NCBI GenBank assembly: GCA_027294455.1 | Contig: JAPULZ010000064.1 | Location: forward strand, 62,001 to 126,000 | Source: Gemmatimonadota bacterium | GTDB lineage: Bacteria > Gemmatimonadota > Gemmatimonadetes > Gemmatimonadales > GWC2-71-9 | Direction of reading: 5' to 3' | DNA: 64,000 bases | In this document: positions 1 to 64,000 of the stretch, piece by piece | Layout: the number at the start of each line of letters is the position of its first letter | Numbering within the stretch: the stretch's first letter is position 1 | Program-made: the position numbers and the translations under genes | Notes under the pieces: model-generated | What the model was told of the DNA's origin: nothing | Database searches by the model: none | What the model saw: only the letters and a program-made list of their open reading frames with translations

Positions 1-1
1 T

Positions 2-2992
2 CCCTGGGGGAACACCACGTTCGAGGGAACCGCGCAGCACCGCCATGGGAACGGCCCCATCAGTGTTGCACGCGGAGTCGTGCGTCTCGATCATCGCACC
101 GACACGGTGGGCGTGTGGGCGCAACTCGAGTTGGATTCGTTGAGATTTGCCGGCGTGCACGCCTCGTATCCCCGCCTGCCGGAGCGGGGAGTATTCGGAG
201 GCCGAGCCACACTCAGCGGATTTGCCGATTCGCTCGGGTTCCGCATCGACGCCGAGGGTCCGCCCGGCCGCGTGGTGGCCACCGGGTACCTAGTGCTCCT
301 GCCGGACGTGCTCGGCGTGCAGAACCTCAACGCCCAGGTGCGCCGCCTGAGCCTGGGCGATTTGGAGTCGATGTTTCCGCCCACGGAGCTCTACGGGCGA
401 GTGCACGGCGGCGTGTCGTCCGATTCGGCGGCCGGGCTCGTGGGCGAACTCTCCATCGTGCTCGACGCGTCCTTCGCCGCCGGTTCGCCCATCGACGGTA
501 TGCGGGGCGTGGTCCGGTTCGAGAACCGGATGATCTTCGCGGACAGCCTCCGCTTGACGGGCCCGTCCATGACTCTAATCGCCCATGGGGGATTGGGGTT
601 GATCGACGCGCGGCCGGGTGTGCTCCGGGTCCTGGCGGACGTGGATTCGTTGGCCACCATCGAACCACTGCTGCGCGAGCGTTTCCCACGGTTGGAGCAA
701 GACAGCATCTTCACCCGCATGATCGGCTCGGTGGACGCCGAGGTCACCCTGGCCGGGTCCATCGACGAATTCGAAGCCGACATCGTGGTCTCCGTCCCCC
801 TCGCCACCTCGGTGGGTGCGTGGCTCGAGGGGCTGGACGTACGTGCGACGCTGCCGGCGAGTCCCAGGGGAGCCCTCTCCGTCGTGGGCCGTGCCGACTC
901 GCTGGCGCTGGGACGATACGCGTACTCGGATCTCGAGCTCAGCATGTCCGGCCGCCGCAACGCCGCAACCTGGCTTGGGCGGGTGCGGTTGGGGAGCGAG
1001 GGGTCCTGGATCGCCTGGGGACGCACCGAGGTCGATTCCGGGCAGATCCGAATTCCCGTCGAGTTCATGGGGCTGTTGCTCCCCACGCACCGCTGGTTCC
1101 TCGAGCCGGGTGCGGTGGTGACGGTGACCGATTCGGCGTTAGATCTCGCCAACGTCTTGATCAAGAGTGAAGACGGCGGCGCATGGGTCGAGATGGAGGG
1201 ACAAATTCCCCGGGGAGGCGCGACGGGCAGCCTCTCGGGTTCGTGGGTGCGCTTGCCCCTGTCGGACGTGTGGGGGCTCGCCCAACTCGATACTGAGCAT
1301 GTCGGGGGGGACGTGGGCGGCACGTTGGAGCTGTCGGGGTCGGCCACCGCGCCGGTGTGGCATGCGGCGTTCCAGGTGAACGACGGCCGGTTCCGCTCTT
1401 TCCGCATCCCGTTGCTCGAGACGACGGTGGGGTACGAGAACCAGCGGCTGGTCGCAGAGGGAACGATCTGGCGACTGGCCCAGCCCATCCTGACCCTCGA
1501 CCTCGACCTGCCGCTCGATCTCGCCCTGGAGGGGGCTGAACAGCGCCAGCTTCCCGGGCCCCTGACCATCAACGCCACCGCCGACGGGGTCGACCTCTCA
1601 CTCATGGAGCTCGTCACCCCGCTGGTGCGTAACGCCGTGGGACAGCTCGATGCCAACGTCGGGATCACGGGAACCTGGCGCGAACCCCAGCTCACGGGCA
1701 CGCTCGCCCTCACCGATGCCGGCGCCTTCCTGCCGGGACTCGGTGTGACCCACGAGAACATCTCGGGGTCGGTCGTCTTGGCGGGCGATACGATTCGGGT
1801 GGATCGCCTGGTCATCGGCAGCGGAGGAGGAACCGCAGAGATCACCGGGTTCGTCCGCCTGCAAGACCTGACCCAGCCCATCGTCGAATTGGGCATCGTC
1901 GCGAATCAATTCCGCACCCTCGACGTCCCGGATTTTTTGGCGTTCACGATGACCGGAGACCTCTCGCTGGACGGTCCGATCTTCGGCGCGACGTTGCGGG
2001 GTCGGGGCACTTTGAGCGAAACGGATCTGTATTTCGCGGATCTCATCCAAAAGCGCATCATCAATCTCGAAGACACATTGTACGCGTTCAGCCCGTCTTT
2101 CATCGATCGGGAGCTTCTGCGCGAGGAGGGACTCCTCGCGGCGTTGCAGATTCGGCTGCTCGACAGCTTGCGGATCGAAGACCTGGCGCTCGAGATGGGC
2201 TCCAACGTGCGTTTGCTGTCCACTGAAGCGGATATTGCCCTCACGGGCCGGCTGTTGATAGGCAAGGTGGCGGACCAGTATCGGTTCGACGGAACCCTGA
2301 ACGCCCCGCGTGGGACGTACCGCCTTTCGTTCGGGAGCAGCGCCGGTCTCGGCGAGCTGATCGTGCGTGAGTTCACGGTGACCGGGGGACAGGTGCAGTA
2401 CTTCGGGACGCCCGATTTGAACGCCGGCTTGAACATCGACGCCCGCTACAATCTTCGCACGACCAAGGGCGAGGATCTCACCATTTTCGTGAACGTCGGG
2501 GGAACGCTCTACGCCCCGGACCTGACGCTGAGTAGCGACTTCCGGCCGCCCCTCCCCGAGGACGAGGTGATCTCCTACCTCCTGTTCAATGCGCCGAGCG
2601 TCGAGGCGCTGGGTGGGCAGGAACTAGGATTCTTGCGGTCCCAGCTGCTGGGGGCCCTGTCCAGCCAGATCGGTGGGCTCCTCATCTCGGACCTGGGGGT
2701 GCCGCTCAGTTATCTCAGCATCCGGCCGCCGTCCCAGGGATTGTCCGGGACGGAAGTAGCCCTGGGGTGGCAGATCGGTCCCAAGACGTATGTGACGCTG
2801 AGCCCGCGCATCTGCCAGCAGCAGGAGGTGTTCCATCCGGACCTCGGTGCCAGCGTCGAGTACCGCTTCACGCAAAATTGGCTTTTCTCGGCCAGCCGCG
2901 ATCCGGTGAACACGTGTTCGGTGCTGGGCGGCCCCTCCCGCGCCATCAAGTCGCAGCTCGGTGTCGATCTGTTCTGGGAAAAACGATACTAG
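2..2992 (+). CDS. tamB: TamB-like translocation and assembly module protein (5' truncated)
   Basis: The reading frame is open to the left edge, so the GTG at 80 in the ORF track is not the real start and the N-terminal anchor lies outside the window. The visible 996 codons are long runs of alternating beta-strand sequence with no catalytic motif. They end in a TamB/DUF490-type C-terminal domain (DFRPPLPEDEVISYLLFN) and a short aromatic C-terminus. TamB proteins span the periplasm and move lipids or outer-membrane proteins with a TamA/BamA-type partner. No BamA-type gene is visible. The stop overlaps the GTG start of the lipid kinase by one base, so the two are probably co-translated and share envelope lipid context. 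The family call is confident, the exact role less so. Confidence 0.85.
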   Translation, partial: PWGNTTFEGTAQHRHGNGPISVARGVVRLDHRTDTVGVWAQLELDSLRFAGVHASYPRLPERGVFGGRATLSGFADSLGFRIDAEGPPGRVVATGYLVLLPDVLGVQNLNAQVRRLSLGDLESMFPPTELYGRVHGGVSSDSAAGLVGELSIVLDASFAAGSPIDGMRGVVRFENRMIFADSLRLTGPSMTLIAHGGLGLIDARPGVLRVLADVDSLATIEPLLRERFPRLEQDSIFTRMIGSVDAEVTLAGSIDEFEADIVVSVPLATSVGAWLEGLDVRATLPASPRGALSVVGRADSLALGRYAYSDLELSMSGRRNAATWLGRVRLGSEGSWIAWGRTEVDSGQIRIPVEFMGLLLPTHRWFLEPGAVVTVTDSALDLANVLIKSEDGGAWVEMEGQIPRGGATGSLSGSWVRLPLSDVWGLAQLDTEHVGGDVGGTLELSGSATAPVWHAAFQVNDGRFRSFRIPLLETTVGYENQRLVAEGTIWRLAQPILTLDLDLPLDLALEGAEQRQLPGPLTINATADGVDLSLMELVTPLVRNAVGQLDANVGITGTWREPQLTGTLALTDAGAFLPGLGVTHENISGSVVLAGDTIRVDRLVIGSGGGTAEITGFVRLQDLTQPIVELGIVANQFRTLDVPDFLAFTMTGDLSLDGPIFGATLRGRGTLSETDLYFADLIQKRIINLEDTLYAFSPSFIDRELLREEGLLAALQIRLLDSLRIEDLALEMGSNVRLLSTEADIALTGRLLIGKVADQYRFDGTLNAPRGTYRLSFGSSAGLGELIVREFTVTGGQVQYFGTPDLNAGLNIDARYNLRTTKGEDLTIFVNVGGTLYAPDLTLSSDFRPPLPEDEVISYLLFNAPSVEALGGQELGFLRSQLLGALSSQIGGLLISDLGVPLSYLSIRPPSQGLSGTEVALGWQIGPKTYVTLSPRICQQQEVFHPDLGASVEYRFTQNWLFSASRDPVNTCSVLGGPSRAIKSQLGVDLFWEKRY

Positions 2993-3879
2993 TGCGGCGT
3001 ATTCTCTTGATAAAAAACCCGGCCGCCGCACGTACCCGCCGGCGGACCAGAGAGTCTGTCGTGGCCGCCATGGAGGAGTTGGGGTGTGAGGTGCGTGTGG
3101 CCGTGACCACCGGCCAGGGCGATGCGGTGCAGGTTGCCCGAGCCGGCGCCCAGGACGGAGTCGACGCCATCGCCGTCTACGGCGGCGACGGAACGGTCAT
3201 GCAGGCGGTGGAAGGCATGATGGGCCACGACATCCCGATTGGCATCATCCCCGGTGGGACCGGCAACCTGCTGGCCGGCAACCTGCGGCTACCCCGGGAT
3301 CCCGTCGCCGCGGCCCGTATCGTCGCCTCCGGCCGGCCCCGGGCCATCGATCTCGGCCGATTGGACCAGGCCGGGCGAACGCAATATTTTGCCGTGGCGG
3401 CCGGCTCGGGATTCGACGCCGATCTGATGGCGCGCACCACCAGCGCCGCCAAGCGACGATGGGGGTTCGCCGCCTACGTGGCCCAGGCTGTGACACTGGC
3501 CGGGGCGTTGCGAACCGGTTCGTTTCGGGTCACGATTGATGGCGAGCCGATGGAGCTGGATGCGACCACGGTCTTGGTGGCGAACTGCCGGGAATTCGCG
3601 CCCCCGAGGATGAGTCTCGCGCCGGACATCGCCTTCGACGACGGCGTGTTGGACGTCGTGGTGCTCAAGGCAAAGGGGGTGTTGGAATCGGCTGGGATCT
3701 TGTGGAAACTTTGGAACGACACAGTTGATGGTGTTGCGGTGCGTCATTATCGGGGAACGGAAATAACGGTGGAAACCCAGCCGAGCCGCCCGGTTCAGCT
3801 CGACGGCGAGGTGAGTGGCGAGACCCCCTTCACTGCGACCATACTACCCAAAGGACTTTCGGTGCTCGTCCCGGCATAG
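2992..3879 (+). CDS. Diacylglycerol kinase family lipid kinase (YegS/DgkB type)
   Basis: A 295-aa soluble lipid kinase of the DAGK catalytic family. The nucleotide-binding signature GGDGT lies at residues 64-68 and the second glycine motif GGTGN at 88-92. The C-terminal half carries the family's QLDGE motif near residue 270. It likely phosphorylates diacylglycerol or a related lipid at the inner membrane. The start is GTG at 2992, whose G is the last base of the tamB TAG. The ORF-track start at 2767 would overlap tamB by 225 bases and is rejected. Length fits the family. The lipid substrate cannot be told from sequence. Confidence 0.9.
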   Translation: MRRILLIKNPAAARTRRRTRESVVAAMEELGCEVRVAVTTGQGDAVQVARAGAQDGVDAIAVYGGDGTVMQAVEGMMGHDIPIGIIPGGTGNLLAGNLRLPRDPVAAARIVASGRPRAIDLGRLDQAGRTQYFAVAAGSGFDADLMARTTSAAKRRWGFAAYVAQAVTLAGALRTGSFRVTIDGEPMELDATTVLVANCREFAPPRMSLAPDIAFDDGVLDVVVLKAKGVLESAGILWKLWNDTVDGVAVRHYRGTEITVETQPSRPVQLDGEVSGETPFTATILPKGLSVLVPA

Positions 3880-3922
3880 GCCGTCCGGGGCCTTGGGGTT
3901 TTTTTGGACATTGGCAGGGTTC

Positions 3923-5269
3923 ATGGATCAATCCGTATTGTTGGTCGACGACGATCCAGCAATTCTCAAATCTGTCGGCAACTTCCTCGAGCGGTCCGGC
4001 TATCAGGTTTTCCGTGCTGCGACGGGCGAGCTGGCCCTCCAGCAGAATGAAAAGAATGCGCCGGACGTCGTCTTGCTCGATTTGCATCTGCCCGAGATGC
4101 CCGGTTTCGAGGTGCTGGAGACACTGCGCGAGCAGGACGCGGCCGTCATCGTGTTGACGGGCCGCGGCGACATCGAGACCGCCGTGCAGGCCATGCAGCG
4201 CGGAGCCGAGAATTTCCTCACGAAGCCCGTGGACATGCCCCACCTGCTGCTGGCGGTCGATCGCGTCCGTGACAAGGTGCGGATGCGGCGCGACGTGGGC
4301 CTGCTCATGGCGCGGGCCAACCCGGAGGCCGATCTGTCTTCCTTGGGATCGTCTCCCAAGATGCGGGAAATCGCCCGCCAGGTCGAACTCCTCGCCTCGA
4401 ACGACACCACCACCACACTCATCATCGGCGAGAGCGGGACGGGCAAGGGCTACCTCGCACGCATGATCCACTCGCTGTCCGCGCGCTCCCGGGAACCGTT
4501 CGTCGATATCAACTGCGGCGGCCTCACCGTAGCGCACCTCGACAGCGAGCTGTTCGGCGCCGAGAAAGACACCGATCCGGGAACCCGGGAGCGGCGCCCG
4601 GGCCTGTTCGAGCTGGCCGATCGCGGAACGATTCTGCTGGACTCCGTCGGTGAGTTGGCCCCCGAGCTCCAACCAAAGCTCTTGCACGTGCTCGAGTCCA
4701 AGACCTTCCGCCGGATGGGCGGCGCGCGCGAAATCACCGTCGACGTGCGGGTGATAGCCGCAACGAGCACCGACCTCGGGGAAGCCGTGTGGGCGGGCCG
4801 GTTCCGGGACGACTTGTTCTATCGGCTGAACGTCCTGCCGATCCTGCTTCCGCCGTGTCGCGAGCGCACACAGGAAGATCGCCTGGCGTTGCTGGAGCGA
4901 CTCTTGGCGTCGTTGTGGCGGGGAGACGTGGGGGCGCAGCCGGTCATCGAGACCGCCGCGCTGGAGCGACTGCTCGCGTATTCCTGGCCCGGCAACGTGC
5001 GCGAGATGCGCAACGTCCTCGAGCGGGCACTGTTGCTGGCGCAGGGGCAGTCGAGCATCGGCCTCGGGCACCTCCCCGTCGAGATCCGCCGCGACATGCA
5101 CCTGAGCGACACCAAGTATGACGTCCTGACACTCAAGGAGGTCGAGCGCCGGCAGATCGCCGTGGCGCTCCAACACCACAACGGCAATCGCACGCACACC
5201 GCCCGCGATCTGGCCATTTCGCGTGCGACCCTCATCAAGAAGATCAAACTCTACGAACTGGACGCATGA
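3923..5269 (+). CDS. NtrC-like response regulator with degenerate AAA+ domain
   Basis: A 448-aa protein: receiver domain (about 4-115, phosphoacceptor D53, K101), NtrC-family AAA+ domain (about 140-375) and a Fis-type HTH (about 405-446). Walker A is intact (GESGTGKG, 169-176), as are RFRDDLFYRLN and GNVRE. Three hallmarks are altered. The sigma54-contacting GAFTGA loop reads DTDPGT near 216-221. The Walker B DE reads DS (LLDS, 237-241). Sensor I AATN reads AATS (279-282). A normal sigma54 activator needs the first two, so this is probably a phosphorylation-controlled DNA-binding protein that does not remodel sigma54. The ATG at 3923 is chosen because the receiver domain begins immediately after it. 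No histidine kinase is adjacent. Confidence 0.88.
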   Translation: MDQSVLLVDDDPAILKSVGNFLERSGYQVFRAATGELALQQNEKNAPDVVLLDLHLPEMPGFEVLETLREQDAAVIVLTGRGDIETAVQAMQRGAENFLTKPVDMPHLLLAVDRVRDKVRMRRDVGLLMARANPEADLSSLGSSPKMREIARQVELLASNDTTTTLIIGESGTGKGYLARMIHSLSARSREPFVDINCGGLTVAHLDSELFGAEKDTDPGTRERRPGLFELADRGTILLDSVGELAPELQPKLLHVLESKTFRRMGGAREITVDVRVIAATSTDLGEAVWAGRFRDDLFYRLNVLPILLPPCRERTQEDRLALLERLLASLWRGDVGAQPVIETAALERLLAYSWPGNVREMRNVLERALLLAQGQSSIGLGHLPVEIRRDMHLSDTKYDVLTLKEVERRQIAVALQHHNGNRTHTARDLAISRATLIKKIKLYELDA

Positions 5270-5275
5270 GCCGAC

Positions 5276-5464
5276 ATGACCAAGAAGAGTGACGGCATGG
5301 TTTGCCGCGCGTGCGGCAATGATGAACGCGCATCGGAAGGATATCCTTGCGAGGATTGTGGCACGTTCCTTTGCCTGATGTGTTCGTTTCGTGGCGTGTC
5401 CCGGTGTAACGCCTGTGCCGCAAAGGCAGGGGTACCGAACGTTCCGGAAGACCGTCGTTCCTGA
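5276..5464 (+). CDS. Small four-CxxC zinc-ribbon protein
   Basis: A 62-aa protein with four CxxC pairs (CRAC, CEDC, CLMC, CNAC), enough ligands for two zinc sites. No helix-turn-helix or catalytic domain is present and I do not recognise a named family. It starts six bases after the response-regulator stop and ends nine bases before the HAD phosphatase, inside an evident operon. The dense, evenly spaced cysteines argue that it is a real gene and not a chance ORF. A role as a metal-binding adaptor is inference. Confidence 0.72.
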   Translation: MTKKSDGMVCRACGNDERASEGYPCEDCGTFLCLMCSFRGVSRCNACAAKAGVPNVPEDRRS

Positions 5465-5473
5465 TCCCGCGAC

Positions 5474-6175
5474 ATGACGTTCAGAAAGCTCGTATTGTTC
5501 GACATTGACGGGACGCTGCTCTCGTCCGATGGGGCAGGTCGCGGCGCCATTCGCAACGCCCTGCTTGACGAGATGGGGACGACGGGCCCCATCGACGATT
5601 TCCGGTTCGACGGCAAGACCGATCCGCAAATCGTGCGGGACCTCATGCTGGCGGTCGATCACCCTGATGCCGAAAGCGACATACACGTGCAGGCGGTGTG
5701 CGACCGCTACATCGAGCTCCTCGAGCGGGAGTTCGCGAGCGGACGGCGCGCTTCCCGTGTTTTCCCCGGGGTACGCGAGTTGTTGGACGAACTCGAAGCG
5801 CGGGCCGATGTGATGCTCGGCTTGCTTACCGGAAACCTCGCGGCGGGTGCGAGACTCAAGCTCGTGGCGGTCGGCATCGAGATGGAGCGATTCCGCGTGG
5901 GGGCGTTCGGGTCGGACGCCGCCGATCGCAGGGCGTTGCCGCCCATCGCCGCCGCGCGGGCGGCCGAGGTGTGGGGGACAGCGCCGAGCGGCGAGCAGGT
6001 CGTCATCATCGGTGACACGCCGGCCGACGTCACCTGCGGAGAGTCCGTCGGGGCGCGTGCCCTGGGCGTGGCGACAGGCGCGTACGTCGCGGCGGACCTG
6101 CATGACGCGGGTGCCTTTGCCGTGTTCGAGGATCTCTCCGACACCGATCGGGTCGTCGCAGCGATTTTCGCGTGA
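5474..6175 (+). CDS. HAD-superfamily hydrolase (phosphoglycolate phosphatase-like)
   Basis: A 233-aa HAD phosphatase. Motif I is DIDGT at 10-14, with nucleophile D10 and acid/base D12. A helical cap follows, then motif II (GLLTGN) near 120 and the acidic motif IV (IIGDTPADVTCG) near 180. Such enzymes dephosphorylate small phosphorylated metabolites such as 2-phosphoglycolate, but the substrate cannot be read from sequence. The TGA stop overlaps the following GTG by four bases (GTGA). The shared operon with a two-component regulator gives no clear pathway. Confidence 0.88.
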   Translation: MTFRKLVLFDIDGTLLSSDGAGRGAIRNALLDEMGTTGPIDDFRFDGKTDPQIVRDLMLAVDHPDAESDIHVQAVCDRYIELLEREFASGRRASRVFPGVRELLDELEARADVMLGLLTGNLAAGARLKLVAVGIEMERFRVGAFGSDAADRRALPPIAAARAAEVWGTAPSGEQVVIIGDTPADVTCGESVGARALGVATGAYVAADLHDAGAFAVFEDLSDTDRVVAAIFA

Positions 6176-6909
6176 CCCACGCCAAGCTGCTGATCCCGCT
6201 GCGGATTCCCGAACTGGGGCCGGCCCTGGGCAAGCTCGTCTCCGGAACCGGAAGCGTGATCGAGGGTTTTTCACTCGAATCCAGCCGCCGCCTCCTGGCG
6301 ACTAGGGTGATCGAGATGGGAGGAGAGGCACGCCGCCTGGCTTCGTCCGGCGAGCGGTCCGCGGCCCTTTCCGTACTGGGCCGCGACGCCTGGCTCGTCG
6401 TGTGGGAAGAGGCCGTGACCCCCGCGGCGACGCGCCTCGTGGAGCGGCTGTCCGCGCACCTGCTGGCCGAGGCCACCGCGGTCCACATGCCGCGGCGAGT
6501 GCGTGAGCGGATAGCCATCGGCGAGATGGAGCGCCGCGCCATCGGTGCGCGGCTCGGATCCGCCGGTGCCGGCCTCATTCCCGTGCTGGACGAAATCGAA
6601 GCGCGAAGCGCCGCGCTGGTGGATGCCACCGGTCTCGAACGGGGCGCGCTCGCGGGATGGCAGAGGGCGCAAACGACGGCGGCGCGCCGTCTGGAGGAGG
6701 CGTGGCTGCTGCTCGAGTGCCGCGTCGCCGAGGAGCTGGTGACCTGGCAGCGCGTCGCCGACGAAACTTCCCGGTGGCGGAAACCGTTGTGGCCCGTGAT
6801 TCTGGTGGGCGTCGCGGGAGTCGGCGCCGCCTTGTGGGTCGGCCTGATGCTGGGCGGGGTGCTGACGGCGCCGTCCTGGTTGGTCTCGCTGTGGCGGAGT
6901 GTGCGGTGA
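6172..6909 (+). CDS. Hypothetical helical protein with one C-terminal membrane segment
   Basis: A 245-aa protein that I do not recognise. Residues 1-200 are Arg/Glu/Ala-rich and predicted helical, with no cysteine-rich or catalytic motif. One hydrophobic segment (PVILVGVAGVGAALWVGLML, about 207-226) and a short basic tail suggest a tail-anchored inner-membrane protein with a cytoplasmic domain. The GTG start overlaps the HAD stop (GTGA), and its own stop overlaps the acpS start the same way, so it is translated as part of this operon. Function is unknown. Confidence 0.7.
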   Translation: MTHAKLLIPLRIPELGPALGKLVSGTGSVIEGFSLESSRRLLATRVIEMGGEARRLASSGERSAALSVLGRDAWLVVWEEAVTPAATRLVERLSAHLLAEATAVHMPRRVRERIAIGEMERRAIGARLGSAGAGLIPVLDEIEARSAALVDATGLERGALAGWQRAQTTAARRLEEAWLLLECRVAEELVTWQRVADETSRWRKPLWPVILVGVAGVGAALWVGLMLGGVLTAPSWLVSLWRSVR

Positions 6910-7364
6910 CCCACGACGAACTCGTAGCCGGCCTGGCGGACGCAGCGCACCACATTGGGGAACAGACGCACGCGATTGGCGTCGGGATCGACCTAGTGGA
7001 CATCGACCGGGTGGAGGCGCTGCTCCACCGGCACGGCGTGCGGGCCCTACGGCGGCTGCTGACGGAGCAGGAACAGGCCTACTGCCGGGACATGGCCCGG
7101 CCCGCGCAGCATGTCGCGGCGCGCGTCGCCGCGAAGGAAGCGTCGTACAAGGCGCTGCAACTCGCTGGGAACGCCCGCGGGGTGGGGTGGCTGGATAGCG
7201 AGGTGGTGGTGAACGGCGACGGCCGGCCGACGTTGCGCCTGCACGGTCGGGCCGAGGAAGCGGCGTCCCGGCTCCAGGCGTCAGAAGTGTTGATCTCGTT
7301 GACGCATTCGCGTCATGCCGCGGCGGCGGTGGTCGTGCTTACTCGAGGTGGAGCTTCGCGCTGA
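6906..7364 (+). CDS. acpS: Holo-[acyl-carrier-protein] synthase
   Basis: AcpS transfers the 4'-phosphopantetheine arm of CoA to the serine of apo-ACP, activating fatty-acid synthesis. The signature IGVGIDLVDIDR lies at about 25-36 with its metal-binding Asp, and AAKEASYKAL near 78 supplies the catalytic Glu and Lys. The GTG at 6906 overlaps the previous TGA (GTGA). That gives 152 aa, about 25 residues longer at the N-terminus than typical AcpS, so a later start cannot be excluded. The longer ORF-track start at 6657 lies inside the upstream gene and is rejected. It converges on the flippase gene. Confidence 0.9.
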   Translation: MTHDELVAGLADAAHHIGEQTHAIGVGIDLVDIDRVEALLHRHGVRALRRLLTEQEQAYCRDMARPAQHVAARVAAKEASYKALQLAGNARGVGWLDSEVVVNGDGRPTLRLHGRAEEAASRLQASEVLISLTHSRHAAAAVVVLTRGGASR

Positions 7365-7404
7365 TTCTCCCATACTGCCTCGTCATCACAACCTCAGAGG
7401 TTGC

Positions 7405-7451
7405 GGGGTTGATGCCCTCGGGAATCGGGATTCCGAAGTCGGCGTTCAGGC
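7405..7451. repeat. 47-bp copy of an internal lgt segment (copy A)
   Basis: These 47 bases match 8823-8869 inside lgt at 46 of 47 positions (one T/G difference) in the same orientation, 1418 bp apart. Copy A lies between acpS and the flippase gene, and its end supplies the last codon and the TGA stop (7446-7448) of the flippase gene. Read on the minus strand in the lgt frame it encodes NADFGIPIPEGINP, then diverges. A match this long cannot be chance. It is either a short ectopic duplication or an assembly artefact. Confidence 0.85.
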
Positions 7452-8489
7452 ACCCTCACCCCGTTGGGCTTCCATCTCCAGTGTCGTGCGCACGTCGGAC
7501 TCGATGGACCCGAAACGCAGCCCCAGTCTCCAGGCATAGTAGAGCCCCAGCAGCGTGACCGGGATGAAGCCCGCGAGATGGTACCCGATCGCCAAGCTCA
7601 ACGTCGGCTCTGCCGCGACGCCGAACACATCGTGAACGCTCACGGAGACGCCGGCTTGCAGGGTACCGATGAAGCCGGGGCCCGCCGGTAGAGCAACGAA
7701 CAGAGAGACGGCACACTGCGCGAACATCGCGGCGGTCGCCCCGAGCTCGATGCCGAATGCCCGGAAGGCGGTCCAGAACGACGCAGCCATCCAGACCCAC
7801 AGGAGAAGCGACAAGAGAAAGGCCTTGAGCATGGCCGCCGGTCTGCGAAGCAAATCCAGCCCGGAGAGGAATGACTCGAATTTCGCGACGGCCCCATATT
7901 CAACATCGCCGGGTAGCAACCGCGCGAACGCCCGAACCAACCGTTCGATCACGCTCGGCCAGATGAACAAGACACCGACGGCCGCCGAAGCGATGGCGGC
8001 CACCAGAATCCCCGCCAACGCAGCGTAGCCGACGGAGTGGCCCAAAACGGTCGCACCCGTCGGGAAAGCCGGGGACAGGAGCGTGACGAGCAGGAGCAGA
8101 ACGAGGGCGACCATGTCGAGGAGCCGCTCGAGCACAATCGTTCCCAGAGCACCGGACATGGAGACAGGGGCCATGCGGCTGAGGGCAAAGGGCCGGACGA
8201 TCTCGCCGAGGCGGGCGGGGAGGAGATTCGTGATCATGAACCCGATGTTCAGGGCGGCCCAGCGAGAACGGAGGGTCGTGGGGACGCCGAGTGGCTCCAA
8301 CAGGATGCCCCAACGCAGGGCGCGAATGAGACCGCCACTGGTCAAGAAGGCGCCCGCCACCAAGAGCCAGACCGGGTCGGCGGTCGCGAGCTGCTGAGCG
8401 ATCGCACCCAGATCCTCCCCTCGAAACACCAGCCAAAGTAGCAGGGCGGACACGGCGAGCCCCATCCAGGCCTTCCAGCCGAGCTTCAA
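7446..8489 (-). CDS. Lysylphosphatidylglycerol synthase TM-region / UPF0104 flippase-like protein
   Basis: A 347-aa polytopic membrane protein of the family that forms the flippase half of MprF and the YbhN/AglD-like proteins. It has about eight hydrophobic segments and the family motif NLLPARLGEIVRP near residues 88-100. It probably moves or modifies a lipid-linked compound in the inner membrane; the substrate is unknown. The start is TTG at 8489 with a good ribosome site (AGGAG, six bases upstream), nine bases below the lgt stop, so it is the last gene of the long minus-strand operon. The C-terminus is unusual: its final Ala codon and stop come from the 47-bp lgt-like repeat, so the native tail may have been lost. 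Confidence 0.85.
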   Translation of the reverse strand: MKLGWKAWMGLAVSALLLWLVFRGEDLGAIAQQLATADPVWLLVAGAFLTSGGLIRALRWGILLEPLGVPTTLRSRWAALNIGFMITNLLPARLGEIVRPFALSRMAPVSMSGALGTIVLERLLDMVALVLLLLVTLLSPAFPTGATVLGHSVGYAALAGILVAAIASAAVGVLFIWPSVIERLVRAFARLLPGDVEYGAVAKFESFLSGLDLLRRPAAMLKAFLLSLLLWVWMAASFWTAFRAFGIELGATAAMFAQCAVSLFVALPAGPGFIGTLQAGVSVSVHDVFGVAAEPTLSLAIGYHLAGFIPVTLLGLYYAWRLGLRFGSIESDVRTTLEMEAQRGEGA

Positions 8490-8498
8490 ACGCTGCTC

Positions 8499-9341
8499 CT
8501 AGGTAGTCTTCGGGCCCCGAACGATGGAGTTGGCCGGGATGGCGACCTCGTCTTGCTTCCCGAGGCGTGCCATGATGATCACGCCGGCGATGGCGATCAG
8601 GACGCTCGTCAGCTGGGCGACGGTGAACCCTGCCAGGATTCGGTCGTCTTTGGCCCGCAAGAGCTCCACCAGAAATCGCTCGGTCCCAGCGAACAACAAG
8701 TACGCTCCCATGAGCCATCCCGTGCCATGCGCGTGATCGCGTAAACGCCACAGCGCCCAGAACGCCACCATCATCGCCGCGGTCTCGTAGAGTTGTGTCG
8801 GGTGGACCGCCAGGACGTCGAGGGGGTTGATGCCCTCGGGAAGCGGGATTCCGAAGTCGGCGTTCAGGCGGTGCGCGGTCGTCGGTGGCAGACCTTCCGG
8901 AAATCGCATGCCCCACGGTACGGCTGTGGGAACCCCGTAATCGTCCTGTACCATGAAGCACCCCACGCGGCCCAGGGCATATCCCAGCGCCAGGCTAGGG
9001 GCGACTAGATCCATGGTGAGTCTCGTGGGGACGCTTTGGCGCAACCCGTTGAGATACACGGCCAGCGTCCCGCCGATGAAGCCGCCGTACCACACGAGGC
9101 CGCTGCGGGACGCCAGGGCGCTCGGGTCTTGCGTGAGCACCACGTACCACAGCTTGGCTCCCACGATCCCGCCAATCACAGCCGCCACCACCATGTCGGA
9201 CGCGTACTCTTCGTTCATTCCGCGGCGCCGCAGTTCGCGTTGGATCACCCAACCGGCCATCAGGAATCCGACCATCATCATGAGGCCGTAGCCGGTGAGT
9301 TCCAGGAAACCCAGTTGGAACGTGAGTGGGTAGACGGTCAT
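8499..9341 (-). CDS. lgt: Prolipoprotein diacylglyceryl transferase
   Basis: Lgt moves the diacylglyceryl group of phosphatidylglycerol to the lipobox cysteine of prelipoproteins at the inner membrane. The 280-aa protein has about seven membrane segments, the YGGFIGG segment, the LGRVGCFM arginine region and the HPTQLYE motif. The ATG at 9341 overlaps the tsaD stop (ATGA). The ORF-track start at 9458 would intrude on tsaD and is rejected. Several predicted lipoproteins in this window would be substrates. Bases 8823-8869 are copied beyond the downstream gene. Confidence 0.93.
   Translation of the reverse strand: MTVYPLTFQLGFLELTGYGLMMMVGFLMAGWVIQRELRRRGMNEEYASDMVVAAVIGGIVGAKLWYVVLTQDPSALASRSGLVWYGGFIGGTLAVYLNGLRQSVPTRLTMDLVAPSLALGYALGRVGCFMVQDDYGVPTAVPWGMRFPEGLPPTTAHRLNADFGIPLPEGINPLDVLAVHPTQLYETAAMMVAFWALWRLRDHAHGTGWLMGAYLLFAGTERFLVELLRAKDDRILAGFTVAQLTSVLIAIAGVIIMARLGKQDEVAIPANSIVRGPKTT
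8823..8869. repeat. 47-bp lgt internal segment (copy B, coding)
   Basis: This is the presumed source copy, lying within lgt and encoding NADFGIPLPEGINP just before the conserved HPTQLYE motif. It differs from copy A at 7405-7451 by a single base. In lgt it is in frame and consistent with the family, so copy A is more likely the derived one. Confidence 0.85.
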
Positions 9342-10387
9342 GGTATTCTTGAGGGGGTGGGAAGCAACTCCGAATCGCGCGTGAGGCCCGGCCAGGGCAT
9401 GCGCGCATCGGCGTCGAGATAGTGGGTGCTGGTCCGCCCACTCTCGAGGTGAAACCATCCTGCTCGCGCGATCATAGCGGCATTGTCGACGTTGAGACGT
9501 GGCGGGGCTACCACCAACCTGGCGTGTCCGCGGATCGCGTCGGCCATGTGTACCGCGAGCGCCTGGCTGCTTGCCACCCCGCCTCCCAGCACGACCGTCC
9601 CGTGTCCCGTGGTGTCGAGGGCCATCATGACCTTTTTTGCGAGCACGTCGAACACCGCCGTTTGGAACGATGCGGCTATATCCGCCCGGTCGCGCTCCAG
9701 GTCGTCGCAGTCGCGCACCGCGTAGTACACGGCCGTCTTGAGTCCGCTGAAGGAAAAATCGAACCCCTCGCGCAGCAGCGGCCGGGGAAACTCAAACCGG
9801 TCGCTTCCCGTCGTGGCGAGTGTCTCGATGGCGGGTCCGCCGGGATATCCGAGGCCGAGCAGCTTGGCCACCTTGTCGAACGCTTCGCCCGCGGCGTCGT
9901 CGCGCGTCTGTCCCAGCAGTACGTAGCGTCCCCATTCGAGAACGTCCAACAAGACGGTGTGGCCGCCCGAGACGATCAACCCGACGAAGGGCGGCTCGAG
10001 GTCGGGGTTGTCGAGGGTCGGCGCGAACAGATGGCCTTCCAGATGATGCACGCCGATGAGGCGGCGATTGTCGGCGGCAGCCAGTCCCTTGGCGTAGCAG
10101 ACGCCGACGAGCAACGCCCCGACCAACCCGGGGCCTGCCGTGACGGCAATGGCATCGACGGCGCTCAACGCCACGCCGGCTTCCTTCAACGCCTTGTCGA
10201 CCACCGGCTGCATCACGCGCAGGTGCGCACGGCTTGCCAGTTCGGGAACGACACCTCCGAAGACCTCGTGCACATCCTGCGAGAGAATGACAAGGCTCGC
10301 CAACTCCGGTGTACCGCGCTGGGCCACCAGGACGGCGGTGGACGTCTCGTCGCAGGACGTTTCGATCCCCAGGACCACGTCGTTCAC
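9338..10387 (-). CDS. tsaD: tRNA N6-adenosine threonylcarbamoyltransferase
   Basis: TsaD transfers threonylcarbamoyl from TC-AMP to A37 of ANN-reading tRNAs, working with TsaB and TsaE (not in this window). The 349-aa protein opens with the ASKHA phosphate-1 motif GIETSCDETS (8-17). It carries the metal-binding HHLEGHLFAP (H115/H119) and a glycine-rich LGGGVASSQAL late in the protein. Length matches the family. The GTG start overlaps the ybbR stop and its stop overlaps the lgt ATG, both by four bases. Confidence 0.95.
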   Translation of the reverse strand: MNDVVLGIETSCDETSTAVLVAQRGTPELASLVILSQDVHEVFGGVVPELASRAHLRVMQPVVDKALKEAGVALSAVDAIAVTAGPGLVGALLVGVCYAKGLAAADNRRLIGVHHLEGHLFAPTLDNPDLEPPFVGLIVSGGHTVLLDVLEWGRYVLLGQTRDDAAGEAFDKVAKLLGLGYPGGPAIETLATTGSDRFEFPRPLLREGFDFSFSGLKTAVYYAVRDCDDLERDRADIAASFQTAVFDVLAKKVMMALDTTGHGTVVLGGGVASSQALAVHMADAIRGHARLVVAPPRLNVDNAAMIARAGWFHLESGRTSTHYLDADARMPWPGLTRDSELLPTPSRIP

Positions 10388-11295
10388 AGGATCACACGCC
10401 GCGCCTGCACGGAATCCGGCGAGACGGACGCCGTAACGCCCTCGGGCCCGACGACCCGCACGGCCATCATTTCACCCGCGGTGATGGACGAGTCGGCCGT
10501 GACCATGAGTTGGTCGCGGGTCACCGAACGCACGAGCGACGCCGGCCCCCTGACGCTCACCTGGACCGTCGGCGGGATGCTCTCCCATATGCCGCCGGCG
10601 ATCACGACGGGCACGCCGACGACGATGCGCTCGGTGAGGACCTCGATGTCAAATTGGATCTCGACCTCATGTTGAGAGAGGCGCACCACGCCGAACGCCG
10701 CCGTGTCGATCGGGACCGTCAGGGTCCCGGATTCGTTCACGCGTCGAATCACCAGCGAATCGGTGTACACGCCGCCGATGCGTCGGACCTGTGCTTCCGG
10801 GCCGATGACCAGCACGCTGTCGGGGACGGCGACGACGGGTCCCGTGATCACGAACTCCGAGTCGGGCAGGACGGTCACTCGCGGTATCACGGGCACGCGT
10901 CGTTGCGCCTCGTCATCCAGGAGGACGACCAAACGCTGCGGGATCACGTCGCGCAACGTCACGTCCGCGTCGAACGTCAGGATGACGTCCTGCGGAGAGA
11001 GATTGAACGTGAATACCGACCCGCTCAACGTGTCCGGAACCACTTTCCGGATCAGCGGCGGAGAGGTGTACAGCTTGATGAGCTCGCGGGCCGAACCCTC
11101 GTAGACGGCCTGCACCAGGGGGATTTGCTGGGTGAGAGTGCGGTTGGCAGGAGTGGTGATGGTGACGGATACGGGAATCAGCTGAGTGGTCGGTTCCTCA
11201 GCCTCCACCGCCGCCCACAAGACCGTCGCCAGCACGAGGGCGGTGAGCTTGATCGGCCAGTTGGCAGCGATGGCCCGCTTGAGGTCGAACTGCAT
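10384..11295 (-). CDS. YbbR-domain membrane-anchored protein
   Basis: A 303-aa protein with one N-terminal membrane anchor (about residues 11-28) followed by repeated beta-rich YbbR-like modules facing the periplasm. In Firmicutes the homologue CdaR lies beside cdaA and tunes c-di-AMP synthesis. No cdaA or glmM is seen here, so that role should not be assumed. The ATG at 11295 is chosen because the anchor follows directly. Its A is shared with the tlpA TGA (TGATG), and its stop overlaps the tsaD GTG. Confidence 0.82.
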   Translation of the reverse strand: MQFDLKRAIAANWPIKLTALVLATVLWAAVEAEEPTTQLIPVSVTITTPANRTLTQQIPLVQAVYEGSARELIKLYTSPPLIRKVVPDTLSGSVFTFNLSPQDVILTFDADVTLRDVIPQRLVVLLDDEAQRRVPVIPRVTVLPDSEFVITGPVVAVPDSVLVIGPEAQVRRIGGVYTDSLVIRRVNESGTLTVPIDTAAFGVVRLSQHEVEIQFDIEVLTERIVVGVPVVIAGGIWESIPPTVQVSVRGPASLVRSVTRDQLMVTADSSITAGEMMAVRVVGPEGVTASVSPDSVQARRVIL

Positions 11296-11891
11296 CAGTG
11301 CCGCGTTGCGGCTGTCTCCGCGGTCGGCACCTCCTCGCTCTCCTCGGTTTCCAGGCCGAGCAGCCGCTTGAAGCGGGCCGTCTGGACGGGATCGTCCCAC
11401 TCCACGGGACCGATCGCCTTGTGCACGATGACGCCATCGCGGTCGAGGATGACGGTTTCCGGCAACCCGGTGGCCTGGTAGTCCAATTCGATCTGTCCGG
11501 ACCGATCATGCAGTATGTCGAACGTCAGGTCGAGTTCTTGGGCGAATTCCATCACCTTTTCGCTGCCGAGCTGGTCTACACTCACGGCCACGACTTTGAG
11601 TCCGAGAGGACCTAGCTCCTGATACAGGCGTTCCATCGACGGCATTTCCCACCGGCACGGGCCGCACCACGTTGCCCACAGGTTCAGCAACACCACCTCG
11701 CCCGCGTAGCTGGAGAGGGTCACGCTATCGCCGGTGGCGAGATTCACGGCATTGAAGTCCGGCGCTGCGACGCCGGTTGTCACCTGATCGATATCCTCGG
11801 TGAGCAGCGCACCGATCGTCAGCGCTGCGGCCAAGATGGTGACGATCATGCCCACGGCGATCCACTGTCCTTTCGAAGTGTTGCCACTCAT
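11295..11891 (-). CDS. TlpA-like membrane-anchored thiol-disulfide oxidoreductase
   Basis: A 198-aa protein with an N-terminal signal-anchor (about 10-30) and a periplasmic thioredoxin fold bearing WCGPC at 75-79 and the cis-Pro segment GLPETVILD. TlpA/ResA proteins reduce disulfides in periplasmic clients such as apocytochromes. No cytochrome-maturation gene is adjacent, so the client is unknown. The acidic C-terminal tail (ETEESEE) is unusual. The ATG at 11891 overlaps the rpe stop (ATGA); the longer ORF-track start is not needed. Confidence 0.9.
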   Translation of the reverse strand: MSGNTSKGQWIAVGMIVTILAAALTIGALLTEDIDQVTTGVAAPDFNAVNLATGDSVTLSSYAGEVVLLNLWATWCGPCRWEMPSMERLYQELGPLGLKVVAVSVDQLGSEKVMEFAQELDLTFDILHDRSGQIELDYQATGLPETVILDRDGVIVHKAIGPVEWDDPVQTARFKRLLGLETEESEEVPTAETAATRH

Positions 11892-12568
11892 ACCGAGACT
11901 CCTTGTTTGCAACGCTCGCGCAGCTGACCGATCATCGATGCGGGGTCGGCCGCGGAAAAGATGGCCGATCCCGCCACGAACGTGTCCGCTCCTGCGCCGT
12001 ACGCCGCGTCAATAGTGTTCAATGCAATGCCTCCGTCTACTTCCAGGTACGCCGTACTGCCCCGATCGTCCAGCAGGGCCCTGGCACGGCGAATCTTGGC
12101 CGTACTGGCGCCGATGTAGGACTGACGGGCGAATCCCGGATTCACGCTCATGATGAGCAGGAGATCCAGGTCGTCCACCACCTCTTCCACCGCGCCGAGC
12201 GGCGTGCCGGGATTCAGCGCCAGGCCGGCGCGCATTCCTCGTTCCCGTACGGACACCAGGTGCCGCTGGAGGTGTCCCGTCGCCTCGGGATGGAAGGTGA
12301 ACACCGACGCGCCCGCTTCTGCAAACGGTTCGATGTAGTGCTCCGGTTCCATCACCATCAAATGTACATCCAACGGCAGATCGGTCACCCGGCGGAGCGC
12401 ATCGATCATGGCGGTGCCGAACGTAAGATTCGGCACGAACCGGCCGTCCATGACGTCGACGTGGAGCCAGTCGGCGCCTCCGGCCTCGAGCTGGGCCACC
12501 TGGTCGCTCAGCTTCAGCAGATCGGCGCTGAGCACACTGGGCGCGATGCGGACCGGCTGGGGCGTCAC
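11888..12568 (-). CDS. rpe: Ribulose-phosphate 3-epimerase
   Basis: A 226-aa TIM-barrel enzyme interconverting ribulose 5-phosphate and xylulose 5-phosphate in the pentose phosphate pathway. Visible family motifs are IAPSVLSADLLKL at the N-terminus, the metal-site segments HVDVMDGRFVPNLTFG and LDVHLMV, MSVNPGF, and the phosphate-binding VDGGI and VAGSAIF. The GTG at 12568 overlaps the stop of the PASTA gene (GTGA). The ORF-track extension to 13333 is out-of-frame readthrough of that gene and is rejected. Confidence 0.95.
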   Translation of the reverse strand: MTPQPVRIAPSVLSADLLKLSDQVAQLEAGGADWLHVDVMDGRFVPNLTFGTAMIDALRRVTDLPLDVHLMVMEPEHYIEPFAEAGASVFTFHPEATGHLQRHLVSVRERGMRAGLALNPGTPLGAVEEVVDDLDLLLIMSVNPGFARQSYIGASTAKIRRARALLDDRGSTAYLEVDGGIALNTIDAAYGAGADTFVAGSAIFSAADPASMIGQLRERCKQGVSV

Positions 12569-13374
12569 TGGATGCGCTCCCTGGCGATCCATCCCGTGAC
12601 ACTGGTACCGGGTGCCGCGAGGGTACCGGCGGCGGGCGTCTGCTGGACGACGGTCCCCGCTACTTCCCGTGACGTGCGCTGGATGAAATTCCCCATGGTC
12701 AAACCGATGGTCTCCAAGGTATCTCGTGCCTCCTCCAATGTCAGGCCGGCGAGATCCGGGACGGCCACCGTCGCCGCACCCAGGCTCACGAGAACCCGCA
12801 CCACGCGGCCCGGCAGGAGGGTGACCCCCGTGGCCGGCTGCGTGTTGACGACCACGCCCCGGGCTGAGGGGGTCTGGACCGAGTCGATCACCGCGGTGAG
12901 CCCCGCCGACTCGATGAGCATCCTGGCCAGGTCGCCCGTGTAGTTCGACACGTCCGGGACGGGCACCTGCCGGGGGCCCTGGCTGCGCGAGAGGTTGACC
13001 GTAGTGCCTTCGGGCACCACCACGCCGGGGGGGGGATCCTGCCACACGACGGTGCGGGTCGCGGCAGTCGGGTGGTGGATGAGCTTGGTTTCCCCCTGGA
13101 TGAGCCCCTGATTGCGGATGGCCTCCCACGCTTCTGCTTCCGGAAGCCCAATCGTGTTGGGGACCGTCTGGCGGTGCACCAGAAACGGGGCCGGAAAGAG
13201 GACCAGCGCGGCGAAGAGGTATCCGGCCAGCACGAACACCGCGAAGGTGGCCAGGAACCACCGTAGGTCGTTTCCTCCTGGGAGGCCGGCCAACCACTTG
13301 CCCGGCTGAAACCAGCCGAAGAGCCGGGCCCAATCCAGCTTTAGTCCCGGGGAGGTGCGGCGGCGGACCTTCAT
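12565..13374 (-). CDS. PASTA-domain membrane protein without kinase domain
   Basis: A 269-aa protein: basic cytoplasmic N-terminus (about 1-38), one membrane segment (about 40-62), then three tandem PASTA repeats seen as recurring PxxVVxxQxPxxGxxVxxGxxV patterns (VVWQDPPPGVVVPEGTTV, VVNTQPATGVTLLPGRVV, VVQQTPAAGTLAAPGTSV). PASTA repeats bind peptidoglycan fragments and usually cap PknB-type kinases or PBPs; here they stand alone on an anchor. Both ends overlap neighbours by four bases (rsmB stop, rpe start). It may be a cell-wall sensor or scaffold, which is inference. Confidence 0.88.
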   Translation of the reverse strand: MKVRRRTSPGLKLDWARLFGWFQPGKWLAGLPGGNDLRWFLATFAVFVLAGYLFAALVLFPAPFLVHRQTVPNTIGLPEAEAWEAIRNQGLIQGETKLIHHPTAATRTVVWQDPPPGVVVPEGTTVNLSRSQGPRQVPVPDVSNYTGDLARMLIESAGLTAVIDSVQTPSARGVVVNTQPATGVTLLPGRVVRVLVSLGAATVAVPDLAGLTLEEARDTLETIGLTMGNFIQRTSREVAGTVVQQTPAAGTLAAPGTSVTGWIARERIQ

Positions 13375-14633
13375 GCCGCGCGCCTCAGCCGAGCACCAAA
13401 GCCGCCGTCGGACCCCTCGCCGGCCGGAAGGACGAACATGTCGTCGCGCTCACGGTGAAAGTCGATGTGTGCGCTCAGAAAATCCTCGACTTGGCGTTCG
13501 TTTTCTTCCGGCTCCAGCGAGCACGTAAGGTATGCCAACAAGCCGCCGGGGCGCACGGCGGGCGCCGCGCCGTGCAGGATCTCTCGCTGCAGCCCGGCCA
13601 GCTCTCTGATCCTGTCGGGACTCAGGCGCCACCGGGCGTCGGGGTGGCGGGCCATGGTGCCGGTGGCACTACAGGGCGCATCGATCATCACGACGTCCAG
13701 CTCCTCGGGGCGGACTGGCGGAAAGCGTGCGTCGGCAACCGCCACGACGGCGCTGGACCCGACGCGCCGCAGATTCTCGCACAAACGGCCCATGCGGGAC
13801 CGCGAAACATCGGACGCCAGCACGGTGCATGTTCGTGCCAGAATGGCTGTCTTTCCCCCGGGGGCCGCGCAGGCGTCCCAGACCGCATCGCCCGCCGACG
13901 CTCCAACGTACTCCAGGATCTTTCGTTGCGTCGCATCCTGCACGATGAATCCGCCTTCGCGGTATCCAGGAAGGTCCGCCACTCTTGCCGCCTCCACCGC
14001 GAATCCCAGATCCGGTCCCATAGTCCGGTACGCGATCTCCGCCTCTTGCCACGCCGCACGGAGCCGGTCGGCGGTCCACGCCGCCGGCTGGATCACCAGG
14101 GGCGGTCGCCTGTTGTTGTGGCGCAGGAGCTGCTCGGTGCGGTCGGCTCCGAAGCGAGGCAGCCAACGCGCTACCAGCCATTCGGGGTGGGAGTACCGCG
14201 TGGCCAAGGCCTCGGGATCCTTCGTTTTCGGTCCGAAGTCGACGGGTCCCGCCGTGCTCGTCTTCCGCAGGACGGCGTTGACCAGCGAGCCGCATTGCTT
14301 GCCGCACACCGCCTTTGCGAGCTCCACGGTGCTTTGGACCACCGCGTAGGACGGAACTCGATCGAGATACAGGAGTTGATACACCCCGATTCGCAACACG
14401 TCTCGCAGGTCCTCGGAGAGCCGCTTGTTCGGCCGCGAGAGTATAGCGGTTATGCGCCGATCGAGCACTGTACGCTGGCGCAGCACCCCCGAGGCGATCT
14501 CGTGGGCGAGCTTGCGGTCCCGGTCGGAAAGGCCTGGGACCGTGGCATCGAGGGCGCGATCGAAGGTTTGGTCTGCCCGCACGGCCCGCAGGATACCGAG
14601 AGCCGCTTCCCGCGGCTCTGTGCCTGCGACCAC
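13371..14633 (-). CDS. rsmB: 16S rRNA (cytosine-5) methyltransferase RsmB/Sun
   Basis: A 420-aa enzyme that methylates C5 of C967 (E. coli numbering) in 16S rRNA. The N-terminal NusB-like RNA-binding domain spans about 1-135 and the Rossmann methyltransferase domain follows. It carries the SAM motif DACAAPGGKT and both catalytic cysteine motifs (DAPCSATGT and LTCSLEPEENE). The start is GTG at 14633, two bases below the thiG stop, giving the usual family length. The ORF-track extension to 14966 lies inside thiG and is rejected. Confidence 0.93.
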   Translation of the reverse strand: MVAGTEPREAALGILRAVRADQTFDRALDATVPGLSDRDRKLAHEIASGVLRQRTVLDRRITAILSRPNKRLSEDLRDVLRIGVYQLLYLDRVPSYAVVQSTVELAKAVCGKQCGSLVNAVLRKTSTAGPVDFGPKTKDPEALATRYSHPEWLVARWLPRFGADRTEQLLRHNNRRPPLVIQPAAWTADRLRAAWQEAEIAYRTMGPDLGFAVEAARVADLPGYREGGFIVQDATQRKILEYVGASAGDAVWDACAAPGGKTAILARTCTVLASDVSRSRMGRLCENLRRVGSSAVVAVADARFPPVRPEELDVVMIDAPCSATGTMARHPDARWRLSPDRIRELAGLQREILHGAAPAVRPGGLLAYLTCSLEPEENERQVEDFLSAHIDFHRERDDMFVLPAGEGSDGGFGARLRRAA

Positions 14634-14635
14634 GC

Positions 14636-15433
14636 TCAGTCGAGCAGGCCTTTCGCGGGACTCGAGGGAACGGCGATCTCGCGTCGGGGCATGCGGCCGG
14701 CGAGAAACGCTGCGCGTCCCGCCTCCACCGCCCGACGCATCGCTCCCGCCATCATGACCGGGTCCGCCGCCTCGGCGATGGCCGTGTTCATGAGAATGCC
14801 GTCGACACCCTGTTCCATGGTCTCGCATGCGTCCGACGCGGTGCCGACTCCCGCATCGACGATCACCGGCACGCCGAGGCGTTGCTTGATGATACGGATG
14901 TTGTACGGGTTCAGGAGCCCGAGTCCACTGCCGATGGGAGATGCCAGGGGCATCACGGCAGCGCATCCGGCGTCCTCCAGCCGGAGGGCGGTGATCAGAT
15001 CGTCGTTGGTATAGGCCATCACCTGAAAGCCCTCGGCGGCCAGGGTGCGAGCCGCCTCCAGCAGTGCGGCAGTGTCCGGCAGCAACGTATCGGGGTCGCC
15101 GATCACCTCGAGCTTCACGAACTCGTTGAATCCGGCCTCTCGCGCCAAACGGGCGTAGCGCACCGCGTCGTCAGCGGTCGAGCACCCGGCCGTGTTGGCC
15201 AGTAGAAAAACGCGTTCGGAGTCCAAATGGTGGAGAATGCCTTCCTCTTTCGTGCGGTCCAGGTCCACCCGACGCACGGCCACGGTCGCGATCTCCGCGC
15301 CGGAAGCTTCGATCGCGCTGACCATGGTCGGGTTGTCGGCGTACTTGCCGGTACCGACCATGAGGCGGGATCGGAAGGTCCGCCCGCCCACGGTGAGTGG
15401 CGTGTCGGCCGGAGCGCTTACCGTCGAGGTCAT
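14636..15433 (-). CDS. thiG: Thiazole synthase
   Basis: ThiG condenses 1-deoxy-D-xylulose 5-phosphate, dehydroglycine and ThiS-thiocarboxylate into the thiazole moiety of thiamine. The 265-aa TIM barrel shows RSRLMVGTGKY near the N-terminus, the Schiff-base region FVKLEVIGD, and phosphate-binding PLASPIGSG and VDAGVGTASDA. The ATG at 15433 places the conserved domain at the expected distance and leaves 22 bases to thiS. Neither thiH nor thiO (source of dehydroglycine) nor thiF is in the window. Confidence 0.95.
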   Translation of the reverse strand: MTSTVSAPADTPLTVGGRTFRSRLMVGTGKYADNPTMVSAIEASGAEIATVAVRRVDLDRTKEEGILHHLDSERVFLLANTAGCSTADDAVRYARLAREAGFNEFVKLEVIGDPDTLLPDTAALLEAARTLAAEGFQVMAYTNDDLITALRLEDAGCAAVMPLASPIGSGLGLLNPYNIRIIKQRLGVPVIVDAGVGTASDACETMEQGVDGILMNTAIAEAADPVMMAGAMRRAVEAGRAAFLAGRMPRREIAVPSSPAKGLLD

Positions 15434-15455
15434 GTCCGCATCATTCCCGGGAGGC

Positions 15456-15656
15456 TCACCCGCCACCCACAAAGTGGACCAGTTCGACCTGGTCGCCGTC
15501 CGCGAGCCGGGTGGCTTCCAACGCCGGCCGGCGCACGATCGCACGGTTGTGCTCGACCACCACCATGCGGGGATCCAGGGCCAGCGACCGCAGGAGATCA
15601 TCCAGGGATGCCCCGGTTTCGATCTCCCGCGTGTCGCCGTTTACGGTGATTTGCAT
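15456..15656 (-). CDS. thiS: Sulfur carrier protein ThiS
   Basis: A 66-aa ubiquitin-fold sulfur carrier ending in the diagnostic C-terminal Gly-Gly (FVGGG). That end is adenylated and thiocarboxylated before delivering sulfur to ThiG. It begins MQITVNGD, typical of the family. The start lies inside the 3' end of thiE (59-base overlap in another frame), and the stop is 22 bases above thiG. The partner adenylase ThiF is not in the window. Confidence 0.93.
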   Translation of the reverse strand: MQITVNGDTREIETGASLDDLLRSLALDPRMVVVEHNRAIVRRPALEATRLADGDQVELVHFVGGG

Positions 15657-16287
15657 CGCGTTCGTCTTGGCGTCCAGACTTCAATAATAACAACATCGCA
15701 GCGACCACAGAGCCGGGGTCCTTCGCCCCCCACAGGGCCGAGATGGCGGCGACGCCGTACGCGCCCGCGTCGAGGCATTGGGAGACGCGCTCCGGTGTCA
15801 CACCGCCGATGGCCACGACCCGTGCGGGCAGCGCCCGTGCGATGGCGTCGGGGCCCAGGGCCCGTCGACCCGGGTGGGACGCCGTCTCCCAGATCGGTCC
15901 GAGAAAGACGTAATCGGCCCCCTCCTCGACCGCTTCCATGGCCTCCTCGGGGTGATGGACCGAGCGGCCGATCCACACCTCGGGACCCACGAGAGTGCGC
16001 ACCATCGCGGTGGGGAGGCCCGTGGCCGGCAGGTGCACGCCGTCCGCCTCCACGATCTCGGCCACGTCGGCGCGGTCGTTGACGAACAGCCTCGCCCCGG
16101 TCCCCTCGGTCGCACGGCGGAGCCGGTCGGCCAACTCGGCGAGGATGCGCCCCGGCGCCCCGGGCGCTCGGGCGTGGAGGGCGACCTCAGGCCCGCGCGC
16201 GATCGCCGCGGCGCCGGCGTCGATGCCGGCACGGTCGGGCGCATCGATGGGGGTGACGGCGTGGAGGAGCGGTAGGCCCGAATTCAC
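15598..16287 (-). CDS. thiE: Thiamine-phosphate synthase (ThiE/TenI family), first copy
   Basis: A 229-aa ThiE/TenI-family TIM barrel. ThiE couples HMP-pyrophosphate and thiazole phosphate; TenI-type relatives aromatise the thiazole. Motifs seen: LLHAVTP, LFVNDRADVA, GVHLPATGLP, YVFLGPIWETASHPG and VVAIGGVTPE. Position directly above thiS-thiG would suit either role, and a second family member lies at 49891. The GTG at 16287 overlaps the fmt stop (GTGA). The last about 20 codons overlap thiS in another frame and are basic and non-conserved, suggesting the ancestral stop was lost and translation now runs into thiS. Confidence 0.85.
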   Translation of the reverse strand: MNSGLPLLHAVTPIDAPDRAGIDAGAAAIARGPEVALHARAPGAPGRILAELADRLRRATEGTGARLFVNDRADVAEIVEADGVHLPATGLPTAMVRTLVGPEVWIGRSVHHPEEAMEAVEEGADYVFLGPIWETASHPGRRALGPDAIARALPARVVAIGGVTPERVSQCLDAGAYGVAAISALWGAKDPGSVVAAMLLLLKSGRQDERDANHRKRRHAGDRNRGIPG

Positions 16288-17216
16288 TCGAATCGTTGGC
16301 CCACCGTGGCGCCGCGTCCGCGCACCCATTCGCTGGCCGCCATGCGCCGGCTCCCGGAGGGTTGCACGTCAAGGAATTGGAGCGCGCCATCCGTGGTCGT
16401 GATGACGAACGCAGGGTGGGTCTCGACGATTTCTCCGCTCGTGCCCCCCTTCTCCGGGATGTCGGCCCCCATGGGCCCGAACAGTTTGATGGGCTCGCCG
16501 TCGAGCTCGGTCCACGCTCCCGGTGTCGGATCCATCGCCCGCACGCGGCGGGCAACCTCCCCCGACGGACGGCTCCAGTCGATTCTCGCCGTCTCGCGGG
16601 TGATCTTCGGTGCCAGCGTGGCCTGGGAATCATCCTGGGGCTCCCAACGGGTCTCACCGAGGGCGATGAGTTCGAGCCCTTCGACCAGCGCGAGCGCTCC
16701 GAGCTCTGCCAGGCGTACGGAGAGCTCCCCGTACGTCTCGTCGTCGGCGATGGGGGTGGCGACCCGCTGGAGCACAGGTCCGCTGTCGAGCCCTTCCTCG
16801 ATCTTCATGATGGAGATTCCCGACTCTTCCAACCCTTCGAGAATGGCGTGCTGGATAGGTGCCGCGCCTCGCAGGCTCGGCAGGGTCGAGGCATGGACGT
16901 TGATCAGTCCCAATCGGGGAACGGCCAGCAACGCGGGCTTGAGAATGTGTCCGTACGCCACCACGACGCCGATGTCGGGTTCGAGGTCTTCGAATTGTTG
17001 CACGAAATCCGGGTCGTTGGGACGGTCGGGTTGCAGGACGGCCAAGTCTTCTTCCAGCGCAACCGTCTTGATCGGCGGCGGGATGAGCTCGGAGCGCTTC
17101 CGGCCGTGCGGCTTGTCGGGCTGGGTGACGACCGCGATGACGTCGAATCCCTCGCCCAGCAACGCACGCAGGGACGGGACCGCGAAGTCGGGCGTTCCGA
17201 AGAAGACGACCCTCAC
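16284..17216 (-). CDS. fmt: Methionyl-tRNA formyltransferase
   Basis: Fmt formylates initiator Met-tRNA using 10-formyl-tetrahydrofolate. The 310-aa protein starts VRVVFFGTPDFAVPSL, carries the formyl-transfer region NVHASTLPSLRGAAPIQ with the catalytic Asn and His, and LDSGPVL, then a C-terminal OB-like domain. GTG at 17216 overlaps the def stop by four bases. The ORF-track extension to 17489 lies within def. Pairing def-fmt is the common bacterial arrangement: adding and removing the formyl group. Confidence 0.95.
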   Translation of the reverse strand: MRVVFFGTPDFAVPSLRALLGEGFDVIAVVTQPDKPHGRKRSELIPPPIKTVALEEDLAVLQPDRPNDPDFVQQFEDLEPDIGVVVAYGHILKPALLAVPRLGLINVHASTLPSLRGAAPIQHAILEGLEESGISIMKIEEGLDSGPVLQRVATPIADDETYGELSVRLAELGALALVEGLELIALGETRWEPQDDSQATLAPKITRETARIDWSRPSGEVARRVRAMDPTPGAWTELDGEPIKLFGPMGADIPEKGGTSGEIVETHPAFVITTTDGALQFLDVQPSGSRRMAASEWVRGRGATVGQRFE

Positions 17217-17751
17217 GGGCCCGACGCGCTCGCCGGGGAGGCCTCTTTGAGATACCCGGTCGTTCCCTTGCGAAGCTTCTTCCATTTCTTGAGCAACATC
17301 CGCCGCTTGAGCACACCTAGGTGGTCGAGGAACAGCACGCCGTCCATATGGTCGATCTCGTGCTGCACCGCACGCGCGGGGAAGTTCTTCAACTCGTTCC
17401 GCTGGCGCGTGCCGTCCAGTAGCGTCGTCTCGACCACGATGAGCTCTGCGCGGTCGACGTCTCCGAAGAGGTCCGGAATCGAGAGGCACCCTTCTTCTGA
17501 CCGGGTCTTTCCCTCTTGCTCCACGATGACGGGGTTGATCAACACCATTCGCGGATGGTCCTCGACGTCCACCACCGCCACTCGCTGCGTGACGCCCACC
17601 TGGTTGGCCGCCAGGCCGATCCCCTCGGCGGCGTACATCGTATCGAAAAGGTCAGCGACGAGGGCCAGGATCTCGTCCGTGACTTCCGGCACCTCGTCCG
17701 CGCGTTGCCGTAACACTGGAGATCCCAGCAAATGAATCGTCCGCAGGGGCA

Positions 17752-17752
<1 letters not shown>
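17213..17752 (-). CDS. def: Peptide deformylase
   Basis: A 179-aa metalloenzyme that removes the N-formyl group from nascent proteins. All three family motifs are intact: GIGLAANQVG, EGCLS (metal Cys) and QHEIDH (two metal His and catalytic Glu). A basic C-terminal extension (LKRRMLLKKWKKLRKG) could contact the ribosome, which is inference. The GTG start shares its last base with the first base of the yajC TAG stop on the minus strand (TAGTG), and its stop overlaps fmt. Confidence 0.96.
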
Positions 17753-20241
<2,489 letters not shown>

Positions 20242-20245
<4 letters not shown>

Positions 20246-21276
20246 TCGTCGAACATGGTCCTCTGTTTGAACGCATCCGAGGCGGGGGTGATGCCCAGGT
20301 GGCGGTAGGCGGCCGGTGTCGCGGTTCGGCCCCGGGGGGTGCGGTTGAGAAAGCCCTCTTGCACGAGAAAGGGTTCGTACACTTCCTCGAGCGTCTCCGC
20401 ATCCTCGCCGACCGCGGCCGCGATGTTCTTGAGGCCCACCGGCCCGCCGTCGAATTTGTCGATGATGGTCGTGAGGATCTTGGCGTCCATGTCGTCGAGG
20501 CCGTACTCGTCGACGTTCAACCGGCCGAGCGCCTCCCGGGCCACGGATACCGTGATCACGCCGTCCGCCTTGACCTCCGCGAAATCCCGTACGCGACGCA
20601 GGAGTCGATTGGCCACGCGGGGCGTTCCCCGGCTGCGTTTGGCGATCTCCGCGGCCCCAAGCTCTTCGATCTTGACGTTGAGGATCGCCCCGGATCGCTC
20701 CACGATCTCCTGCAGGTCGTCCGGCGGATAGTACCCGATGCGCTCGACCAAGCCGAAACGCGCCCGCATCGGCGGCGTCAGCATCCCGTATCGGGTCGAC
20801 GCACCGATCAGGGTGAACGGCTCCAGCCGCAGCGGAACCGTCTGGGCGCTCGGCCCGTCGCCAATCCGGATGTCGACGTGGTAATCCTCCATGGCCGGAT
20901 AGAGAAATTCTTCGAGCACAGGTCGCAGACGGTGAATCTCATCGATGAACAAGATGTCGCCGGCTTGCAGGTCCGTGAGGAGGCCTACCAGATCGCCCGG
21001 TTTTTCGATGACGGGTCCGCTCGTCGTGCGGACGTTGACGCCCATTTCGCGCGAGATGACCATCGCCAGGGTCGTCTTACCGAGACCGGGCGGGCCGACG
21101 AACAGCGTGTGGTCGAGCACGCCGCCGCGCTGCTTGGCCGCGTCGATGGCGATTTGCAGGCTCTCCTTGACCTGTCGCTGCCCGATGAAGTCGGCGAGAC
21201 GGCCCGGCCGGAGCGACGCCTCGGTGGCGTTCTCCTCGGGCAGGATCTCGGGCGTCGTGACTTGGGATCGACTCAC
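20242..21276 (-). CDS. ruvB: Holliday junction branch migration ATPase RuvB
   Basis: The 344-aa AAA+ motor of the RuvABC resolvasome, which drives branch migration on RuvA-bound Holliday junctions. It shows Walker [12 protein letters not shown], Walker [11 protein letters not shown], sensor [18 protein letters not shown] and the C-terminal winged-helix segment (FLNRTPRGR). The GTG at 21276 overlaps the stop of the small zinc-ribbon gene that separates it from ruvA. Confidence 0.97.
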
Positions 21277-21437
21277 TTGACGGCGGTCGCGGCCCAGCGG
21301 ATCGGACGCTCGCCGGGCACCACGTCATGACGCTTGTGGCAGGTGATGCAACGGTCCCTCAGCCTGGTCGTGCCAGGTTTGACAAAGGTGCGATTGGTCG
21401 TTTTGCAGTTGGTGCAAATCCACTCGGCGGATGTCAT
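21273..21437 (-). CDS. 54-aa zinc-ribbon protein between ruvA and ruvB
   Basis: A gene too short for the supplied ORF track. The minus-strand frame from ATG 21437 encodes 54 residues beginning [11 protein letters not shown], with two CxxC knuckles (CTNC and CITC) 19 residues apart and a basic stretch between them. This is a typical single zinc ribbon. Its ATG overlaps the ruvA TGA and its own TGA overlaps the ruvB GTG, both by four bases. That coupling on both sides is strong evidence that it is real. Function is unknown; nucleic-acid binding is plausible from fold type and location. Confidence 0.82.
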
Positions 21438-22027
21438 TTGCCCTTCGCAAGCAGTTGGAGTGCCGTGCGGATGACGTTGGGAGTCTCCGCGGAGCCGTTG
21501 GATGCCACGGCCGACCGTACCGCGTCGTCCGCTTCCGACCGTCCATAGCCGAGATTGACGAGCGCCTTGATCGCTTCGTCGCCCGCCGACGGTGTCGGTG
21601 CGGGGCCGTGCTCTATCTCAAGGTCGTGCATCCGGTCTTTGAGTTCCAGTACCATGCGCTCGGCCTTCTTCTTGCCCACACCGGACACGGTGCACAGCAA
21701 CGCCAGGTCGTTCTCCTGCACGGCGCGTATGACGCGGTCGCCGCCGAGCGCTGAGATGAGGCCAAGGGCGAGGCGGGGCCCGACGCCGCTCGCGGCCAGC
21801 AGGCGCTGAAAAAGCACGCGCTCGCCGGGAGACTCGAACCCGAACAACGACGAGCTGTCCTCACGCACCACGAGAACCGTGTGCAGGTACACCTCGAGAC
21901 CGGGAGCCGGCAAGTTCTCCACCACGCTGAGTGGCACCGCGATCTCATAGCTGACACCGCCACTAGTGGCCACCACGACCAGGTCGTCGACCTTGCCCGC
22001 GAGCGTGCCGCGGATGGCGGCGATCAT
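21434..22027 (-). CDS. ruvA: Holliday junction DNA-binding subunit RuvA
   Basis: A 197-aa tetrameric protein that binds the four-way junction and loads RuvB. It has an N-terminal OB domain (MIAAIRGTLAGK start), two helix-hairpin-helix motifs (ASGVGPRLAL and VSGVGKKKAERM) and the C-terminal RuvB-contacting UBA-like domain ending LLAKGK. It overlaps ruvC and the small zinc-ribbon gene by four bases each. Confidence 0.96.
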   Translation of the reverse strand: MIAAIRGTLAGKVDDLVVVATSGGVSYEIAVPLSVVENLPAPGLEVYLHTVLVVREDSSSLFGFESPGERVLFQRLLAASGVGPRLALGLISALGGDRVIRAVQENDLALLCTVSGVGKKKAERMVLELKDRMHDLEIEHGPAPTPSAGDEAIKALVNLGYGRSEADDAVRSAVASNGSAETPNVIRTALQLLAKGK

Positions 22028-22506
22028 GATTGCCCGGCCATGAGGCAGGTGAGGGCGATTGCGACACCGTCTGCCGCGTCGTGCGGCTGTGGTGGGGCCT
22101 TCAGGTTCAGCAATCGCTGGACCATGTACCCGACCTGGCTCTTGCCGGCACCGGTGGTGCCGGCGATGGCCTTCTTGACTGTGGCGGGCGGAAACTCACT
22201 GACGTCGATGCCCGCTTGCGCGGCGGCGAGCATTATCACGCCCCGGGCGTGGCCGAGCACGACGGTGGTGTGGACGTTTTTCGCGTAAAAGACACCCTCC
22301 AGCGCCAGGGCTGTCGGCCGGTGCTTGGCGATGAGCTCGACCACGCCCTCATGGATGGCATCGAGCCGATGCCACAGGGCCTCGTTGGGATCGGTGCGGA
22401 TGATCCCACATTCGACGAGACGCCCGGGATGCCCGTTAGACGGCTCGATGATGCCGTACCCCGTCACCGCCGTGCCCGGGTCGATTCCCAGCACCCGGAC
22501 GGTCAC
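22024..22506 (-). CDS. ruvC: Holliday junction resolvase RuvC
   Basis: A 160-aa RNase-H-fold endonuclease that cuts Holliday junctions symmetrically. Catalytic acidic residues are visible in LGIDPGTAVTGYG, ALEGVFYAKN and the C-terminal HDAADGVAIAL. The GTG at 22506 overlaps the yebC stop. The order yebC-ruvC-ruvA-ruvB is common in bacteria. Confidence 0.96.
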   Translation of the reverse strand: MTVRVLGIDPGTAVTGYGIIEPSNGHPGRLVECGIIRTDPNEALWHRLDAIHEGVVELIAKHRPTALALEGVFYAKNVHTTVVLGHARGVIMLAAAQAGIDVSEFPPATVKKAIAGTTGAGKSQVGYMVQRLLNLKAPPQPHDAADGVAIALTCLMAGQS

Positions 22507-23252
22507 TCGCCGGCCGTGGCCAGGGTCTCCGCGTCGATGTCGCAGTTGCTGAAGACCTGCGACACGTCGTCGTTGTCTTCGAGCAGCGACATCAACTTGA
22601 GCAACTTTTCAGCATCCTTTCCCTCGACGCGCACCGTGCTCTTGGGGATCATGGCCACTGCCGCTTCTTCCGGGGTGATGCCGGCGTTCTCGAGGTGAGC
22701 GCGAACACTGTGGAGTGTGGTGGCGTTGGTCGTGACGACGTATTGATCCCCGTCCCGCTCCATGTCTTCGGCGCCGGCTTCGAGCACCGCCTCCAGGGTG
22801 GCTTCCTCGCCGTACTTGGCCGCGTCGATGTACAATTGCCCGCGGCGATCGAACATCCACGCGACGGAATTGGGCGCTCCGAGATTGCCATTGTGCTTGG
22901 TGAACGCGTGGCGGAGTTCGGCGACGGTACGGTTCATGTTGTCCGTCGTGACCTCGACCAGGATGGCCGCGCCGCCCGGCCCGTACCCTTCGTACGTCGC
23001 CTCTTCGTAGCTGACCCCCTCCAGGTCACCGGTGCCCTTGAGGACTGCGCGCTCGATGTTGTCCAACGGCATGTTGTGCGATTTCGCCGTGTCGATGGCG
23101 AGACGCAATCGTGGGTTGCCCTCGGGGTCCCCACCCCCGGCGCGGGCCGCCACGGTGATTTCACGAATGAGTTTCGTGAACTTGGCACCCCGCTTGGCGT
23201 CGAGAACGGCCTTCTTCCGCTTGATCTGGGACCACTTGCTGTGACCGGACAT
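22503..23252 (-). CDS. yebC: YebC/PmpR family transcription or translation regulator
   Basis: A 249-aa YebC-family protein starting MSGHSKWSQIKRKK, the invariant N-terminus, which fixes ATG 23252 as the start over the ORF-track start at 23348. It contains DNIERAVLKGTG and YEGYGPGGAAILVE. Some family members act as DNA-binding regulators, and recent work links others to ribosome stalling on proline stretches. It is the first gene of the 21-gene minus-strand chain and has the only obvious upstream promoter space. Confidence 0.95.
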   Translation of the reverse strand: MSGHSKWSQIKRKKAVLDAKRGAKFTKLIREITVAARAGGGDPEGNPRLRLAIDTAKSHNMPLDNIERAVLKGTGDLEGVSYEEATYEGYGPGGAAILVEVTTDNMNRTVAELRHAFTKHNGNLGAPNSVAWMFDRRGQLYIDAAKYGEEATLEAVLEAGAEDMERDGDQYVVTTNATTLHSVRAHLENAGITPEEAAVAMIPKSTVRVEGKDAEKLLKLMSLLEDNDDVSQVFSNCDIDAETLATAGE

Positions 23253-23280
23253 TTGGTCTGGTAGTGAGGGTAATTGGCTC

Positions 23281-23286
23281 AATATA
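23281..23286 (-). promoter_or_regulatory. Candidate -10 box for the yebC-ruv-que-thi-lgt operon
   Basis: On the minus strand TATATT lies about 29 bases above the yebC ATG, in the only non-coding gap of the operon. No convincing -35 hexamer is seen at 16-18 bases. Confidence 0.4.
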
Positions 23287-23354
23287 GGCGGTTTGGGCGG
23301 CGGGCCCCAGGTTTGGTGGGCGTGTATGCAGTATTTCTCGCCCTTCATACCCTC

Positions 23355-24362
23355 TCACTCATCCGGATCCAGCATGTCCTCGAACCGCATGTACTGCTGG
23401 TGGAAATACAGGTCTACGAAACCCGTCGGTCCGTTGCGGTTCTTGGCGATGATGAGCTCGGTGGCGCCGTCGACGCCGCGTCCGGGATCGTACATCTCTT
23501 CCCGGTACAACCCCATCACGATGTCGGCATGTTGTTTGACGGAGCCCAGCGCGCCGAAGTCGTCCAGGTTGGGGCGGGGATCCGGGCGGTCCCGGGCATG
23601 CACCGCAAGTTGAGCCACGACCAGACACGCCACGTCCCGCTCCAGTGCCATCGTCTTGAGGGCGCGCAACGCGGCGGCGCAGTCCTCTTCAAGAGTGAGC
23701 CTGCCCGTTGGCGGTGGCAGGAGCTGGAGGTAGTCGATCACGATCAGCCGGGGATCGTGGTCCCAGGCCGCGGCGAGGGCCTCGTCGAAACGCAGCCCCA
23801 CGAGCGGATGAATGTGCAAGGGGAGCTCCTGCAGCCTGAGGGCGACGCCACCGATGGCGGCTCGGGTCTGCTCGGAGAGCTTGGCGGCTCGGATCTGGTC
23901 GATCTGCGTGCGTCCCTCGATGGCCATGGCCCGTTCGAAGATGCGGTCTTCGCTCATTTCCCCTGAAAAGAACACCACGCACGCGCCGGCGCCGGCGCTT
24001 CGCATGGCGAGGCTCAGCGCCAGTGCCGACTTGCCCGATCCCACGTCCCCCCCGAGGACCACCAGGTCGCGCTGACGCAAGCCGCCCCCCAGCACCCTGT
24101 CCAGGGACGGAAAACCCGTCGGCACCGTGTCCGCCGGAGGATTGCCGAGCTCCGGGGTGTCCATCCGGTCGAACAGCCGGTTCAGCGATTGGCGCCCCAG
24201 GGATTTGGGACGGCCCGGGGTCCCGGCTGCCGCGTGCTGGGGTGGAGGCCCTTTCTCGGGATCCCACACGTCCACGCGCCGCCACGTTTCGGGATCGTCG
24301 GGCGATTCGTTCTCTTCTTCGTCCTTCTTGCGGCGAGAGGGCTCTTGGGGCTTATCGTTCAT
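23355..24362 (-). CDS. DnaB-type helicase core protein lacking the N-terminal domain
   Basis: A 335-aa RecA-fold ATPase most like the C-terminal half of replicative helicase DnaB. Walker A is GGDVGSGKSALA; FFSGEMSED corresponds to DnaB FSLEMS; LIVIDYLQLL is Walker B. SVKQHADIVMGLYREE and ELIIAKNRNGPTG match the hexamer-contact and arginine regions. The DnaB N-terminal primase-binding collar is absent and replaced by about 75 charged, disordered residues (RRKKDEEENESPDD). It could be a helicase paralogue or a RadA/KaiC-like ATPase. Full-length DnaB is about 450-470 aa, so this is unlikely to be the only replicative helicase. The ATG at 24362 is chosen; the ORF-track start is 96 bases upstream. 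Confidence 0.8.
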   Translation of the reverse strand: MNDKPQEPSRRKKDEEENESPDDPETWRRVDVWDPEKGPPPQHAAAGTPGRPKSLGRQSLNRLFDRMDTPELGNPPADTVPTGFPSLDRVLGGGLRQRDLVVLGGDVGSGKSALALSLAMRSAGAGACVVFFSGEMSEDRIFERAMAIEGRTQIDQIRAAKLSEQTRAAIGGVALRLQELPLHIHPLVGLRFDEALAAAWDHDPRLIVIDYLQLLPPPTGRLTLEEDCAAALRALKTMALERDVACLVVAQLAVHARDRPDPRPNLDDFGALGSVKQHADIVMGLYREEMYDPGRGVDGATELIIAKNRNGPTGFVDLYFHQQYMRFEDMLDPDE

Positions 24363-24405
24363 GAGTGGCCTTTCTGCTTCCTTAAATAAGTACCCTCTGG
24401 AATAT

Positions 24406-24816
24406 TCATCCCCCGGCTGTCTCCATCCAACCCGTGCGCCTGCGGACCTCGCCGGCAATTCGGGCGGCGCGGGCGATGGCGTCGGCGGACGCGGGGCCCA
24501 GGGTTTCGCCGACGGGGGCGACGAGTTGCCGGAGGGCGATGCTGGCGGCGGCGGCGGTGCCCTCGGAGAGCTGGTGGATGGATCCGGCGAGGGCCTTCCG
24601 CAGGGGTGCCGGCAGCGACAGGCTGTGCAGCCGGCCCGCGATGTTCGCGATCCGCTGCCGGTGTCCGCGGTCGCTCACGCGGTTGGGTGGAAGCAGGTCA
24701 CCGCATGCGCGGAGCACGAGCCAGACGGCGAAGAGGCCGTTGCGCCGCGGACCGCGAACCGCCGCGTGCAGCATGTCACTCAGCGCGGTTTCCTGTCTCG
24801 CAAAGGTGTCGCTCAT
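24406..24816 (-). CDS. Hypothetical helical protein
   Basis: A 136-aa Ala/Arg/Leu-rich, predicted helical protein with no recognisable motif, signal or membrane segment. The ATG at 24816 is taken because the sequence above it (to 25065 in the ORF track) runs into the divergent porX-like gene. It lies 43 bases above the DnaB-like gene on the same strand, so the two may be cotranscribed. I cannot assign a function; reality as a gene is likely from position and codon bias. Confidence 0.55.
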   Translation of the reverse strand: MSDTFARQETALSDMLHAAVRGPRRNGLFAVWLVLRACGDLLPPNRVSDRGHRQRIANIAGRLHSLSLPAPLRKALAGSIHQLSEGTAAAASIALRQLVAPVGETLGPASADAIARAARIAGEVRRRTGWMETAGG

Positions 24817-24943
24817 GCCGAAGGCCCGGCGGCGATTGGATACGAGGTCTCGGCAGGCATGAAGTGTGGAATGTAGAGACCGGTGTCCGGGTCGCCAGAG
24901 CACACGTTGCTGTGGGCGGCGCGCACCGAGTACCTTATGCCAC

Positions 24944-26512
24944 ATGACCCGTCCCAAGACGATTCTGTGGGTCGACGACGAAGTCGAGTCCCTTGCCGCC
25001 CATGTGCTTTTCCTCGAGGAGCAGGGATATACGGTGGAGTGCACTCCGCACGGCGACGATGCCATCGTGCTCCTGCAGCGGCAGTCCTACGGGGTCGTAT
25101 TGCTCGACGAACAGCTCCCCGGCAAACGCGGCCTGGAGCTCGTCGCGGAGATTCGCGCCATCGACGCCACGGTGCCTCTGATCATGGTGACCAAGAGCGA
25201 AGAGACCGGTACGATGCGAGAGGCGATCGGGGTCGAGATGGACGACTATCTCGTCAAGCCGGTGAACCCGCGGCAGGTGTTGAGCGCTGTCACCCGTTTG
25301 CTGGAAGGCGCCCAGATTCGCCGGCAGCGGATGGCCCAGGACTTCGTCCGGCGGTTTCGGGAACTGGAGCAGCGGCGGTCGTCGGATCTCGGATGGCGGG
25401 AGTGGATCGAGATCGTGGCGGAGTTGGCCGAGTGGGAGGTGCGTCTCGCCGCCGCCGATGAGTCCGGACTGCGCGAGGCGCACGCCACCTTACAGCAGAG
25501 CCTCCATGTGGACTTCGCCGATTTCATCGAGGGGAACTACCCCCGGTGGCTCTCCGATCCACAGACCGACCGGCCGCCGCTCTCCGTCGACGTGGGCGAA
25601 GAGTTCCTTGTGCCGGTGCTCAAATCGGAAGGCCGCGCCCTGTTGGTCGTCGTGGATTGCTTACGGCTCGATCAATGGGAGATGCTCAAGCCGCTGATCG
25701 CCGAGTTGTTCGACATCGAGGTCAGTTATTACTTCGGGATCGTTCCCACGGCCACGCCGTATTCCCGCAACGCCATATTCAGCGGGTTGTTCCCGGTGGA
25801 AATCGCAGAGCGGTATCCGCAGTGGTGGGGGAGCAAGGGCGAGGAGAGTCTCAATGCGCACGAGGAAGATCTCCTCCGCGAGCAGCTGAAGGAGCTCACG
25901 GGTACCGATGTGTCGATCAAGTACGAAAAACTCTCGACGCTCACCGAGGGCACCGAGATGCTCAAGCGCCTTCCCTCGCATCTCGCCAGCAACGGGGTGA
26001 CGGCCCTGGTGTTCAACTTCATCGACCAGCTCACCCACGGGCGGGGGGAGCACGCCATCTTGTATGAGGTGGCGCGCGACGCCGCGGCGTTGCGCAATCT
26101 CACGCGAACGTGGTTTCGCACGTCCGCACTCTACCACGCGCTCCGCGAGGCGGAGCGGCGGAAGGTGTCCGTGTTGTTGACGACGGACCATGGTTCGATC
26201 CACTGCCACACACCCGCAACGGTGTTTGCCAAGCGTGACGCGACCGCTAACCTGCGTTACAAGTTCGGCGAGGACCTGCGGGCGGAGCGAGCCAGTGCCG
26301 GCATCCTGATCCGGGACCTGCCGGCGTGGGGTTTGCCGGACCGCGGGCTGGGGGCGCGCCTCCTGCTGGCCAGGGGCGATCAGTTCTTCGTCTATCCCAC
26401 GAAGCTCCGCGAATACCAAGCCCGATACCGGGGATCGTTTCTGCACGGCGGGGTCACGCCGGAAGAAATGATCTTGCCCATCGCACTGCTCACCCCCCGC
26501 CGAGGGCGGTAG
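24944..26512 (+). CDS. porX: PorX-like response regulator with PglZ alkaline-phosphatase-fold domain
   Basis: A 522-aa protein: receiver domain (about 5-120, phosphoacceptor D55, conserved Lys in YLVKPVNP), helical linker (about 125-200), and a PglZ domain of the alkaline-phosphatase superfamily. Likely metal and nucleophile positions are in LVVVDCLRLDQW, NFIDQLTHGR and LLTTDHGSIHC. This matches PorX, the regulator of type IX secretion in Bacteroidetes, in architecture and length. In those bacteria it binds the sigma factor SigP and cleaves phospho-oligonucleotides. No PorY kinase or T9SS structural gene is in the window. It is followed two bases later by an ABC exporter. Confidence 0.87.
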   Translation: MTRPKTILWVDDEVESLAAHVLFLEEQGYTVECTPHGDDAIVLLQRQSYGVVLLDEQLPGKRGLELVAEIRAIDATVPLIMVTKSEETGTMREAIGVEMDDYLVKPVNPRQVLSAVTRLLEGAQIRRQRMAQDFVRRFRELEQRRSSDLGWREWIEIVAELAEWEVRLAAADESGLREAHATLQQSLHVDFADFIEGNYPRWLSDPQTDRPPLSVDVGEEFLVPVLKSEGRALLVVVDCLRLDQWEMLKPLIAELFDIEVSYYFGIVPTATPYSRNAIFSGLFPVEIAERYPQWWGSKGEESLNAHEEDLLREQLKELTGTDVSIKYEKLSTLTEGTEMLKRLPSHLASNGVTALVFNFIDQLTHGRGEHAILYEVARDAAALRNLTRTWFRTSALYHALREAERRKVSVLLTTDHGSIHCHTPATVFAKRDATANLRYKFGEDLRAERASAGILIRDLPAWGLPDRGLGARLLLARGDQFFVYPTKLREYQARYRGSFLHGGVTPEEMILPIALLTPRRGR

Positions 26513-26513
26513 C

Positions 26514-28319
26514 GTGGGCCGCTACGCGCGGCTGCTGGCCTACCTTCGCCCGTATCGGGGATGGTTCGCGATCAGTCTCGTGGCGGCATCGGTGGCATCC
26601 GTGTTGGATGGCTTCACGTTTGTTCTCCTCATCCCCCTGTTGCGCGTGCTGTTCGACGTGGGCGCGGCCGTGGCCGAAACGCCGACGGTCGTGGAACGGG
26701 GGATCGACGCCGTGGCGAGTGGGTGGATCAACACGAACGACCCGGTGACGTCCCTGCGCAACATCGTCCTGCTCGTCCTCGCAGCCACGGCGTTGAAGAA
26801 CGTGGCGGTGTTCGCGACCGGGTACCTCAGTGCGTTCCTGCAGGAGGCGGTGACGCGGGATCTGCGCCGCGATCTCTTCGCCCACTTGCAGCGATTGAGT
26901 CTCGGTTTTCACCAGCGGACCAAGGCCGGTCAACTGGTCAGTCGAATGCTGTCGGATGTCGAACAGGCGGCGTTGTTCTTCAATCAGATGCTGCAGGGAG
27001 TCGTGCGCCAAGGTGTCGTGATCATCGTCTACGTCAGCATCCTGTTCGCATTGTCGTGGCGCCTCACGCTAGTCACCCTGATCGTCGCACCGGCGATCGC
27101 GGCGGCCTTGAAGCCGATCTTGCGAGGACTGCGCGCGCGGTTCGCCGATGCAGCGGACCTTCGAGGGGAACTCACGGCGCAGCTCCACGAAACCCTCCGT
27201 GGGGCGAGGGAGGTGAAGACCTACGTGGCCGAAGAGTACGAGCGTCAACGTTTCGGCCGCACCGTATCGAACTTCTTCACCGGCATGCTGCACGCCCATC
27301 GTCTGTCGGTCGTGGCGAGCCCCTTGAGCGAGACCCTGGCGGCGGGTGTGATGGTGCTGTTGCTCAGTGTGGGTGCATGGCTGACGTTCGGTGGTCAGGC
27401 GATGCGGCCCGAACTCGTCGTGACATATCTCGCGGTGGCGCTGCGGCTGCTATCGCCCGTCAAGCACGTCGCACAATTTCCTGCCGTGGCCGAGCGGGCG
27501 TTGGCGGGCGGCAATCGCGTGTTCGAGATTCTCGATCTGCCCCCGGACGACGTCGACCCCCCACACGCCGTCACCTTCCCTGGCCTCACGGACGCCATCG
27601 AATTTCGTGACGTCTGGTTTGCGTACCGGGGAGAGGACTGGGTGCTGCGCGGAGTGAACCTCTCCGTGCGGCGGGGGGACGTCGTGGCGATCGTGGGCCA
27701 CTCCGGAAGCGGCAAGTCGACGCTCGTGGATCTGCTTCCCCGCTTCATCGATCCGGGCCGCGGCGCCGTGCTGCTGGACGGTGTTCCCACCACCCGGTAC
27801 AGCCGGCAGTCGTTGCGTGAGGCGCTCGGTGTGGTCGCGCAAGAGACCGTCATCTTCAACGATACGGTGCTGGCCAATATCGCCTACGGTGACACCGTGG
27901 ACCGCGACGCCGTGATTGCCGCGGCGCGATCGGCCAATGCGCACGAGTTCATCGAGCAACTGCCCGAGGGGTACGACACGCGGGTCGGTGAACGGGGAAC
28001 GCTGCTGTCGGGGGGCCAACGTCAGCGAATCGCGGTGGCCCGCGCGCTGTTGCGGGACCCGCCGATCCTCATTCTCGACGAGGCCACCTCGGCCTTGGAC
28101 ACGCGCTCCGAGCGTGCGGTGCAGGAGGCCGTGGCCCGCCTCATGCAAAACCGCACGGTCTTCGTGGTGGCGCACCGCCTGTCCACCGTCGCCCGCGCGG
28201 ACACGATCGCGGTGTTGGACGGCGGGGTGATCGTGGAGCAGGGTCGCCATGAGGACCTGGTCACGGCGGGGGGACGGTATCAGGCGCTCCACGAGGTGGA
28301 GTGGGCACCGACGGGCTGA
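26514..28319 (+). CDS. MsbA-like ABC exporter (fused permease and ATPase)
   Basis: A 601-aa half-transporter that would act as a homodimer in the inner membrane. Six membrane helices span about 1-320. The nucleotide-binding domain has Walker A GHSGSGKST, signature LSGGQRQRIAVARALL, Walker B LILDEATSALD and switch histidine VVAHRLS. Its length and glycolipid-exporter style suggest an MsbA-type lipid flippase, but peptide or drug export is possible. The GTG start lies one base after the porX-like stop and its TGA overlaps the methyltransferase ATG (TGATG). Confidence 0.88.
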   Translation: MGRYARLLAYLRPYRGWFAISLVAASVASVLDGFTFVLLIPLLRVLFDVGAAVAETPTVVERGIDAVASGWINTNDPVTSLRNIVLLVLAATALKNVAVFATGYLSAFLQEAVTRDLRRDLFAHLQRLSLGFHQRTKAGQLVSRMLSDVEQAALFFNQMLQGVVRQGVVIIVYVSILFALSWRLTLVTLIVAPAIAAALKPILRGLRARFADAADLRGELTAQLHETLRGAREVKTYVAEEYERQRFGRTVSNFFTGMLHAHRLSVVASPLSETLAAGVMVLLLSVGAWLTFGGQAMRPELVVTYLAVALRLLSPVKHVAQFPAVAERALAGGNRVFEILDLPPDDVDPPHAVTFPGLTDAIEFRDVWFAYRGEDWVLRGVNLSVRRGDVVAIVGHSGSGKSTLVDLLPRFIDPGRGAVLLDGVPTTRYSRQSLREALGVVAQETVIFNDTVLANIAYGDTVDRDAVIAAARSANAHEFIEQLPEGYDTRVGERGTLLSGGQRQRIAVARALLRDPPILILDEATSALDTRSERAVQEAVARLMQNRTVFVVAHRLSTVARADTIAVLDGGVIVEQGRHEDLVTAGGRYQALHEVEWAPTG

Positions 28320-29104
28320 TGCCGGCGAAATTTGAAAACGTAGATTGGTACGATTCGCCGCAGTACTACGACATCGTGTTCGCCGCCGACACCGTCCTCG
28401 AATGCGATTTCCTCGAGCAGATTCGTGAGCGGTACGGGCGCAGCCGCGGCAAGCGCGTGCTCGAGCCCGCGTGCGGCAGCGGCAGGCTGGTCGAGGAAAT
28501 GGCTCGCCGCGGTTACGCCGTGACCGGATTCGACCACAATCCCCACATGCTGTCGTATACCCGTACCCGGCTCGCCCGCGCCGGGTTGAGGGCGAGGCTG
28601 TGCGAGATGGAGCTAGACGGTTTTCGATTCCGGCAACGGTTCGATTTGGCGCATTGTCTGGTGAGCACTTTCAAGTATCTGCTGACCGAGCGGGCCGCCG
28701 CCGGCCATCTGCAGTGCACCGCGCGGGCCCTCGAGGTTGGCGGCATCTACGTGCTGGGGTTTCACTTGAGCGAATACGGATCTACGTTGAAGACCCGGGA
28801 GCGGTGGGTCCAGCGCCGCGGGGCGACGACGGTCACGTGCAATACCCAGTTCTGGCCGCCCGACCGGAGGCGCCGTATCGAGCGTGTGCGCACGCGTCTG
28901 ACCGTGCAGGAGCCGGCGGGCATCGCCCGGTATGAGACGCATTGGAAGTTCCGCACGTATGACGCAGGGCAGGTTCGGCGCATGTTGCAAGCAGTCCCCG
29001 AGTTCGACCACGTGGCGACGCATGATTTCTCGTACCAGGCGGAATCGCCTCGCGAGCTTCACGACGACAGACTCGATACGGTCCTGATCCTGCGGCGTGT
29101 GTAG
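28319..29104 (+). CDS. Class I SAM-dependent methyltransferase
   Basis: A 261-aa methyltransferase with motif I VLEPACGSGRLVEEMA near 48 and the acidic ribose-binding residue in VTGFDHN. The N-terminus WYDSPQYYDIVFAADT is typical of small-molecule methyltransferases. The substrate is unknown. The ATG at 28319 overlaps the ABC exporter TGA by one base; the ORF-track start 18 bases earlier has no advantage. Coupling to an exporter suggests modification of the exported compound, which is inference. Confidence 0.85.
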   Translation: MPAKFENVDWYDSPQYYDIVFAADTVLECDFLEQIRERYGRSRGKRVLEPACGSGRLVEEMARRGYAVTGFDHNPHMLSYTRTRLARAGLRARLCEMELDGFRFRQRFDLAHCLVSTFKYLLTERAAAGHLQCTARALEVGGIYVLGFHLSEYGSTLKTRERWVQRRGATTVTCNTQFWPPDRRRRIERVRTRLTVQEPAGIARYETHWKFRTYDAGQVRRMLQAVPEFDHVATHDFSYQAESPRELHDDRLDTVLILRRV

Positions 29105-29171
29105 CCGGGTCCTCCCCAACGCCCCCGGCATTCGATAGTTTTGGGTCCGCACCGTCGTCCCTGTTGGAGGC

Positions 29172-30359
29172 ATGATCGAACCGACGCTGACTGCACCGAG
29201 TGATACGCTTCGGGAGCGTTTTCGGAAACTCCGAGAGAAGGAGTTTCCATGGACGGCCGAAACGACGTACCTGAACAACGCGAGCATCGGTCCCATTCCG
29301 GAACGCACGCGACGTCGCATCGACGCGTTCACGGCCAAACGCACGGCCCCCTACCTCCTTCCCGACGGCGACCTGCAACAGATTTTGCGGGACGCCCGCG
29401 CCGCGGCGGCTCGACTTCTGGGTGCGCACACGTCGGAAATCGGACTTGCCACGAACACGAGCTACGGGATCACGCTGGCCGCGCGGGCGCTCCCGCTGCG
29501 CATGGGAGACGTGGTACTGGTTCCTGATCGGGAGTTTCCGGCCAACGTCTATCCGTGGTTGATGCTGCGGGACAAGGGTGTCCACGTCGAGTTCGCCCCC
29601 AATACCGCCGAAGGCTGGCCCGACGAAGAATTCTTGTTGGAGCGCTTGGAGGATCCCCGAGTGCGAGTGCTCGCGATTTCGTTCGTGCAGTTCTCGAACG
29701 GATACCGGGCAGACCTCGGGCGGTTGAGCGAGGCCTGTCGCGAGCACGACGTGTTCTTGGTCGTCGATGCCATCCAGGGACTCGGCCAGGTTCCTCTCGA
29801 CGTGCGCAAGGTCCGCATCGACGTGCTGGCCTGCGGCGGGCAGAAGTGGCTGCTGTCTCCCTGGGGTGCGGGGTTCGTCTACGTCCGGCAGGACCTCCTC
29901 GAGGTGATTGAGCCGGTGGTGTGCGGGTGGATGGCCTTTCAGGGCACCGACGACTTCACTCGGCTGACCGACTACAATCCCGACTTCCATCTCGACGGCC
30001 GTCGATTGGAGATGGTCACGCTGCCGTTTCAGGATATGGCCGGAATGATCGAGAGCCTCACTATGTTGATGGAGTTGGGTGTGGAAGACATCACTGCGTA
30101 CACCCGGATGCTCCGGGAGCCCCTCGTGCGGTGCGCAGAGCTGGGCGAGTTCACCATCACCTCGCCGTTATCACCTGAACACGATTCTGCGATCGTGTGC
30201 GTGGCGCCGAAGGAACCGGCCGAGGCATTCCACCATCTCAAGCGCGCCAACGTGGTGTGTTCGATGCGCGAGGGTGCCATACGCCTATCGCCGCACTGCT
30301 ACAACACGGTGCGAGAGATGGAGCGGGTGGCGGCGATCCTTGGCGGTCACGCCCCGTAG
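29172..30359 (+). CDS. Class V aminotransferase (cysteine desulfurase / isopenicillin-N epimerase-like)
   Basis: A 395-aa PLP enzyme. The Schiff-base Lys sits in CGGQKWLLSPWG and the PLP-ring Asp in VVDAIQGLGQVP. N-terminal YLNNASIGPIP and the phosphate-binding NTSYGITLAA fit class V. The usual cysteine-desulfurase active-site Cys loop near the C-terminus is not obvious, so a cysteine-lyase, kynureninase-like or epimerase activity is as likely as IscS function. The ATG at 29172 has GGAGG a few bases upstream. It is separated by 67 bases from the methyltransferase. Confidence 0.85.
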   Translation: MIEPTLTAPSDTLRERFRKLREKEFPWTAETTYLNNASIGPIPERTRRRIDAFTAKRTAPYLLPDGDLQQILRDARAAAARLLGAHTSEIGLATNTSYGITLAARALPLRMGDVVLVPDREFPANVYPWLMLRDKGVHVEFAPNTAEGWPDEEFLLERLEDPRVRVLAISFVQFSNGYRADLGRLSEACREHDVFLVVDAIQGLGQVPLDVRKVRIDVLACGGQKWLLSPWGAGFVYVRQDLLEVIEPVVCGWMAFQGTDDFTRLTDYNPDFHLDGRRLEMVTLPFQDMAGMIESLTMLMELGVEDITAYTRMLREPLVRCAELGEFTITSPLSPEHDSAIVCVAPKEPAEAFHHLKRANVVCSMREGAIRLSPHCYNTVREMERVAAILGGHAP

Positions 30360-30363
30360 CATC

Positions 30364-31644
30364 TCACCCGTCAGTGGAGTCCAGCTTGATGATCACGTCT
30401 TTTTTCTTGCCCCGCCGCAGCCAGATATACCGATCCCCCAGCAGGTTATCCTCCCCGACCGTCGTCTCCATGTCGGCCCGCTCGCCGTTCACCGAGATGC
30501 CTCCCTGCCGCAACTGCCGGCGGGCCTCGCCTTTGGAGTCGGTCAGGCCGGAATTCGCGACTAGATCGACGATCCCCGTGGGGAGGTCGGCTCGCGTCAT
30601 GGTCCAGCACGGCAGTTCCCGCTCCAGCGTCTCCCAAACTTCGACCGATGCGCTCCGAATCGCGTCGACGGTGCTGCGGGCGAAGAACAGCTGCGATGCG
30701 GCGGCCACTCGTTCCACGGCGTGTTCCCCGTGTAGTTGCGCGGTCAGGTCGCGGGCGAGAGCGTGGTGGGGTTCGCGCGCGCCGGGGTCGGCGCCATGCT
30801 GCTCCATCAACCCGGCGATCTCCGCCTGCGTCTTGAACGTGAAAATCTTCAGGTGCGACTCCACGTCCCTGTCGTCCACGTTGATCCAGAATTGATAGAA
30901 CTCATAGGGCGATGTCATGGCCGGGTCGAGCCATACGGCTTCCCCGGCAGACTTGCCGAACTTGGTCCCGCTGGCCGTGGTCAGTAGCGGGGAGCAAAGC
31001 CCGTGGGCCTCGCCGCTGTCTACCCGCCGGATCAAATCGGTGCCGGCGGTGATGTTGCCCCACTGGTCGCTTCCCCCCATTTGCAACTCACAGCCCCGGG
31101 TACGGTATAAATGAAGGAAGTCGTATGCTTGGAGCAACATGTACGCGAATTCCGTGAACGAGATCCCCGAATCCAGCCGCGTTTTCACGGATTCCTTTTG
31201 CAACATGAGGGAGATGGTGAAGTGCTTGCCGATGTCCCGCAGGAAATCCACGAGCACCAGGGGCCGGAGCCAGTCGGCGTTGTTCATCGTCGTGGCGGCG
31301 TTGGAGACGTCGGAAAAATCGAGGAATCGCTCGAGTTGTGCGCGCTGGCGCGCCACGTTGACGTCGACGTCCGCCTGGGTGAGGAGCGGGCGCTCGGAGC
31401 GCTTGCCGCTCGGGTCGCCGATCAGGCCGGTGCCGCCCCCCACGAGCACGATGGGTGTTCCTCCGGCCCGCTGGAGATGGGCCAGGAGCATCACCACGAC
31501 CAGGTTGCCGATCTGGAGGCTCGAGGCGGTGGGATCGAAGCCGATGTATCCGGTGATCGGTCCCCTGGCCAGCCGCGCTGCGAGCGCAGGCGTCTGGTCG
31601 TGGATCAAGCCGCGCCAGCCGAGTTCTTCCAGCAGGTTCGTCAT
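30364..31644 (-). CDS. tyrS: Tyrosyl-tRNA synthetase
   Basis: TyrRS charges tRNA-Tyr. The 426-aa protein shows GYIGFDPTASSL, DQWGNITAGTDLIRR, the KMSKS-type loop KFGKS and a C-terminal S4 RNA-binding domain (GISVNGERADMETTV). The HIGH signature is altered: residues 44-47 read QIGN where most TyrRS have H(I/L)GH. The terminal Asn is known in some lineages, but Gln at the first position is uncommon. The ATG at 31644 is the start; the ORF-track extension to 32037 lies under the PBP gene. It converges on the aminotransferase with four bases between. Confidence 0.95.
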   Translation of the reverse strand: MTNLLEELGWRGLIHDQTPALAARLARGPITGYIGFDPTASSLQIGNLVVVMLLAHLQRAGGTPIVLVGGGTGLIGDPSGKRSERPLLTQADVDVNVARQRAQLERFLDFSDVSNAATTMNNADWLRPLVLVDFLRDIGKHFTISLMLQKESVKTRLDSGISFTEFAYMLLQAYDFLHLYRTRGCELQMGGSDQWGNITAGTDLIRRVDSGEAHGLCSPLLTTASGTKFGKSAGEAVWLDPAMTSPYEFYQFWINVDDRDVESHLKIFTFKTQAEIAGLMEQHGADPGAREPHHALARDLTAQLHGEHAVERVAAASQLFFARSTVDAIRSASVEVWETLERELPCWTMTRADLPTGIVDLVANSGLTDSKGEARRQLRQGGISVNGERADMETTVGEDNLLGDRYIWLRRGKKKDVIIKLDSTDG

Positions 31645-31713
31645 GGCGGCGAAGGTTACGAAAGCGCCTAACTGCTGGCAAGCGGAATGGGTTCCTTGTA
31701 CGTTGGAGTTCCT

Positions 31714-33933
31714 ATGGTTTCTCCGGTAAAACCGCTCATCGCGTTGTGGCGCAAACCCGGAACACGCAGAACGGCCGGTTTCGGTGTCTTGGCGATGTTC
31801 GGTCTCGGGCTCGGCGTGTCGTTTGGGTCGTGGACCCGGGCGTGCGCCGGCACGTCGTGTCCGTCGATCGGGTATCTGGAGACGTATCAACCCGAGCAAG
31901 CCGCCAAATTCTACGCGGCGGACGGCCGGCTGATTCAGGACATGGGCATCAGCCGTACGGTGGTGGCCCTCGAGGAGATGTCCCCCGCCATTCCGGCGGC
32001 GTTTCTCGCATCCGAAGACCGGCGCTTCTTCCAGCATCCCGGCGTCGACATGCGGGGGTTCCTTCGCCAGTTCCGCAACCTGGCCCTCGGCCGCCGGCTG
32101 CAGGGTGGCTCCACCATCACCATGCAGCTTGCCCGCAACGTGTACACCGATCAGCTCCCCATGGAGGAGCGGAGCGTTCAGCGGAAGCTCCGCGAGATTC
32201 AGGTCGCGCTGGAGTTGGAGCGGACCTACCCCAAGGAGCGCATCCTCGAGCTATACCTGAACCAGATCTTCCTGGGCGGTCGGGCCAATGGGGTCGAAGA
32301 GGCCGCGCGGCGGTACTTCGGCAAATCGGCTGCCGAGGTCAACGTGGCCGAGGCGGCTACCCTGGCGGGCATCGCGCCTTTCCCCAACGCCCGCGAGCCC
32401 CGGCGTTTCCCCCGACAAGCACTGGTGCACCGGAACACCGTGCTCAACCTCATGCGCGACCAGGGCTATCTGACCCCCGAGGACGCCGAACGGTGGAAGG
32501 CTTTTCCCCTGGAGGTGAGTACCAGGGAGGACTTCCTGGGATACGCGGAGTACTTCGTCGAGTGGGTCAGGAAGAAGCTCTACGCCCGTTTTGGCGACGA
32601 GCTGTTCGCCCGGGGTTACCGGGTGTACACGACGCTCGATCTCGACATGCAGCGGTCGGCGGAGCGGGCCCTCGAGGATCGGCTCCGGGAGATCGAATCC
32701 GGGAATCGACGTCCCGACCGTCCCATCCAGGACTTCCCCCACATCACCTACCAGGAGTACCGGGACAGCCTCGGCGGGAGGCCGTCCGAGCGCAGCGAGA
32801 CACCATATCTGCAAGGGGCCCTGGTCACCATCGAGGCCCAGAACGGATACGTGCGAGCCATGATCGGGGGGCGCAACTACTCGGAATCGAAGTGGAACCG
32901 GGCGACCCAATCCGATCGCCAGGCGGGATCGACGTTCAAGCCGTTCGTCTATTCGGCCGCGATCCGGGCAGGCCGCCCGGCCAGCCACATCATCGTCGAT
33001 GAGCCCATCAGCATCTTCCAACCCACCACGGGACAACCCTGGGAGCCCCGCAACTTCGAGGGTGACTATCGTGGCCCCATGTCTCTCCGCCACGGACTGA
33101 GGACCTCGCGCAACCTGATCGCGATTCAGCTGGGGCGGGAGATCGGCGTCAACACCGTCGTGGGGGAGGCGCTGCGGTTCAAGCTCTCCACGACGATCCC
33201 GGCCGTGCCGTCGGTGTCCATCGGTGCGGCGACGGTCTACACGCTGGAGATGGTGTCCGCCTACTCGGCATTCGCGACCCTCGGCGTGCACGCCGCGCCG
33301 CTCGGCATCCTCCGCGTCGAGGACGGCGAGGGCAATATCGTGTGGGAGCCCCAGGTGCGCACCGAGCGGGTCATGGATGAGGAGCATGCCTGGATCATGA
33401 ACAGCATGCTCCAGGACGTGGTGAATTCGGGCGTCGGGACGGCTTACGGCGCGGTGCGGAACCGGGGCCGGTTCCCATGGCGGATTCCGGCGGCCGGCAA
33501 GACGGGAACGACCAACGACGGTACGGACGTCTGGTTCATGGGCTTCACCCCGGAGTTCGTGACGGGTGTGTGGATGGGATTCGACCGGCCGCAGCGGATC
33601 ATGGACAACGCCACCGGCGGGGGACTCGCGGCCCCGGTATGGGCCACCTACATGAATGAGGTCTACTCCCGGCGGGCGGCGCCCGAGCCCTGGAAACGTC
33701 CCGAGACGCTGATCACGCGGCAGGTCGACAAGTTCACCGGCTATCTCGCCACCCGGGTTTGTCCACCCCAGGAGCGGTATCAGGAGTGGTTCATTCCGGG
33801 CACCGAGCCAACCGAGTACTGCCCGTATCATCCCGACCCGTTCCAATTCGGCATCAGCTCGGCGGTGGATGCCGCGAACCCACCAGGGGGGTGGGGCGCC
33901 CAGCGACACCACGACCATGGTCAGGACCCCTGA
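31714..33933 (+). CDS. Class A penicillin-binding protein (PBP1-type)
   Basis: A 739-aa bifunctional peptidoglycan synthase. An N-terminal signal-anchor is followed by a GT51 glycosyltransferase domain with catalytic Glu in ASEDRRFFQHPGVD and GGSTITMQLARN. The transpeptidase domain has the serine motif STFKPFVYS and KTGTTND. The ATG at 31714 is preferred over 31687 because GGAG lies five bases upstream. The C-terminal tail is short and His-rich. The last 17 bases overlap the amidohydrolase start in another frame. Confidence 0.94.
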   Translation: MVSPVKPLIALWRKPGTRRTAGFGVLAMFGLGLGVSFGSWTRACAGTSCPSIGYLETYQPEQAAKFYAADGRLIQDMGISRTVVALEEMSPAIPAAFLASEDRRFFQHPGVDMRGFLRQFRNLALGRRLQGGSTITMQLARNVYTDQLPMEERSVQRKLREIQVALELERTYPKERILELYLNQIFLGGRANGVEEAARRYFGKSAAEVNVAEAATLAGIAPFPNAREPRRFPRQALVHRNTVLNLMRDQGYLTPEDAERWKAFPLEVSTREDFLGYAEYFVEWVRKKLYARFGDELFARGYRVYTTLDLDMQRSAERALEDRLREIESGNRRPDRPIQDFPHITYQEYRDSLGGRPSERSETPYLQGALVTIEAQNGYVRAMIGGRNYSESKWNRATQSDRQAGSTFKPFVYSAAIRAGRPASHIIVDEPISIFQPTTGQPWEPRNFEGDYRGPMSLRHGLRTSRNLIAIQLGREIGVNTVVGEALRFKLSTTIPAVPSVSIGAATVYTLEMVSAYSAFATLGVHAAPLGILRVEDGEGNIVWEPQVRTERVMDEEHAWIMNSMLQDVVNSGVGTAYGAVRNRGRFPWRIPAAGKTGTTNDGTDVWFMGFTPEFVTGVWMGFDRPQRIMDNATGGGLAAPVWATYMNEVYSRRAAPEPWKRPETLITRQVDKFTGYLATRVCPPQERYQEWFIPGTEPTEYCPYHPDPFQFGISSAVDAANPPGGWGAQRHHDHGQDP

Positions 33934-35212
33934 TCTGCTGAGGATCTCCGCAGGAGCGATCTATCCGGTGAGCGGCCCCGTCATCCAACACGGGGCCGTT
34001 CTCGTTCACGGCGATGGGCGGATTGCCGCGGTGGGTCCCGACCAGGAGGTGCCGCGACCCGGCGACGCGGCCACGGTGGATTTCCCCGACGCCGTCGTGC
34101 TCCCCGGCCTGGTGAACGTGCATACCCATCTGGAGTTGACGGTGCTCTCCGGAGCCATCGAGGAGGAGGATTTCTTCGACTGGATCCGGCACGTTCGCCG
34201 GGCCAAGCAGGAGTTGTCTCCCGAGCAGCTCCGCGCTTCCGCGGAGCAGGGGGTCAGGGATGCCTGGCGCTGCGGGATCACCACCGTGGGTGATACCGGT
34301 GATTCGGGTGCCGTGGTGGATGCCCTGTCCAGATTGGGAGGCCGCGGGGTCGTCTTCCAGGAGGTCTTCGGCCCCCACCCGGATCAGGCCGCCGGTGCCA
34401 TCGCAGCCCTCGAGACCCGCGTGGCCGAACTCGCCGCCCGGGCCGGGAGCACGGTGCGCGTCGGCGTTTCACCCCACGCCCCGTATACGGTGAGCGCAGC
34501 TCTCTACGGTCGGGTGGCGGAGCTGGCGGTGCGGGACGCCCTCCCGGTCGCCCTCCACATCGCCGAGTCGCCGGCCGAGGTGGCCCTGGTCACCCGGGGG
34601 AGGGGTCCCTTCGCCGAGCTCTGGCGCGGCCGGGGGATTCCCGGAATCGAAACCGCCCGCTCACCCATCGCCTATCTCGAGCGCACCGGCATCCTCCAAG
34701 CGCGGCCCCTGGCCATTCACGCGGTCCAAACGGACGGCGAGGACCTGGACGCTCTGTGTGCGAATGACTGTGGAGTCGCATTATGCCTGCAGTCTAACGG
34801 CAGGCATGGCCACGGTTTTCCGCCGGTGGCGGCGATGGTGGATCGCGGCTTGGCACTCGGAGTGGGGACCGATTCCCTCGCCAGCGTGGAGTCGCTGGAC
34901 CTGTTCCCGGACTTGCGGTTGGTATGCGAGCGGGCGGGGTTGGGTGCCGGTGCCGCGCTGCGATTGGTGACGGCGGACGCGGCCAAGGTCTTGTGGCTGG
35001 ACTCCGAAATCGGCACCCTCGAACCTGGCAAATGGGGCGATCTCTGCGTGCGCCGGCTTGCCCCGGGCATTCGCTCAGAGCCGGCCGGCCTCGCCAGGAG
35101 GGTCCTCCAGGGTGGTGCCGAGGATGTGTTGGCGACGTATGTTGCAGGGCGGTGCGTGTACGATGGACGCGCCGATAACAATCCCGATCCCGTACGACAC
35201 TCACGCACATGA
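33917..35212 (+). CDS. Amidohydrolase-family deaminase-like protein
   Basis: A 431-aa metal-dependent hydrolase of the amidohydrolase superfamily (chlorohydrolase / cytosine-deaminase branch). Metal ligands are seen in NVHTHLELT, SPHAPYTVS, LHIAES, AIHAVQ and GTDSLAS. Where many deaminases have HCPRSN this protein reads LCLQSN, so substrate specificity may differ. Candidate activities are aminofutalosine, adenosine or guanine deamination; I cannot choose. Start ATG 33917 overlaps the PBP end, and its stop overlaps the argR ATG (ATGA). Confidence 0.8.
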   Translation: MVRTPDLLRISAGAIYPVSGPVIQHGAVLVHGDGRIAAVGPDQEVPRPGDAATVDFPDAVVLPGLVNVHTHLELTVLSGAIEEEDFFDWIRHVRRAKQELSPEQLRASAEQGVRDAWRCGITTVGDTGDSGAVVDALSRLGGRGVVFQEVFGPHPDQAAGAIAALETRVAELAARAGSTVRVGVSPHAPYTVSAALYGRVAELAVRDALPVALHIAESPAEVALVTRGRGPFAELWRGRGIPGIETARSPIAYLERTGILQARPLAIHAVQTDGEDLDALCANDCGVALCLQSNGRHGHGFPPVAAMVDRGLALGVGTDSLASVESLDLFPDLRLVCERAGLGAGAALRLVTADAAKVLWLDSEIGTLEPGKWGDLCVRRLAPGIRSEPAGLARRVLQGGAEDVLATYVAGRCVYDGRADNNPDPVRHSRT

Positions 35213-35658
35213 AGACCCAGCGACACGCGGTCATCCTGCGCCTGGTGCAGCAGGCCCGGGTTCACAGCCAAGAGGAACTCCGCGAGCTGCTCCTGGGCCA
35301 GCACATCGAGGTTACCCAGGCCACGCTGTCGCGGGATCTTCGGGAGCTCGGCCTGGGCAAGGTGGCCGATCCGAAGGGGGATTCGTTCTATGCCCTCCCG
35401 GCGGATCACATCTCCCAATTTCCCCCGGTGGAGCAACTCGTGCCGACCCTCCTTCTCTCCATCGACGGCGTGGGCCCGCTGGCCGTGGTGCGGACCCCTC
35501 CGGGGAGCGCCGAGGCGTTGGGCGGGTCGCTGGATCACGCGGATTGGTCCAACGTGCTGGGGACCATCGCCGGCGACGACACCCTCCTCATCATCACCCG
35601 GAGTGAAAAAGCCCGCCACGAGGTGACCCGGAAGCTCAGGGATCTCGCCGGCATTTGA
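35209..35658 (+). CDS. argR: Arginine repressor ArgR
   Basis: A 149-aa ArgR. The N-terminal winged helix (about 1-70) has TQATLSRDLRELGL as recognition helix. The C-terminal domain that hexamerises and binds arginine carries GTIAGDDTLLIITR. It would repress arginine synthesis when arginine is abundant. It lies immediately above argG-argH, with a palindrome in the intervening 73 bases that fits an ArgR site. The ATG overlaps the amidohydrolase TGA. Confidence 0.95.
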   Translation: MKTQRHAVILRLVQQARVHSQEELRELLLGQHIEVTQATLSRDLRELGLGKVADPKGDSFYALPADHISQFPPVEQLVPTLLLSIDGVGPLAVVRTPPGSAEALGGSLDHADWSNVLGTIAGDDTLLIITRSEKARHEVTRKLRDLAGI

Positions 35659-35660
35659 TG

Positions 35661-35688
35661 TTGACATCCCCCACCCGGGCTGTATTTT
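35661..35688 (+). promoter_or_regulatory. Probable promoter of argG-argH
   Basis: TTGACA (35661-35666), a perfect -35 hexamer, is followed after 16 bases by TATTTT (35683-35688). It lies 44 bases above the argG ATG in otherwise GC-rich DNA. The -35 abuts the argR stop. Confidence 0.7.
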
Positions 35689-35708
35689 TATGCACTTGAT
35701 AGCATAAA
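35687..35708. promoter_or_regulatory. Candidate ArgR operator (ARG box)
   Basis: Perfect inverted repeat TTTATGC-N8-GCATAAA, overlapping the -10 and the expected transcription start of argG. Size, AT-richness and ATGC half-sites resemble known ARG boxes, and the argR gene is immediately upstream. Binding here would block RNA polymerase. Confidence 0.65.
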
Positions 35709-35731
35709 TCCTCATCAAGTGAGTTGACGCA

Positions 35732-36958
35732 ATGGGTCCATTGGTGGTGTTGGCGTATTCGGGTGGACTCGACACCTCGGCCATCGTGCCCTGGTTGAAG
35801 GAACACTACGACGCTCGGGTCCTGTGCTTTGCGGCCGATGTGGGGCAGGGGCAGGGCGAGTTGGATGGACTCGAGGCCAAGGCGGTCCAGTCCGGGGCAG
35901 TGGGCTGCATCGTCGAGGATCTGCGGGAGCGGTTCGTCCGCGACTTCATCTTCCCTACCCTCAAGTCCGGGGCGGTCTATTCCCGGGAGTATCTCCTGGG
36001 GACGGCCATGGCCCGGCCCGCCATCGCGGCGGCGCAGGTAGCGGTGGCGCGGGACGCCAACGCGCACCTGCTCGCCCACGGCTGCACCGGGAAGGGGAAC
36101 GATCAGGTGCGTTTCGAGCTGACCTACGGATGCCTGGCGCCCGATCTGGGCGTGATCGCGCCGTGGCGGGAGTGGGAGTTCAAGGGACGCGAGGATCTGC
36201 TTGGCTATCTGGCGGAGCGGGGCATCGCGGTGGACGTGTCTCCGGCGAAGCCCTACAGTCGGGATCGGAATCTGTGGCATTGCTCCCATGAGGGAGGGGT
36301 GTTGGAAGACCCGTCCGTGGCGCCGCCAGACGATTTGTTCTTGCTCACGAAGCACCCCGCCGACGCTCCCGACACCGCGCAAGACGTGAAGATCGAGTTC
36401 GAGGCCGGAGAGCCGGTGGCCGTCGACGGTGTCCCCTTGGGACCTGTGGCACTGATCGAGCATCTCAACGCCGTGGCGGGAGAGCACGGAGTGGGGCGCG
36501 CCGATGTGGTGGAGGACCGACTGGTGGGCATGAAGTCCCGGGGGGTGTACGAAACCCCGGGGGGCACCCTGCTGCGCACCGCGCACCGGGAGCTGGAGCA
36601 GATCGTCCTCGATCGGCGAACTCTCAACCTCAAGGATCAGTTGGCGCCCCGGTATGCAGATCTGTTGTACGAAGGGCGCTGGTGGACCACCGAGCGCGAG
36701 GCGCTGGACGCGTTGGTGTCCACCACGCAGACGAATGTGTCGGGGGAAATCGAGTTGCGTCTGTTCAAGGGCCATGTGACGGTGCTCTCGCGCATGAGTC
36801 CCCATAGCCTGTACTCGGCAAGGCACGCCACGTTCGAGGCCGACGAGGCCTTCGACCACGCCGACGCCGGCCCGTTCATTCGCCTGTTCGGCCTTCAAGA
36901 ACGCCTCGCCTCGGAGCAGCGGGCCGCGAAGACGTCGCAGGAGCAGGCCTTGGTGTGA
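35732..36958 (+). CDS. argG: Argininosuccinate synthase
   Basis: The 408-aa enzyme joins citrulline and aspartate with ATP. It shows the PP-loop start LVVLAYSGGLDTS, the TGKGNDQVRFE motif and SPAKPYSRDRNLWH. Family length is normal. The stop overlaps the argH GTG by four bases, and expression is probably controlled by ArgR through the palindrome upstream. Confidence 0.96.
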   Translation: MGPLVVLAYSGGLDTSAIVPWLKEHYDARVLCFAADVGQGQGELDGLEAKAVQSGAVGCIVEDLRERFVRDFIFPTLKSGAVYSREYLLGTAMARPAIAAAQVAVARDANAHLLAHGCTGKGNDQVRFELTYGCLAPDLGVIAPWREWEFKGREDLLGYLAERGIAVDVSPAKPYSRDRNLWHCSHEGGVLEDPSVAPPDDLFLLTKHPADAPDTAQDVKIEFEAGEPVAVDGVPLGPVALIEHLNAVAGEHGVGRADVVEDRLVGMKSRGVYETPGGTLLRTAHRELEQIVLDRRTLNLKDQLAPRYADLLYEGRWWTTEREALDALVSTTQTNVSGEIELRLFKGHVTVLSRMSPHSLYSARHATFEADEAFDHADAGPFIRLFGLQERLASEQRAAKTSQEQALV

Positions 36959-38370
36959 GCGACGGCGGCGCATCCGAGAATCCCCCAACCCCATTGTCCG
37001 CCTCGCACCAGCTGTGGGGCGGGCGTTTTGCCAAGCCGCCCAGCGAGGCGATGGCCGCTCTCAACGACAGTCTCTGGATCGACAGGCGCCTGTGGCCGCA
37101 GGACATACGCGGGAGCCAGGCGTGGATCGAGGCCCTCGAGCACGCCGGGATCCTGAGCGCCGCGGAGCGGCAGACCCTCCACGAAGGGCTGGACCGCGTG
37201 GGCGAACGGCTGGCGGGGGGAGGGGAAGCGGACGCGACGGACGAGGACATCCACACCTTGGTGGAGCGTCTGCTGTACGAAGAGGTAGGTGAACTCGCCG
37301 GCAAGCTCCACACGGGACGTTCCCGGAACGACCAAGTGGCGACCGACCACCGGCTCTGGTGTCTCGAAGCCATCGCCGCCCTGGACACCGAGGTCTCGCG
37401 CCTCGGTGCCAGCTTGATCACTCAGGCCCGTGCCGGGATAGACCTGGTGCTTCCTGGGTACACCCACGGCCAGCAAGCCCAGGCGGTGCGGTGGGCGCAC
37501 GTGCTGCTGGCCCATACGTGGCCCCTGGTGCGCGACCGGGAGCGGCTCGCTGCCGTGCGGCACCGGGTGGCGGAACTCCCGTTGGGGTCCGGCGCCCTGG
37601 CGGGCTCCGGGGTCGCCGTGGATCGTGAGTTGTTGCGCGAGCGGCTCGGGTTCGACCGCGTATCGAACAACGCTCTCGACGCCACGGGCGATCGCGATTT
37701 CGTGGTCGAGTTGTTGTTCGCCGTCACCATGATCGCGACACACGTCTCGCGCCTCGGCGGCGAGATGGTGACGTACAGTTCGACGGAGTATGGATTCATC
37801 AAGTTGTCAGACGACTTCTCCACCGGCTCGAGCCTCCTGCCGCAAAAACGCAACCCGGACGTGTTCGAGCTGGCCCGGGCGAAGGCGAGCCGCACGTTGG
37901 GGAATCTGGTGGCCATGCTCGCCACCATGCGGGGCCTCCCGGCCGGGTACAGCAAGGACCTCCAGGAGGACAAGTCGTTGTTGTTCGATGCGGTGGACAC
38001 GGCCCTGGTCACGTTGCCCGCCGTGCGGGGCGCGATGGACGCGCTGGAACCGGTACCCGAGCGGATGCGTGGCGCACTCCAGGAAAGCCTGCTCGCCACC
38101 GACGTCGCCGACGATCTCGTCGCCGCCGGCGTCCCGTTTCGGGAAGCGCACGGACTCGCCGGGAAGCTGGTGCGCACCGCGGAGGAGCTGGGCACGTCGC
38201 TCCGCGGCGTTCCCCGCGACCGGGCGGACGCCATCCACGCCGCGTTGCCGGACATCCTGTCTCGGCTGGGCTCCTTTGAGGAATCGACCCAGCGGCGTGC
38301 CACGGCGGGAGGCACGGCGCGGGAAGCAGTGCTGGCCCAGCTCGAGTCCCTCGAGGGGCGTTTTCTCTAG
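36955..38370 (+). CDS. argH: Argininosuccinate lyase
   Basis: The 471-aa lyase splits argininosuccinate into arginine and fumarate. The fumarase/aspartase signature GSSLLPQKRNPD is present, as are LWGGRF at the N-terminus, HTGRSRNDQVATD and the catalytic His in YTHGQQAQ. The first about 20 residues are a low-complexity extension before the conserved start. GTG at 36955 overlaps argG. The 3' end overlaps the convergent small gene by four bases. Confidence 0.96.
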   Translation: MSDGGASENPPTPLSASHQLWGGRFAKPPSEAMAALNDSLWIDRRLWPQDIRGSQAWIEALEHAGILSAAERQTLHEGLDRVGERLAGGGEADATDEDIHTLVERLLYEEVGELAGKLHTGRSRNDQVATDHRLWCLEAIAALDTEVSRLGASLITQARAGIDLVLPGYTHGQQAQAVRWAHVLLAHTWPLVRDRERLAAVRHRVAELPLGSGALAGSGVAVDRELLRERLGFDRVSNNALDATGDRDFVVELLFAVTMIATHVSRLGGEMVTYSSTEYGFIKLSDDFSTGSSLLPQKRNPDVFELARAKASRTLGNLVAMLATMRGLPAGYSKDLQEDKSLLFDAVDTALVTLPAVRGAMDALEPVPERMRGALQESLLATDVADDLVAAGVPFREAHGLAGKLVRTAEELGTSLRGVPRDRADAIHAALPDILSRLGSFEESTQRRATAGGTAREAVLAQLESLEGRFL

Positions 38371-38600
38371 CCTCCCAACTCCTGCAGCATCTCGGCGAAA
38401 TTGGGTTCCTCCCACCGAAACCGGTGGGGATCCACTGCGTCACGGATCATGGCCAGCGTGTCCGAAAGCTGGTCGGCGTACTCCTCCTCGAACTCTTCCT
38501 CCCGAAACACATCTTCGGCCCAGGCCGCCAGGTCCTCCACCGTCAGCTGGCCCTCCAGATGGAGCTCGATCTGGGATATCAAATCTGCGCGGGTCACCAT
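38367..38600 (-). CDS. Small acidic hypothetical protein
   Basis: A 77-aa, strongly acidic, predicted helical protein (VFREEEFEEEYADQL). It starts at ATG 38600 (the ORF-track TTG at 38639 is less likely) and ends overlapping the argH stop in the opposite direction. I do not recognise a family. The ordered composition and tight convergent packing suggest a real gene, but evidence is limited. Confidence 0.55.
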   Translation of the reverse strand: MVTRADLISQIELHLEGQLTVEDLAAWAEDVFREEEFEEEYADQLSDTLAMIRDAVDPHRFRWEEPNFAEMLQELGG

Positions 38601-38649
38601 GGATGGCGTATCGATCCCCCGGGTGCTTGGTTGGACCAAACCTGTGCTC

Positions 38650-38678
38650 TTGCAATCACTTACGAGACAGCGTAAGAT
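38650..38678 (+). promoter_or_regulatory. Promoter for the HNH nuclease gene
   Basis: TTGCAA (38650-38655) and TAAGAT (38673-38678) with an ideal 17-base spacer, 57 bases above the ATG. Confidence 0.65.
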
Positions 38679-38697
38679 AGGAGCAGACCCTAGCTCT

Positions 38698-38723
38698 CCC
38701 GCCGGCGCGCTCTGCGCGGCGGG
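38698..38723 (+). other. GC-rich hairpin directly before the HNH start
   Basis: CCCGCC...GGCGGG with an inner GCGC-TCT-GCGC helix ends 11 bases before ATG 38735 (2 before the alternative GTG 38726). No Shine-Dalgarno is visible between. It may limit translation or act as an attenuator. Confidence 0.5.
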
Positions 38724-38734
38724 ATTTGTGTACT

Positions 38735-39298
38735 ATGAGGCTCCACACACGCTGCCTGGCCCTGAATGCATCGTTCGAGCCGCTGACCCTGGTTCCGGTC
38801 CGGCGGGCGCTCCGGTTGGTCATCGACGGGAAGGCCGAAATCGTGGAGGTGGAGCGGGGCCGCTATTTCCGCAGCGAGCGCCTGACAGTCCCTCGTCCCG
38901 CGGTCATCCGCCTGGTGCAGTTCGTCCACGTGCCTCGCAAGTTCCGTCGCCAGGTAACCAATACGTTCCTGTTCGCCCGCGACCACTACCGCTGTCAGTT
39001 TTGCGGGCGCCTGTCGGCCGAGCTGCGCCATCGGGAATGCCTAACCCGCGACCACCTCGTTCCGCTGTCCCGCGGCGGCACCAACGAATGGACAAACGTG
39101 ACCACGTCGTGTTCAACGTGCAACACCAGGAAGGGTAATCGGCTTCCTGGGGAATGTGGCATGAAGCTCCGCACGCTTCCCCGCGAACCACATTTCGTCC
39201 ATCTGGCGTGGGCGGTTCGCCGTCTCACGCCGCTCCAGGCGAAGTACATACGCATGTTCTATGGCGACCAGACCCTCTCGGAGATTTCGGCGCTGTAA
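38735..39298 (+). CDS. HNH endonuclease family protein
   Basis: A 187-aa protein with a C-terminal HNH nuclease domain: zinc knuckle CQFCG, the HNH core TRDHLVPLSRGGTNEWTN, and a second CSTCNTRKGN. The N-terminal about 75 residues (VPVRRALRLVIDGKAEIVE) match the small stand-alone HNH family found on many bacterial chromosomes, of uncertain role in DNA metabolism. No methylase or phage gene is near. ATG 38735 is chosen, with GTG 38726 an in-frame alternative. Confidence 0.88.
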   Translation: MRLHTRCLALNASFEPLTLVPVRRALRLVIDGKAEIVEVERGRYFRSERLTVPRPAVIRLVQFVHVPRKFRRQVTNTFLFARDHYRCQFCGRLSAELRHRECLTRDHLVPLSRGGTNEWTNVTTSCSTCNTRKGNRLPGECGMKLRTLPREPHFVHLAWAVRRLTPLQAKYIRMFYGDQTLSEISAL

Positions 39299-39412
39299 CT
39301 GCCGCTGGGTCGATGGGCTCGGCTCCCGTCCGAGGCGGGGAGGCGCTCATGAAGGCTCATACGACGGTGGTGAGGCGCCTGTGGCCCGGCTATCTTAAAA
39401 GGTTACCATCCT

Positions 39413-40993
39413 GTGACTCAGGGAGATTTGGCGACGTATCATCTGGCTGAGGTCTTCGCCGACCGGGCGGAGCAAGATCCGAATCGGGAGTGCCTCGTGT
39501 TTGGAACCCGACGGATGACGTACGGGCAGGTGGACGCGCAGGCGCGGGCGCTTCAGGCGGCCTTCAGCGACTTCGGCATCGAAGCCGGAGATGCGGTCGC
39601 CGTCGAGTTGCGCAATTGCCCGGAGTGGGTGATTACGCTGTTGGCGGCCGCGCGCCAGGGCGCCGTCGTCGTACCCATCGATCCCTCGGTCAGCTATCAC
39701 GACCTCAAGTACCAGCTGCGTCATGCCGAGGCGACCGTGCTGGTCGTTGCCGAGGACGAGGGGGCGGACCCCCTGGAAATCTTCGAGGATCTCATTGCAG
39801 ATCTCCCCGACCTGCAGTATCTGATCACCGTTGGTGACGAGGACCGGTGGTATGATGATCGCGTGTTTCGGTTTGCAGACATCACCGAGGCGCGGCGGCC
39901 CCTTCTGTCCATCGTCGAGCTGGATCCGGCGGCGGCACCCTTGGCGATCATGTATACCTCTGGCACGATGGGGAAACCGAAGGGTGTCGTCCTGACACAT
40001 CAGAACCTCGTATGGACCGCCATGGCATCCAACGAGGCGCTGGAGGCGACGTCCGACGACGTGGTGCTCGGCGGCGTTCCATGCTCGACGGTATTTGGCA
40101 CTCACGTCGTCTTGGCGGCACTGGTCGTCGGGGCCCGGCTGACCTTGCTGCCGCGGTTCCGGGCGTCGGCGGCGCTCGAGCTCATGGAGCGTGAAGCCGT
40201 CACCGTGTGTCACGGGGTGCCCACCATGTTCCAGCTGTTGATGCGTGACGCATCGTTCGAGAGCCGCAACCTCTCCGCGGTGCGCACCGGCATCGTGGCC
40301 GGGGGTCCGGTCTCCCGGGATCTCGTGCGTCGCGTGCGGGAGTGGAGCAACGTGCAGATCGCCTACGGTCTCACCGAGACCGGGCCCACGGTGACCATCA
40401 CACGTTTCGACGATCCGGTCGAGGCGCGTGAGGCCACGGTTGGCCGGCCCATCGAGGGCGTCGACGTGAAAGTCGTCGATATCAAGACGAACGCCCTCCA
40501 TGAACTCGAGGCTGTGGGCGAACTCGCGGTGAAGGGACCGAACGTCATGGCGGGGTACTACCGCATGCCGTCGGAGACACAGCGATCGATCACCCCCGAA
40601 GGCTATTTCCTCACCGGCGATCTCGCATTGATCGACGAGGACGGGTTCGTGACGATCGTCGGCCGTCGCAAGGAGATGATCATCCGCGGCGGCTACAACA
40701 TCTATCCGCGCGAGCTAGAGGACGTCCTCCGCCCGCATCCTGCTGTTGACGACGTATGTGTATTCGGGATCCCCAACGAAATCCTCGGGGAACTCGTGTG
40801 TGCAAGCGTCGTCCCGATCGAAGGCGCCATGGTTACCGGTGATGAACTCAAGGAGTTCTGCCGCGACCATGTTGCCGACTACAAAGTCCCCGACGTCGTC
40901 CGTTTCTTCGATTCCTTCCCGGTGACCGGGACGGGGAGAGTGAAGAGAAGTGAGCTGGCGGAGTTGGTAAGGCATGAAACGAGCCCTACGTGA
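39413..40993 (+). CDS. Long-chain acyl-CoA synthetase-like AMP-binding enzyme
   Basis: A 526-aa ANL-superfamily adenylate-forming enzyme. It has the P-loop [18 protein letters not shown], the A5 motif [10 protein letters not shown]8 [24 protein letters not shown] and the catalytic Lys near the C-terminus ([10 protein letters not shown]). It most likely activates a fatty or other carboxylic acid to the CoA thioester. The GTG at 39413 is the start. Its stop overlaps the NYN gene GTG by four bases, an odd functional pairing. Confidence 0.88.
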
Positions 40994-42861
40994 ACGACAA
41001 TCTCTCAGGACCCGCCACACCGCAGCGCCCAGACACCGGAAGATCTGGGGCATCCAACGCAGCACTGTTGATCGATTTTGACAACGTCACCCTCGGAATC
41101 CGGTCCGATCTGCAGCACCAGCTCGGCCGGCTGCTGAACTCGGAGGTCATCCGGGGCAAGGTCGCCGTCCAGCGCGCCTACGCCGACTGGCGCCGGTATC
41201 CGCAGTACATCGTCCCGCTGTCAGAGGCCTCGATCGATCTCATCTTCGCCCCGGCGTTCGGGTCGAACAAGAAGAACGCTACCGATATCCGGCTGGCCAT
41301 CGACGCGCTGGAACTGGTATTCACCAGGCCGGAGATCGGCACGTTCATCTTGCTGTCGGGCGACAGCGATTTTTCGAGCTTGGTGCTGAAGCTCAAGGAA
41401 TACGGTAAGTGGGTCATCGGGGTCGGGATTCGGGAATCGGCCAGCGACCTGCTCGTGCAGAATTGCAACGAGTACTTCAGCTACAATGAGCTGACCGGGC
41501 TCACCAAGACCGCCGAAGTCGAGAACAGACGGCGCGATCCATGGGAGCTCGTGATCGAGGCGACGCTCCGGATGAAGGACAGCAACGATACCATGCGCTC
41601 GGATCGCCTCAAGCAGGTCATGCAGCAGATCGATCCGCACTTCGATGAGAAAGACGCCGGGTTCAATCGGTTCAGCAAGTTCGTGCTGGACGCTGGCCAC
41701 CGCGGCTTGTTGGTTCTGCACAAGATGGAGAACGGACAGTACGGGATCGATATCGGACCCGACGCCAATGTCCCCCCCGACGCGGCGGTGGCCGTGGCCG
41801 CGCCGGTGGTCGGGGCCGCACCGGAGCCCGGCGAGCAGCCTGCGCCGCAGAAGCGGGCGCGCCGCCGCCCCGAGGCCGCGAGCCAGAGGGGCATGACCTT
41901 GGCGTCGGCATTCGCGGTCCTGAAGACGGTGCTGATCGATCTCGAGGCCGTGGGCGACGAGGCCGCCGACCTCGATCGCGTGCGCCAGGCGATGAGGGAC
42001 TCCGTGGAGGACGCCGACGATCCCCTGTTCGAGCCGGAGCGCTTCATGCAGATGCTGCGGCAGGCGGACGACGCCGAACTCGTGGAACTGGCCAAGAACC
42101 GCCACGGAGACATCGTCAGCCTGTTGCCCGCATCGCTGACCGAGACCGAGGTCAAGCCCGAGGCGAAAAAGCCTGCGCCCCGGAGCAAGCGCAAGAGCAC
42201 CAAACGTGGAAAGCCGGCGAAGTCCGAACCCGAAGCGCCACAGGACCACGAGGAACAACCCACCGAGCCCAAACCGACCAAGCAAGCCAAGAAGAAGAAG
42301 ACGACCAAATCTGCGAAGTCGACGAAGACCAAACCGGCCGAGCCCCCCGCTGCCCGGGACAAGCCGGTGGGGACCCGCTCGCTGCGCGGACGCGGCAGCA
42401 GCCGGACGCGCGGACCCGTCGGGAAGATGGCGACAGCTGAACCGCAGCCCGACCTCCCCTCGGAGCCGCGCACGCTGGCGTCACCGCGGCCGTCATCCGA
42501 CCGGGACCAGGGCACGCGGTCGGTACGGGGTCGGGGAAGCAGTCGCAGAAGAGGAGCGCCGGCTACCCGTCGGGACACCGAGTCACCGAGCCAGACCATG
42601 GATCGACCGGCTGCGAGTGAGCGACCGACTAGATCGGCCGACCGGGCGCGTCAGTCCCCGAAGCCGCCGACGCGCAAGCGCCAGACCACGTCTCGTTCGG
42701 ACGCCATGCGCGCGTGGTCCGCCGAGGAGAGGTCAGCGGATCGCGAGGAGCCGGCATCGCCCCCCGTCCCGCCCGAGAGCGAAAGTGGCGAGAGCGGCGG
42801 ACTCTTCAAGCGCATGACGGCCGCGCTGCAAAAAGCGCTGGGAGAGGACAAGAACGACTAG
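40990..42861 (+). CDS. NYN-domain ribonuclease-like protein with LOTUS domain and basic tail
   Basis: A 623-aa protein. The NYN (PIN-like) domain spans about 22-165 with acidic residues in LLIDFDNV (D29, D31) and [12 protein letters not shown]. An OST-HTH/LOTUS RNA-binding domain follows at about 180-250 ([20 protein letters not shown]). After a second helical segment comes a long Lys/Arg/Pro-rich tail with two near-identical RG-type units ([16 protein letters not shown] and [16 protein letters not shown]). NYN-LOTUS proteins are predicted RNases; the basic tail suggests RNA or nucleoid binding. GTG 40990 overlaps the acyl-CoA ligase stop. Confidence 0.85.
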
Positions 42862-42907
42862 TCGCGGCACGATCCCCCGGGAGTTTTTTTCCCGGGAGGC
42901 TCCAGCT

Positions 42908-43489
42908 GTGGCGCGAGATTTGTTGGGGTGCGTGTTGCAGACCCGTGTCCGCGGCGCGATCACGTCGGGGCGAATCGTCGAAGTCGAAGCCTATCTCGGC
43001 CCCGACGATCCCGCCTCGCATAGCGCTGGTTGGCGGCGCACGGCCCGCACGGAGGCGATGTACGGACCGCCCGGCACAGCCTATGTGTACCGCTCGTACG
43101 GCGTGCATTGGTGCTTCAACGTCGTGACGGGCCGGGTGGATTTTCCGGCGGCCGTGTTGATTCGCGCGCTGGAGCCGACGCACGGGAGCCGCACCATGTC
43201 GCGCCGGCGTCATCAGGACAAACCCTCGCTACTGTGTTCGGGACCGGGTCGCCTGTGCGGCGCACTCGGCATCGATGCCCGGATGAATCAGCTGGCCCTC
43301 GACACCGGCCGGATCTGCATCAAAGCATCGACCCCACTGCCCGTGAAGGCAGTGGGGTCGAGTCCGCGGATCGGGGTATCGAAGGCGGCCGATTGGCCGC
43401 TTCGGTTCTTCGAAAAGGGATCACCCTGGCTTTCCCGCAGTAGTGTCCCGACTACCGCTGGGTCGTCACCGCCTCATCCGAGTTTGTGA
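42908..43489 (+). CDS. 3-methyladenine DNA glycosylase (AAG/MPG family)
   Basis: A 193-aa MPG-family glycosylase that removes alkylated purines. Active-site residues lie in GRIVEVEAYLGPDDPASHS and YVYRSYGVHWCFNVV; LCSGPGRLC and PRIGVSKA are also typical. The GTG at 42908 has GGGAGG eight bases upstream, but the family N-terminus (EFF...VARDLLG) continues upstream in frame as PREFFSREAPA with no ATG, GTG or TTG available, so the annotated start may be short. The last 38 bases overlap the convergent outer-membrane gene. A perfect 14-bp hairpin lies within the coding sequence. Confidence 0.88.
   Translation: MARDLLGCVLQTRVRGAITSGRIVEVEAYLGPDDPASHSAGWRRTARTEAMYGPPGTAYVYRSYGVHWCFNVVTGRVDFPAAVLIRALEPTHGSRTMSRRRHQDKPSLLCSGPGRLCGALGIDARMNQLALDTGRICIKASTPLPVKAVGSSPRIGVSKAADWPLRFFEKGSPWLSRSSVPTTAGSSPPHPSL
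43328..43361. repeat. Perfect 14-bp inverted repeat inside the glycosylase gene
   Basis: TCGACCCCACTGCC - CGTGAA - GGCAGTGGGGTCGA, with no mismatch. It encodes STPLPVKAVGSS, a stretch poorly conserved in the family. No T-run follows. Confidence 0.8.
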
Positions 43490-44075
43490 GGTTGTACCGG
43501 ATTCCGAAGGTGAGCGTCTGGTGCTCCGAGGTGATGACGAAGCCGCTGCTGGCCGGCTGATACTGGTACTGGCCGTAGAACGCCCAGCGCGAGTGGAAGC
43601 GATATTGCAGGCCGCCGCTCAGCACCAGAAACGCCTTGGTGGACGCGTCGTCGAGGGCCGACAGGTTGGCGTCCGTGGGCGGGCTCACGAGTTCCGCATC
43701 GGTGATGCGCTGGATCGAGAATCCCCCGCCGAGGATCACCTGGAGCTTGGAGTCGCTGGGTATGGCGTAGATGGTCGCCTGAAACCGCTGGGACGTCCCG
43801 AAGTTGATTTGTTGCCCCGTGGAGATCGTGTGGTTGTTGATCTGGTCGAACAGGATCTGGTCGTACGCCAGGTACAGCGCTGATCTGCCCGCCGTGATGA
43901 ACCAATGGCCACCCGCCGCGACGCCGACGTGAGTCCCGCTCGCCGAGAACGCATAGGCTCCGGCTTGCACGCCCCAGTACCATCTGTTCTGCCACGATCG
44001 GTCCTGAGCGTCCGCCGGCGCTGTCGCCGCTACCGACAGCACTACGGCAACGAGAATTCCCTGTCCTTTTCGCAT
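43452..44075 (-). CDS. Predicted outer-membrane beta-barrel protein
   Basis: A 207-aa protein with a cleavable signal peptide (cleavage likely after PADA, residues 1 to about 24). Alternating amphipathic strands rich in Tyr/Phe/Gly follow (WYWGVQAGAYAF, YRFHSRWAFYGQYQY), ending with a strand-like FGIRYNL segment and a short tail. It resembles small outer-membrane barrels such as the OmpA/OmpW or PagL classes but has no catalytic motif I can identify. ATG 44075 is preferred because GGAGG lies eight bases above it. Confidence 0.75.
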   Translation of the reverse strand: MRKGQGILVAVVLSVAATAPADAQDRSWQNRWYWGVQAGAYAFSASGTHVGVAAGGHWFITAGRSALYLAYDQILFDQINNHTISTGQQINFGTSQRFQATIYAIPSDSKLQVILGGGFSIQRITDAELVSPPTDANLSALDDASTKAFLVLSGGLQYRFHSRWAFYGQYQYQPASSGFVITSEHQTLTFGIRYNLTNSDEAVTTQR

Positions 44076-44235
44076 CTGCTTCGCCTCCAACGGGTTAGCC
44101 TCAGAATAGCCACCCGAAGATAGGGGTTTCTGGAAAAAAATGCGACCCCCTAAAGAACCGTGTAGGGCGTTGTGCCTTGCGAGCTTATGCGTCGAAACGG
44201 TGAAAGTACTTGAAGGTATGGGGGCCGTCGGTGAT

Positions 44236-45435
44236 CTAGATCAACCTCAGCTTCGCGCCGACCCGTGCGAAGGCGGCCAGGGCCTGATCGAGGTCCTCTC
44301 GGGTGTGTGCCGCAGAGACCTGACAACGCACACGGGCCTCGCCCTTGGGCACCACGGGGAACCCGAAGCCGGTGACGAACACCCCTTCGTCGAGCAGCAG
44401 ACGGCTCATTTCGATGGCCTTGGAGGTTGCTCCTAGGATGACCGGGATGATGGGCGTCGCGCCCTCGATGGGCTTGAACCCGCGGGCCATGAGCTGCTCG
44501 CGCAAGTAATTCGCGTTGTCGTGCAGCGTCGTGACCAGCTCGGGATGGCTCCGCAGATGCCGCACGGCGGCGAGGGCGCTGCCCGCGACGGTGGCCGGCA
44601 GGGCGTTGGAGAAGAGTTGGGGTCGGGCCCGTTGGGTGAGGTAGTCGGTCACGGCGGCGGACGCGGCGGCGAACCCGCCGGCCGCGCCGCCGATGGCCTT
44701 GCCGAGCGTCGACGTGATGATGTCCACCTCGCCCAACACGCCGGCGTGTTCCGCCACGCCGCGTCCGGTATTGCCGAGGACCCCCGTGCCGTGAGAATCA
44801 TCCACCACCACGGCGGCGTCGTGCTCTCGCGCCAGTTGGAGAATATCGGCCAGCCGGGCGACGTCGCCCTCCATGGAGAACACGCCATCGGTGACCACGA
44901 ACCGGGTCCGCTTAGGTCTAGCGGCCTTGAGCTTCGCCGCCAGATCGTCCATGTCGGAGTGTCGATAGACCGTCGTGTCGCATTTCGAGATCGACTTGGC
45001 GAGCCGCATCGCGTCGATGATCGATGCGTGATTGAGCTGGTCGGAGATGATGATGTCGTCGGGCCCGGTCAGGGTGGAGAAGAGCCCCTCATTGGCGTTC
45101 CAGCACGACGGGTACGTCAGCGACGCTTCGGTGGAGACCAGATCGGCGAGCTCGCGTTCCAGGTCGCGGTGGATGGTGAACGTGCCGCAAATGAAGCGGA
45201 CGCTCGCGGTCCCCGCCCCGAAACGGTCGATGGCGTCCTTGCCTGCCTGCACGACATCGGGTGCGTTGCTGAGGCCCAGGTAGTTGTTGCTGGAGAGGAT
45301 AATGACCTCGCCGTGACCTTCCATCGTGACGCGCGGCGCTTGGGGAGAATCGAGGTAGTTCAGATGCTTGTAGACTCCCTCGCTCTTGAACTGGTCCAGC
45401 TCGTCGCTGAGCCGTTGGTCCAGGCGGCCATTCAT
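44236..45435 (-). CDS. kbl: Glycine C-acetyltransferase (2-amino-3-ketobutyrate CoA ligase)
   Basis: A 399-aa PLP enzyme of the alpha-oxoamine synthase family. It cleaves 2-amino-3-ketobutyrate with CoA to glycine and acetyl-CoA, the second step of threonine breakdown. Motifs: SSNNYLGLS, GTASVRFICGT, DDSHGTG and the Schiff-base Lys in STLGKAIGGA. The ATG at 45435 overlaps the tdh stop (ATGA), so both enzymes are made together. The ORF-track start at 46152 runs through tdh and is rejected. Confidence 0.95.
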   Translation of the reverse strand: MNGRLDQRLSDELDQFKSEGVYKHLNYLDSPQAPRVTMEGHGEVIILSSNNYLGLSNAPDVVQAGKDAIDRFGAGTASVRFICGTFTIHRDLERELADLVSTEASLTYPSCWNANEGLFSTLTGPDDIIISDQLNHASIIDAMRLAKSISKCDTTVYRHSDMDDLAAKLKAARPKRTRFVVTDGVFSMEGDVARLADILQLAREHDAAVVVDDSHGTGVLGNTGRGVAEHAGVLGEVDIITSTLGKAIGGAAGGFAAASAAVTDYLTQRARPQLFSNALPATVAGSALAAVRHLRSHPELVTTLHDNANYLREQLMARGFKPIEGATPIIPVILGATSKAIEMSRLLLDEGVFVTGFGFPVVPKGEARVRCQVSAAHTREDLDQALAAFARVGAKLRLI

Positions 45436-46472
45436 GCGTTGCCTCCGATGTCGAGAATGACCTTCCCCGCTGCGCCGGACCGAATGGCGGCGATGGCGTC
45501 GTCGATCTGTTCCAGCGGGAACGTGTGCGTGATGACGGGCGACGGATCGAAGAGGCCGGATCCGATGAAGGTCTGCATCTGGTACCAGGTGTCGAACATC
45601 TTGCGCCCCACCACCCCGTAGATCGTGAGGCCCTTGAAGATGACCTCCTTGGCGAGCGGGATTGGGACGTCTTGCCTGGGGATCCCGAGGAGTTGTACGC
45701 GTCCACCTGGGCGGGCGCACTCCAGTGCCTGACGAATCGCCGTCGGATGCCCCGACATCTCGCAGACCACGTCGATCCCCTCCGAGCCGGTCTCGTCCAT
45801 GACGCGCTGCACGAGATCGTCCTGCGTCACGTCGATGGTGACGTGGGCGCCCATCTGCGTCGCGAGATCCAGCCGCCGCGGGTTGAGGTCGGCCGCCAAC
45901 ACGCGGGCCGCCCCCGCCGCCCGGGCCACGCCCACAGCGAAACATCCGATGGGCCCGCATCCGAGGACGAGTATGGTGCTCCCGGGAATCTCTGCGGTGA
46001 GCACGGTGTGGAAGGCATTGCCGATCGGATCCATGATCGACCCGATCACCGTGGAGATCTCTCCCAGGGGAATCACGTTCTTGGCCGGCATGGCGATGTA
46101 CTCGGCGAACGCCCCATCGCGGTCGACGCCGATGATCCGCGTGCTGGGACACACATGCCCCTGGCCGGTCCGGCTCTGCTTGGTGTGACCGGAGACGATG
46201 TGCCCTTCGGCGGTGACCCGCTGCCCGATATGGAATGCATCGCCCACATCGGGACCCAGCTCCACGATCTCACCGGCGAATTCGTGACCGACGATCACGG
46301 GCGGCTTGAGTCGACCTTGCGCCCACTCGTCCCAGTCGGCGATGTGCAGATCCGTCCCGCACACGCCGGCGTGTCTGACCCTTATCAACACATCGGCGAC
46401 CCCGCACTCCGGCGTGGAAACCTCCGTTAGGGTGAGTCCAGGTGCTCGCTGGAGCTTTTGAATCGCCTGCAT
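45432..46472 (-). CDS. tdh: L-threonine 3-dehydrogenase, structural zinc site lost
   Basis: A 346-aa zinc-containing medium-chain dehydrogenase oxidising threonine to 2-amino-3-ketobutyrate with NAD. The catalytic zinc ligands are intact (C38 in AGVCGTD, H63-E64 in GHE) and the NAD motif is VLGCGPIGCFAVG. The structural zinc lobe has lost three of four cysteines: the E. coli pattern TCGHCRNC...C reads VSGHTKQS...C (S94, T97, S100, C108). ATG 46472 is chosen over an adjacent TTG. It is the first gene of the tdh-kbl operon. Confidence 0.93.
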   Translation of the reverse strand: MQAIQKLQRAPGLTLTEVSTPECGVADVLIRVRHAGVCGTDLHIADWDEWAQGRLKPPVIVGHEFAGEIVELGPDVGDAFHIGQRVTAEGHIVSGHTKQSRTGQGHVCPSTRIIGVDRDGAFAEYIAMPAKNVIPLGEISTVIGSIMDPIGNAFHTVLTAEIPGSTILVLGCGPIGCFAVGVARAAGAARVLAADLNPRRLDLATQMGAHVTIDVTQDDLVQRVMDETGSEGIDVVCEMSGHPTAIRQALECARPGGRVQLLGIPRQDVPIPLAKEVIFKGLTIYGVVGRKMFDTWYQMQTFIGSGLFDPSPVITHTFPLEQIDDAIAAIRSGAAGKVILDIGGNA

Positions 46473-46510
46473 CAAGAGCCGTCGGGATGATGGTGGTCGA
46501 AGTGCCGGGA

Positions 46511-46538
46511 AATATAACCCGAGGATCGCGTTTGGCAG
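46511..46538 (-). promoter_or_regulatory. Candidate promoter of tdh-kbl
   Basis: On the minus strand CTGCCA (46538-46533), a 16-base spacer and TATATT (46516-46511) precede the tdh ATG by about 38 bases. Confidence 0.5.
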
Positions 46539-46788
46539 GGAGACTCCCTGCGGTTGGAGCTGTGACGTTCCTCACGGCGGTGCCCATCGGGTTTTCTAGG
46601 TTTCGCAGTCACCTCGCGGGGTTGCGTGCTACGCTCCGAGATCACCGCGATTGACGACCACAGCTCGAAGCCAATGTCGAAGAGGTGATGCGCGCGCTGC
46701 ACGCGGCTCACACGACATTCGATCGGATGTTTTGCGGTGTTTTCCGCAAACAGATTTCCCCAAAAGTATTGCGCGTTTTCACGGCATG

Positions 46789-46794
46789 TATAAT
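46789..46794 (+). promoter_or_regulatory. Candidate -10 (TATAAT) for the histone-like gene
   Basis: A consensus TATAAT in an AT-rich patch, about 290 bases above the ATG. The -35 is unclear; TTGCGC lies 14 bases upstream, which is short. Confidence 0.45.
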
Positions 46795-46878
46795 ATTCGC
46801 TTCGACTTAAGCGCCGACCGGAAAATATTCTTGATGAAACGGCCTGGACGCTACAAACACAAGTGTGGTGAGAAACGA

Positions 46879-47028
46879 TGCCTCGAGTCCGAGGCAGCGC
46901 CGACGACTCTTTCTTCCGGCGTCTTTTGGCACCCCACCGTTCTCATCTCCAAAAGGACAATCGAACCGACATCACAGGACTCTGTCTCCATAGCTCGAGT
47001 ATGGAGCGAGCTGCGGCGCCTAGCGCCG
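46879..47028 (+). ncRNA. Structured 5' leader of the histone-like gene
   Basis: Two perfect hairpins bound this stretch: TGCCTCG-AGTC-CGAGGCA (46879-46896) and CGGCGC-CTA-GCGCCG (47014-47028). Shorter pairings lie between them, and CCGTCC/GGGCGG follows just downstream. It matches no riboswitch family that I know. Confidence 0.35.
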
Positions 47029-47087
47029 TAGAGCAAGCGGTCCGTCCGAATGGGCGGATCGAACAACCGTTTCCCGGGAGGGATTTC

Positions 47088-47414
47088 ATGGCAGCCAGAC
47101 GCAGGAAGAAAGCGACCAAGCGCAAGACGACACGGCGCAAGGCCACCAAGCGCAAGACCACGAAGCGCAAGACCACGAAGCGGAAGGCCACCAAGCGCAA
47201 GGCTACGAAGCGCAAGGCCACGAAGCGGAAGGCCACGAAGCGCAAGGCCACGAAGCGGAAGGCCACCAAGCGCAAGGCCACGAAGCGGAAGGTCACGAAG
47301 CGGAAGGTCACGAAGCGGAGAAAGGCCACGAAACGCAAGGCGGCCAAGAAGGCACCTGCACGCCGCCGGCGTAGGAAGGCGGCCGCCGCGACGGCTCCGA
47401 AGCGGCGTCGCTAG
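47088..47414 (+). CDS. Histone H1-like, Lys/Arg/Ala-rich repeat protein
   Basis: A 108-aa extremely basic protein made almost wholly of KRKAT-type pentapeptides: 15 units of (A/T/V)TKRK, then an AAKKAPARRRRR tail. It is comparable to bacterial histone-H1-like proteins such as HC1/HC2, AlgP or BpH1, which bind and compact DNA. The true start is ATG 47088 with a strong GGGAGGGA ribosome site; the ORF-track extension upstream is leader sequence. No acidic or folded domain is present. Repeat number could vary by replication slippage. Confidence 0.85.
   Translation: MAARRRKKATKRKTTRRKATKRKTTKRKTTKRKATKRKATKRKATKRKATKRKATKRKATKRKATKRKVTKRKVTKRRKATKRKAAKKAPARRRRRKAAAATAPKRRR
47112..47339 (+). repeat. 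15-bp coding minisatellite (KRKAT repeats)
   Basis: About 15 tandem copies of a 15-base unit close to ACGAAGCGCAAGGCC, in frame, with wobble-position variation and one unit enlarged by a codon (KRRK). Confidence 0.9.
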
Positions 47415-47505
47415 CTGGCGTAGGTAACACGTTGCACGGGGGCCGGCCGCTTTGCCGGCCCCGCGACGTTTAGGGCCCTACCTCGCGCTTGTCTTCGCGG
47501 GAACG

Positions 47506-48312
47506 CTACGGGCGCTTCGCCAACACCCACCCGGACCGGCCGGTCCGCGACGACGTTTCCGTCTCCCATTCGCCGTACTGCCGCACCCACCCGTCCGGGG
47601 ACTCGGCAGCGCCTGGGCTCGACCCGGGGAGCGACATCACGAGATGGTGGCCGCCGGGGCTCGTCAGGTTCTGGAGATGCGACATGAAGTCGGCTCTCGA
47701 CGTCTCATCCAGGGTCGCGATCAGGTGTGAATCGATCACGATCGCGTGGGGGTGAACATCGGGAAACCAGCCGCCCAGATCGATCACCAGGGCCTGGAAA
47801 CGACTGGCTAGCGCTTCGGAAGCGGCGCGGCTCTCGGTGGCTTCGACCGCAGCCAGGTCCTGGTCGATGAGCAGGACGTTGGCGTCGTGCGCGGCCAGCA
47901 ACAAGGCGACGGGTGCCAAGCGTGCCCCGACGACGAGGGCGATGTCGGCGTCGCTCAGGCCGCGGGCCAGTTGGCCGAGCGGGATGTCCGACGGCAACCC
48001 CCAATGCGTCGGTTCCTGTTGCGCTTGCCGCAGCTTGAGGTGCTTCTGCTGCCAGCGCCGATACGTGGGCAGCCTGAGGCGCCTGGTGATGAGGCGGTCG
48101 ACGTGGTCGAGCATGAGAACTTCCGTGAGCACCAACTGGCCTTCGGGTCCGGCTTCGAGCTCCCGGACGGCTTCGTCCCCCAGGCTCAAGAGCTCCGCCC
48201 GCGACAACCGATCCTTGTAGTCCTCGATGCGCTGCAAGAGGAATTCTTCGTACTCTTGACGAAGCGACCGGGCGCGGCGGGGCGGGGACGGGTTGTCGGA
48301 CTGCGGATTCAT
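47506..48312 (-). CDS. Hypothetical protein with methyltransferase-like fold
   Basis: A 268-aa protein. The N-terminal about 110 residues are helical and charged. The remainder looks like a Rossmann SAM-binding fold: [15 protein letters not shown] (motif I-like), VLLIDQD (acidic end of strand 2), DVHPHAIVIDSHL and a SPGGHHLVMSLPG strand. Motif I is divergent (GARLAP where GxGxG is expected), so activity is uncertain. ATG 48312 has AGGTG upstream. It lies 54 bases below the rRNA methyltransferase on the same strand. Confidence 0.6.
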   Translation of the reverse strand: MNPQSDNPSPPRRARSLRQEYEEFLLQRIEDYKDRLSRAELLSLGDEAVRELEAGPEGQLVLTEVLMLDHVDRLITRRLRLPTYRRWQQKHLKLRQAQQEPTHWGLPSDIPLGQLARGLSDADIALVVGARLAPVALLLAAHDANVLLIDQDLAAVEATESRAASEALASRFQALVIDLGGWFPDVHPHAIVIDSHLIATLDETSRADFMSHLQNLTSPGGHHLVMSLPGSSPGAAESPDGWVRQYGEWETETSSRTGRSGWVLAKRP

Positions 48313-48366
48313 CAGCACCTACGTCAACCTTGCGATCGCCGGCGACGCGGTCAAGCCTGGCGCCGG

Positions 48367-49524
48367 CTAGTCAGCGCTGCGCAGCACCGCCCCCTTCAAA
48401 TATCCGGTCTCAGGGATCGTGAGCACGACCGGATGATCGCGGCATTGGCCGACGACGCGTTCGAGGACCAGCCGACGCCCGCTGTCGGAGGCGGCCGAGG
48501 TCAGCATCTCGAAGAAACGATCCCGGCCGACGTGGAACGAACACGATGCCGAGAACAGGATGCCACCGGGTGCGAGAATTCGCATGGCGCGGAGGTTGAT
48601 TTCTTTGTATCCGCGGAGGGCGCGATCGATGGCCGATCGTTGGCGGGCAAATGCCGGCGGGTCGAGCACGATCGTGTCGAACCGACGGCCTTCGCGCTCG
48701 TACTCGCGGAGCAGGTCGAAGACATTGGCTTCGACCCACTCGACATTGTCCAACGCGTTCAGCTCAGCGTTCTTTGCGGCGATCTCCAGCGCGGTGGCAC
48801 TGGAGTCCACGGCCACGACCGATTCGGTCACCTTGCCCATTTGGAGGGCAAAGAGCCCTTGATAGGTGAAGAGGTCCAACGCCTTGCCTCGGGCGATCTC
48901 GCCCATCATGATGCGGTTTTCCCGCTGGTCGAGAAACGTGCCCGTTTTTTGTCCGGTGTGCGGTGCCACCAGATACTGCACGGCGCCCTCGACCGCCTGC
49001 ACCAGTTCGGGGATCGGACCGCGGATCTCTTCGATGGTGAGCGGAAGGTCTTCGTGGCGTCGCACCGACGTGTCGTTTCTCAGGAGAATGAATTTGGGAG
49101 CGACGGCAGCCTCCAGCGCCGCCAGCACATCATCGCGTACCGCTTCCAACCCAGCCGATAACAGTTGCACCACGAGCACGTCTCCGTACCGATCGGCGGT
49201 CAGCGACGGCAAGCCGTCGCCTTCAGCGTGGACCACGCGAAAGCCCGTGGCGTTCAGATGCTCGGGGTCGCGGAGGGCGAGCGCTTCGGCGACCCGGTCC
49301 TTCCACCAGTCGGCGTCGACCGGCTCGTCCTGGGCGGTGAGAAAACGCAAGCTGATTTCGGACGGCGGGCTCCACAGTGCCTGTCCGAGGTAGTTCTCAT
49401 GCGAGTCTTCGACCCGCACGACTCCGGCAGGGGCGTGCGCGTGTTCGACGTCCGAGCGATAGATCCAGGGGTGCCCGCGCCGCCAGCGCCTCGCCCCCCT
49501 GGGAGAAATGATCACGGTGTCCAT
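48367..49524 (-). CDS. RlmI-like 23S rRNA (cytosine-5) methyltransferase
   Basis: A 385-aa class I methyltransferase with an N-terminal PUA domain (RRGHPWIYRSDVEHA). The SAM motif is LDLFTYQGLFALQMG, the catalytic region LDPPAFARQRS, and LFSASCSFHVGRDRF near the end, as in RlmI/YccW (m5C1962 of 23S rRNA). The ATG at 49524 shares its A with the TGA of the broken aroH (TGATG), so it was probably translationally coupled to it. The ORF-track extension to 49734 is aroH sequence. Confidence 0.9.
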   Translation of the reverse strand: MDTVIISPRGARRWRRGHPWIYRSDVEHAHAPAGVVRVEDSHENYLGQALWSPPSEISLRFLTAQDEPVDADWWKDRVAEALALRDPEHLNATGFRVVHAEGDGLPSLTADRYGDVLVVQLLSAGLEAVRDDVLAALEAAVAPKFILLRNDTSVRRHEDLPLTIEEIRGPIPELVQAVEGAVQYLVAPHTGQKTGTFLDQRENRIMMGEIARGKALDLFTYQGLFALQMGKVTESVVAVDSSATALEIAAKNAELNALDNVEWVEANVFDLLREYEREGRRFDTIVLDPPAFARQRSAIDRALRGYKEINLRAMRILAPGGILFSASCSFHVGRDRFFEMLTSAASDSGRRLVLERVVGQCRDHPVVLTIPETGYLKGAVLRSAD

Positions 49525-49873
49525 CAGAGATCCAGCCGTATTGTTTGAGCCCACCCTGATACACGAGCTTGATATCAGATGGGGACGTGTCCGTGTTGAG
49601 ATGCACGAGAACCTGTAACAGCGCTTGGGTCCACCCGGGATGTCCGTCTCGACCGCTCCCAAGAGCGGCGCATGGTGCCATCCCACGCCGCGGGCCGCCC
49701 GTTCGGGGAAGGCGCTCCCGAGGTCCTGTGCCATCGTGAACGTGATGCTAGCAATATCGTCAACATCGACGCCGTTGGTAAACTATGCTTTCCAGGAGGT
49801 CCCTGATAGCATTCGGGATGAGCTCAGCCTCATCCTGCGCGACCAGGGTGGCGCCGCCGCGGACTCTCCGCAC
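49524..49873 (-). pseudogene. aroH: aroH chorismate mutase, disrupted by three frameshifts
   Basis: No intact ORF exists, but minus-strand fragments in successive frames align end to end with monofunctional AroH. They are VRRVRGGATLVAQDEAELIP (frame A, GTG 49873), NGVDVDDIASITFTMAQDLG and AFPERAARGVGWHHAPLLGA (frame B), WTQALLQVLVHLNTDTSPSD through LVYQ (frame C), and AQTIRLDL-stop (frame D). Total length (about 116 codons) fits the family. The catalytic Arg of the IRV motif (Arg90 in B. subtilis) reads Gln here, supporting real decay over sequencing error. Its start is 17 bases from the divergent thiE copy. Confidence 0.8.
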
Positions 49874-49890
49874 TGGTATGGCATTCTCGC

Positions 49891-50517
49891 GTGCCTCCTG
49901 ATTACCGCCTGATCGTCATCACGGCGCCCGATGTGCCGCCGCGACAGCTGGTCGAAGCGTGCCGGGCCGCGGCCAGCGGTGGCGCCACGGCCGTCCAGGT
50001 GCGCGCAAAGGGCGCTTCGGCGTCACAGTTGCTGCGCATCACCGACGAGGTGATTGGCGCCATCCACATCCCCGTCTACGTCAATGACCGGGTCGACGTC
50101 GCAAGGGCTTCCGGGGCCCACGGAGTGCATCTTGGGGCCGAGGATCTGCCGCTCGAGCGAGCCCACGCCGCGCTTTCGGCGTCCTTGGCGCTAGGGCTGT
50201 CGGTGGGCTCGGAAGCAGAGGCGGAGGCTGCACGCCGAGCTGGCGCCGATTACTGGAGTCTCGGCCCCTTCTATGGTACCCAAACGAAGTCGGATGTGGG
50301 AGCGCCACTGGGCCAGGCCGGCTTTCGGCGTCTCCGGGCCCTGGCGCCGTCGGGCATGCCCGTGATCGCCATCGGCGGCATCGATCACGGGAATCTGCCT
50401 GGAGTCCTGGAAGCAGGGGCCGCCGGCGTTGCCGTGATCGGTGCCGTTTTCGGGGCGGACGATGTGGAGCGGGCCACGCGTCGGATGCGGAAACTGCTGG
50501 ACGAGGCGCTGGACTAG
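49891..50517 (+). CDS. Thiamine-phosphate synthase / TenI family, second copy
   Basis: A 208-aa ThiE/TenI TIM barrel: QVRAKGASASQLL, IPVYVNDRVDVA, GVHLGAEDLP, YWSLGPFYGTQTKSD and VIAIGGIDHGN. The conserved QxR-K and ND motifs and the GPxxxTxTK-like segment look more like canonical ThiE than the 15.6-kb copy does, so this may be the true thiamine-phosphate synthase and the other a TenI-like partner of ThiG. GTG 49891 is the start. It converges on mltG with a four-base overlap. Confidence 0.85.
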   Translation: MPPDYRLIVITAPDVPPRQLVEACRAAASGGATAVQVRAKGASASQLLRITDEVIGAIHIPVYVNDRVDVARASGAHGVHLGAEDLPLERAHAALSASLALGLSVGSEAEAEAARRAGADYWSLGPFYGTQTKSDVGAPLGQAGFRRLRALAPSGMPVIAIGGIDHGNLPGVLEAGAAGVAVIGAVFGADDVERATRRMRKLLDEALD

Positions 50518-51488
50518 CGGCCGCCCGGGGATCCACCTTGGCGCACGCGGCGGATCGCGGCCTGGTGCTCCCGATAGGTCCGCGAGAAGATATGCTCCCC
50601 GCCCGGTCCCGCGACGAAGTACAAGAAGTCGCTGACGCGGGGGTAGAGCGCGGCTTCGAGGCTCGCTTCCGACGGCTGTCCCACCGCATGGGGCGGCAAG
50701 CCGTCTATGAGATACGTGTTGTAGCGGGATGGCGTCTCGTAATCTCGCAGGAACAGCCGCCGCCGACGCCCCAACGCATAGATGACGGTGGGGTCGGCCT
50801 GGAGCCGCATTCCACGGCGCAGTCGGTTGTGGTACACCGACGAGACGTAGAACCGATCGGCCTCATGGTGCGCCTCGCCCTCGATGATGGATGCGAGGGT
50901 CACGAGCTCGTCGCGCGTGAGTCCCAGGGTGTCCAGCCGCTGCTCCCATTCCGGCCGCCAACGCGCTTCGAACTCTCCGACCATCTGGCGCACGATTTCC
51001 CGTGCCGTCGTGCCGATCCGGACATGGTAGGTGTTGGGATAGAGGTAGCCTTCGAGGGTTGGTTCCCGAGCGCCCACCTGGCGGGCCAACGCGGTGTCGT
51101 GTGCCGCCACCAGGACGCTTTCGGCGGGAATGTGCAGCTGGGACTCGACGAACTCGGCGATCTCTTTCAGCATCAGACCTTCGGGGAGCACCAGCCGATT
51201 CTGTGCTGCCTGACCGGCCACCAGGGCCCGTACCGCGTCGGCGACGGGTGAGGGCCTCGGGAAGTCGTAAACACCGGCTTGAATGGACCGCTCGTATCCC
51301 GCCAGCTTGATGTACCAGCGAAACCGGCGTGGCGAGAGAATCACGCCACGGGCCGCTAGGGAATCCGTGACGCTCCCCACCGTGGCGCCGCGGGGCACCG
51401 TCACACGAACGGTTTCGGTGCCCGGCTGCACATCGGTGCAGGCTGCGAAGACGGCCACTGCGAGCAACGCCGTCCTTGGCCGGCTCAT
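50514..51488 (-). CDS. mltG: Endolytic murein transglycosylase MltG
   Basis: A 324-aa YceG/MltG protein that cuts nascent glycan strands, helping set their length. The catalytic Glu is in ASIIEGEAHHEADR, followed by YHNRLRRGMRLQADPTVIYALG and the ending segment FLYFVAGPGGEHIFSRTYREH. The N-terminus VAVFAACTD looks like a lipoprotein signal in place of the usual transmembrane anchor. The ATG overlaps the ruvX stop; ruvX-mltG pairing is common. Confidence 0.93.
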   Translation of the reverse strand: MSRPRTALLAVAVFAACTDVQPGTETVRVTVPRGATVGSVTDSLAARGVILSPRRFRWYIKLAGYERSIQAGVYDFPRPSPVADAVRALVAGQAAQNRLVLPEGLMLKEIAEFVESQLHIPAESVLVAAHDTALARQVGAREPTLEGYLYPNTYHVRIGTTAREIVRQMVGEFEARWRPEWEQRLDTLGLTRDELVTLASIIEGEAHHEADRFYVSSVYHNRLRRGMRLQADPTVIYALGRRRRLFLRDYETPSRYNTYLIDGLPPHAVGQPSEASLEAALYPRVSDFLYFVAGPGGEHIFSRTYREHQAAIRRVRQGGSPGGR

Positions 51489-51919
51489 GCCCGCCGTCCG
51501 TCGAGATAGGTCTGCAGCAATACGGTCGCGGCCAGCTGATCCACATCGCCTCTACGGTGTCTCGTGGAGCCCCCGAGTTCATGCACGGCGTTCAAGGCGC
51601 GCGCGGTGGTCATCCGTTCGTCCCAGTATACCACTGGGAGCCCTGTTTTCGACCTGACGGACTCACCGGCTTCCCGGGCCCGCTCCGCGTTCGGCCCCAT
51701 CTCGCCGGACGCCTCCAGGGGCAAACCGACCACGACGCCGACTGGTTCGTTCTCGTCCAGGTATGTCTTCAATTGGTTGAGAGGGAAGCGCTTTCCCTGC
51801 CGGCGTGTGATGGTGCCGAGGGGGTGCGCTAACGTCTGCTCTGGATTGCAGAGGGCCAGGCCGATTCGCTTCTCGCCCCAATCAATCGCGAGGAGCCGGC
51901 CGTTGGCGGGAATCTCCAT
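51485..51919 (-). CDS. ruvX: Putative pre-16S rRNA nuclease / YqgF (RuvX)
   Basis: A 144-aa RNase-H-fold protein. The family motif LAIDWGEKRIGLALC is at the N-terminus, VVGLPLEASGEMG in the middle, and the acidic site DERMTTARA plus DQLAATVLLQ at the end. E. coli YqgF is implicated in 16S rRNA 5' maturation; others call it a Holliday-junction resolvase. It lies six bases below rho and overlaps mltG by four. Confidence 0.93.
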   Translation of the reverse strand: MEIPANGRLLAIDWGEKRIGLALCNPEQTLAHPLGTITRRQGKRFPLNQLKTYLDENEPVGVVVGLPLEASGEMGPNAERAREAGESVRSKTGLPVVYWDERMTTARALNAVHELGGSTRHRRGDVDQLAATVLLQTYLDGRRA

Positions 51920-51925
51920 CCATCA

Positions 51926-53176
51926 CTACCCCTGTTGCATGGAGGCGAAGAATTCCTTGTTGGTCTTGCCACGTTTCATCCGTTCGAGCAGGAATTCGAT
52001 TGCCTCCACCGAGGGCATGTCTGCCAGGAAATTGCGAAGCAGGTACGTCTTGTTGAGCGCTTCCGGATCCATCAGGAGCTCTTCCTTGCGGGTGGAGGAT
52101 TTCTGCACGTCGATGGCGGGATAGATGCGGCGGTCCGCGATGCGCCGGTCGAGGACGAGCTCCATGTTGCCCGTGCCCTTGAATTCCTCGAAGATCACCT
52201 CGTCCATCCGACTCCCGGTTTCGATGAGCGCGGTCGCGATGATGGTGAGCGAACCCCCGCCGTCGATGTTTCGGGCGGCACCGAAAAAACGCTTGGGTTT
52301 ATGCAGCGCGTTGGCGTCGACACCGCCGGAGAGGATCTTGCCCGAATGCGGAATCACCACGTTGTGCGCGCGAGCGAGACGGGTGATGGAATCGAGCAGA
52401 ATGATGACGTCCCTCTTGTGCTCGACCAACCGGCGTGCCTTCTCGAGCACCATGTCTGCGACCTGGACATGCCGGTCGGCGGGCTCGTCGAACGTCGACG
52501 CGATCACTTCGGCATTGACGTTCTCCTCCATGTCCGTCACTTCTTCGGGGCGCTCGTCGATGAGCAGCACGATGAGCGTGACGTCCGGATTGCTCTCGGC
52601 AATCGCGTTCGCGATCTTCTGCAGCAGGATGGTCTTGCCGGCCTTTGGCGGCGCGACGATCAACCCGCGCTGCCCGAAGCCGATGGGCGAAAGCATGTCG
52701 ACGACCCGGCACGAGAGGTCGCCGTCTTTGCGCTCGAGACTTATCCGCCGGTCCGGGTAACGCGGTTTCAGGTTGTCGAAGGCGATCCGATGTTTCGCCT
52801 TCTCCGGTTCCTCGTAATTGACGCTTTCGACCTTCAGGAGCGCCAGGTAGCGTTCTCCTTCTTTGGGTGGGCGGACCTGGCCCAGCACCGTGTCTCCCGT
52901 GCGGAGGTCGAAACGCTTGATCTGGCTGGGGCTCACATAGATGTCGTCCGGGCCGTAGAGGTAATTCCAGTCCTGGCTGCGGAGGAAGCCATAGCCTTCT
53001 GGGAGAATCTCGAGGACCCCTTCGCCCCGGAGGACGGTATCGGAGTCGAGCAGGGATTGCTCGATGCGGAAGATGAGATCCTGCTTGCGGAGACCAGAGT
53101 AGTTGGTGATGTTCAACTCTTCGGCCATCGCGTTCAGCTCGGTGACGGATTTCTGTTTGAGCTCAGTGATGTCCAC
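51926..53176 (-). CDS. rho: Transcription termination factor Rho
   Basis: A 416-aa hexameric RNA-dependent ATPase. It has an N-terminal helix bundle, a cold-shock RNA-binding domain with [22 protein letters not shown]-loop [19 protein letters not shown], the Q/R-loop region [19 protein letters not shown] and the C-terminal [11 protein letters not shown]. Length is typical. It is driven by a promoter about 130 bases upstream that overlaps the divergent M50 protease promoter; the leader may mediate autoregulation, as in other bacteria. Confidence 0.97.
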
Positions 53177-53283
53177 GGTGGGAGGACTCCATGATTCCAG
53201 CGACTTCCATTGGGGAAAAAAACGGCGCTAAAGCCCGCGGTGAGGCCGCTCGCGTATGATGCCTGGAGGTATCGCTACGGGGT

Positions 53284-53312
53284 TTCTCAGTGAGGTGAAA
53301 GCTCCTCATAAT
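53284..53312 (+). promoter_or_regulatory. Candidate promoter of the M50 protease gene
   Basis: TTCTCA (53284-53289), a 17-base spacer and CATAAT (53307-53312) on the plus strand. The -10 overlaps the rho -10 on the other strand. Confidence 0.45.
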
Positions 53313-53336
53313 AGAGTTTGCTGTGGGATGCGTCAA
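53308..53336 (-). promoter_or_regulatory. Promoter of rho
   Basis: On the minus strand TTGACG (53336-53331), an exact 17-base spacer and TATTAT (53313-53308). This gives a leader of about 125 bases before the rho ATG. Confidence 0.65.
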
Positions 53337-53338
53337 GA

Positions 53339-54466
53339 GTGTCGCTGAGTCCAATCACCCCCTTCCTTAGCTATTGGCGCACGTCGACCGCGCTCGACCG
53401 AGAGGTCGTCGATGCGGTCGTGGCCCCGCAGTACGATCCCCGGTCGCCGGAGCTGCTGGAGGCACTCGCGGCGTGGCCGGGCACCTTCTACTGGTCGCAC
53501 CGGGAAGGGGCGAATCGTGTCGTCCTCATCCGGGCGCTGGCCCCGGGGCCCAAGGAGCGTTGGGGTCTGCACGTCTTCCTGTTCCTGCTCACCTTTGCCA
53601 CGGTGTGGGCGGCGGGTGCCGTGCTCATGGGGCCGTCAGCCCGGTTCAGCCTTCCGGCGACCCTCGATGTGGTGGTGGTCTGGGAAGCCTTGCGCGCCTG
53701 GATGGGGGCGTCGATGCCCGGGTTCGGCTTCGCCGCTTCGTTGATGGGCATTCTGCTGGTCCACGAGATGGGACATTTCGTGGCAGCCAAGCGCTATCAC
53801 ATCAATGCGTCGCCGCCCTATTTCCTGCCGGCGCCACCCCAGCTCAACTTCATCGGGACGTTTGGCGCGTTCATACGGCTGCGGAGTCCGATTGTGGACC
53901 GCCGGCAGCTCCTGGACGTGGGAGCGGCCGGGCCCTGGGCCGGCATGGTGGTCGCCGGGGTCCTGCTGGTCGTGGGATTGCTCAACTCCCAGGTGCTGTC
54001 GGGCACACCGGGGCCCACCCAGCAGCTCATCTATGTGGGGGCCCAGCCCTTCTATCTGGGCGATTCGATCCTCATGCATGCCGCCAGAACCTGGTTCGTG
54101 GGCGACGGGACCGTGATTCTGCACCCAATGGCCCTGGCGGGGTGGTTCGGGATCTTCGTGACCATGTTGAACCTGTTGCCGCTGGGCCAGCTCGACGGCG
54201 GTCACATCGTCTATGCCCTGGTGGGCCGACACCAGGCGAAGATCGGCAAGGTGATGTGGTACGGGCTGTTGATCCTAGGCTTCCAGTTCTGGGGCTGGTG
54301 GCTCTGGGCGGCGTTGATCCTGATCCTGGGCCGGGGCCACGTCGCCCATCCCTCGGTGATGGAGCCGCATCGGCCGATTCCGGTCAGTCGATGGCCCGTG
54401 GGGATTGCCACGGGGATTCTGTTCGTCCTCACGTTCACGGCGGATCCCCTGCCCACCCTCCTGTAG
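53339..54466 (+). CDS. M50-family site-2 protease-like membrane protein
   Basis: A 375-aa polytopic membrane metalloprotease. The zinc motif HEMGH lies near residue 142 within a membrane segment, and the second motif NLLPLGQLDGGH near 278 supplies the third ligand. There is an N-terminal soluble segment (about 1-70) and no PDZ domain, so it is closer to the SREBP/EGY1-like branch than RseP. It probably cleaves membrane-embedded regulators. GTG 53339 is preferred over TTG 53318 because the divergent promoter would start transcription near 53319. Confidence 0.85.
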   Translation: MSLSPITPFLSYWRTSTALDREVVDAVVAPQYDPRSPELLEALAAWPGTFYWSHREGANRVVLIRALAPGPKERWGLHVFLFLLTFATVWAAGAVLMGPSARFSLPATLDVVVVWEALRAWMGASMPGFGFAASLMGILLVHEMGHFVAAKRYHINASPPYFLPAPPQLNFIGTFGAFIRLRSPIVDRRQLLDVGAAGPWAGMVVAGVLLVVGLLNSQVLSGTPGPTQQLIYVGAQPFYLGDSILMHAARTWFVGDGTVILHPMALAGWFGIFVTMLNLLPLGQLDGGHIVYALVGRHQAKIGKVMWYGLLILGFQFWGWWLWAALILILGRGHVAHPSVMEPHRPIPVSRWPVGIATGILFVLTFTADPLPTLL

Positions 54467-54698
54467 CTTTGCCGCGGGCTCCCGCGCGGGTCGGCCCCGG
54501 CGATCCGAATCGACGGTAATAATATAGAAAAGCAAGGATCGGGCCTCCGACCCCCGTGCAGGACAGCGCACCTGGTGACTGATCGCTCACTATTGCGTAA
54601 GTCATGGGGACCATTATATTTACGAAACTCTTCGGAAGGTTCGATTGCCGGCGAATTCAGCCCATCGGCACAATCGGTCTCATTCCAGTGACCCCGTC
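54467..54698. other. Intergenic region with hairpin and promoter
   Basis: Just after the M50 stop, GCCGCGGGCTCCCGCGCGGG can form a GC hairpin without a T-run. The rest is AT-rich for this genome (AATAATATAGAAAAG, CATTATATTTACG). It holds the candidate promoter at 54593. No gene seen. Confidence 0.45.
54593..54620 (+). promoter_or_regulatory. Candidate promoter for the small gene pair
   Basis: TTGCGT (54593-54598), 16-base spacer, TATATT (54615-54620), 78 bases above ATG 54699. Confidence 0.5.
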
Positions 54699-54938
54699 AT
54701 GCACGACCTTCCCCCCATCCGGTTCGGGGAGGATATCATCGCCCTCAGGTTGGTCGTGCGGAGAGCGGAAGACGCGTCCTGGCGAGGGCGGCTCGTCTTC
54801 GGCTCCGACGATCTGGATCGAGCCGCCTCGACCGCAGAAATCTTCTTTGGCGCCACCGAGCCCGACCTGTGGGATTCCGTCCGCGACCTGCGGGATCACC
54901 ATATCCGAGATCTGTATCGTTCGTTGATGGCGGAATGA
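54699..54938 (+). CDS. Small hypothetical protein coupled to a HisKA-only protein
   Basis: A 79-aa soluble protein beginning MHDLPPIRFGEDIIALRLVV, acidic, with a mixed strand/helix pattern and a helical C-terminus (DLRDHHIRDLYRSLMAE). I do not recognise the family. ATG 54699 is chosen over the ORF-track start 54 bases earlier. Its TGA overlaps the ATG of the HisKA gene (ATGA), so the two are made together and may interact. Confidence 0.6.
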   Translation: MHDLPPIRFGEDIIALRLVVRRAEDASWRGRLVFGSDDLDRAASTAEIFFGATEPDLWDSVRDLRDHHIRDLYRSLMAE

Positions 54939-55138
54939 CCGAGAGCACATCCACGGACGAGCGACTCCGAAAACTGTGTCACGACATCGCCAACCCGCTC
55001 ACGGCCATCCTGGCCGAGGCGCAGCTGCTCCTCATGGACGAGGGTTCCCTCGCCGACGATACGGTGCGCGCGCTGCGCGAGATTGAGACCCTCTCGCGGC
55101 GCATCCGCGACCTGCTGGCCGAATCTTCCACTGCTTGA
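54935..55138 (+). CDS. Stand-alone histidine-kinase dimerisation (HisKA) domain protein
   Basis: A 67-aa protein consisting only of a HisKA/DHp helical hairpin. The H-box is KLCHDIANPLTAIL, with the phospho-accepting His followed by Asp and the usual Asn-Pro; the second helix is TVRALREIETLSRRIRDLL. No HATPase, sensor or membrane region follows: the frame stops and the next gene is unrelated. It could be phosphorylated in trans, act as a phosphotransfer hub, or sequester a response regulator. The start ATG 54935 overlaps the previous stop. The ORF-track start at 54869 lies inside that gene. Confidence 0.75.
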   Translation: MTESTSTDERLRKLCHDIANPLTAILAEAQLLLMDEGSLADDTVRALREIETLSRRIRDLLAESSTA

Positions 55139-55207
55139 GCGAACCCGCGCACACGAGTTGGGTGATCCAGGGCACGGTGTCTAAGCCCCGTCAAATGGTA
55201 ATTTTAC

Positions 55208-55235
55208 GGCATCGCAGTTTGCTGAGGGCGATGCC
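55208..55235. promoter_or_regulatory. Perfect inverted repeat upstream of the surface-protein operon
   Basis: GGCATCGC-N12-GCGATGCC lies 24 bases before ATG 55259. Spacing suits an operator bound by a dimeric regulator, or a leader hairpin. Confidence 0.45.
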
Positions 55236-55258
55236 AATACCGCCCATAGAGTGAGATA

Positions 55259-56623
55259 ATGATTGATCCTTCCTTTGGTACCACCGCGCGTGCCGTGTGG
55301 GTGACGCGCCGCCTGGCTGTGGCCGTGGCCCTCGGGGCAGCTTGCGTCCCCGGCGGGCTCTCGGAGGTGTCTCCCGCAGAGGTCCCGGAGCTGGAAGCAC
55401 GCCTGCAACGAGAGCCGGCCAACGGCGAAGTCATGCTGCGCTATGGCGCTGCACTATATGCCGCGCAGCGATGTGACAGTGCCATGGCCGTCGCCCGTCG
55501 TGGCGCAGCGCTGCTTCCCGGCGACGCGCTCGGCCCGATGATTCTGGGGCAATGCCTCGAGCAATCGGGCGACCACGTGCAGGCGATCGCGATCTACACG
55601 GCGTTCATTCGCGATCACCGTGAGGCCCGCGGCGTCGCGGCCGTTCGTGCGCGTGATTTGCTGGCGCGGCGCGAGCAGGCAACCATCTTCGCGCGCACGG
55701 CGCTCGACCGGGAAGCCGATCTGGCCGGGCAAGCTCTGGATCCCCAAACGGTCGCGGTGTTGCCGCTAGCCATCTCGGGCGACGCGCGATACGAGCCGCT
55801 GGGCCGTGGCCTCGCGCATATGATCCAATCCGATCTGGCGCTGTTGCAGCAATTCCGCATGGTCGAACGATTGCAAATCGGCGCGTTGCTCGACGAACTA
55901 GAGTTGGGGCAAACGTCGCGCGTCGATCCGACCACCGTGGCGCGAGTCGGCCGGCTCGTTCGTGCCGGACGCATGGTGCAAGGCTTGGCCGCGATTCCCC
56001 CGCAGGGAGACATCAGGATCGAAGCCAGTATCGTGCAGTCGGACGGCGAGGTGACGGATCCGGAGTTCGTGACGGGACGGTTGCGTGATCTGCTGCAGCT
56101 CGAGAAAGAGCTGGTCGTGCTGATCTCCTCACGATTGGGCTACCAACTCTCGCAGGCGGAACGGCAGTTGATTCTCGGAAACGGCACGCAGGAGTTCGCC
56201 GCATTCCTATTGTACTCACAGGGTCTGATCGCCGAGAAAATCGGTGACTATTCGGCGGCCGCCACGCACTTCTCGTCGGCGATCCGGGCCGACCCGGGTT
56301 TCCGTCAAGCCCGAGTCCAATACGAGGCGACGGCCGCGGCGGACGTGGTGCAACGCGCGGCACCCGGCCAGATCACCTCGATATCGCGCATGATCGTCCA
56401 GCAACCGATTAGCAACACCGTCCCCAATCCGGTGCTGAATGCCGTAGCCAGCGTGGTGATCGACATTGCCGCCACCCGGGCCGAAACGACCACGGCGGCC
56501 GGCCGGGGAGCCGAGCAGCAGGCGACGAGGACGACCACGGCGGTGCCCCCGCCAACGACGACGGCGACCGGAACCACTGCAACGGTGACGGGCATAGTCC
56601 GCATCATCTTCAAGTTGCCATGA
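55259..56623 (+). CDS. TPR / CsgG-FlgO-like periplasmic or outer-membrane protein
   Basis: A 454-aa protein with an N-terminal signal whose AACVPG could be a lipobox. TPR-like helices span about 45-125. A CsgG/FlgO/TolB-N-like alpha/beta domain follows (TVAVLPLAISGDARYEPLGRG, LQQFRMVERLQIGALLDEL; about 160-300). A further TPR unit lies near 320-360, then a Thr/Pro-rich tail. CsgG-type domains form or accompany outer-membrane export channels for surface fibres. It is first of three overlapping genes with a barrel protein and a giant surface protein. The family fold is likely; the secretion role is inference. Confidence 0.72.
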   Translation: MIDPSFGTTARAVWVTRRLAVAVALGAACVPGGLSEVSPAEVPELEARLQREPANGEVMLRYGAALYAAQRCDSAMAVARRGAALLPGDALGPMILGQCLEQSGDHVQAIAIYTAFIRDHREARGVAAVRARDLLARREQATIFARTALDREADLAGQALDPQTVAVLPLAISGDARYEPLGRGLAHMIQSDLALLQQFRMVERLQIGALLDELELGQTSRVDPTTVARVGRLVRAGRMVQGLAAIPPQGDIRIEASIVQSDGEVTDPEFVTGRLRDLLQLEKELVVLISSRLGYQLSQAERQLILGNGTQEFAAFLLYSQGLIAEKIGDYSAAATHFSSAIRADPGFRQARVQYEATAAADVVQRAAPGQITSISRMIVQQPISNTVPNPVLNAVASVVIDIAATRAETTTAAGRGAEQQATRTTTAVPPPTTTATGTTATVTGIVRIIFKLP

Positions 56624-57750
56624 AGAAACCACTGGGAGTATTGGTAGCCGGCGTGTTGAGCGTCGCGCCCGCAACGGCCATGGCGCAGGTTGCCTTGGAC
56701 GTGCGGTCCTCGGCGCTCTTTGAGAGCTACAAATTCGATGCCGGCCTTCCCTTCTCGAAAGTTTCCGAATTCACCGTTCCGGTGGGTATTACGATCGGGT
56801 TGGGACGGTTTGGCAATTTCACCATCTCGTCGGGGTACGCCTCTGTCGAGCTGATCAGCTCCGATCCGGTACAGCTGGCCGACCAGACGGTATCGGGCAT
56901 GCTCGACACCGAAACGCGTCTCACCGTCAACGTCGTGCCGGGTCGCTTGGTGGCGCTGTTCACCGGCGTGCTGCCTACAGGCATCAAGACGGTCCAGTTC
57001 GAGGAGCTTTCGATTCTCGGGGCCATCTCGAGCGACGTCATCGGATTCTCCACGTCCGACATCGGGACGGGGGGCAGCGTGGGGGGAGGATTCGCCGGGG
57101 CGTTCCCCATGGGCAATATGGCCATGGGCTTCGGCGCGACCTACCGCCACCCCCTGTCGTATCAGCCGCTCGTGGGACAGAGCGATCTGTTGCGCCCGGG
57201 ACCCGAGGTGATGGTGCGTGGTGGCCTGGAGGGTGGGATCGCGCGCCGCACGTACCTGCGTGTTGCCGGGATCTTCGCCCGACGGATGAAAGACAAGGTG
57301 AACGGGGGCCTCCAGAACGGGGTGGGCAACCGCTTCATCGGATACCTATCGCTCGAGCAGGGCATCGGCCGGTCCACCGTCACGGTGTACGGGTTCGATG
57401 TGTTTCGAGCCGATCCCCAGGTCGAGCCGACCGCCGCAGGGGCTGCGCTGTTGCCCCGTGGCAACCTCATCGCGTTTGGTGGCCAGATCTCGCTGCCCAT
57501 CGGCCGATCGGTGAGCTTCATCCCGCGCGGGGAGTTTCGACGCTCCAACGCCGCGCCCGACACCGTCGATACCAGCCTGCAGCGATTGGGCGATTCGTTC
57601 CGGTTCGGCGCCGACGTTCGTATTCGTGCGAGTCGTAGTTTCGCCTTCGTCCTGTACGGTGGCGGTTTCACAGGCACCGCGTACCAGTCCGCAACGCGAG
57701 TCGGCGTGACCGGTTTTCGTGCTGCAGTTCATTTGGAAGTGACACGTTGA
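56620..57750 (+). CDS. Predicted outer-membrane beta-barrel protein
   Basis: A 376-aa protein with a clear signal peptide (cleavage after ATAMA, about residue 22). Many Gly/aromatic amphipathic strands follow (FAGAFPMGNMAMGFGATYRH, FAFVLYGGGFTG), ending in a strand-like HLEVTR. It probably forms a large barrel in the outer membrane. ATG 56620 overlaps the CsgG-like gene stop (ATGA), and its own stop overlaps the TTG of the giant protein (TTGA). It may be a channel or anchor for the third gene's product, by context only. Confidence 0.72.
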   Translation: MKKPLGVLVAGVLSVAPATAMAQVALDVRSSALFESYKFDAGLPFSKVSEFTVPVGITIGLGRFGNFTISSGYASVELISSDPVQLADQTVSGMLDTETRLTVNVVPGRLVALFTGVLPTGIKTVQFEELSILGAISSDVIGFSTSDIGTGGSVGGGFAGAFPMGNMAMGFGATYRHPLSYQPLVGQSDLLRPGPEVMVRGGLEGGIARRTYLRVAGIFARRMKDKVNGGLQNGVGNRFIGYLSLEQGIGRSTVTVYGFDVFRADPQVEPTAAGAALLPRGNLIAFGGQISLPIGRSVSFIPRGEFRRSNAAPDTVDTSLQRLGDSFRFGADVRIRASRSFAFVLYGGGFTGTAYQSATRVGVTGFRAAVHLEVTR

Positions 57751-60700
57751 AAGTAGTTTCTCCTTACCGGTTGTCTTGGCGCGCGCTCGCGGGGGCGGTG
57801 CTCGTTGGACTCGTGACCGCGAATTGCACGGACACGGCCGGCCCGGATACCGCCTCGCAGGGACGCATCGCCATCGTCCCGGTGTTCGAGAGCAGTGCCG
57901 CGGGCATCGTGGCGGTGGATCAAGTCGGCATTGCCCTCCTGCGTTCGGACTCGTCCACCGTGGCACTCGATACGGTCATACAGTTGGAGCCCGGACAGGA
58001 TTCGGTGGATCTGACCGTCACCGTCACGGTGCTGAGGCAGAGCGAGCAGTTCTTCCTGGAGATCACACTGCTGGATGCTGCCAGTGACACCGTTTTCCGT
58101 GGCGGGCCGATGCTGGTCACGGCGAGCACGTCCGGCAGGGGGGAGCCGGTGCTGATTCCGCTCGTCTACACGGGTGTGGGTGCCGATGCCGCCGGCGTGC
58201 GGATCACGACGACCAACGCCACCGCCTTCTTCGGCGACAGTGTTGAATTTGTGGCCGAGGCCTTCGATGGCGGTGGGGTCGCGATTCCTGGGACCCCCGT
58301 GCGCTGGCATACCACCGACGAGACGATCGCGTCCTTCCCCGACCACCGAGCAGCGTGGGCCCATGGCGGCTCGGCACGCGGCTCCGTCCCCGTCGTGGCC
58401 ACCCTCTTGAACGGACCCACCGACACGTCGTCGGTGCTGGTCCAGCCGGTGCCGATCGAGATCGCGGTGTCGGCAGGCGACGGCCAAACCGCTCCCGTGG
58501 GGAGCGTGCTGCCGACGCCCATAGAAATCCTGGTGACGGCCGCCGACTTGCTCGGAGTCGAGGGCGTCCTCGTCGTATTTGGAGTCGCCGGCGGCAATGG
58601 GACCCTCTCGGTGGATTCCGTGGTGACCGACGGGTTCGGCAAGGCCCAAGCGGTGTGGACGCTGGGCGCAACCCCTGGCAACCTGCAGGCGACCGCGGTC
58701 GTTCCGGCCATCGCCGATACGGCATTTGTCAGTGCGACCGGCACCGTGGCGGCGGTGTCCTGGATCAATCCCGCCGGCGGCAACTGGAGCAATGCGGCGA
58801 ACTGGAATCCGGCCATCGTGCCCGGCTTTGGCAATCAAGCGCTCATCGACCTGGACGGTACCTATACCGTCACGCTCGATGTGACGACCCAGGTGAGCGT
58901 GCTCACCGTCGGGGCGGCCACAGGGACGCAGACACTCTCGATCGCGACTAATATCCTCACCGTGGATGCTCCATCGAGCATCGGGGTCAACGGTGTGCTC
59001 GATTTGAGCGGTGGGACGCTCAACGGCATCGGCACGCTGTCGGTGTTCGGTAGCATGCTCTGGTCCGGCGGTACCATGAGTGACGGTGGAACGCTCCGGG
59101 TGGAGACCGGCGGCCTGCTGACCCTCGGCGGCGGCACCAAGACGCTCCTCGGCGGTCGCCGCATCGACAACGTGGGGAACGTCACCTGGCTAGCCGGCGA
59201 TATCAATGCCGGCGAGGCCTCGTCGATCATCAACGAGCCGGGGGCCACAATGGGCATTCAGGGTGACGTGCAGCTCTTGCAGGGCCCGGGCGCGCCGTCG
59301 GCATTCTTCAACGGCGGTATGGTGACCAGGTCCACTGGCACAGGCACGGTCTCCATCAACGTGATCTTCGACAACAACGGGGCCGTGGACGTCTTGAGCG
59401 GTCTCCTCGACCTCGCGGGCGGTGGTTTCGGCACGGGTTCATTCGACGTATCCATCGGTGCCACCCTCCACTTCGAGGGTAACCACGACTTCGGGTCGAT
59501 CGTGAACAACGGCGTGGTGGACGTGGGGGCGGGAATCGCCAGGCTCACCGGCGCCTTCACCCACTCCGCCGGCGCGACCTTGTCGGGCTTCGGGGAGTTC
59601 AAGGTGGACGGGGACATCATCACGACAGGCACCATTGCCATGCCGGCCGGCGAATTGGCCGTGGGCGGGACGCTGAACTCCACGGGGGCCTTCAGCGTGG
59701 GGACTGTCACGTTCTTCGGGACCGCGCAGACCATTCCGGTTTCGTTGGCGTATCAGAATATCCAGGTGCTCGGCACGGCGGCCATCGACGGGACGTTGTC
59801 GATGAGCGGGTTCATCGTCGTGTTCGGATTCGGCGATCTGACCATCAGCTCGGTCGCGGACGTCAGTACATCGAGTGATGTCATCGTGACCGACGACGCG
59901 ACCTTGAACGTCACCGGCGGCGGCCAGCTCACCGTTGGTAACGATCTCATCGCCCAAATGAATGCGGGGGTGTACATCGGATTGGCATCGACGATCAATG
60001 TCGCCAAGCGATTCGTGACGCAGGACCAGGCGTATCTCAACATGGGTATTGGCGTGGTGCTCGACGTTGACGGGGACGTGGAGTTCGGCGGTGGGTCCAC
60101 CGCGGGCATGCTTCCAGACGGCGTCATTTTTGTGGGCGGCAACTTCACCCAGTTGGGCGATCCCTCGAGCTTCGCCGCGTCGGGAGTGCACCAGGTCATT
60201 TTCGACGGGCTCAGTCCCCAGACTATCACGTTCACCGATTTTACGAATTCGTTCTTCCAGAATTTGTCGGGCGCGGGGTTCGCGGACATCGTGATCGCCT
60301 CGGAAATCGAAGTCACGGGCAACATGTCGGTGACGTCGCCCGGCTCGGTCCTCGGCAGCGGCATGGAAATCAACGTCCGCGGAAACTTCGATATCGGAAT
60401 CGGTGCGACACTGTCCCTCTTTGAGCTCGAAATCGACGGCATCTTGAACGCGTCGAACGTGAGCCTCTATGACGTCTTCGAAACCGACTTCCACGGTACC
60501 GGGCAAACCATCCCGACGGACCTTCCGTACAACGACCTAACCGTCAGTGGCGAAGCCGCGTTCATGAACGCGGGCAGCGGCTCGATCGCGGGCAATATCC
60601 TCATATCGGATTTCGGTATCCTGACGATGAATCAGGCGAGCATGACGGTGATGGGTAACTTCAGCACCACCCAGAACGGCGTCCTGGTGATGAACGACCC

Positions 60701-61409
60701 CTTCGATGTCCTGACGGTCATGGGCAACGTGGATTTTGGCGGTGACAACACGAATGCCTTGCTCGACGACGGAACCCTCTACGTCGGCGGGAACTTCACC
60801 CAGAGTGCTCTCGCCAGTCCCGAGAGCTTCCACCCGGGCGGCAACCACACGGTCGTGTTCAACGGCACCGGACCCCAAAACGTGATGTTCGCGACGCCCG
60901 GGATCGGAATCGCGGCCATGCTGTCCCATTTCGCGAACGTGGCGTTCGAGAACACGGGCTCGGGCGTGATTCTGATGAGCGATGTGTTCGCGCACTCGAA
61001 CCTCATCTCATCCACGGGGCCGGCGAGTACGGTCTTCGGAAACGGGTACCGGCTGGCCGTCGGCGGGCTCGACGTCAACGATCTGGTTCTGGATCACGTG
61101 TTGCTGGAGTGGAACGGCACGCCGACCTTCCCGTCATTCGGGTCGTTCATCGGGTTCAACAATGTGACGTTCCAAGGAGCTTACGCCACGAACGACCGCC
61201 AGTTCACGGTCATTCATCCGGGCGCAGCCGCACCATTCGCCTTCACGGGACTGAACTTCACGTTCGCCCCAACGCTGCCGGGCATGTACATCTATGCTAG
61301 TGACAGCGACAGTGCGGCTCCCTTCCTGACGATCAACGTGACCGCGTCGATTCCGGCCACCTCGGGGGGACTCGCGGTCTCTGCCGGTGGCGCAGTGATC
61401 AGCTGGTAG
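57747..61409 (+). CDS. 1220-aa repeat-rich surface protein (adhesin-like)
   Basis: The N-terminal signal (to C27 in VTANCTD) could be a lipoprotein signal although Asn at -1 is atypical. Big/invasin-type Ig-like domains span about 130-325. The GGNWSNAANWNPAIVPG motif at about 335-355 is typical of pectin-lyase-fold or autotransporter-type surface proteins. A long parallel-beta-helix-like region follows. Tandem units recur, such as GTAQTIPVSLAYQNIQV (about 657) and GTGQTIPTDLPYNDLTV (about 917), or VFVGGNFTQ-type segments near 790 and 1010. Asx/Gly/Thr-rich, with no sortase or T9SS C-terminal signal I recognise. The TTG start overlaps the barrel gene. Confidence 0.75.
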   Translation: MKVVSPYRLSWRALAGAVLVGLVTANCTDTAGPDTASQGRIAIVPVFESSAAGIVAVDQVGIALLRSDSSTVALDTVIQLEPGQDSVDLTVTVTVLRQSEQFFLEITLLDAASDTVFRGGPMLVTASTSGRGEPVLIPLVYTGVGADAAGVRITTTNATAFFGDSVEFVAEAFDGGGVAIPGTPVRWHTTDETIASFPDHRAAWAHGGSARGSVPVVATLLNGPTDTSSVLVQPVPIEIAVSAGDGQTAPVGSVLPTPIEILVTAADLLGVEGVLVVFGVAGGNGTLSVDSVVTDGFGKAQAVWTLGATPGNLQATAVVPAIADTAFVSATGTVAAVSWINPAGGNWSNAANWNPAIVPGFGNQALIDLDGTYTVTLDVTTQVSVLTVGAATGTQTLSIATNILTVDAPSSIGVNGVLDLSGGTLNGIGTLSVFGSMLWSGGTMSDGGTLRVETGGLLTLGGGTKTLLGGRRIDNVGNVTWLAGDINAGEASSIINEPGATMGIQGDVQLLQGPGAPSAFFNGGMVTRSTGTGTVSINVIFDNNGAVDVLSGLLDLAGGGFGTGSFDVSIGATLHFEGNHDFGSIVNNGVVDVGAGIARLTGAFTHSAGATLSGFGEFKVDGDIITTGTIAMPAGELAVGGTLNSTGAFSVGTVTFFGTAQTIPVSLAYQNIQVLGTAAIDGTLSMSGFIVVFGFGDLTISSVADVSTSSDVIVTDDATLNVTGGGQLTVGNDLIAQMNAGVYIGLASTINVAKRFVTQDQAYLNMGIGVVLDVDGDVEFGGGSTAGMLPDGVIFVGGNFTQLGDPSSFAASGVHQVIFDGLSPQTITFTDFTNSFFQNLSGAGFADIVIASEIEVTGNMSVTSPGSVLGSGMEINVRGNFDIGIGATLSLFELEIDGILNASNVSLYDVFETDFHGTGQTIPTDLPYNDLTVSGEAAFMNAGSGSIAGNILISDFGILTMNQASMTVMGNFSTTQNGVLVMNDPFDVLTVMGNVDFGGDNTNALLDDGTLYVGGNFTQSALASPESFHPGGNHTVVFNGTGPQNVMFATPGIGIAAMLSHFANVAFENTGSGVILMSDVFAHSNLISSTGPASTVFGNGYRLAVGGLDVNDLVLDHVLLEWNGTPTFPSFGSFIGFNNVTFQGAYATNDRQFTVIHPGAAAPFAFTGLNFTFAPTLPGMYIYASDSDSAAPFLTINVTASIPATSGGLAVSAGGAVISW

Positions 61410-61453
61410 CAAGTCGCGGCGGGCTGTGAGGCCGGCTCACGGGAAGGTACGAA

Positions 61454-61488
61454 AGTGGGTGGAATTCGCTCGACGAATTCCACCCACT
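61454..61488. terminator. Bidirectional hairpin between convergent genes
   Basis: Perfect 15-bp stem AGTGGGTGGAATTCG - CTCGA - CGAATTCCACCCACT, 45 bases after the giant surface gene and 21 bases past the end of the opposing gene. No strong T-run on either side, so it may act as an RNA-stabilising or Rho-assisted end. Confidence 0.55.
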
Positions 61489-61508
61489 CGTATATTGGGT
61501 GTAGCCGG

Positions 61509-62150
61509 TCAGTCGCTGCGCTCGATCTTGAAGTTGTGCACCCGCATGTCCACGTTGTGGTTCATGCGGAAGCCAACGATTCCGTCGGTGTACACGTCGG
61601 CCGCTTTTTCACGATGCACTTCCTGGCCATTCAACATGAAGATGACGTCCTCCGGCGTGACGCGCACGGCCAGGGTATTGGTCACGTGTCCCTCGGCTGA
61701 CTGATTGACGGCTGCGTGCTCGGTCCACTGGGTGAGATACGCGGTTTCACTACCGGTGCGCGTCTTGACCAGATAGTTACCGTCCCCTCGTACCAGGACG
61801 TACGTGTATGCCTGGCCCTCGCCCTGCAGGTCGGCGCCGCCGAAGACTAGGCCCACGCCGTGGGCATGGCCCTTGGAGCTGAGCTGTTCGAAATCGGCGC
61901 TGATGGTGTAGCTGCCGTGAGCGACGTCTTCGTCGCGATAGAAGACCACCGCCGGTCCGACGCTGACCTCCCACCCCGTTGCGGTTTCCTCGAAACGCAC
62001 GTTGGAGAAGTCCTGGCCGCGGTCGGTGCGGGCCATCCAACCTTCGGCCAGCTTGCCGCCGCCGGCGATGGCCCGGTCGGCGTCGTGGTCCTGGGCTATG
62101 GCCGGCAGTGCCAAGGAGAGTGCCACCAGGGTCAATGGTATGGAGCGCAT
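61509..62150 (-). CDS. Secreted DUF1080-like (concanavalin-fold) protein
   Basis: A 213-aa protein with a signal peptide (cleavage after PAIA, about residue 19) and a jelly-roll domain. SYTISADFEQLSSKGHAHGVGLVFGG, NYLVKTRTG and VIFMLNGQEVHR resemble 3-keto-disaccharide hydrolase/DUF1080 or laminin-G-like carbohydrate-binding folds. Catalytic residues cannot be assigned. It is a single gene facing the giant surface gene across a hairpin. ATG 62150 is the start. Confidence 0.7.
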   Translation of the reverse strand: MRSIPLTLVALSLALPAIAQDHDADRAIAGGGKLAEGWMARTDRGQDFSNVRFEETATGWEVSVGPAVVFYRDEDVAHGSYTISADFEQLSSKGHAHGVGLVFGGADLQGEGQAYTYVLVRGDGNYLVKTRTGSETAYLTQWTEHAAVNQSAEGHVTNTLAVRVTPEDVIFMLNGQEVHREKAADVYTDGIVGFRMNHNVDMRVHNFKIERSD

Positions 62151-62372
62151 GGTTCACCTCGTTAGGGGGTTCGATTCACAGCCTACACGGCCGGTCTCGG
62201 GACAACAATCGGACAATATATTTGGTTCGCCCATGCCCCGGCAGTGGTGGCCGTGGGAGCCGCCCTGCAGGGGTCCATCGGATTCTGGCTCGGTCCTCCT
62301 AGCTCCGCTACTAGTACTGATCGGGCCGGGTTTGGTTCCAGGACCTCACCTGAGGAGCCTATATTCCGCGCC
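62151..62372. other. Divergent intergenic region
   Basis: 222 bases between the DUF1080-like gene and the kinase. It contains AT-rich ACAATATATTTGG near 62214 and TATATT at 62360. No gene or repeat seen. Confidence 0.4.
62360..62365 (+). promoter_or_regulatory. Candidate -10 giving a leaderless kinase mRNA
   Basis: TATATT ends seven bases before ATG 62373, so transcription would start at or next to the start codon. No Shine-Dalgarno precedes the ATG. The -35 is weak. Confidence 0.4.
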
Positions 62373-63203
62373 ATGAAGGATCCCCTCGACCAGATACGTG
62401 ACGCGCTCCGTGGTCGCTACGACGTGGAGCGCCTGCTCGGAAAAGGCGGGATGGCCACGGTGTTTCTGGGCGTCGATCGCTCCAGTAACGCGCAGGTGGC
62501 GCTCAAGGTTCTGAGTTTGGGCGTCGCCACGCGCATCATGAAGGAGCGGTTTCATCGGGAACTCGGGGTGGGAACCAAACTCGCCCACCCTCACATCGTG
62601 CCGATCGTCGACGGGGGTGAGATCGACGGGCTCCCGTTTCTGGTGATGCCCTACCTGTCCGAGGGCTCCCTGCACCAGCGGCTGGCAGGGGCGCGGCTGG
62701 AAATCGGCGAAGCCCTGCAGATCGGCCGGGAGATCGGCGACGCGTTGGCGTACGCCCACGAGCTCGGCATCATCCATCGCGACATCAAGCCGGACAACGT
62801 CCTTTTCTCTGAGGGGCGTGCGTTGGTGTCCGACTTCGGCGTCGCCGTCGCGATCTCGGCGTCGTTGGACGATCGTCTGACGGTGCCGGGCGAGGTGCTG
62901 GGCACGCCGACGTACATGAGTCCCGAACAGGCGATCGGACGCTACCAGCTGGACGCCCGGACCGACCAGTACAGTTTGGCCTGCGTGATCTGCGAAATGC
63001 TGACCGGGGAGCCGCCCTTTCGGCCCGCCAACCCGGAAGCCATCATCGTCCGCCGCTTCACCGACGATGCCCCGGATATGTGTGCGCTCCGTCCCGACGT
63101 GGGCCGGTCCGTCGCGGACGCATTGCGAACAGCCTTGGAATGGAAGCCCGATCGGCGCTTCGGGTCCATCGCCGAGTTCCGCGACGCCCTGATTACGGAC
63201 TGA
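62373..63203 (+). CDS. Ser/Thr protein kinase (kinase domain only)
   Basis: A 276-aa Hanks-type kinase: glycine loop GKGGMATVFLG, ATP Lys in VALKVL, catalytic loop HRDIKPDNVLF, DFG (SDFGVAV) and GTPTYMSPEQA. It ends soon after the C-lobe with no membrane segment, PASTA or other sensor, unlike most bacterial relatives, so it is a soluble cytoplasmic kinase. ATG 62373 is preferred; the ORF-track start at 62244 adds 43 non-conserved residues. No phosphatase gene is adjacent. Confidence 0.9.
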   Translation: MKDPLDQIRDALRGRYDVERLLGKGGMATVFLGVDRSSNAQVALKVLSLGVATRIMKERFHRELGVGTKLAHPHIVPIVDGGEIDGLPFLVMPYLSEGSLHQRLAGARLEIGEALQIGREIGDALAYAHELGIIHRDIKPDNVLFSEGRALVSDFGVAVAISASLDDRLTVPGEVLGTPTYMSPEQAIGRYQLDARTDQYSLACVICEMLTGEPPFRPANPEAIIVRRFTDDAPDMCALRPDVGRSVADALRTALEWKPDRRFGSIAEFRDALITD

Positions 63204-63480
63204 GGAGGATCTCGTCCGACTCATATGAGAATAGGACTCATTCTCACGATGAATGCGGGTCGCCCCACGCAAGGGGAGCTCACCCGTACCGGCCCTGCGA
63301 CGGCCAGCGGTGGTCGGTGCAGAGATGCTGAGTCGAGCCACAGGGGCCCCCGCTATGTATCTCTGTGGCAGGGCAATCAAAGATGGCGGACACCCGTTGG
63401 TGGCCCCGACCCGCCTCCCGCGATAGGTTCCAGTCCCGGCCAGGGCGATCCCGCCGATACATGTGAGCCTCGGGGGCAGC
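63204..63480. other. 277-bp intergenic region with several hairpins
   Basis: It contains the palindrome CTCATATGAG (63220-63229), a 7-bp stem TGAGAAT/ATTCTCA (63226-63246) and a two-part hairpin CGGGT-CG-CCCC-ACGCAA-GGGG-AGCTC-ACCCG (63256-63286). A possible longer pairing GTGG...CCAC lies further on. It does not match a riboswitch family I know. It ends at the transaldolase start. Confidence 0.4.
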
Positions 63481-64000
63481 GTGAAGATTTTTTTGGACAC
63501 GGCGAATCTTCGGGAGATCGAGGAAGCGGCCAGTTGGGGTGTGTTGAGTGGGGTAACCACCAATCCGTCCCTCATGGCCCGCGAAGAGGGCGCCGATTTT
63601 CAGGAAACCATCCAGGCCATCACCCGGCTCGTGGACGGGCCGATCAGTGCCGAGACGGTCTCCGAGGATGCCGACGGCATGGTCAAGGAGGGCAAGACCT
63701 ATGCAGCTTGGCATCCGAACGTCATCGTCAAAGTGCCGGCCACGCTCGAGGGGCTGAAGGCCGTCGCTCGTCTCAAAGACGAAGGCATCCGTACCAACGT
63801 CACGCTGTGCTTCAACGCCAATCAGGCGCTGCTGGCGGCGCGGGCGGGGGCCTTCGTCGTCTCGCCGTTCGTCGGCCGCCTCGACGACATCTCGGAATCC
63901 GGCATCGAGCTCATTCAGGAGATCGCCGACGTGTTCGCCATGGATCGGGAGATCGAGACCCAAATCCTGGCGGCGTCGATCCGGCATCCCCGCCACATCC
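63481..64000 (+). CDS. Small transaldolase / fructose-6-phosphate aldolase family (3' truncated)
   Basis: The frame from GTG 63481 runs off the right edge (173 codons visible), which is why it is missing from the ORF track. It begins [16 protein letters not shown] and has [14 protein letters not shown], the Schiff-base Lys in [11 protein letters not shown] (K84), [20 protein letters not shown] and [10 protein letters not shown]. This is the approximately 215-aa TalC/FSA subfamily acting in the pentose phosphate pathway, consistent with rpe elsewhere in the window. Confidence 0.93.

Follow-up and report, generated by a model that had tools for sequence, protein, structure and literature searches.

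TyrR of Escherichia coli is controlled by ligand, and DhaR of the same species by DhaK/DhaL. Both have been reported as sigma70-dependent (PMC3162934), and VpsR of Vibrio cholerae, which has an NtrC-like fold, has likewise been reported at sigma70 promoters (PMC10274813, PMC3162934). The NtrC proteins of Rhodobacter capsulatus and Caulobacter also act at sigma70 promoters (PMC10274813, PMC12421884), and the former is reported to require that ATP be bound, though not that it be hydrolysed (PMC10274813). In Caulobacter NtrC, which has no GAFTGA, the Walker A and B residues are still needed (PMC10274813).

In the 64,000-nucleotide stretch of Gemmatimonadota DNA analysed here (referred to as the window), an open reading frame starting with the ATG at 3923 on the + strand encodes a 448-aa regulator with the following parts:

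3923..5269, + strand: response regulator gene (REC-AAA+-HTH, 448 aa) that has lost its sigma54-activating machinery; from ORF, Pfam and alignments
3935..4258, + strand: receiver domain, aa 5-112; from Pfam and residue conservation
4427..4447, + strand: intact Walker A, GESGTGK, aa 169-175; from orthologue alignment
4568..4585, + strand: L1 loop DTDPGT, aa 216-221, in place of GAFTGA/GAFTDA; from alignment with NtrC1 and orthologues
4640..4645, + strand: Walker B D240-S241 (LLDS) in place of DE; from alignment with NtrC1 and orthologues
4766..4768, + strand: sensor I S282 (AATS) in place of Asn (AATN); from alignment with NtrC1 and orthologues
4805..4825, + strand: intact arginine fingers R295 and R301; from alignment
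5129..5251, + strand: intact Fis-type HTH, aa 403-443; from Pfam and residue conservation

Pfam matches to Response_reg (5-112), Sigma54_activat (142-307, 180 bits), AAA_lid_14 and HTH_8 all exceeded their cut-offs, and receiver, AAA+ domain, lid and Fis HTH follow each other in the order of the NtrC-type (group 1) architecture. The phospho-acceptor D53 (nt 4079-4081) is intact, as are D9/D10, T79 and K101 of the receiver, the switch Asn N197 and the sensor II R360; the receiver, Fis HTH and Walker A are preserved, as the initial annotation had stated. An AlphaFold2 model took up the usual NtrC-type fold (mean pLDDT 85.6), the tip of L1 (aa 219-221) being predicted at low confidence. Its closest solved full-length structures were NtrX, NtrC1 and VpsR, with full-length TM-scores of about 0.5, as expected given the uncertain domain arrangement. 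The NCBIfam equivalog cut-offs for NtrX (322 versus 600 bits) and AtoC (348.6 versus 714) were not reached.

The altered motifs were placed with NtrC1 (4l4u/1ny5) and the orthologues as reference, and the initial readings of DTDPGT, DS and AATS proved correct. A GAFTGA or DE placed elsewhere in the protein was rejected, as the AAA+ alignments offered no other site for either. Two sister species of the window's genus carry ETGQDG/LDS/AATS and DVVSGG/LDS/AATA; sequencing error or chance was rejected because these species share the losses. The protein therefore lacks the GAFTGA-like loop, the Walker B DE and the sensor I Asn of a functional sigma54-dependent bEBP, and its sequence bears out the proposed loss of sigma54-contact loop, catalytic Glu and sensor Asn alongside retained ATP-binding and oligomer-interface residues.

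The regulator was compared across a family of 134 sequences; the window's genome itself falls in a group near named Gemmatimonadetes MAGs. The loop was scored as lost unless acceptable under a rule requiring the central Thr. GAFTDA-type loops are known from natural bEBPs (PMC4641369), and in at least one case the variant is functional, as NorR G266D still activates (PMC2941729). A GAFTDA-type loop, DE and AATN were kept by 40 of the 134 orthologues. Among the remaining 94 sequences, a few loops were near misses (GAFPDA, GAFADA, GAFGDA) and the majority were unrecognisable, with the L1 stretch measuring 8 to 33 residues versus 14 in all intact copies. In three sequences of one genus (L114, L148, L156), L1 has become longer instead of shorter, through low-complexity insertions that reach about 20 residues.

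Only four combinations of loop, sensor I Asn and Walker B Glu occurred among the 134 sequences: all intact (40), loop alone lost (8), loop and sensor Asn lost (78), and all three lost (8). The losses are thus strictly nested, with the loop first, then the sensor I Asn and then the Walker B Glu, and the window's genus has reached the final one of these stages. In independent pairs, loop and sensor I changed in the same direction in 4 of 5 cases, too few for significance.

Parsimony counted 9 loop changes on each of two trees for which the motif columns had been left out of the alignment, and a careful 55-sequence tree forced at least 6; one ancient loop loss was rejected, being found in 0% of bootstrap trees. 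The loop has been lost independently at least six times within one bacterial order. Relatives from other orders all keep the loop (and lack the small neighbour gene described below), as do all 73 of the further bEBPs compared (73 of 73), seven of them from the window's genome, indicating that the intact state is ancestral. Descent of the window protein from an intact sigma54 activator lineage, as the initial annotation had proposed, is supported by the intact orthologues and class-level relatives; the loss did not happen just once but six or more times. Loss of sigma54 as the cause was rejected, given that the window's genome has rpoN, as do 157 of the order's 159 good genomes.

The ordered erosion of L1, sensor I and Walker B could also be expected if the sigma54 targets had gone and a useless regulator were heading for loss. 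Some of the later stages fit such decay. In the window's own genus, G003 has the flanking TamB-YegS-Zn genes without the regulator, which shows that the gene is dispensable in some settings; G027 (L286) retains only fragments, a relic; and several genera have lost the gene. Neighbouring genera show other late forms. In G045 (L279), an AAA+-HTH protein without receiver remains, and its loop, sensor I and Walker B are all changed. In G067 (L283: 2704-3297), a protein of 197 aa passes from its receiver straight into an HTH that shares 85% identity with that of the family; the AAA+ domain is gone, and the phospho-acceptor Asp is replaced by Gly. It is a natural REC-HTH fusion, produced when an NtrC-type regulator lost its entire AAA+ domain. 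G003, G027, G045 and G067 are each known from a single assembly. In four orthologues (L265, L266, L268, L219), the HTH is unchanged although the loop, the Walker B Asp and the acidic residues of the receiver have all been replaced.

Against decay, the loop-lost regulator is under purifying selection (median omega 0.088 for loop-lost pairs versus 0.073 for intact pairs), the loop-lost copies analysed are open across the whole match, and one old loss was followed by persistence through a whole family (67 sequences). Mean identity fell to 0.26 in the L1 of loop-lost copies, versus 0.87 in intact ones, but only to 0.72 versus 0.78 in the HTH. Within the window's genus, relaxation is confined to L1, with a pN/pS of 0.52 versus 0.16-0.22 in other regions, a rough measure at a dS of 1.4-1.8. 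Among the 94 loop-lost orthologues, the Walker A Lys is kept in 93, the arginine fingers in 92 and 87, the sensor II Arg in 89, the receiver Asp and Lys in 90 and 91, and HTH residues N422/R423/R434/T436/L437/K440 in all 94; the sensor I Asn remains in 8 and the switch Asn in 51. Taken together, omega, regional identity and pN/pS indicate that the protein is kept, and that it is chiefly the sigma54 contact and the coupling residues that have been freed from constraint. We therefore regard decay as unlikely, although G003 keeps a gradual dispensability of the regulator in play.

The regulator resides in a Gemmatimonadota locus of conserved layout (TamB - YegS-type lipid kinase - regulator - 61-aa zinc protein - HAD), of which the neighbours in the window are:

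80..2992, + strand: TamB-like gene, conserved locus anchor
2986..3879, + strand: YegS/diacylglycerol-kinase-like gene, conserved upstream neighbour of the regulator
5276..5464, + strand: small protein of 61-62 aa with eight Cys, conserved neighbour, starting 6 bp past the regulator's stop
5474..6175, + strand: HAD hydrolase gene, conserved locus anchor

A conserved 245-aa protein of the same locus, without Pfam match, follows at 6172-6909 (+).

A histidine-kinase-like gene, identified from sequence signatures without a family search, directly precedes the regulator in 46 of 92 loop-lost loci versus 3 of 40 intact loci, and this too speaks against decay. The regulator in the window has no kinase gene beside it, which weighs against the reading favoured below. 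With half of the loop-lost genes so preceded, phospho-signalling is probably the input that these regulators retained.

In 127 of 133 loci the small Cys-rich gene comes next after the regulator, usually at a distance of 10-40 bp. Within the order, 227 of 288 genomes encode its product; it was not found in the genomes sampled outside the order, and a Pfam search yielded no family above cut-off. The eight Cys of the protein are invariant, as is a RASEG motif, and it persists in loci where the regulator is gone. We give little credence to the idea that it might be a co-regulator linking the DNA-binding regulator to ordinary RNA polymerase; were this so, it would explain why the sigma54 loop became dispensable, repeatedly, only in lineages with the pair of regulator and mini-protein.

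Because the residues kept serve phosphorylation, nucleotide binding, subunit contact and DNA binding, and those lost couple hydrolysis to sigma54, the pattern is best read as that of a static oligomer. We consider it fairly probable that the window protein, ancestrally a sigma54-dependent NtrC-type activator, is no longer ATP-driven and acts as an oligomeric DNA-binding regulator gated by phosphorylation and ATP binding. Phosphorylation of D53 would provide the signal input, and ATP would be bound without hydrolysis, upon which the AAA+ domain might assemble as a static oligomer presenting its Fis-type HTHs to operator sites. Ordinary (sigma70-type) promoters might then be regulated by recruitment or blocking, with either activation or repression as the outcome. 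By-eye inspection upstream of the regulator gene revealed no convincing conserved operator. PspF E108Q, altered in the Walker B Glu, cannot hydrolyse ATP but binds it 30-fold tighter, and forms hexamers constitutively (PMC4132715), although this analogy is only a guide, the window protein having serine and not glutamine at this position. The continued need of Caulobacter NtrC for Walker A and B further implies that loop loss does not always make a static protein.

The retained interface residues and arginine fingers, together with at least seven intact bEBPs in the genome, would also suit an inactive subunit of a mixed hexamer, in which another bEBP of the cell supplies loop and ATPase. HrpR/HrpS-type pairs exemplify such mixed bEBP hexamers. 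In linked PspF dimers, E108 variants are tolerated when they occupy every other subunit, but PspF requires several subunits with intact L1 (PMC4132715). Since no bEBP partner adjoins the regulator in the locus and the L283 relative, which also counts in favour of a static regulator, does without the AAA+ domain entirely, we find a mixed hexamer quite improbable. The presence of rpoN, that is, the retention of sigma54 itself, and the effect of Caulobacter NtrC HTH mutants on sigma54-dependent genes despite the lack of GAFTGA (PMC12421884) could hint that sigma54 promoters are still activated via another surface. With loop, sensor and catalytic Glu all absent, and sigma54-like sites near the regulator not in excess (1 in each class, versus 0.4-0.75 expected, an uninformative count by itself), this seems very improbable indeed.

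As read from its sequence, the window protein is NtrC-family by descent and fails the features of sigma54-dependent bEBPs; like sigma70-type former bEBPs, it has no GAFTGA and keeps its DNA-binding domain. Among solved structures, NtrX of Brucella abortus (5m7n/5m7p) was the best full-length match by E-value and shares the REC-AAA+-HTH order, but has 31-32% identity and belongs to the NtrYX system, and the window protein scores far below the NtrX cut-off. VpsR (7v2b), 26% identical, also lacks GAFTGA; it binds c-di-GMP, as does the bEBP FleQ. Aligned TyrR resembles the window protein in having its GAFTGA loop deleted, CATQ at sensor I, and Walker A and arginine fingers kept, but differs in its retained Walker B DE, missing receiver and different HTH. 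In aligned DhaR, loop, sensor I and Walker B are all altered (FLEK, ATTT) as in the window, but the arginine fingers are lost too and there is no receiver. R. capsulatus and Caulobacter NtrC share both REC-AAA+-HTH and the lack of GAFTGA, but they are NtrC orthologues of another locus and family that lost the loop by deletion, and the Caulobacter protein needs its Walker B Asp.

By analogy, the window protein may work like these sigma70-type former bEBPs, and annotations as 'sigma-54-dependent regulator' in these bacteria are often wrong, a warning for annotators. A literature search naming the phylum returned nothing on the regulator family. With at least six losses, ordered intermediates, an AAA+ deletion and intact sisters, the locus constitutes a natural experiment in the passage from ATP-driven activator to ordinary regulator. 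Single former activators are known; what is new is this family, in which a single locus has undergone so many independent losses in a strict order, along with its natural series of deletions.

Follow-up and report, generated by a model that had tools for sequence, protein, structure and literature searches.

We begin with the described systems that stand closest to the locus considered here. The monofunctional chorismate mutases of the AroH class, trimeric enzymes that convert chorismate to prephenate, form a family (Pfam CM_1, TIGR01796; PDB accession codes: 1COM, 1XHO, 1ODE), and for the enzyme a leading role in transition-state stabilisation has been assigned to Arg90 (B. subtilis numbering; PMC5458464). 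Loss of enzymes of the phenylalanine/tyrosine branch is also on record: tyrA loss has been reported in Buchnera and Haemophilus ducreyi (PMC1173090), and members of Palauibacterales, another Gemmatimonadota order, have been described as putative auxotrophs for tyrosine and phenylalanine (PMC10469786). A literature search on the aroH locus of the present genome found no report. In this genome aroH is broken, and we consider it very likely that the gene is a real pseudogene that is decaying because the prephenate branch has been lost, and not because a substitute chorismate mutase has taken its place.

The aroH relic occupies positions 49524..49879 of the minus strand of the window, that is, of the whole 64 kb stretch of DNA that was analysed. 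Its extent is taken from a frame-tolerant alignment of the minus strand, 49524-49879, to a profile built from 23 intact homologues of the same taxonomic order, in which four successive pieces cover the full length of intact AroH, from the first motif to the last residues. Piece 1 (IPVRRVRGGATLV...LLESIV, 49781..49879) has ATA (49877..49879) at the position of the ancestral start codon, which is ATG in the relatives, and an extra in-frame GGC codon (49856-49858) within the first motif. Piece 2 (TNGVDVDDIAS...PGGPKRC, 49618..49779) is the only one that scores alone against CM_1 (E 5e-12) when the pieces are searched separately; piece 3 (QVLVHLNTD...VYQG, 49553..49615) has first residues that vary with the placement of a missing base, and piece 4 (AQTIRLDL, 49524..49550) runs into a TGA. 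The frame is broken near 49780 (one base extra, or two short) and again near 49612-49617 and near 49551-49552, where a single base is short each time; these three breaks leave no uninterrupted frame of about 118-127 codons. In the genome search the locus scores 48 bits against CM_1 (cut-off 27). The preliminary description had read four minus-strand fragments as a full-length AroH with three frameshifts, closed by a TGA that shares a base with the next ATG, and the alignment agrees on each point: the last base of the TGA (49524-49526) is also the A that opens the ATG of rlmI-like. The span given there, 49524-49873, is right to within six bases: 49873 belongs to an in-frame GTG (49871-49873), and the ancestral start codon lies six bases further out.

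On either side the relic is bordered by intact genes, as had been described: a gene for an RlmI-like 23S rRNA methyltransferase (48367..49524, minus strand, 385 aa), so named because its product scores under the NCBIfam equivalog cut-offs, and the divergent thiE (49891..50517, plus strand; TIGR00693 152 bits, cut-off 145). The suggested search for an intact aroH in relatives was rewarded in all three congeners (G001, G002, G003), where the gene is present in single copy. The order thiE, aroH, rlmI-like is the same in G001 and G002, which also keep the TGA/ATG overlap and so hold an intact orthologue at the same place, while in G003 thiE and aroH are adjacent and are followed by a different gene. 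Two other genomes (G045, G047) have two AroH matches each. Elsewhere in the window, at 46878-47414 of the plus strand, lies the gene of a histone H1-like, lysine/arginine-rich tandem-repeat protein (TKRKATKRKA...), and similar repeats occur in G003 in a stretch near its aroH (L014:2685-3215).

Has the relic lost its catalytic arginine, the counterpart of Arg90? The preliminary description had it replaced by Gln, and this depends on how the second break is read. The bases around it are CGC TGT TACAGGTT CTC GTG. With the missing base set before TA, the reading (x)TA CAG GTT gives (Ile/Val)-Gln-Val and the Arg becomes Gln; if it is set a few bases later, after AGG, the reading TAC AGG (x)TT gives Tyr-Arg-(Val) and the Arg is kept. 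The profile of 23 homologues prefers the Gln placement, and by a hand count on the alignment G002 and G003 favour the Gln placement and G001, with the Arg codon AGG, the Arg placement. The replacement is therefore possible as far as the bases tell, following from one placement and not from the other, and because of this ambiguity we set it aside as a proof of decay. The equivalents of Arg7, Glu78 and Tyr108, whose numbers were assigned by eye with the family motifs as a guide, are kept in pieces 1, 2 and 3.

A broken reading frame may also be a consensus or assembly error, with aroH intact in the cell. Each of the three frame breaks is compatible with a lost base, and two lie next to short runs of G; the acs gene of the same genome carries a single in-frame TAG that could be another base error. 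Against this stands the integrity of the surroundings. When the whole 64 kb window was segmented by codon usage, in-gene frame hops appeared in aroH only, in line with the earlier statement that the other genes here are intact; the other coding segments end at in-frame stops, and a few short or repeat-rich segments with a stop 79-124 bases off were judged to be overlaps or noise. The remaining codons of the relic have changed as well. At 27 columns invariant in the 23 intact homologues it has six changes (A to E, V to I, R to Q, L to Q, L to I, P to L), or five if the Arg is kept, whereas each of the 23 homologues, left out in turn, has 0 or 1. In a relative-rate comparison with G027 as the outgroup, the changes unique to each lineage are 27:8 for the relic versus G001 (P 0.001), 26:9 versus G002 (P 0.004) and 23:9 versus G003 (P 0.013), whereas ThiE (29:26), CMK (25:18) and AroA (43:31) are near even; AroH evolves fast in this genome and its neighbours do not. 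The invariant-site changes and the relative rates both point to relaxed selection on the codons that remain. Changes at codon positions 1+2 relative to those at position 3 give a ratio of 0.38 for the relic and of 0.30-0.43 among the intact congeners. This ratio is uninformative as a test of relaxed selection; since it is not raised, any such relaxation would be recent. Base-calling indels leave unexplained the five or six changed invariant residues, the accelerated rate of AroH and the absence of tyrA (see below), and because aroH is also the sole frame-hopping gene, sequencing error alone is an unlikely cause; that the cell holds an intact aroH seems to us quite improbable. True pseudogenisation, as first proposed, is well supported at the level of sequence by the intact congeners, the changed invariant sites and the lack of any other frame-hopping gene in the window.

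We turn to the enzymes that use prephenate. TyrA, the prephenate dehydrogenase, is present in all three congeners, and its gene sits between acs and aroA in each of them (loci L054, L055, L056). Neither a profile search nor tblastn with the TyrA of G001 found a TyrA in the present genome, and the best tblastn match, a weak one, is really a protein of the 6-phosphogluconate/3-hydroxyisobutyrate dehydrogenase type. Here acs (start L071:9216) and aroA (ATG L071:9322) are only 105 bp apart. Because this junction is interior to contig C131 and not at a contig end, and because the acs-side leader stretch common to G001 (GATGTCAAGGAAA...ACATTCCA) is kept, we conclude that tyrA has been cut out between the two genes. 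Prephenate dehydratase (PDT) is undetected in all four genomes of the genus, the present one included, and the partner enzymes of the branch are thus gone together with AroH, tyrA by deletion at the syntenic site. Both aroA (66% identical) and the chorismate synthase gene aroC (399 bits) are intact, with open reading frames. The in-frame TAG of acs (L071:8662-8664; contig C131, 18661-18663; minus strand) stands beside the tyrA deletion at a Glu codon of the congeners; both halves of the gene otherwise match acetyl-CoA synthetase, and the TAG is either a true nonsense codon or a base error.

It had been expected that the organism would need another chorismate mutase, such as an AroQ domain, and aroH might have decayed because such an enzyme took over. 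The suggested search for aroQ does not support this: by profile search the aroH locus is the sole CM_1 match in the genome, and no CM_2 domain (AroQ) was found in it or in the three congeners. The CM_2 search was positive in 13 of 14 control genomes, and CM_2 is present in 17 of 61 related genomes. The assembly (254 contigs) has a completeness of 94% and a contamination of 6%; some 6% of the genome may therefore be absent from it, and an AroQ or a PDT possibly lies in that part. Neither TyrA nor PDT was found to use the prephenate of such a mutase, and we give a takeover by a second enzyme very little weight. That the four pieces are still expressed as one useful protein by frameshifting is scarcely credible, for although the equivalents of the three catalytic-site residues and the stop-start overlap with rlmI are preserved, this reading needs three separate shifts within about 350 bases, found in no relative, in a gene with an altered start codon and changed invariant residues.

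Decay that follows the loss of the branch thus remains the preferred reading, and a sequence of events can be proposed for it. In the ancestor of the genus, prephenate would have been made by AroH and used for tyrosine via TyrA, a recognisable prephenate dehydratase being already absent. Once tyrA was deleted in the present lineage, no known enzyme would have remained to use prephenate; aroH would then have lost selection, acquiring the altered start codon, the frameshifts and the changes at conserved residues, and chorismate would still be made for other uses. The order of the losses, tyrA and then aroH, is our inference. With the gene for the following step of tyrosine synthesis deleted, the cell would tolerate a broken aroH.

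A second route to tyrosine could be provided by phenylalanine 4-monooxygenase, which makes it from phenylalanine. The present genome has this enzyme (C177; NF008877 307 bits, cut-off 247), as does G001, where the gene is cut by a contig end; a TAA reported within the G001 match is no lesion and is the gene's own stop codon beside the contig edge. Since the hydroxylase yields tyrosine from phenylalanine, TyrA and AroH would be dispensable if the cell takes up phenylalanine, as it may do. Tyrosine in this species could then come from imported phenylalanine by hydroxylation, or the enzyme could serve catabolism instead. A switch of tyrosine supply may be in progress in the genus, although we hold this with less than even confidence: the congeners would rely on AroH and TyrA without a recognised phenylalanine branch, and the present species would have dropped that route for imported phenylalanine and the monooxygenase, with aroH as its last trace.

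The joint presence or absence of these enzymes was tabulated in 44 genomes at least 90% complete, the present one included. A chorismate mutase and TyrA or PDT are both found in 33, the mutase only in three, a consumer only in three and neither in five; the association has a Fisher P of 0.002, uncorrected for kinship. The whole branch is lost, with chorismate synthase kept, in G004, G032 and G042 as well. A mutase and TyrA without a recognised prephenate dehydratase occur in 12 of the 44 (G001-G003, G013, G021, G027 and G052 among them), and such genomes belong either to phenylalanine auxotrophs or to organisms with an unrecognised dehydratase.

The best reading is that the case is ordinary in kind, a relic of a lost pathway branch and no pointer to a hidden substitute enzyme; where the downstream enzymes are gone too, a broken chorismate mutase does not have to imply such an enzyme. 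With tyrA deleted and a hydroxylase present, the decay of aroH is a clear, testable small case, and an isolated broken gene leads to a nutritional prediction for an uncultured Gemmatimonadetes genus: a need for phenylalanine, with tyrosine made by hydroxylation.

Compared with known systems, the relic belongs to the AroH-class family along its whole length and is 57-60% identical to the intact AroH of the congeners over 115 codons. Unlike the enzymes of this class, it has three frameshifts, an altered start codon, an extra codon and five or six changed invariant residues. As in the reductive branch losses reported for Buchnera and Haemophilus ducreyi and, putatively, for Palauibacterales, enzymes of the phenylalanine/tyrosine branch have been lost; in the present genome chorismate synthesis is kept. 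Unlike in those reported losses, the chorismate mutase can still be read as a relic here, and the genome has a phenylalanine hydroxylase.
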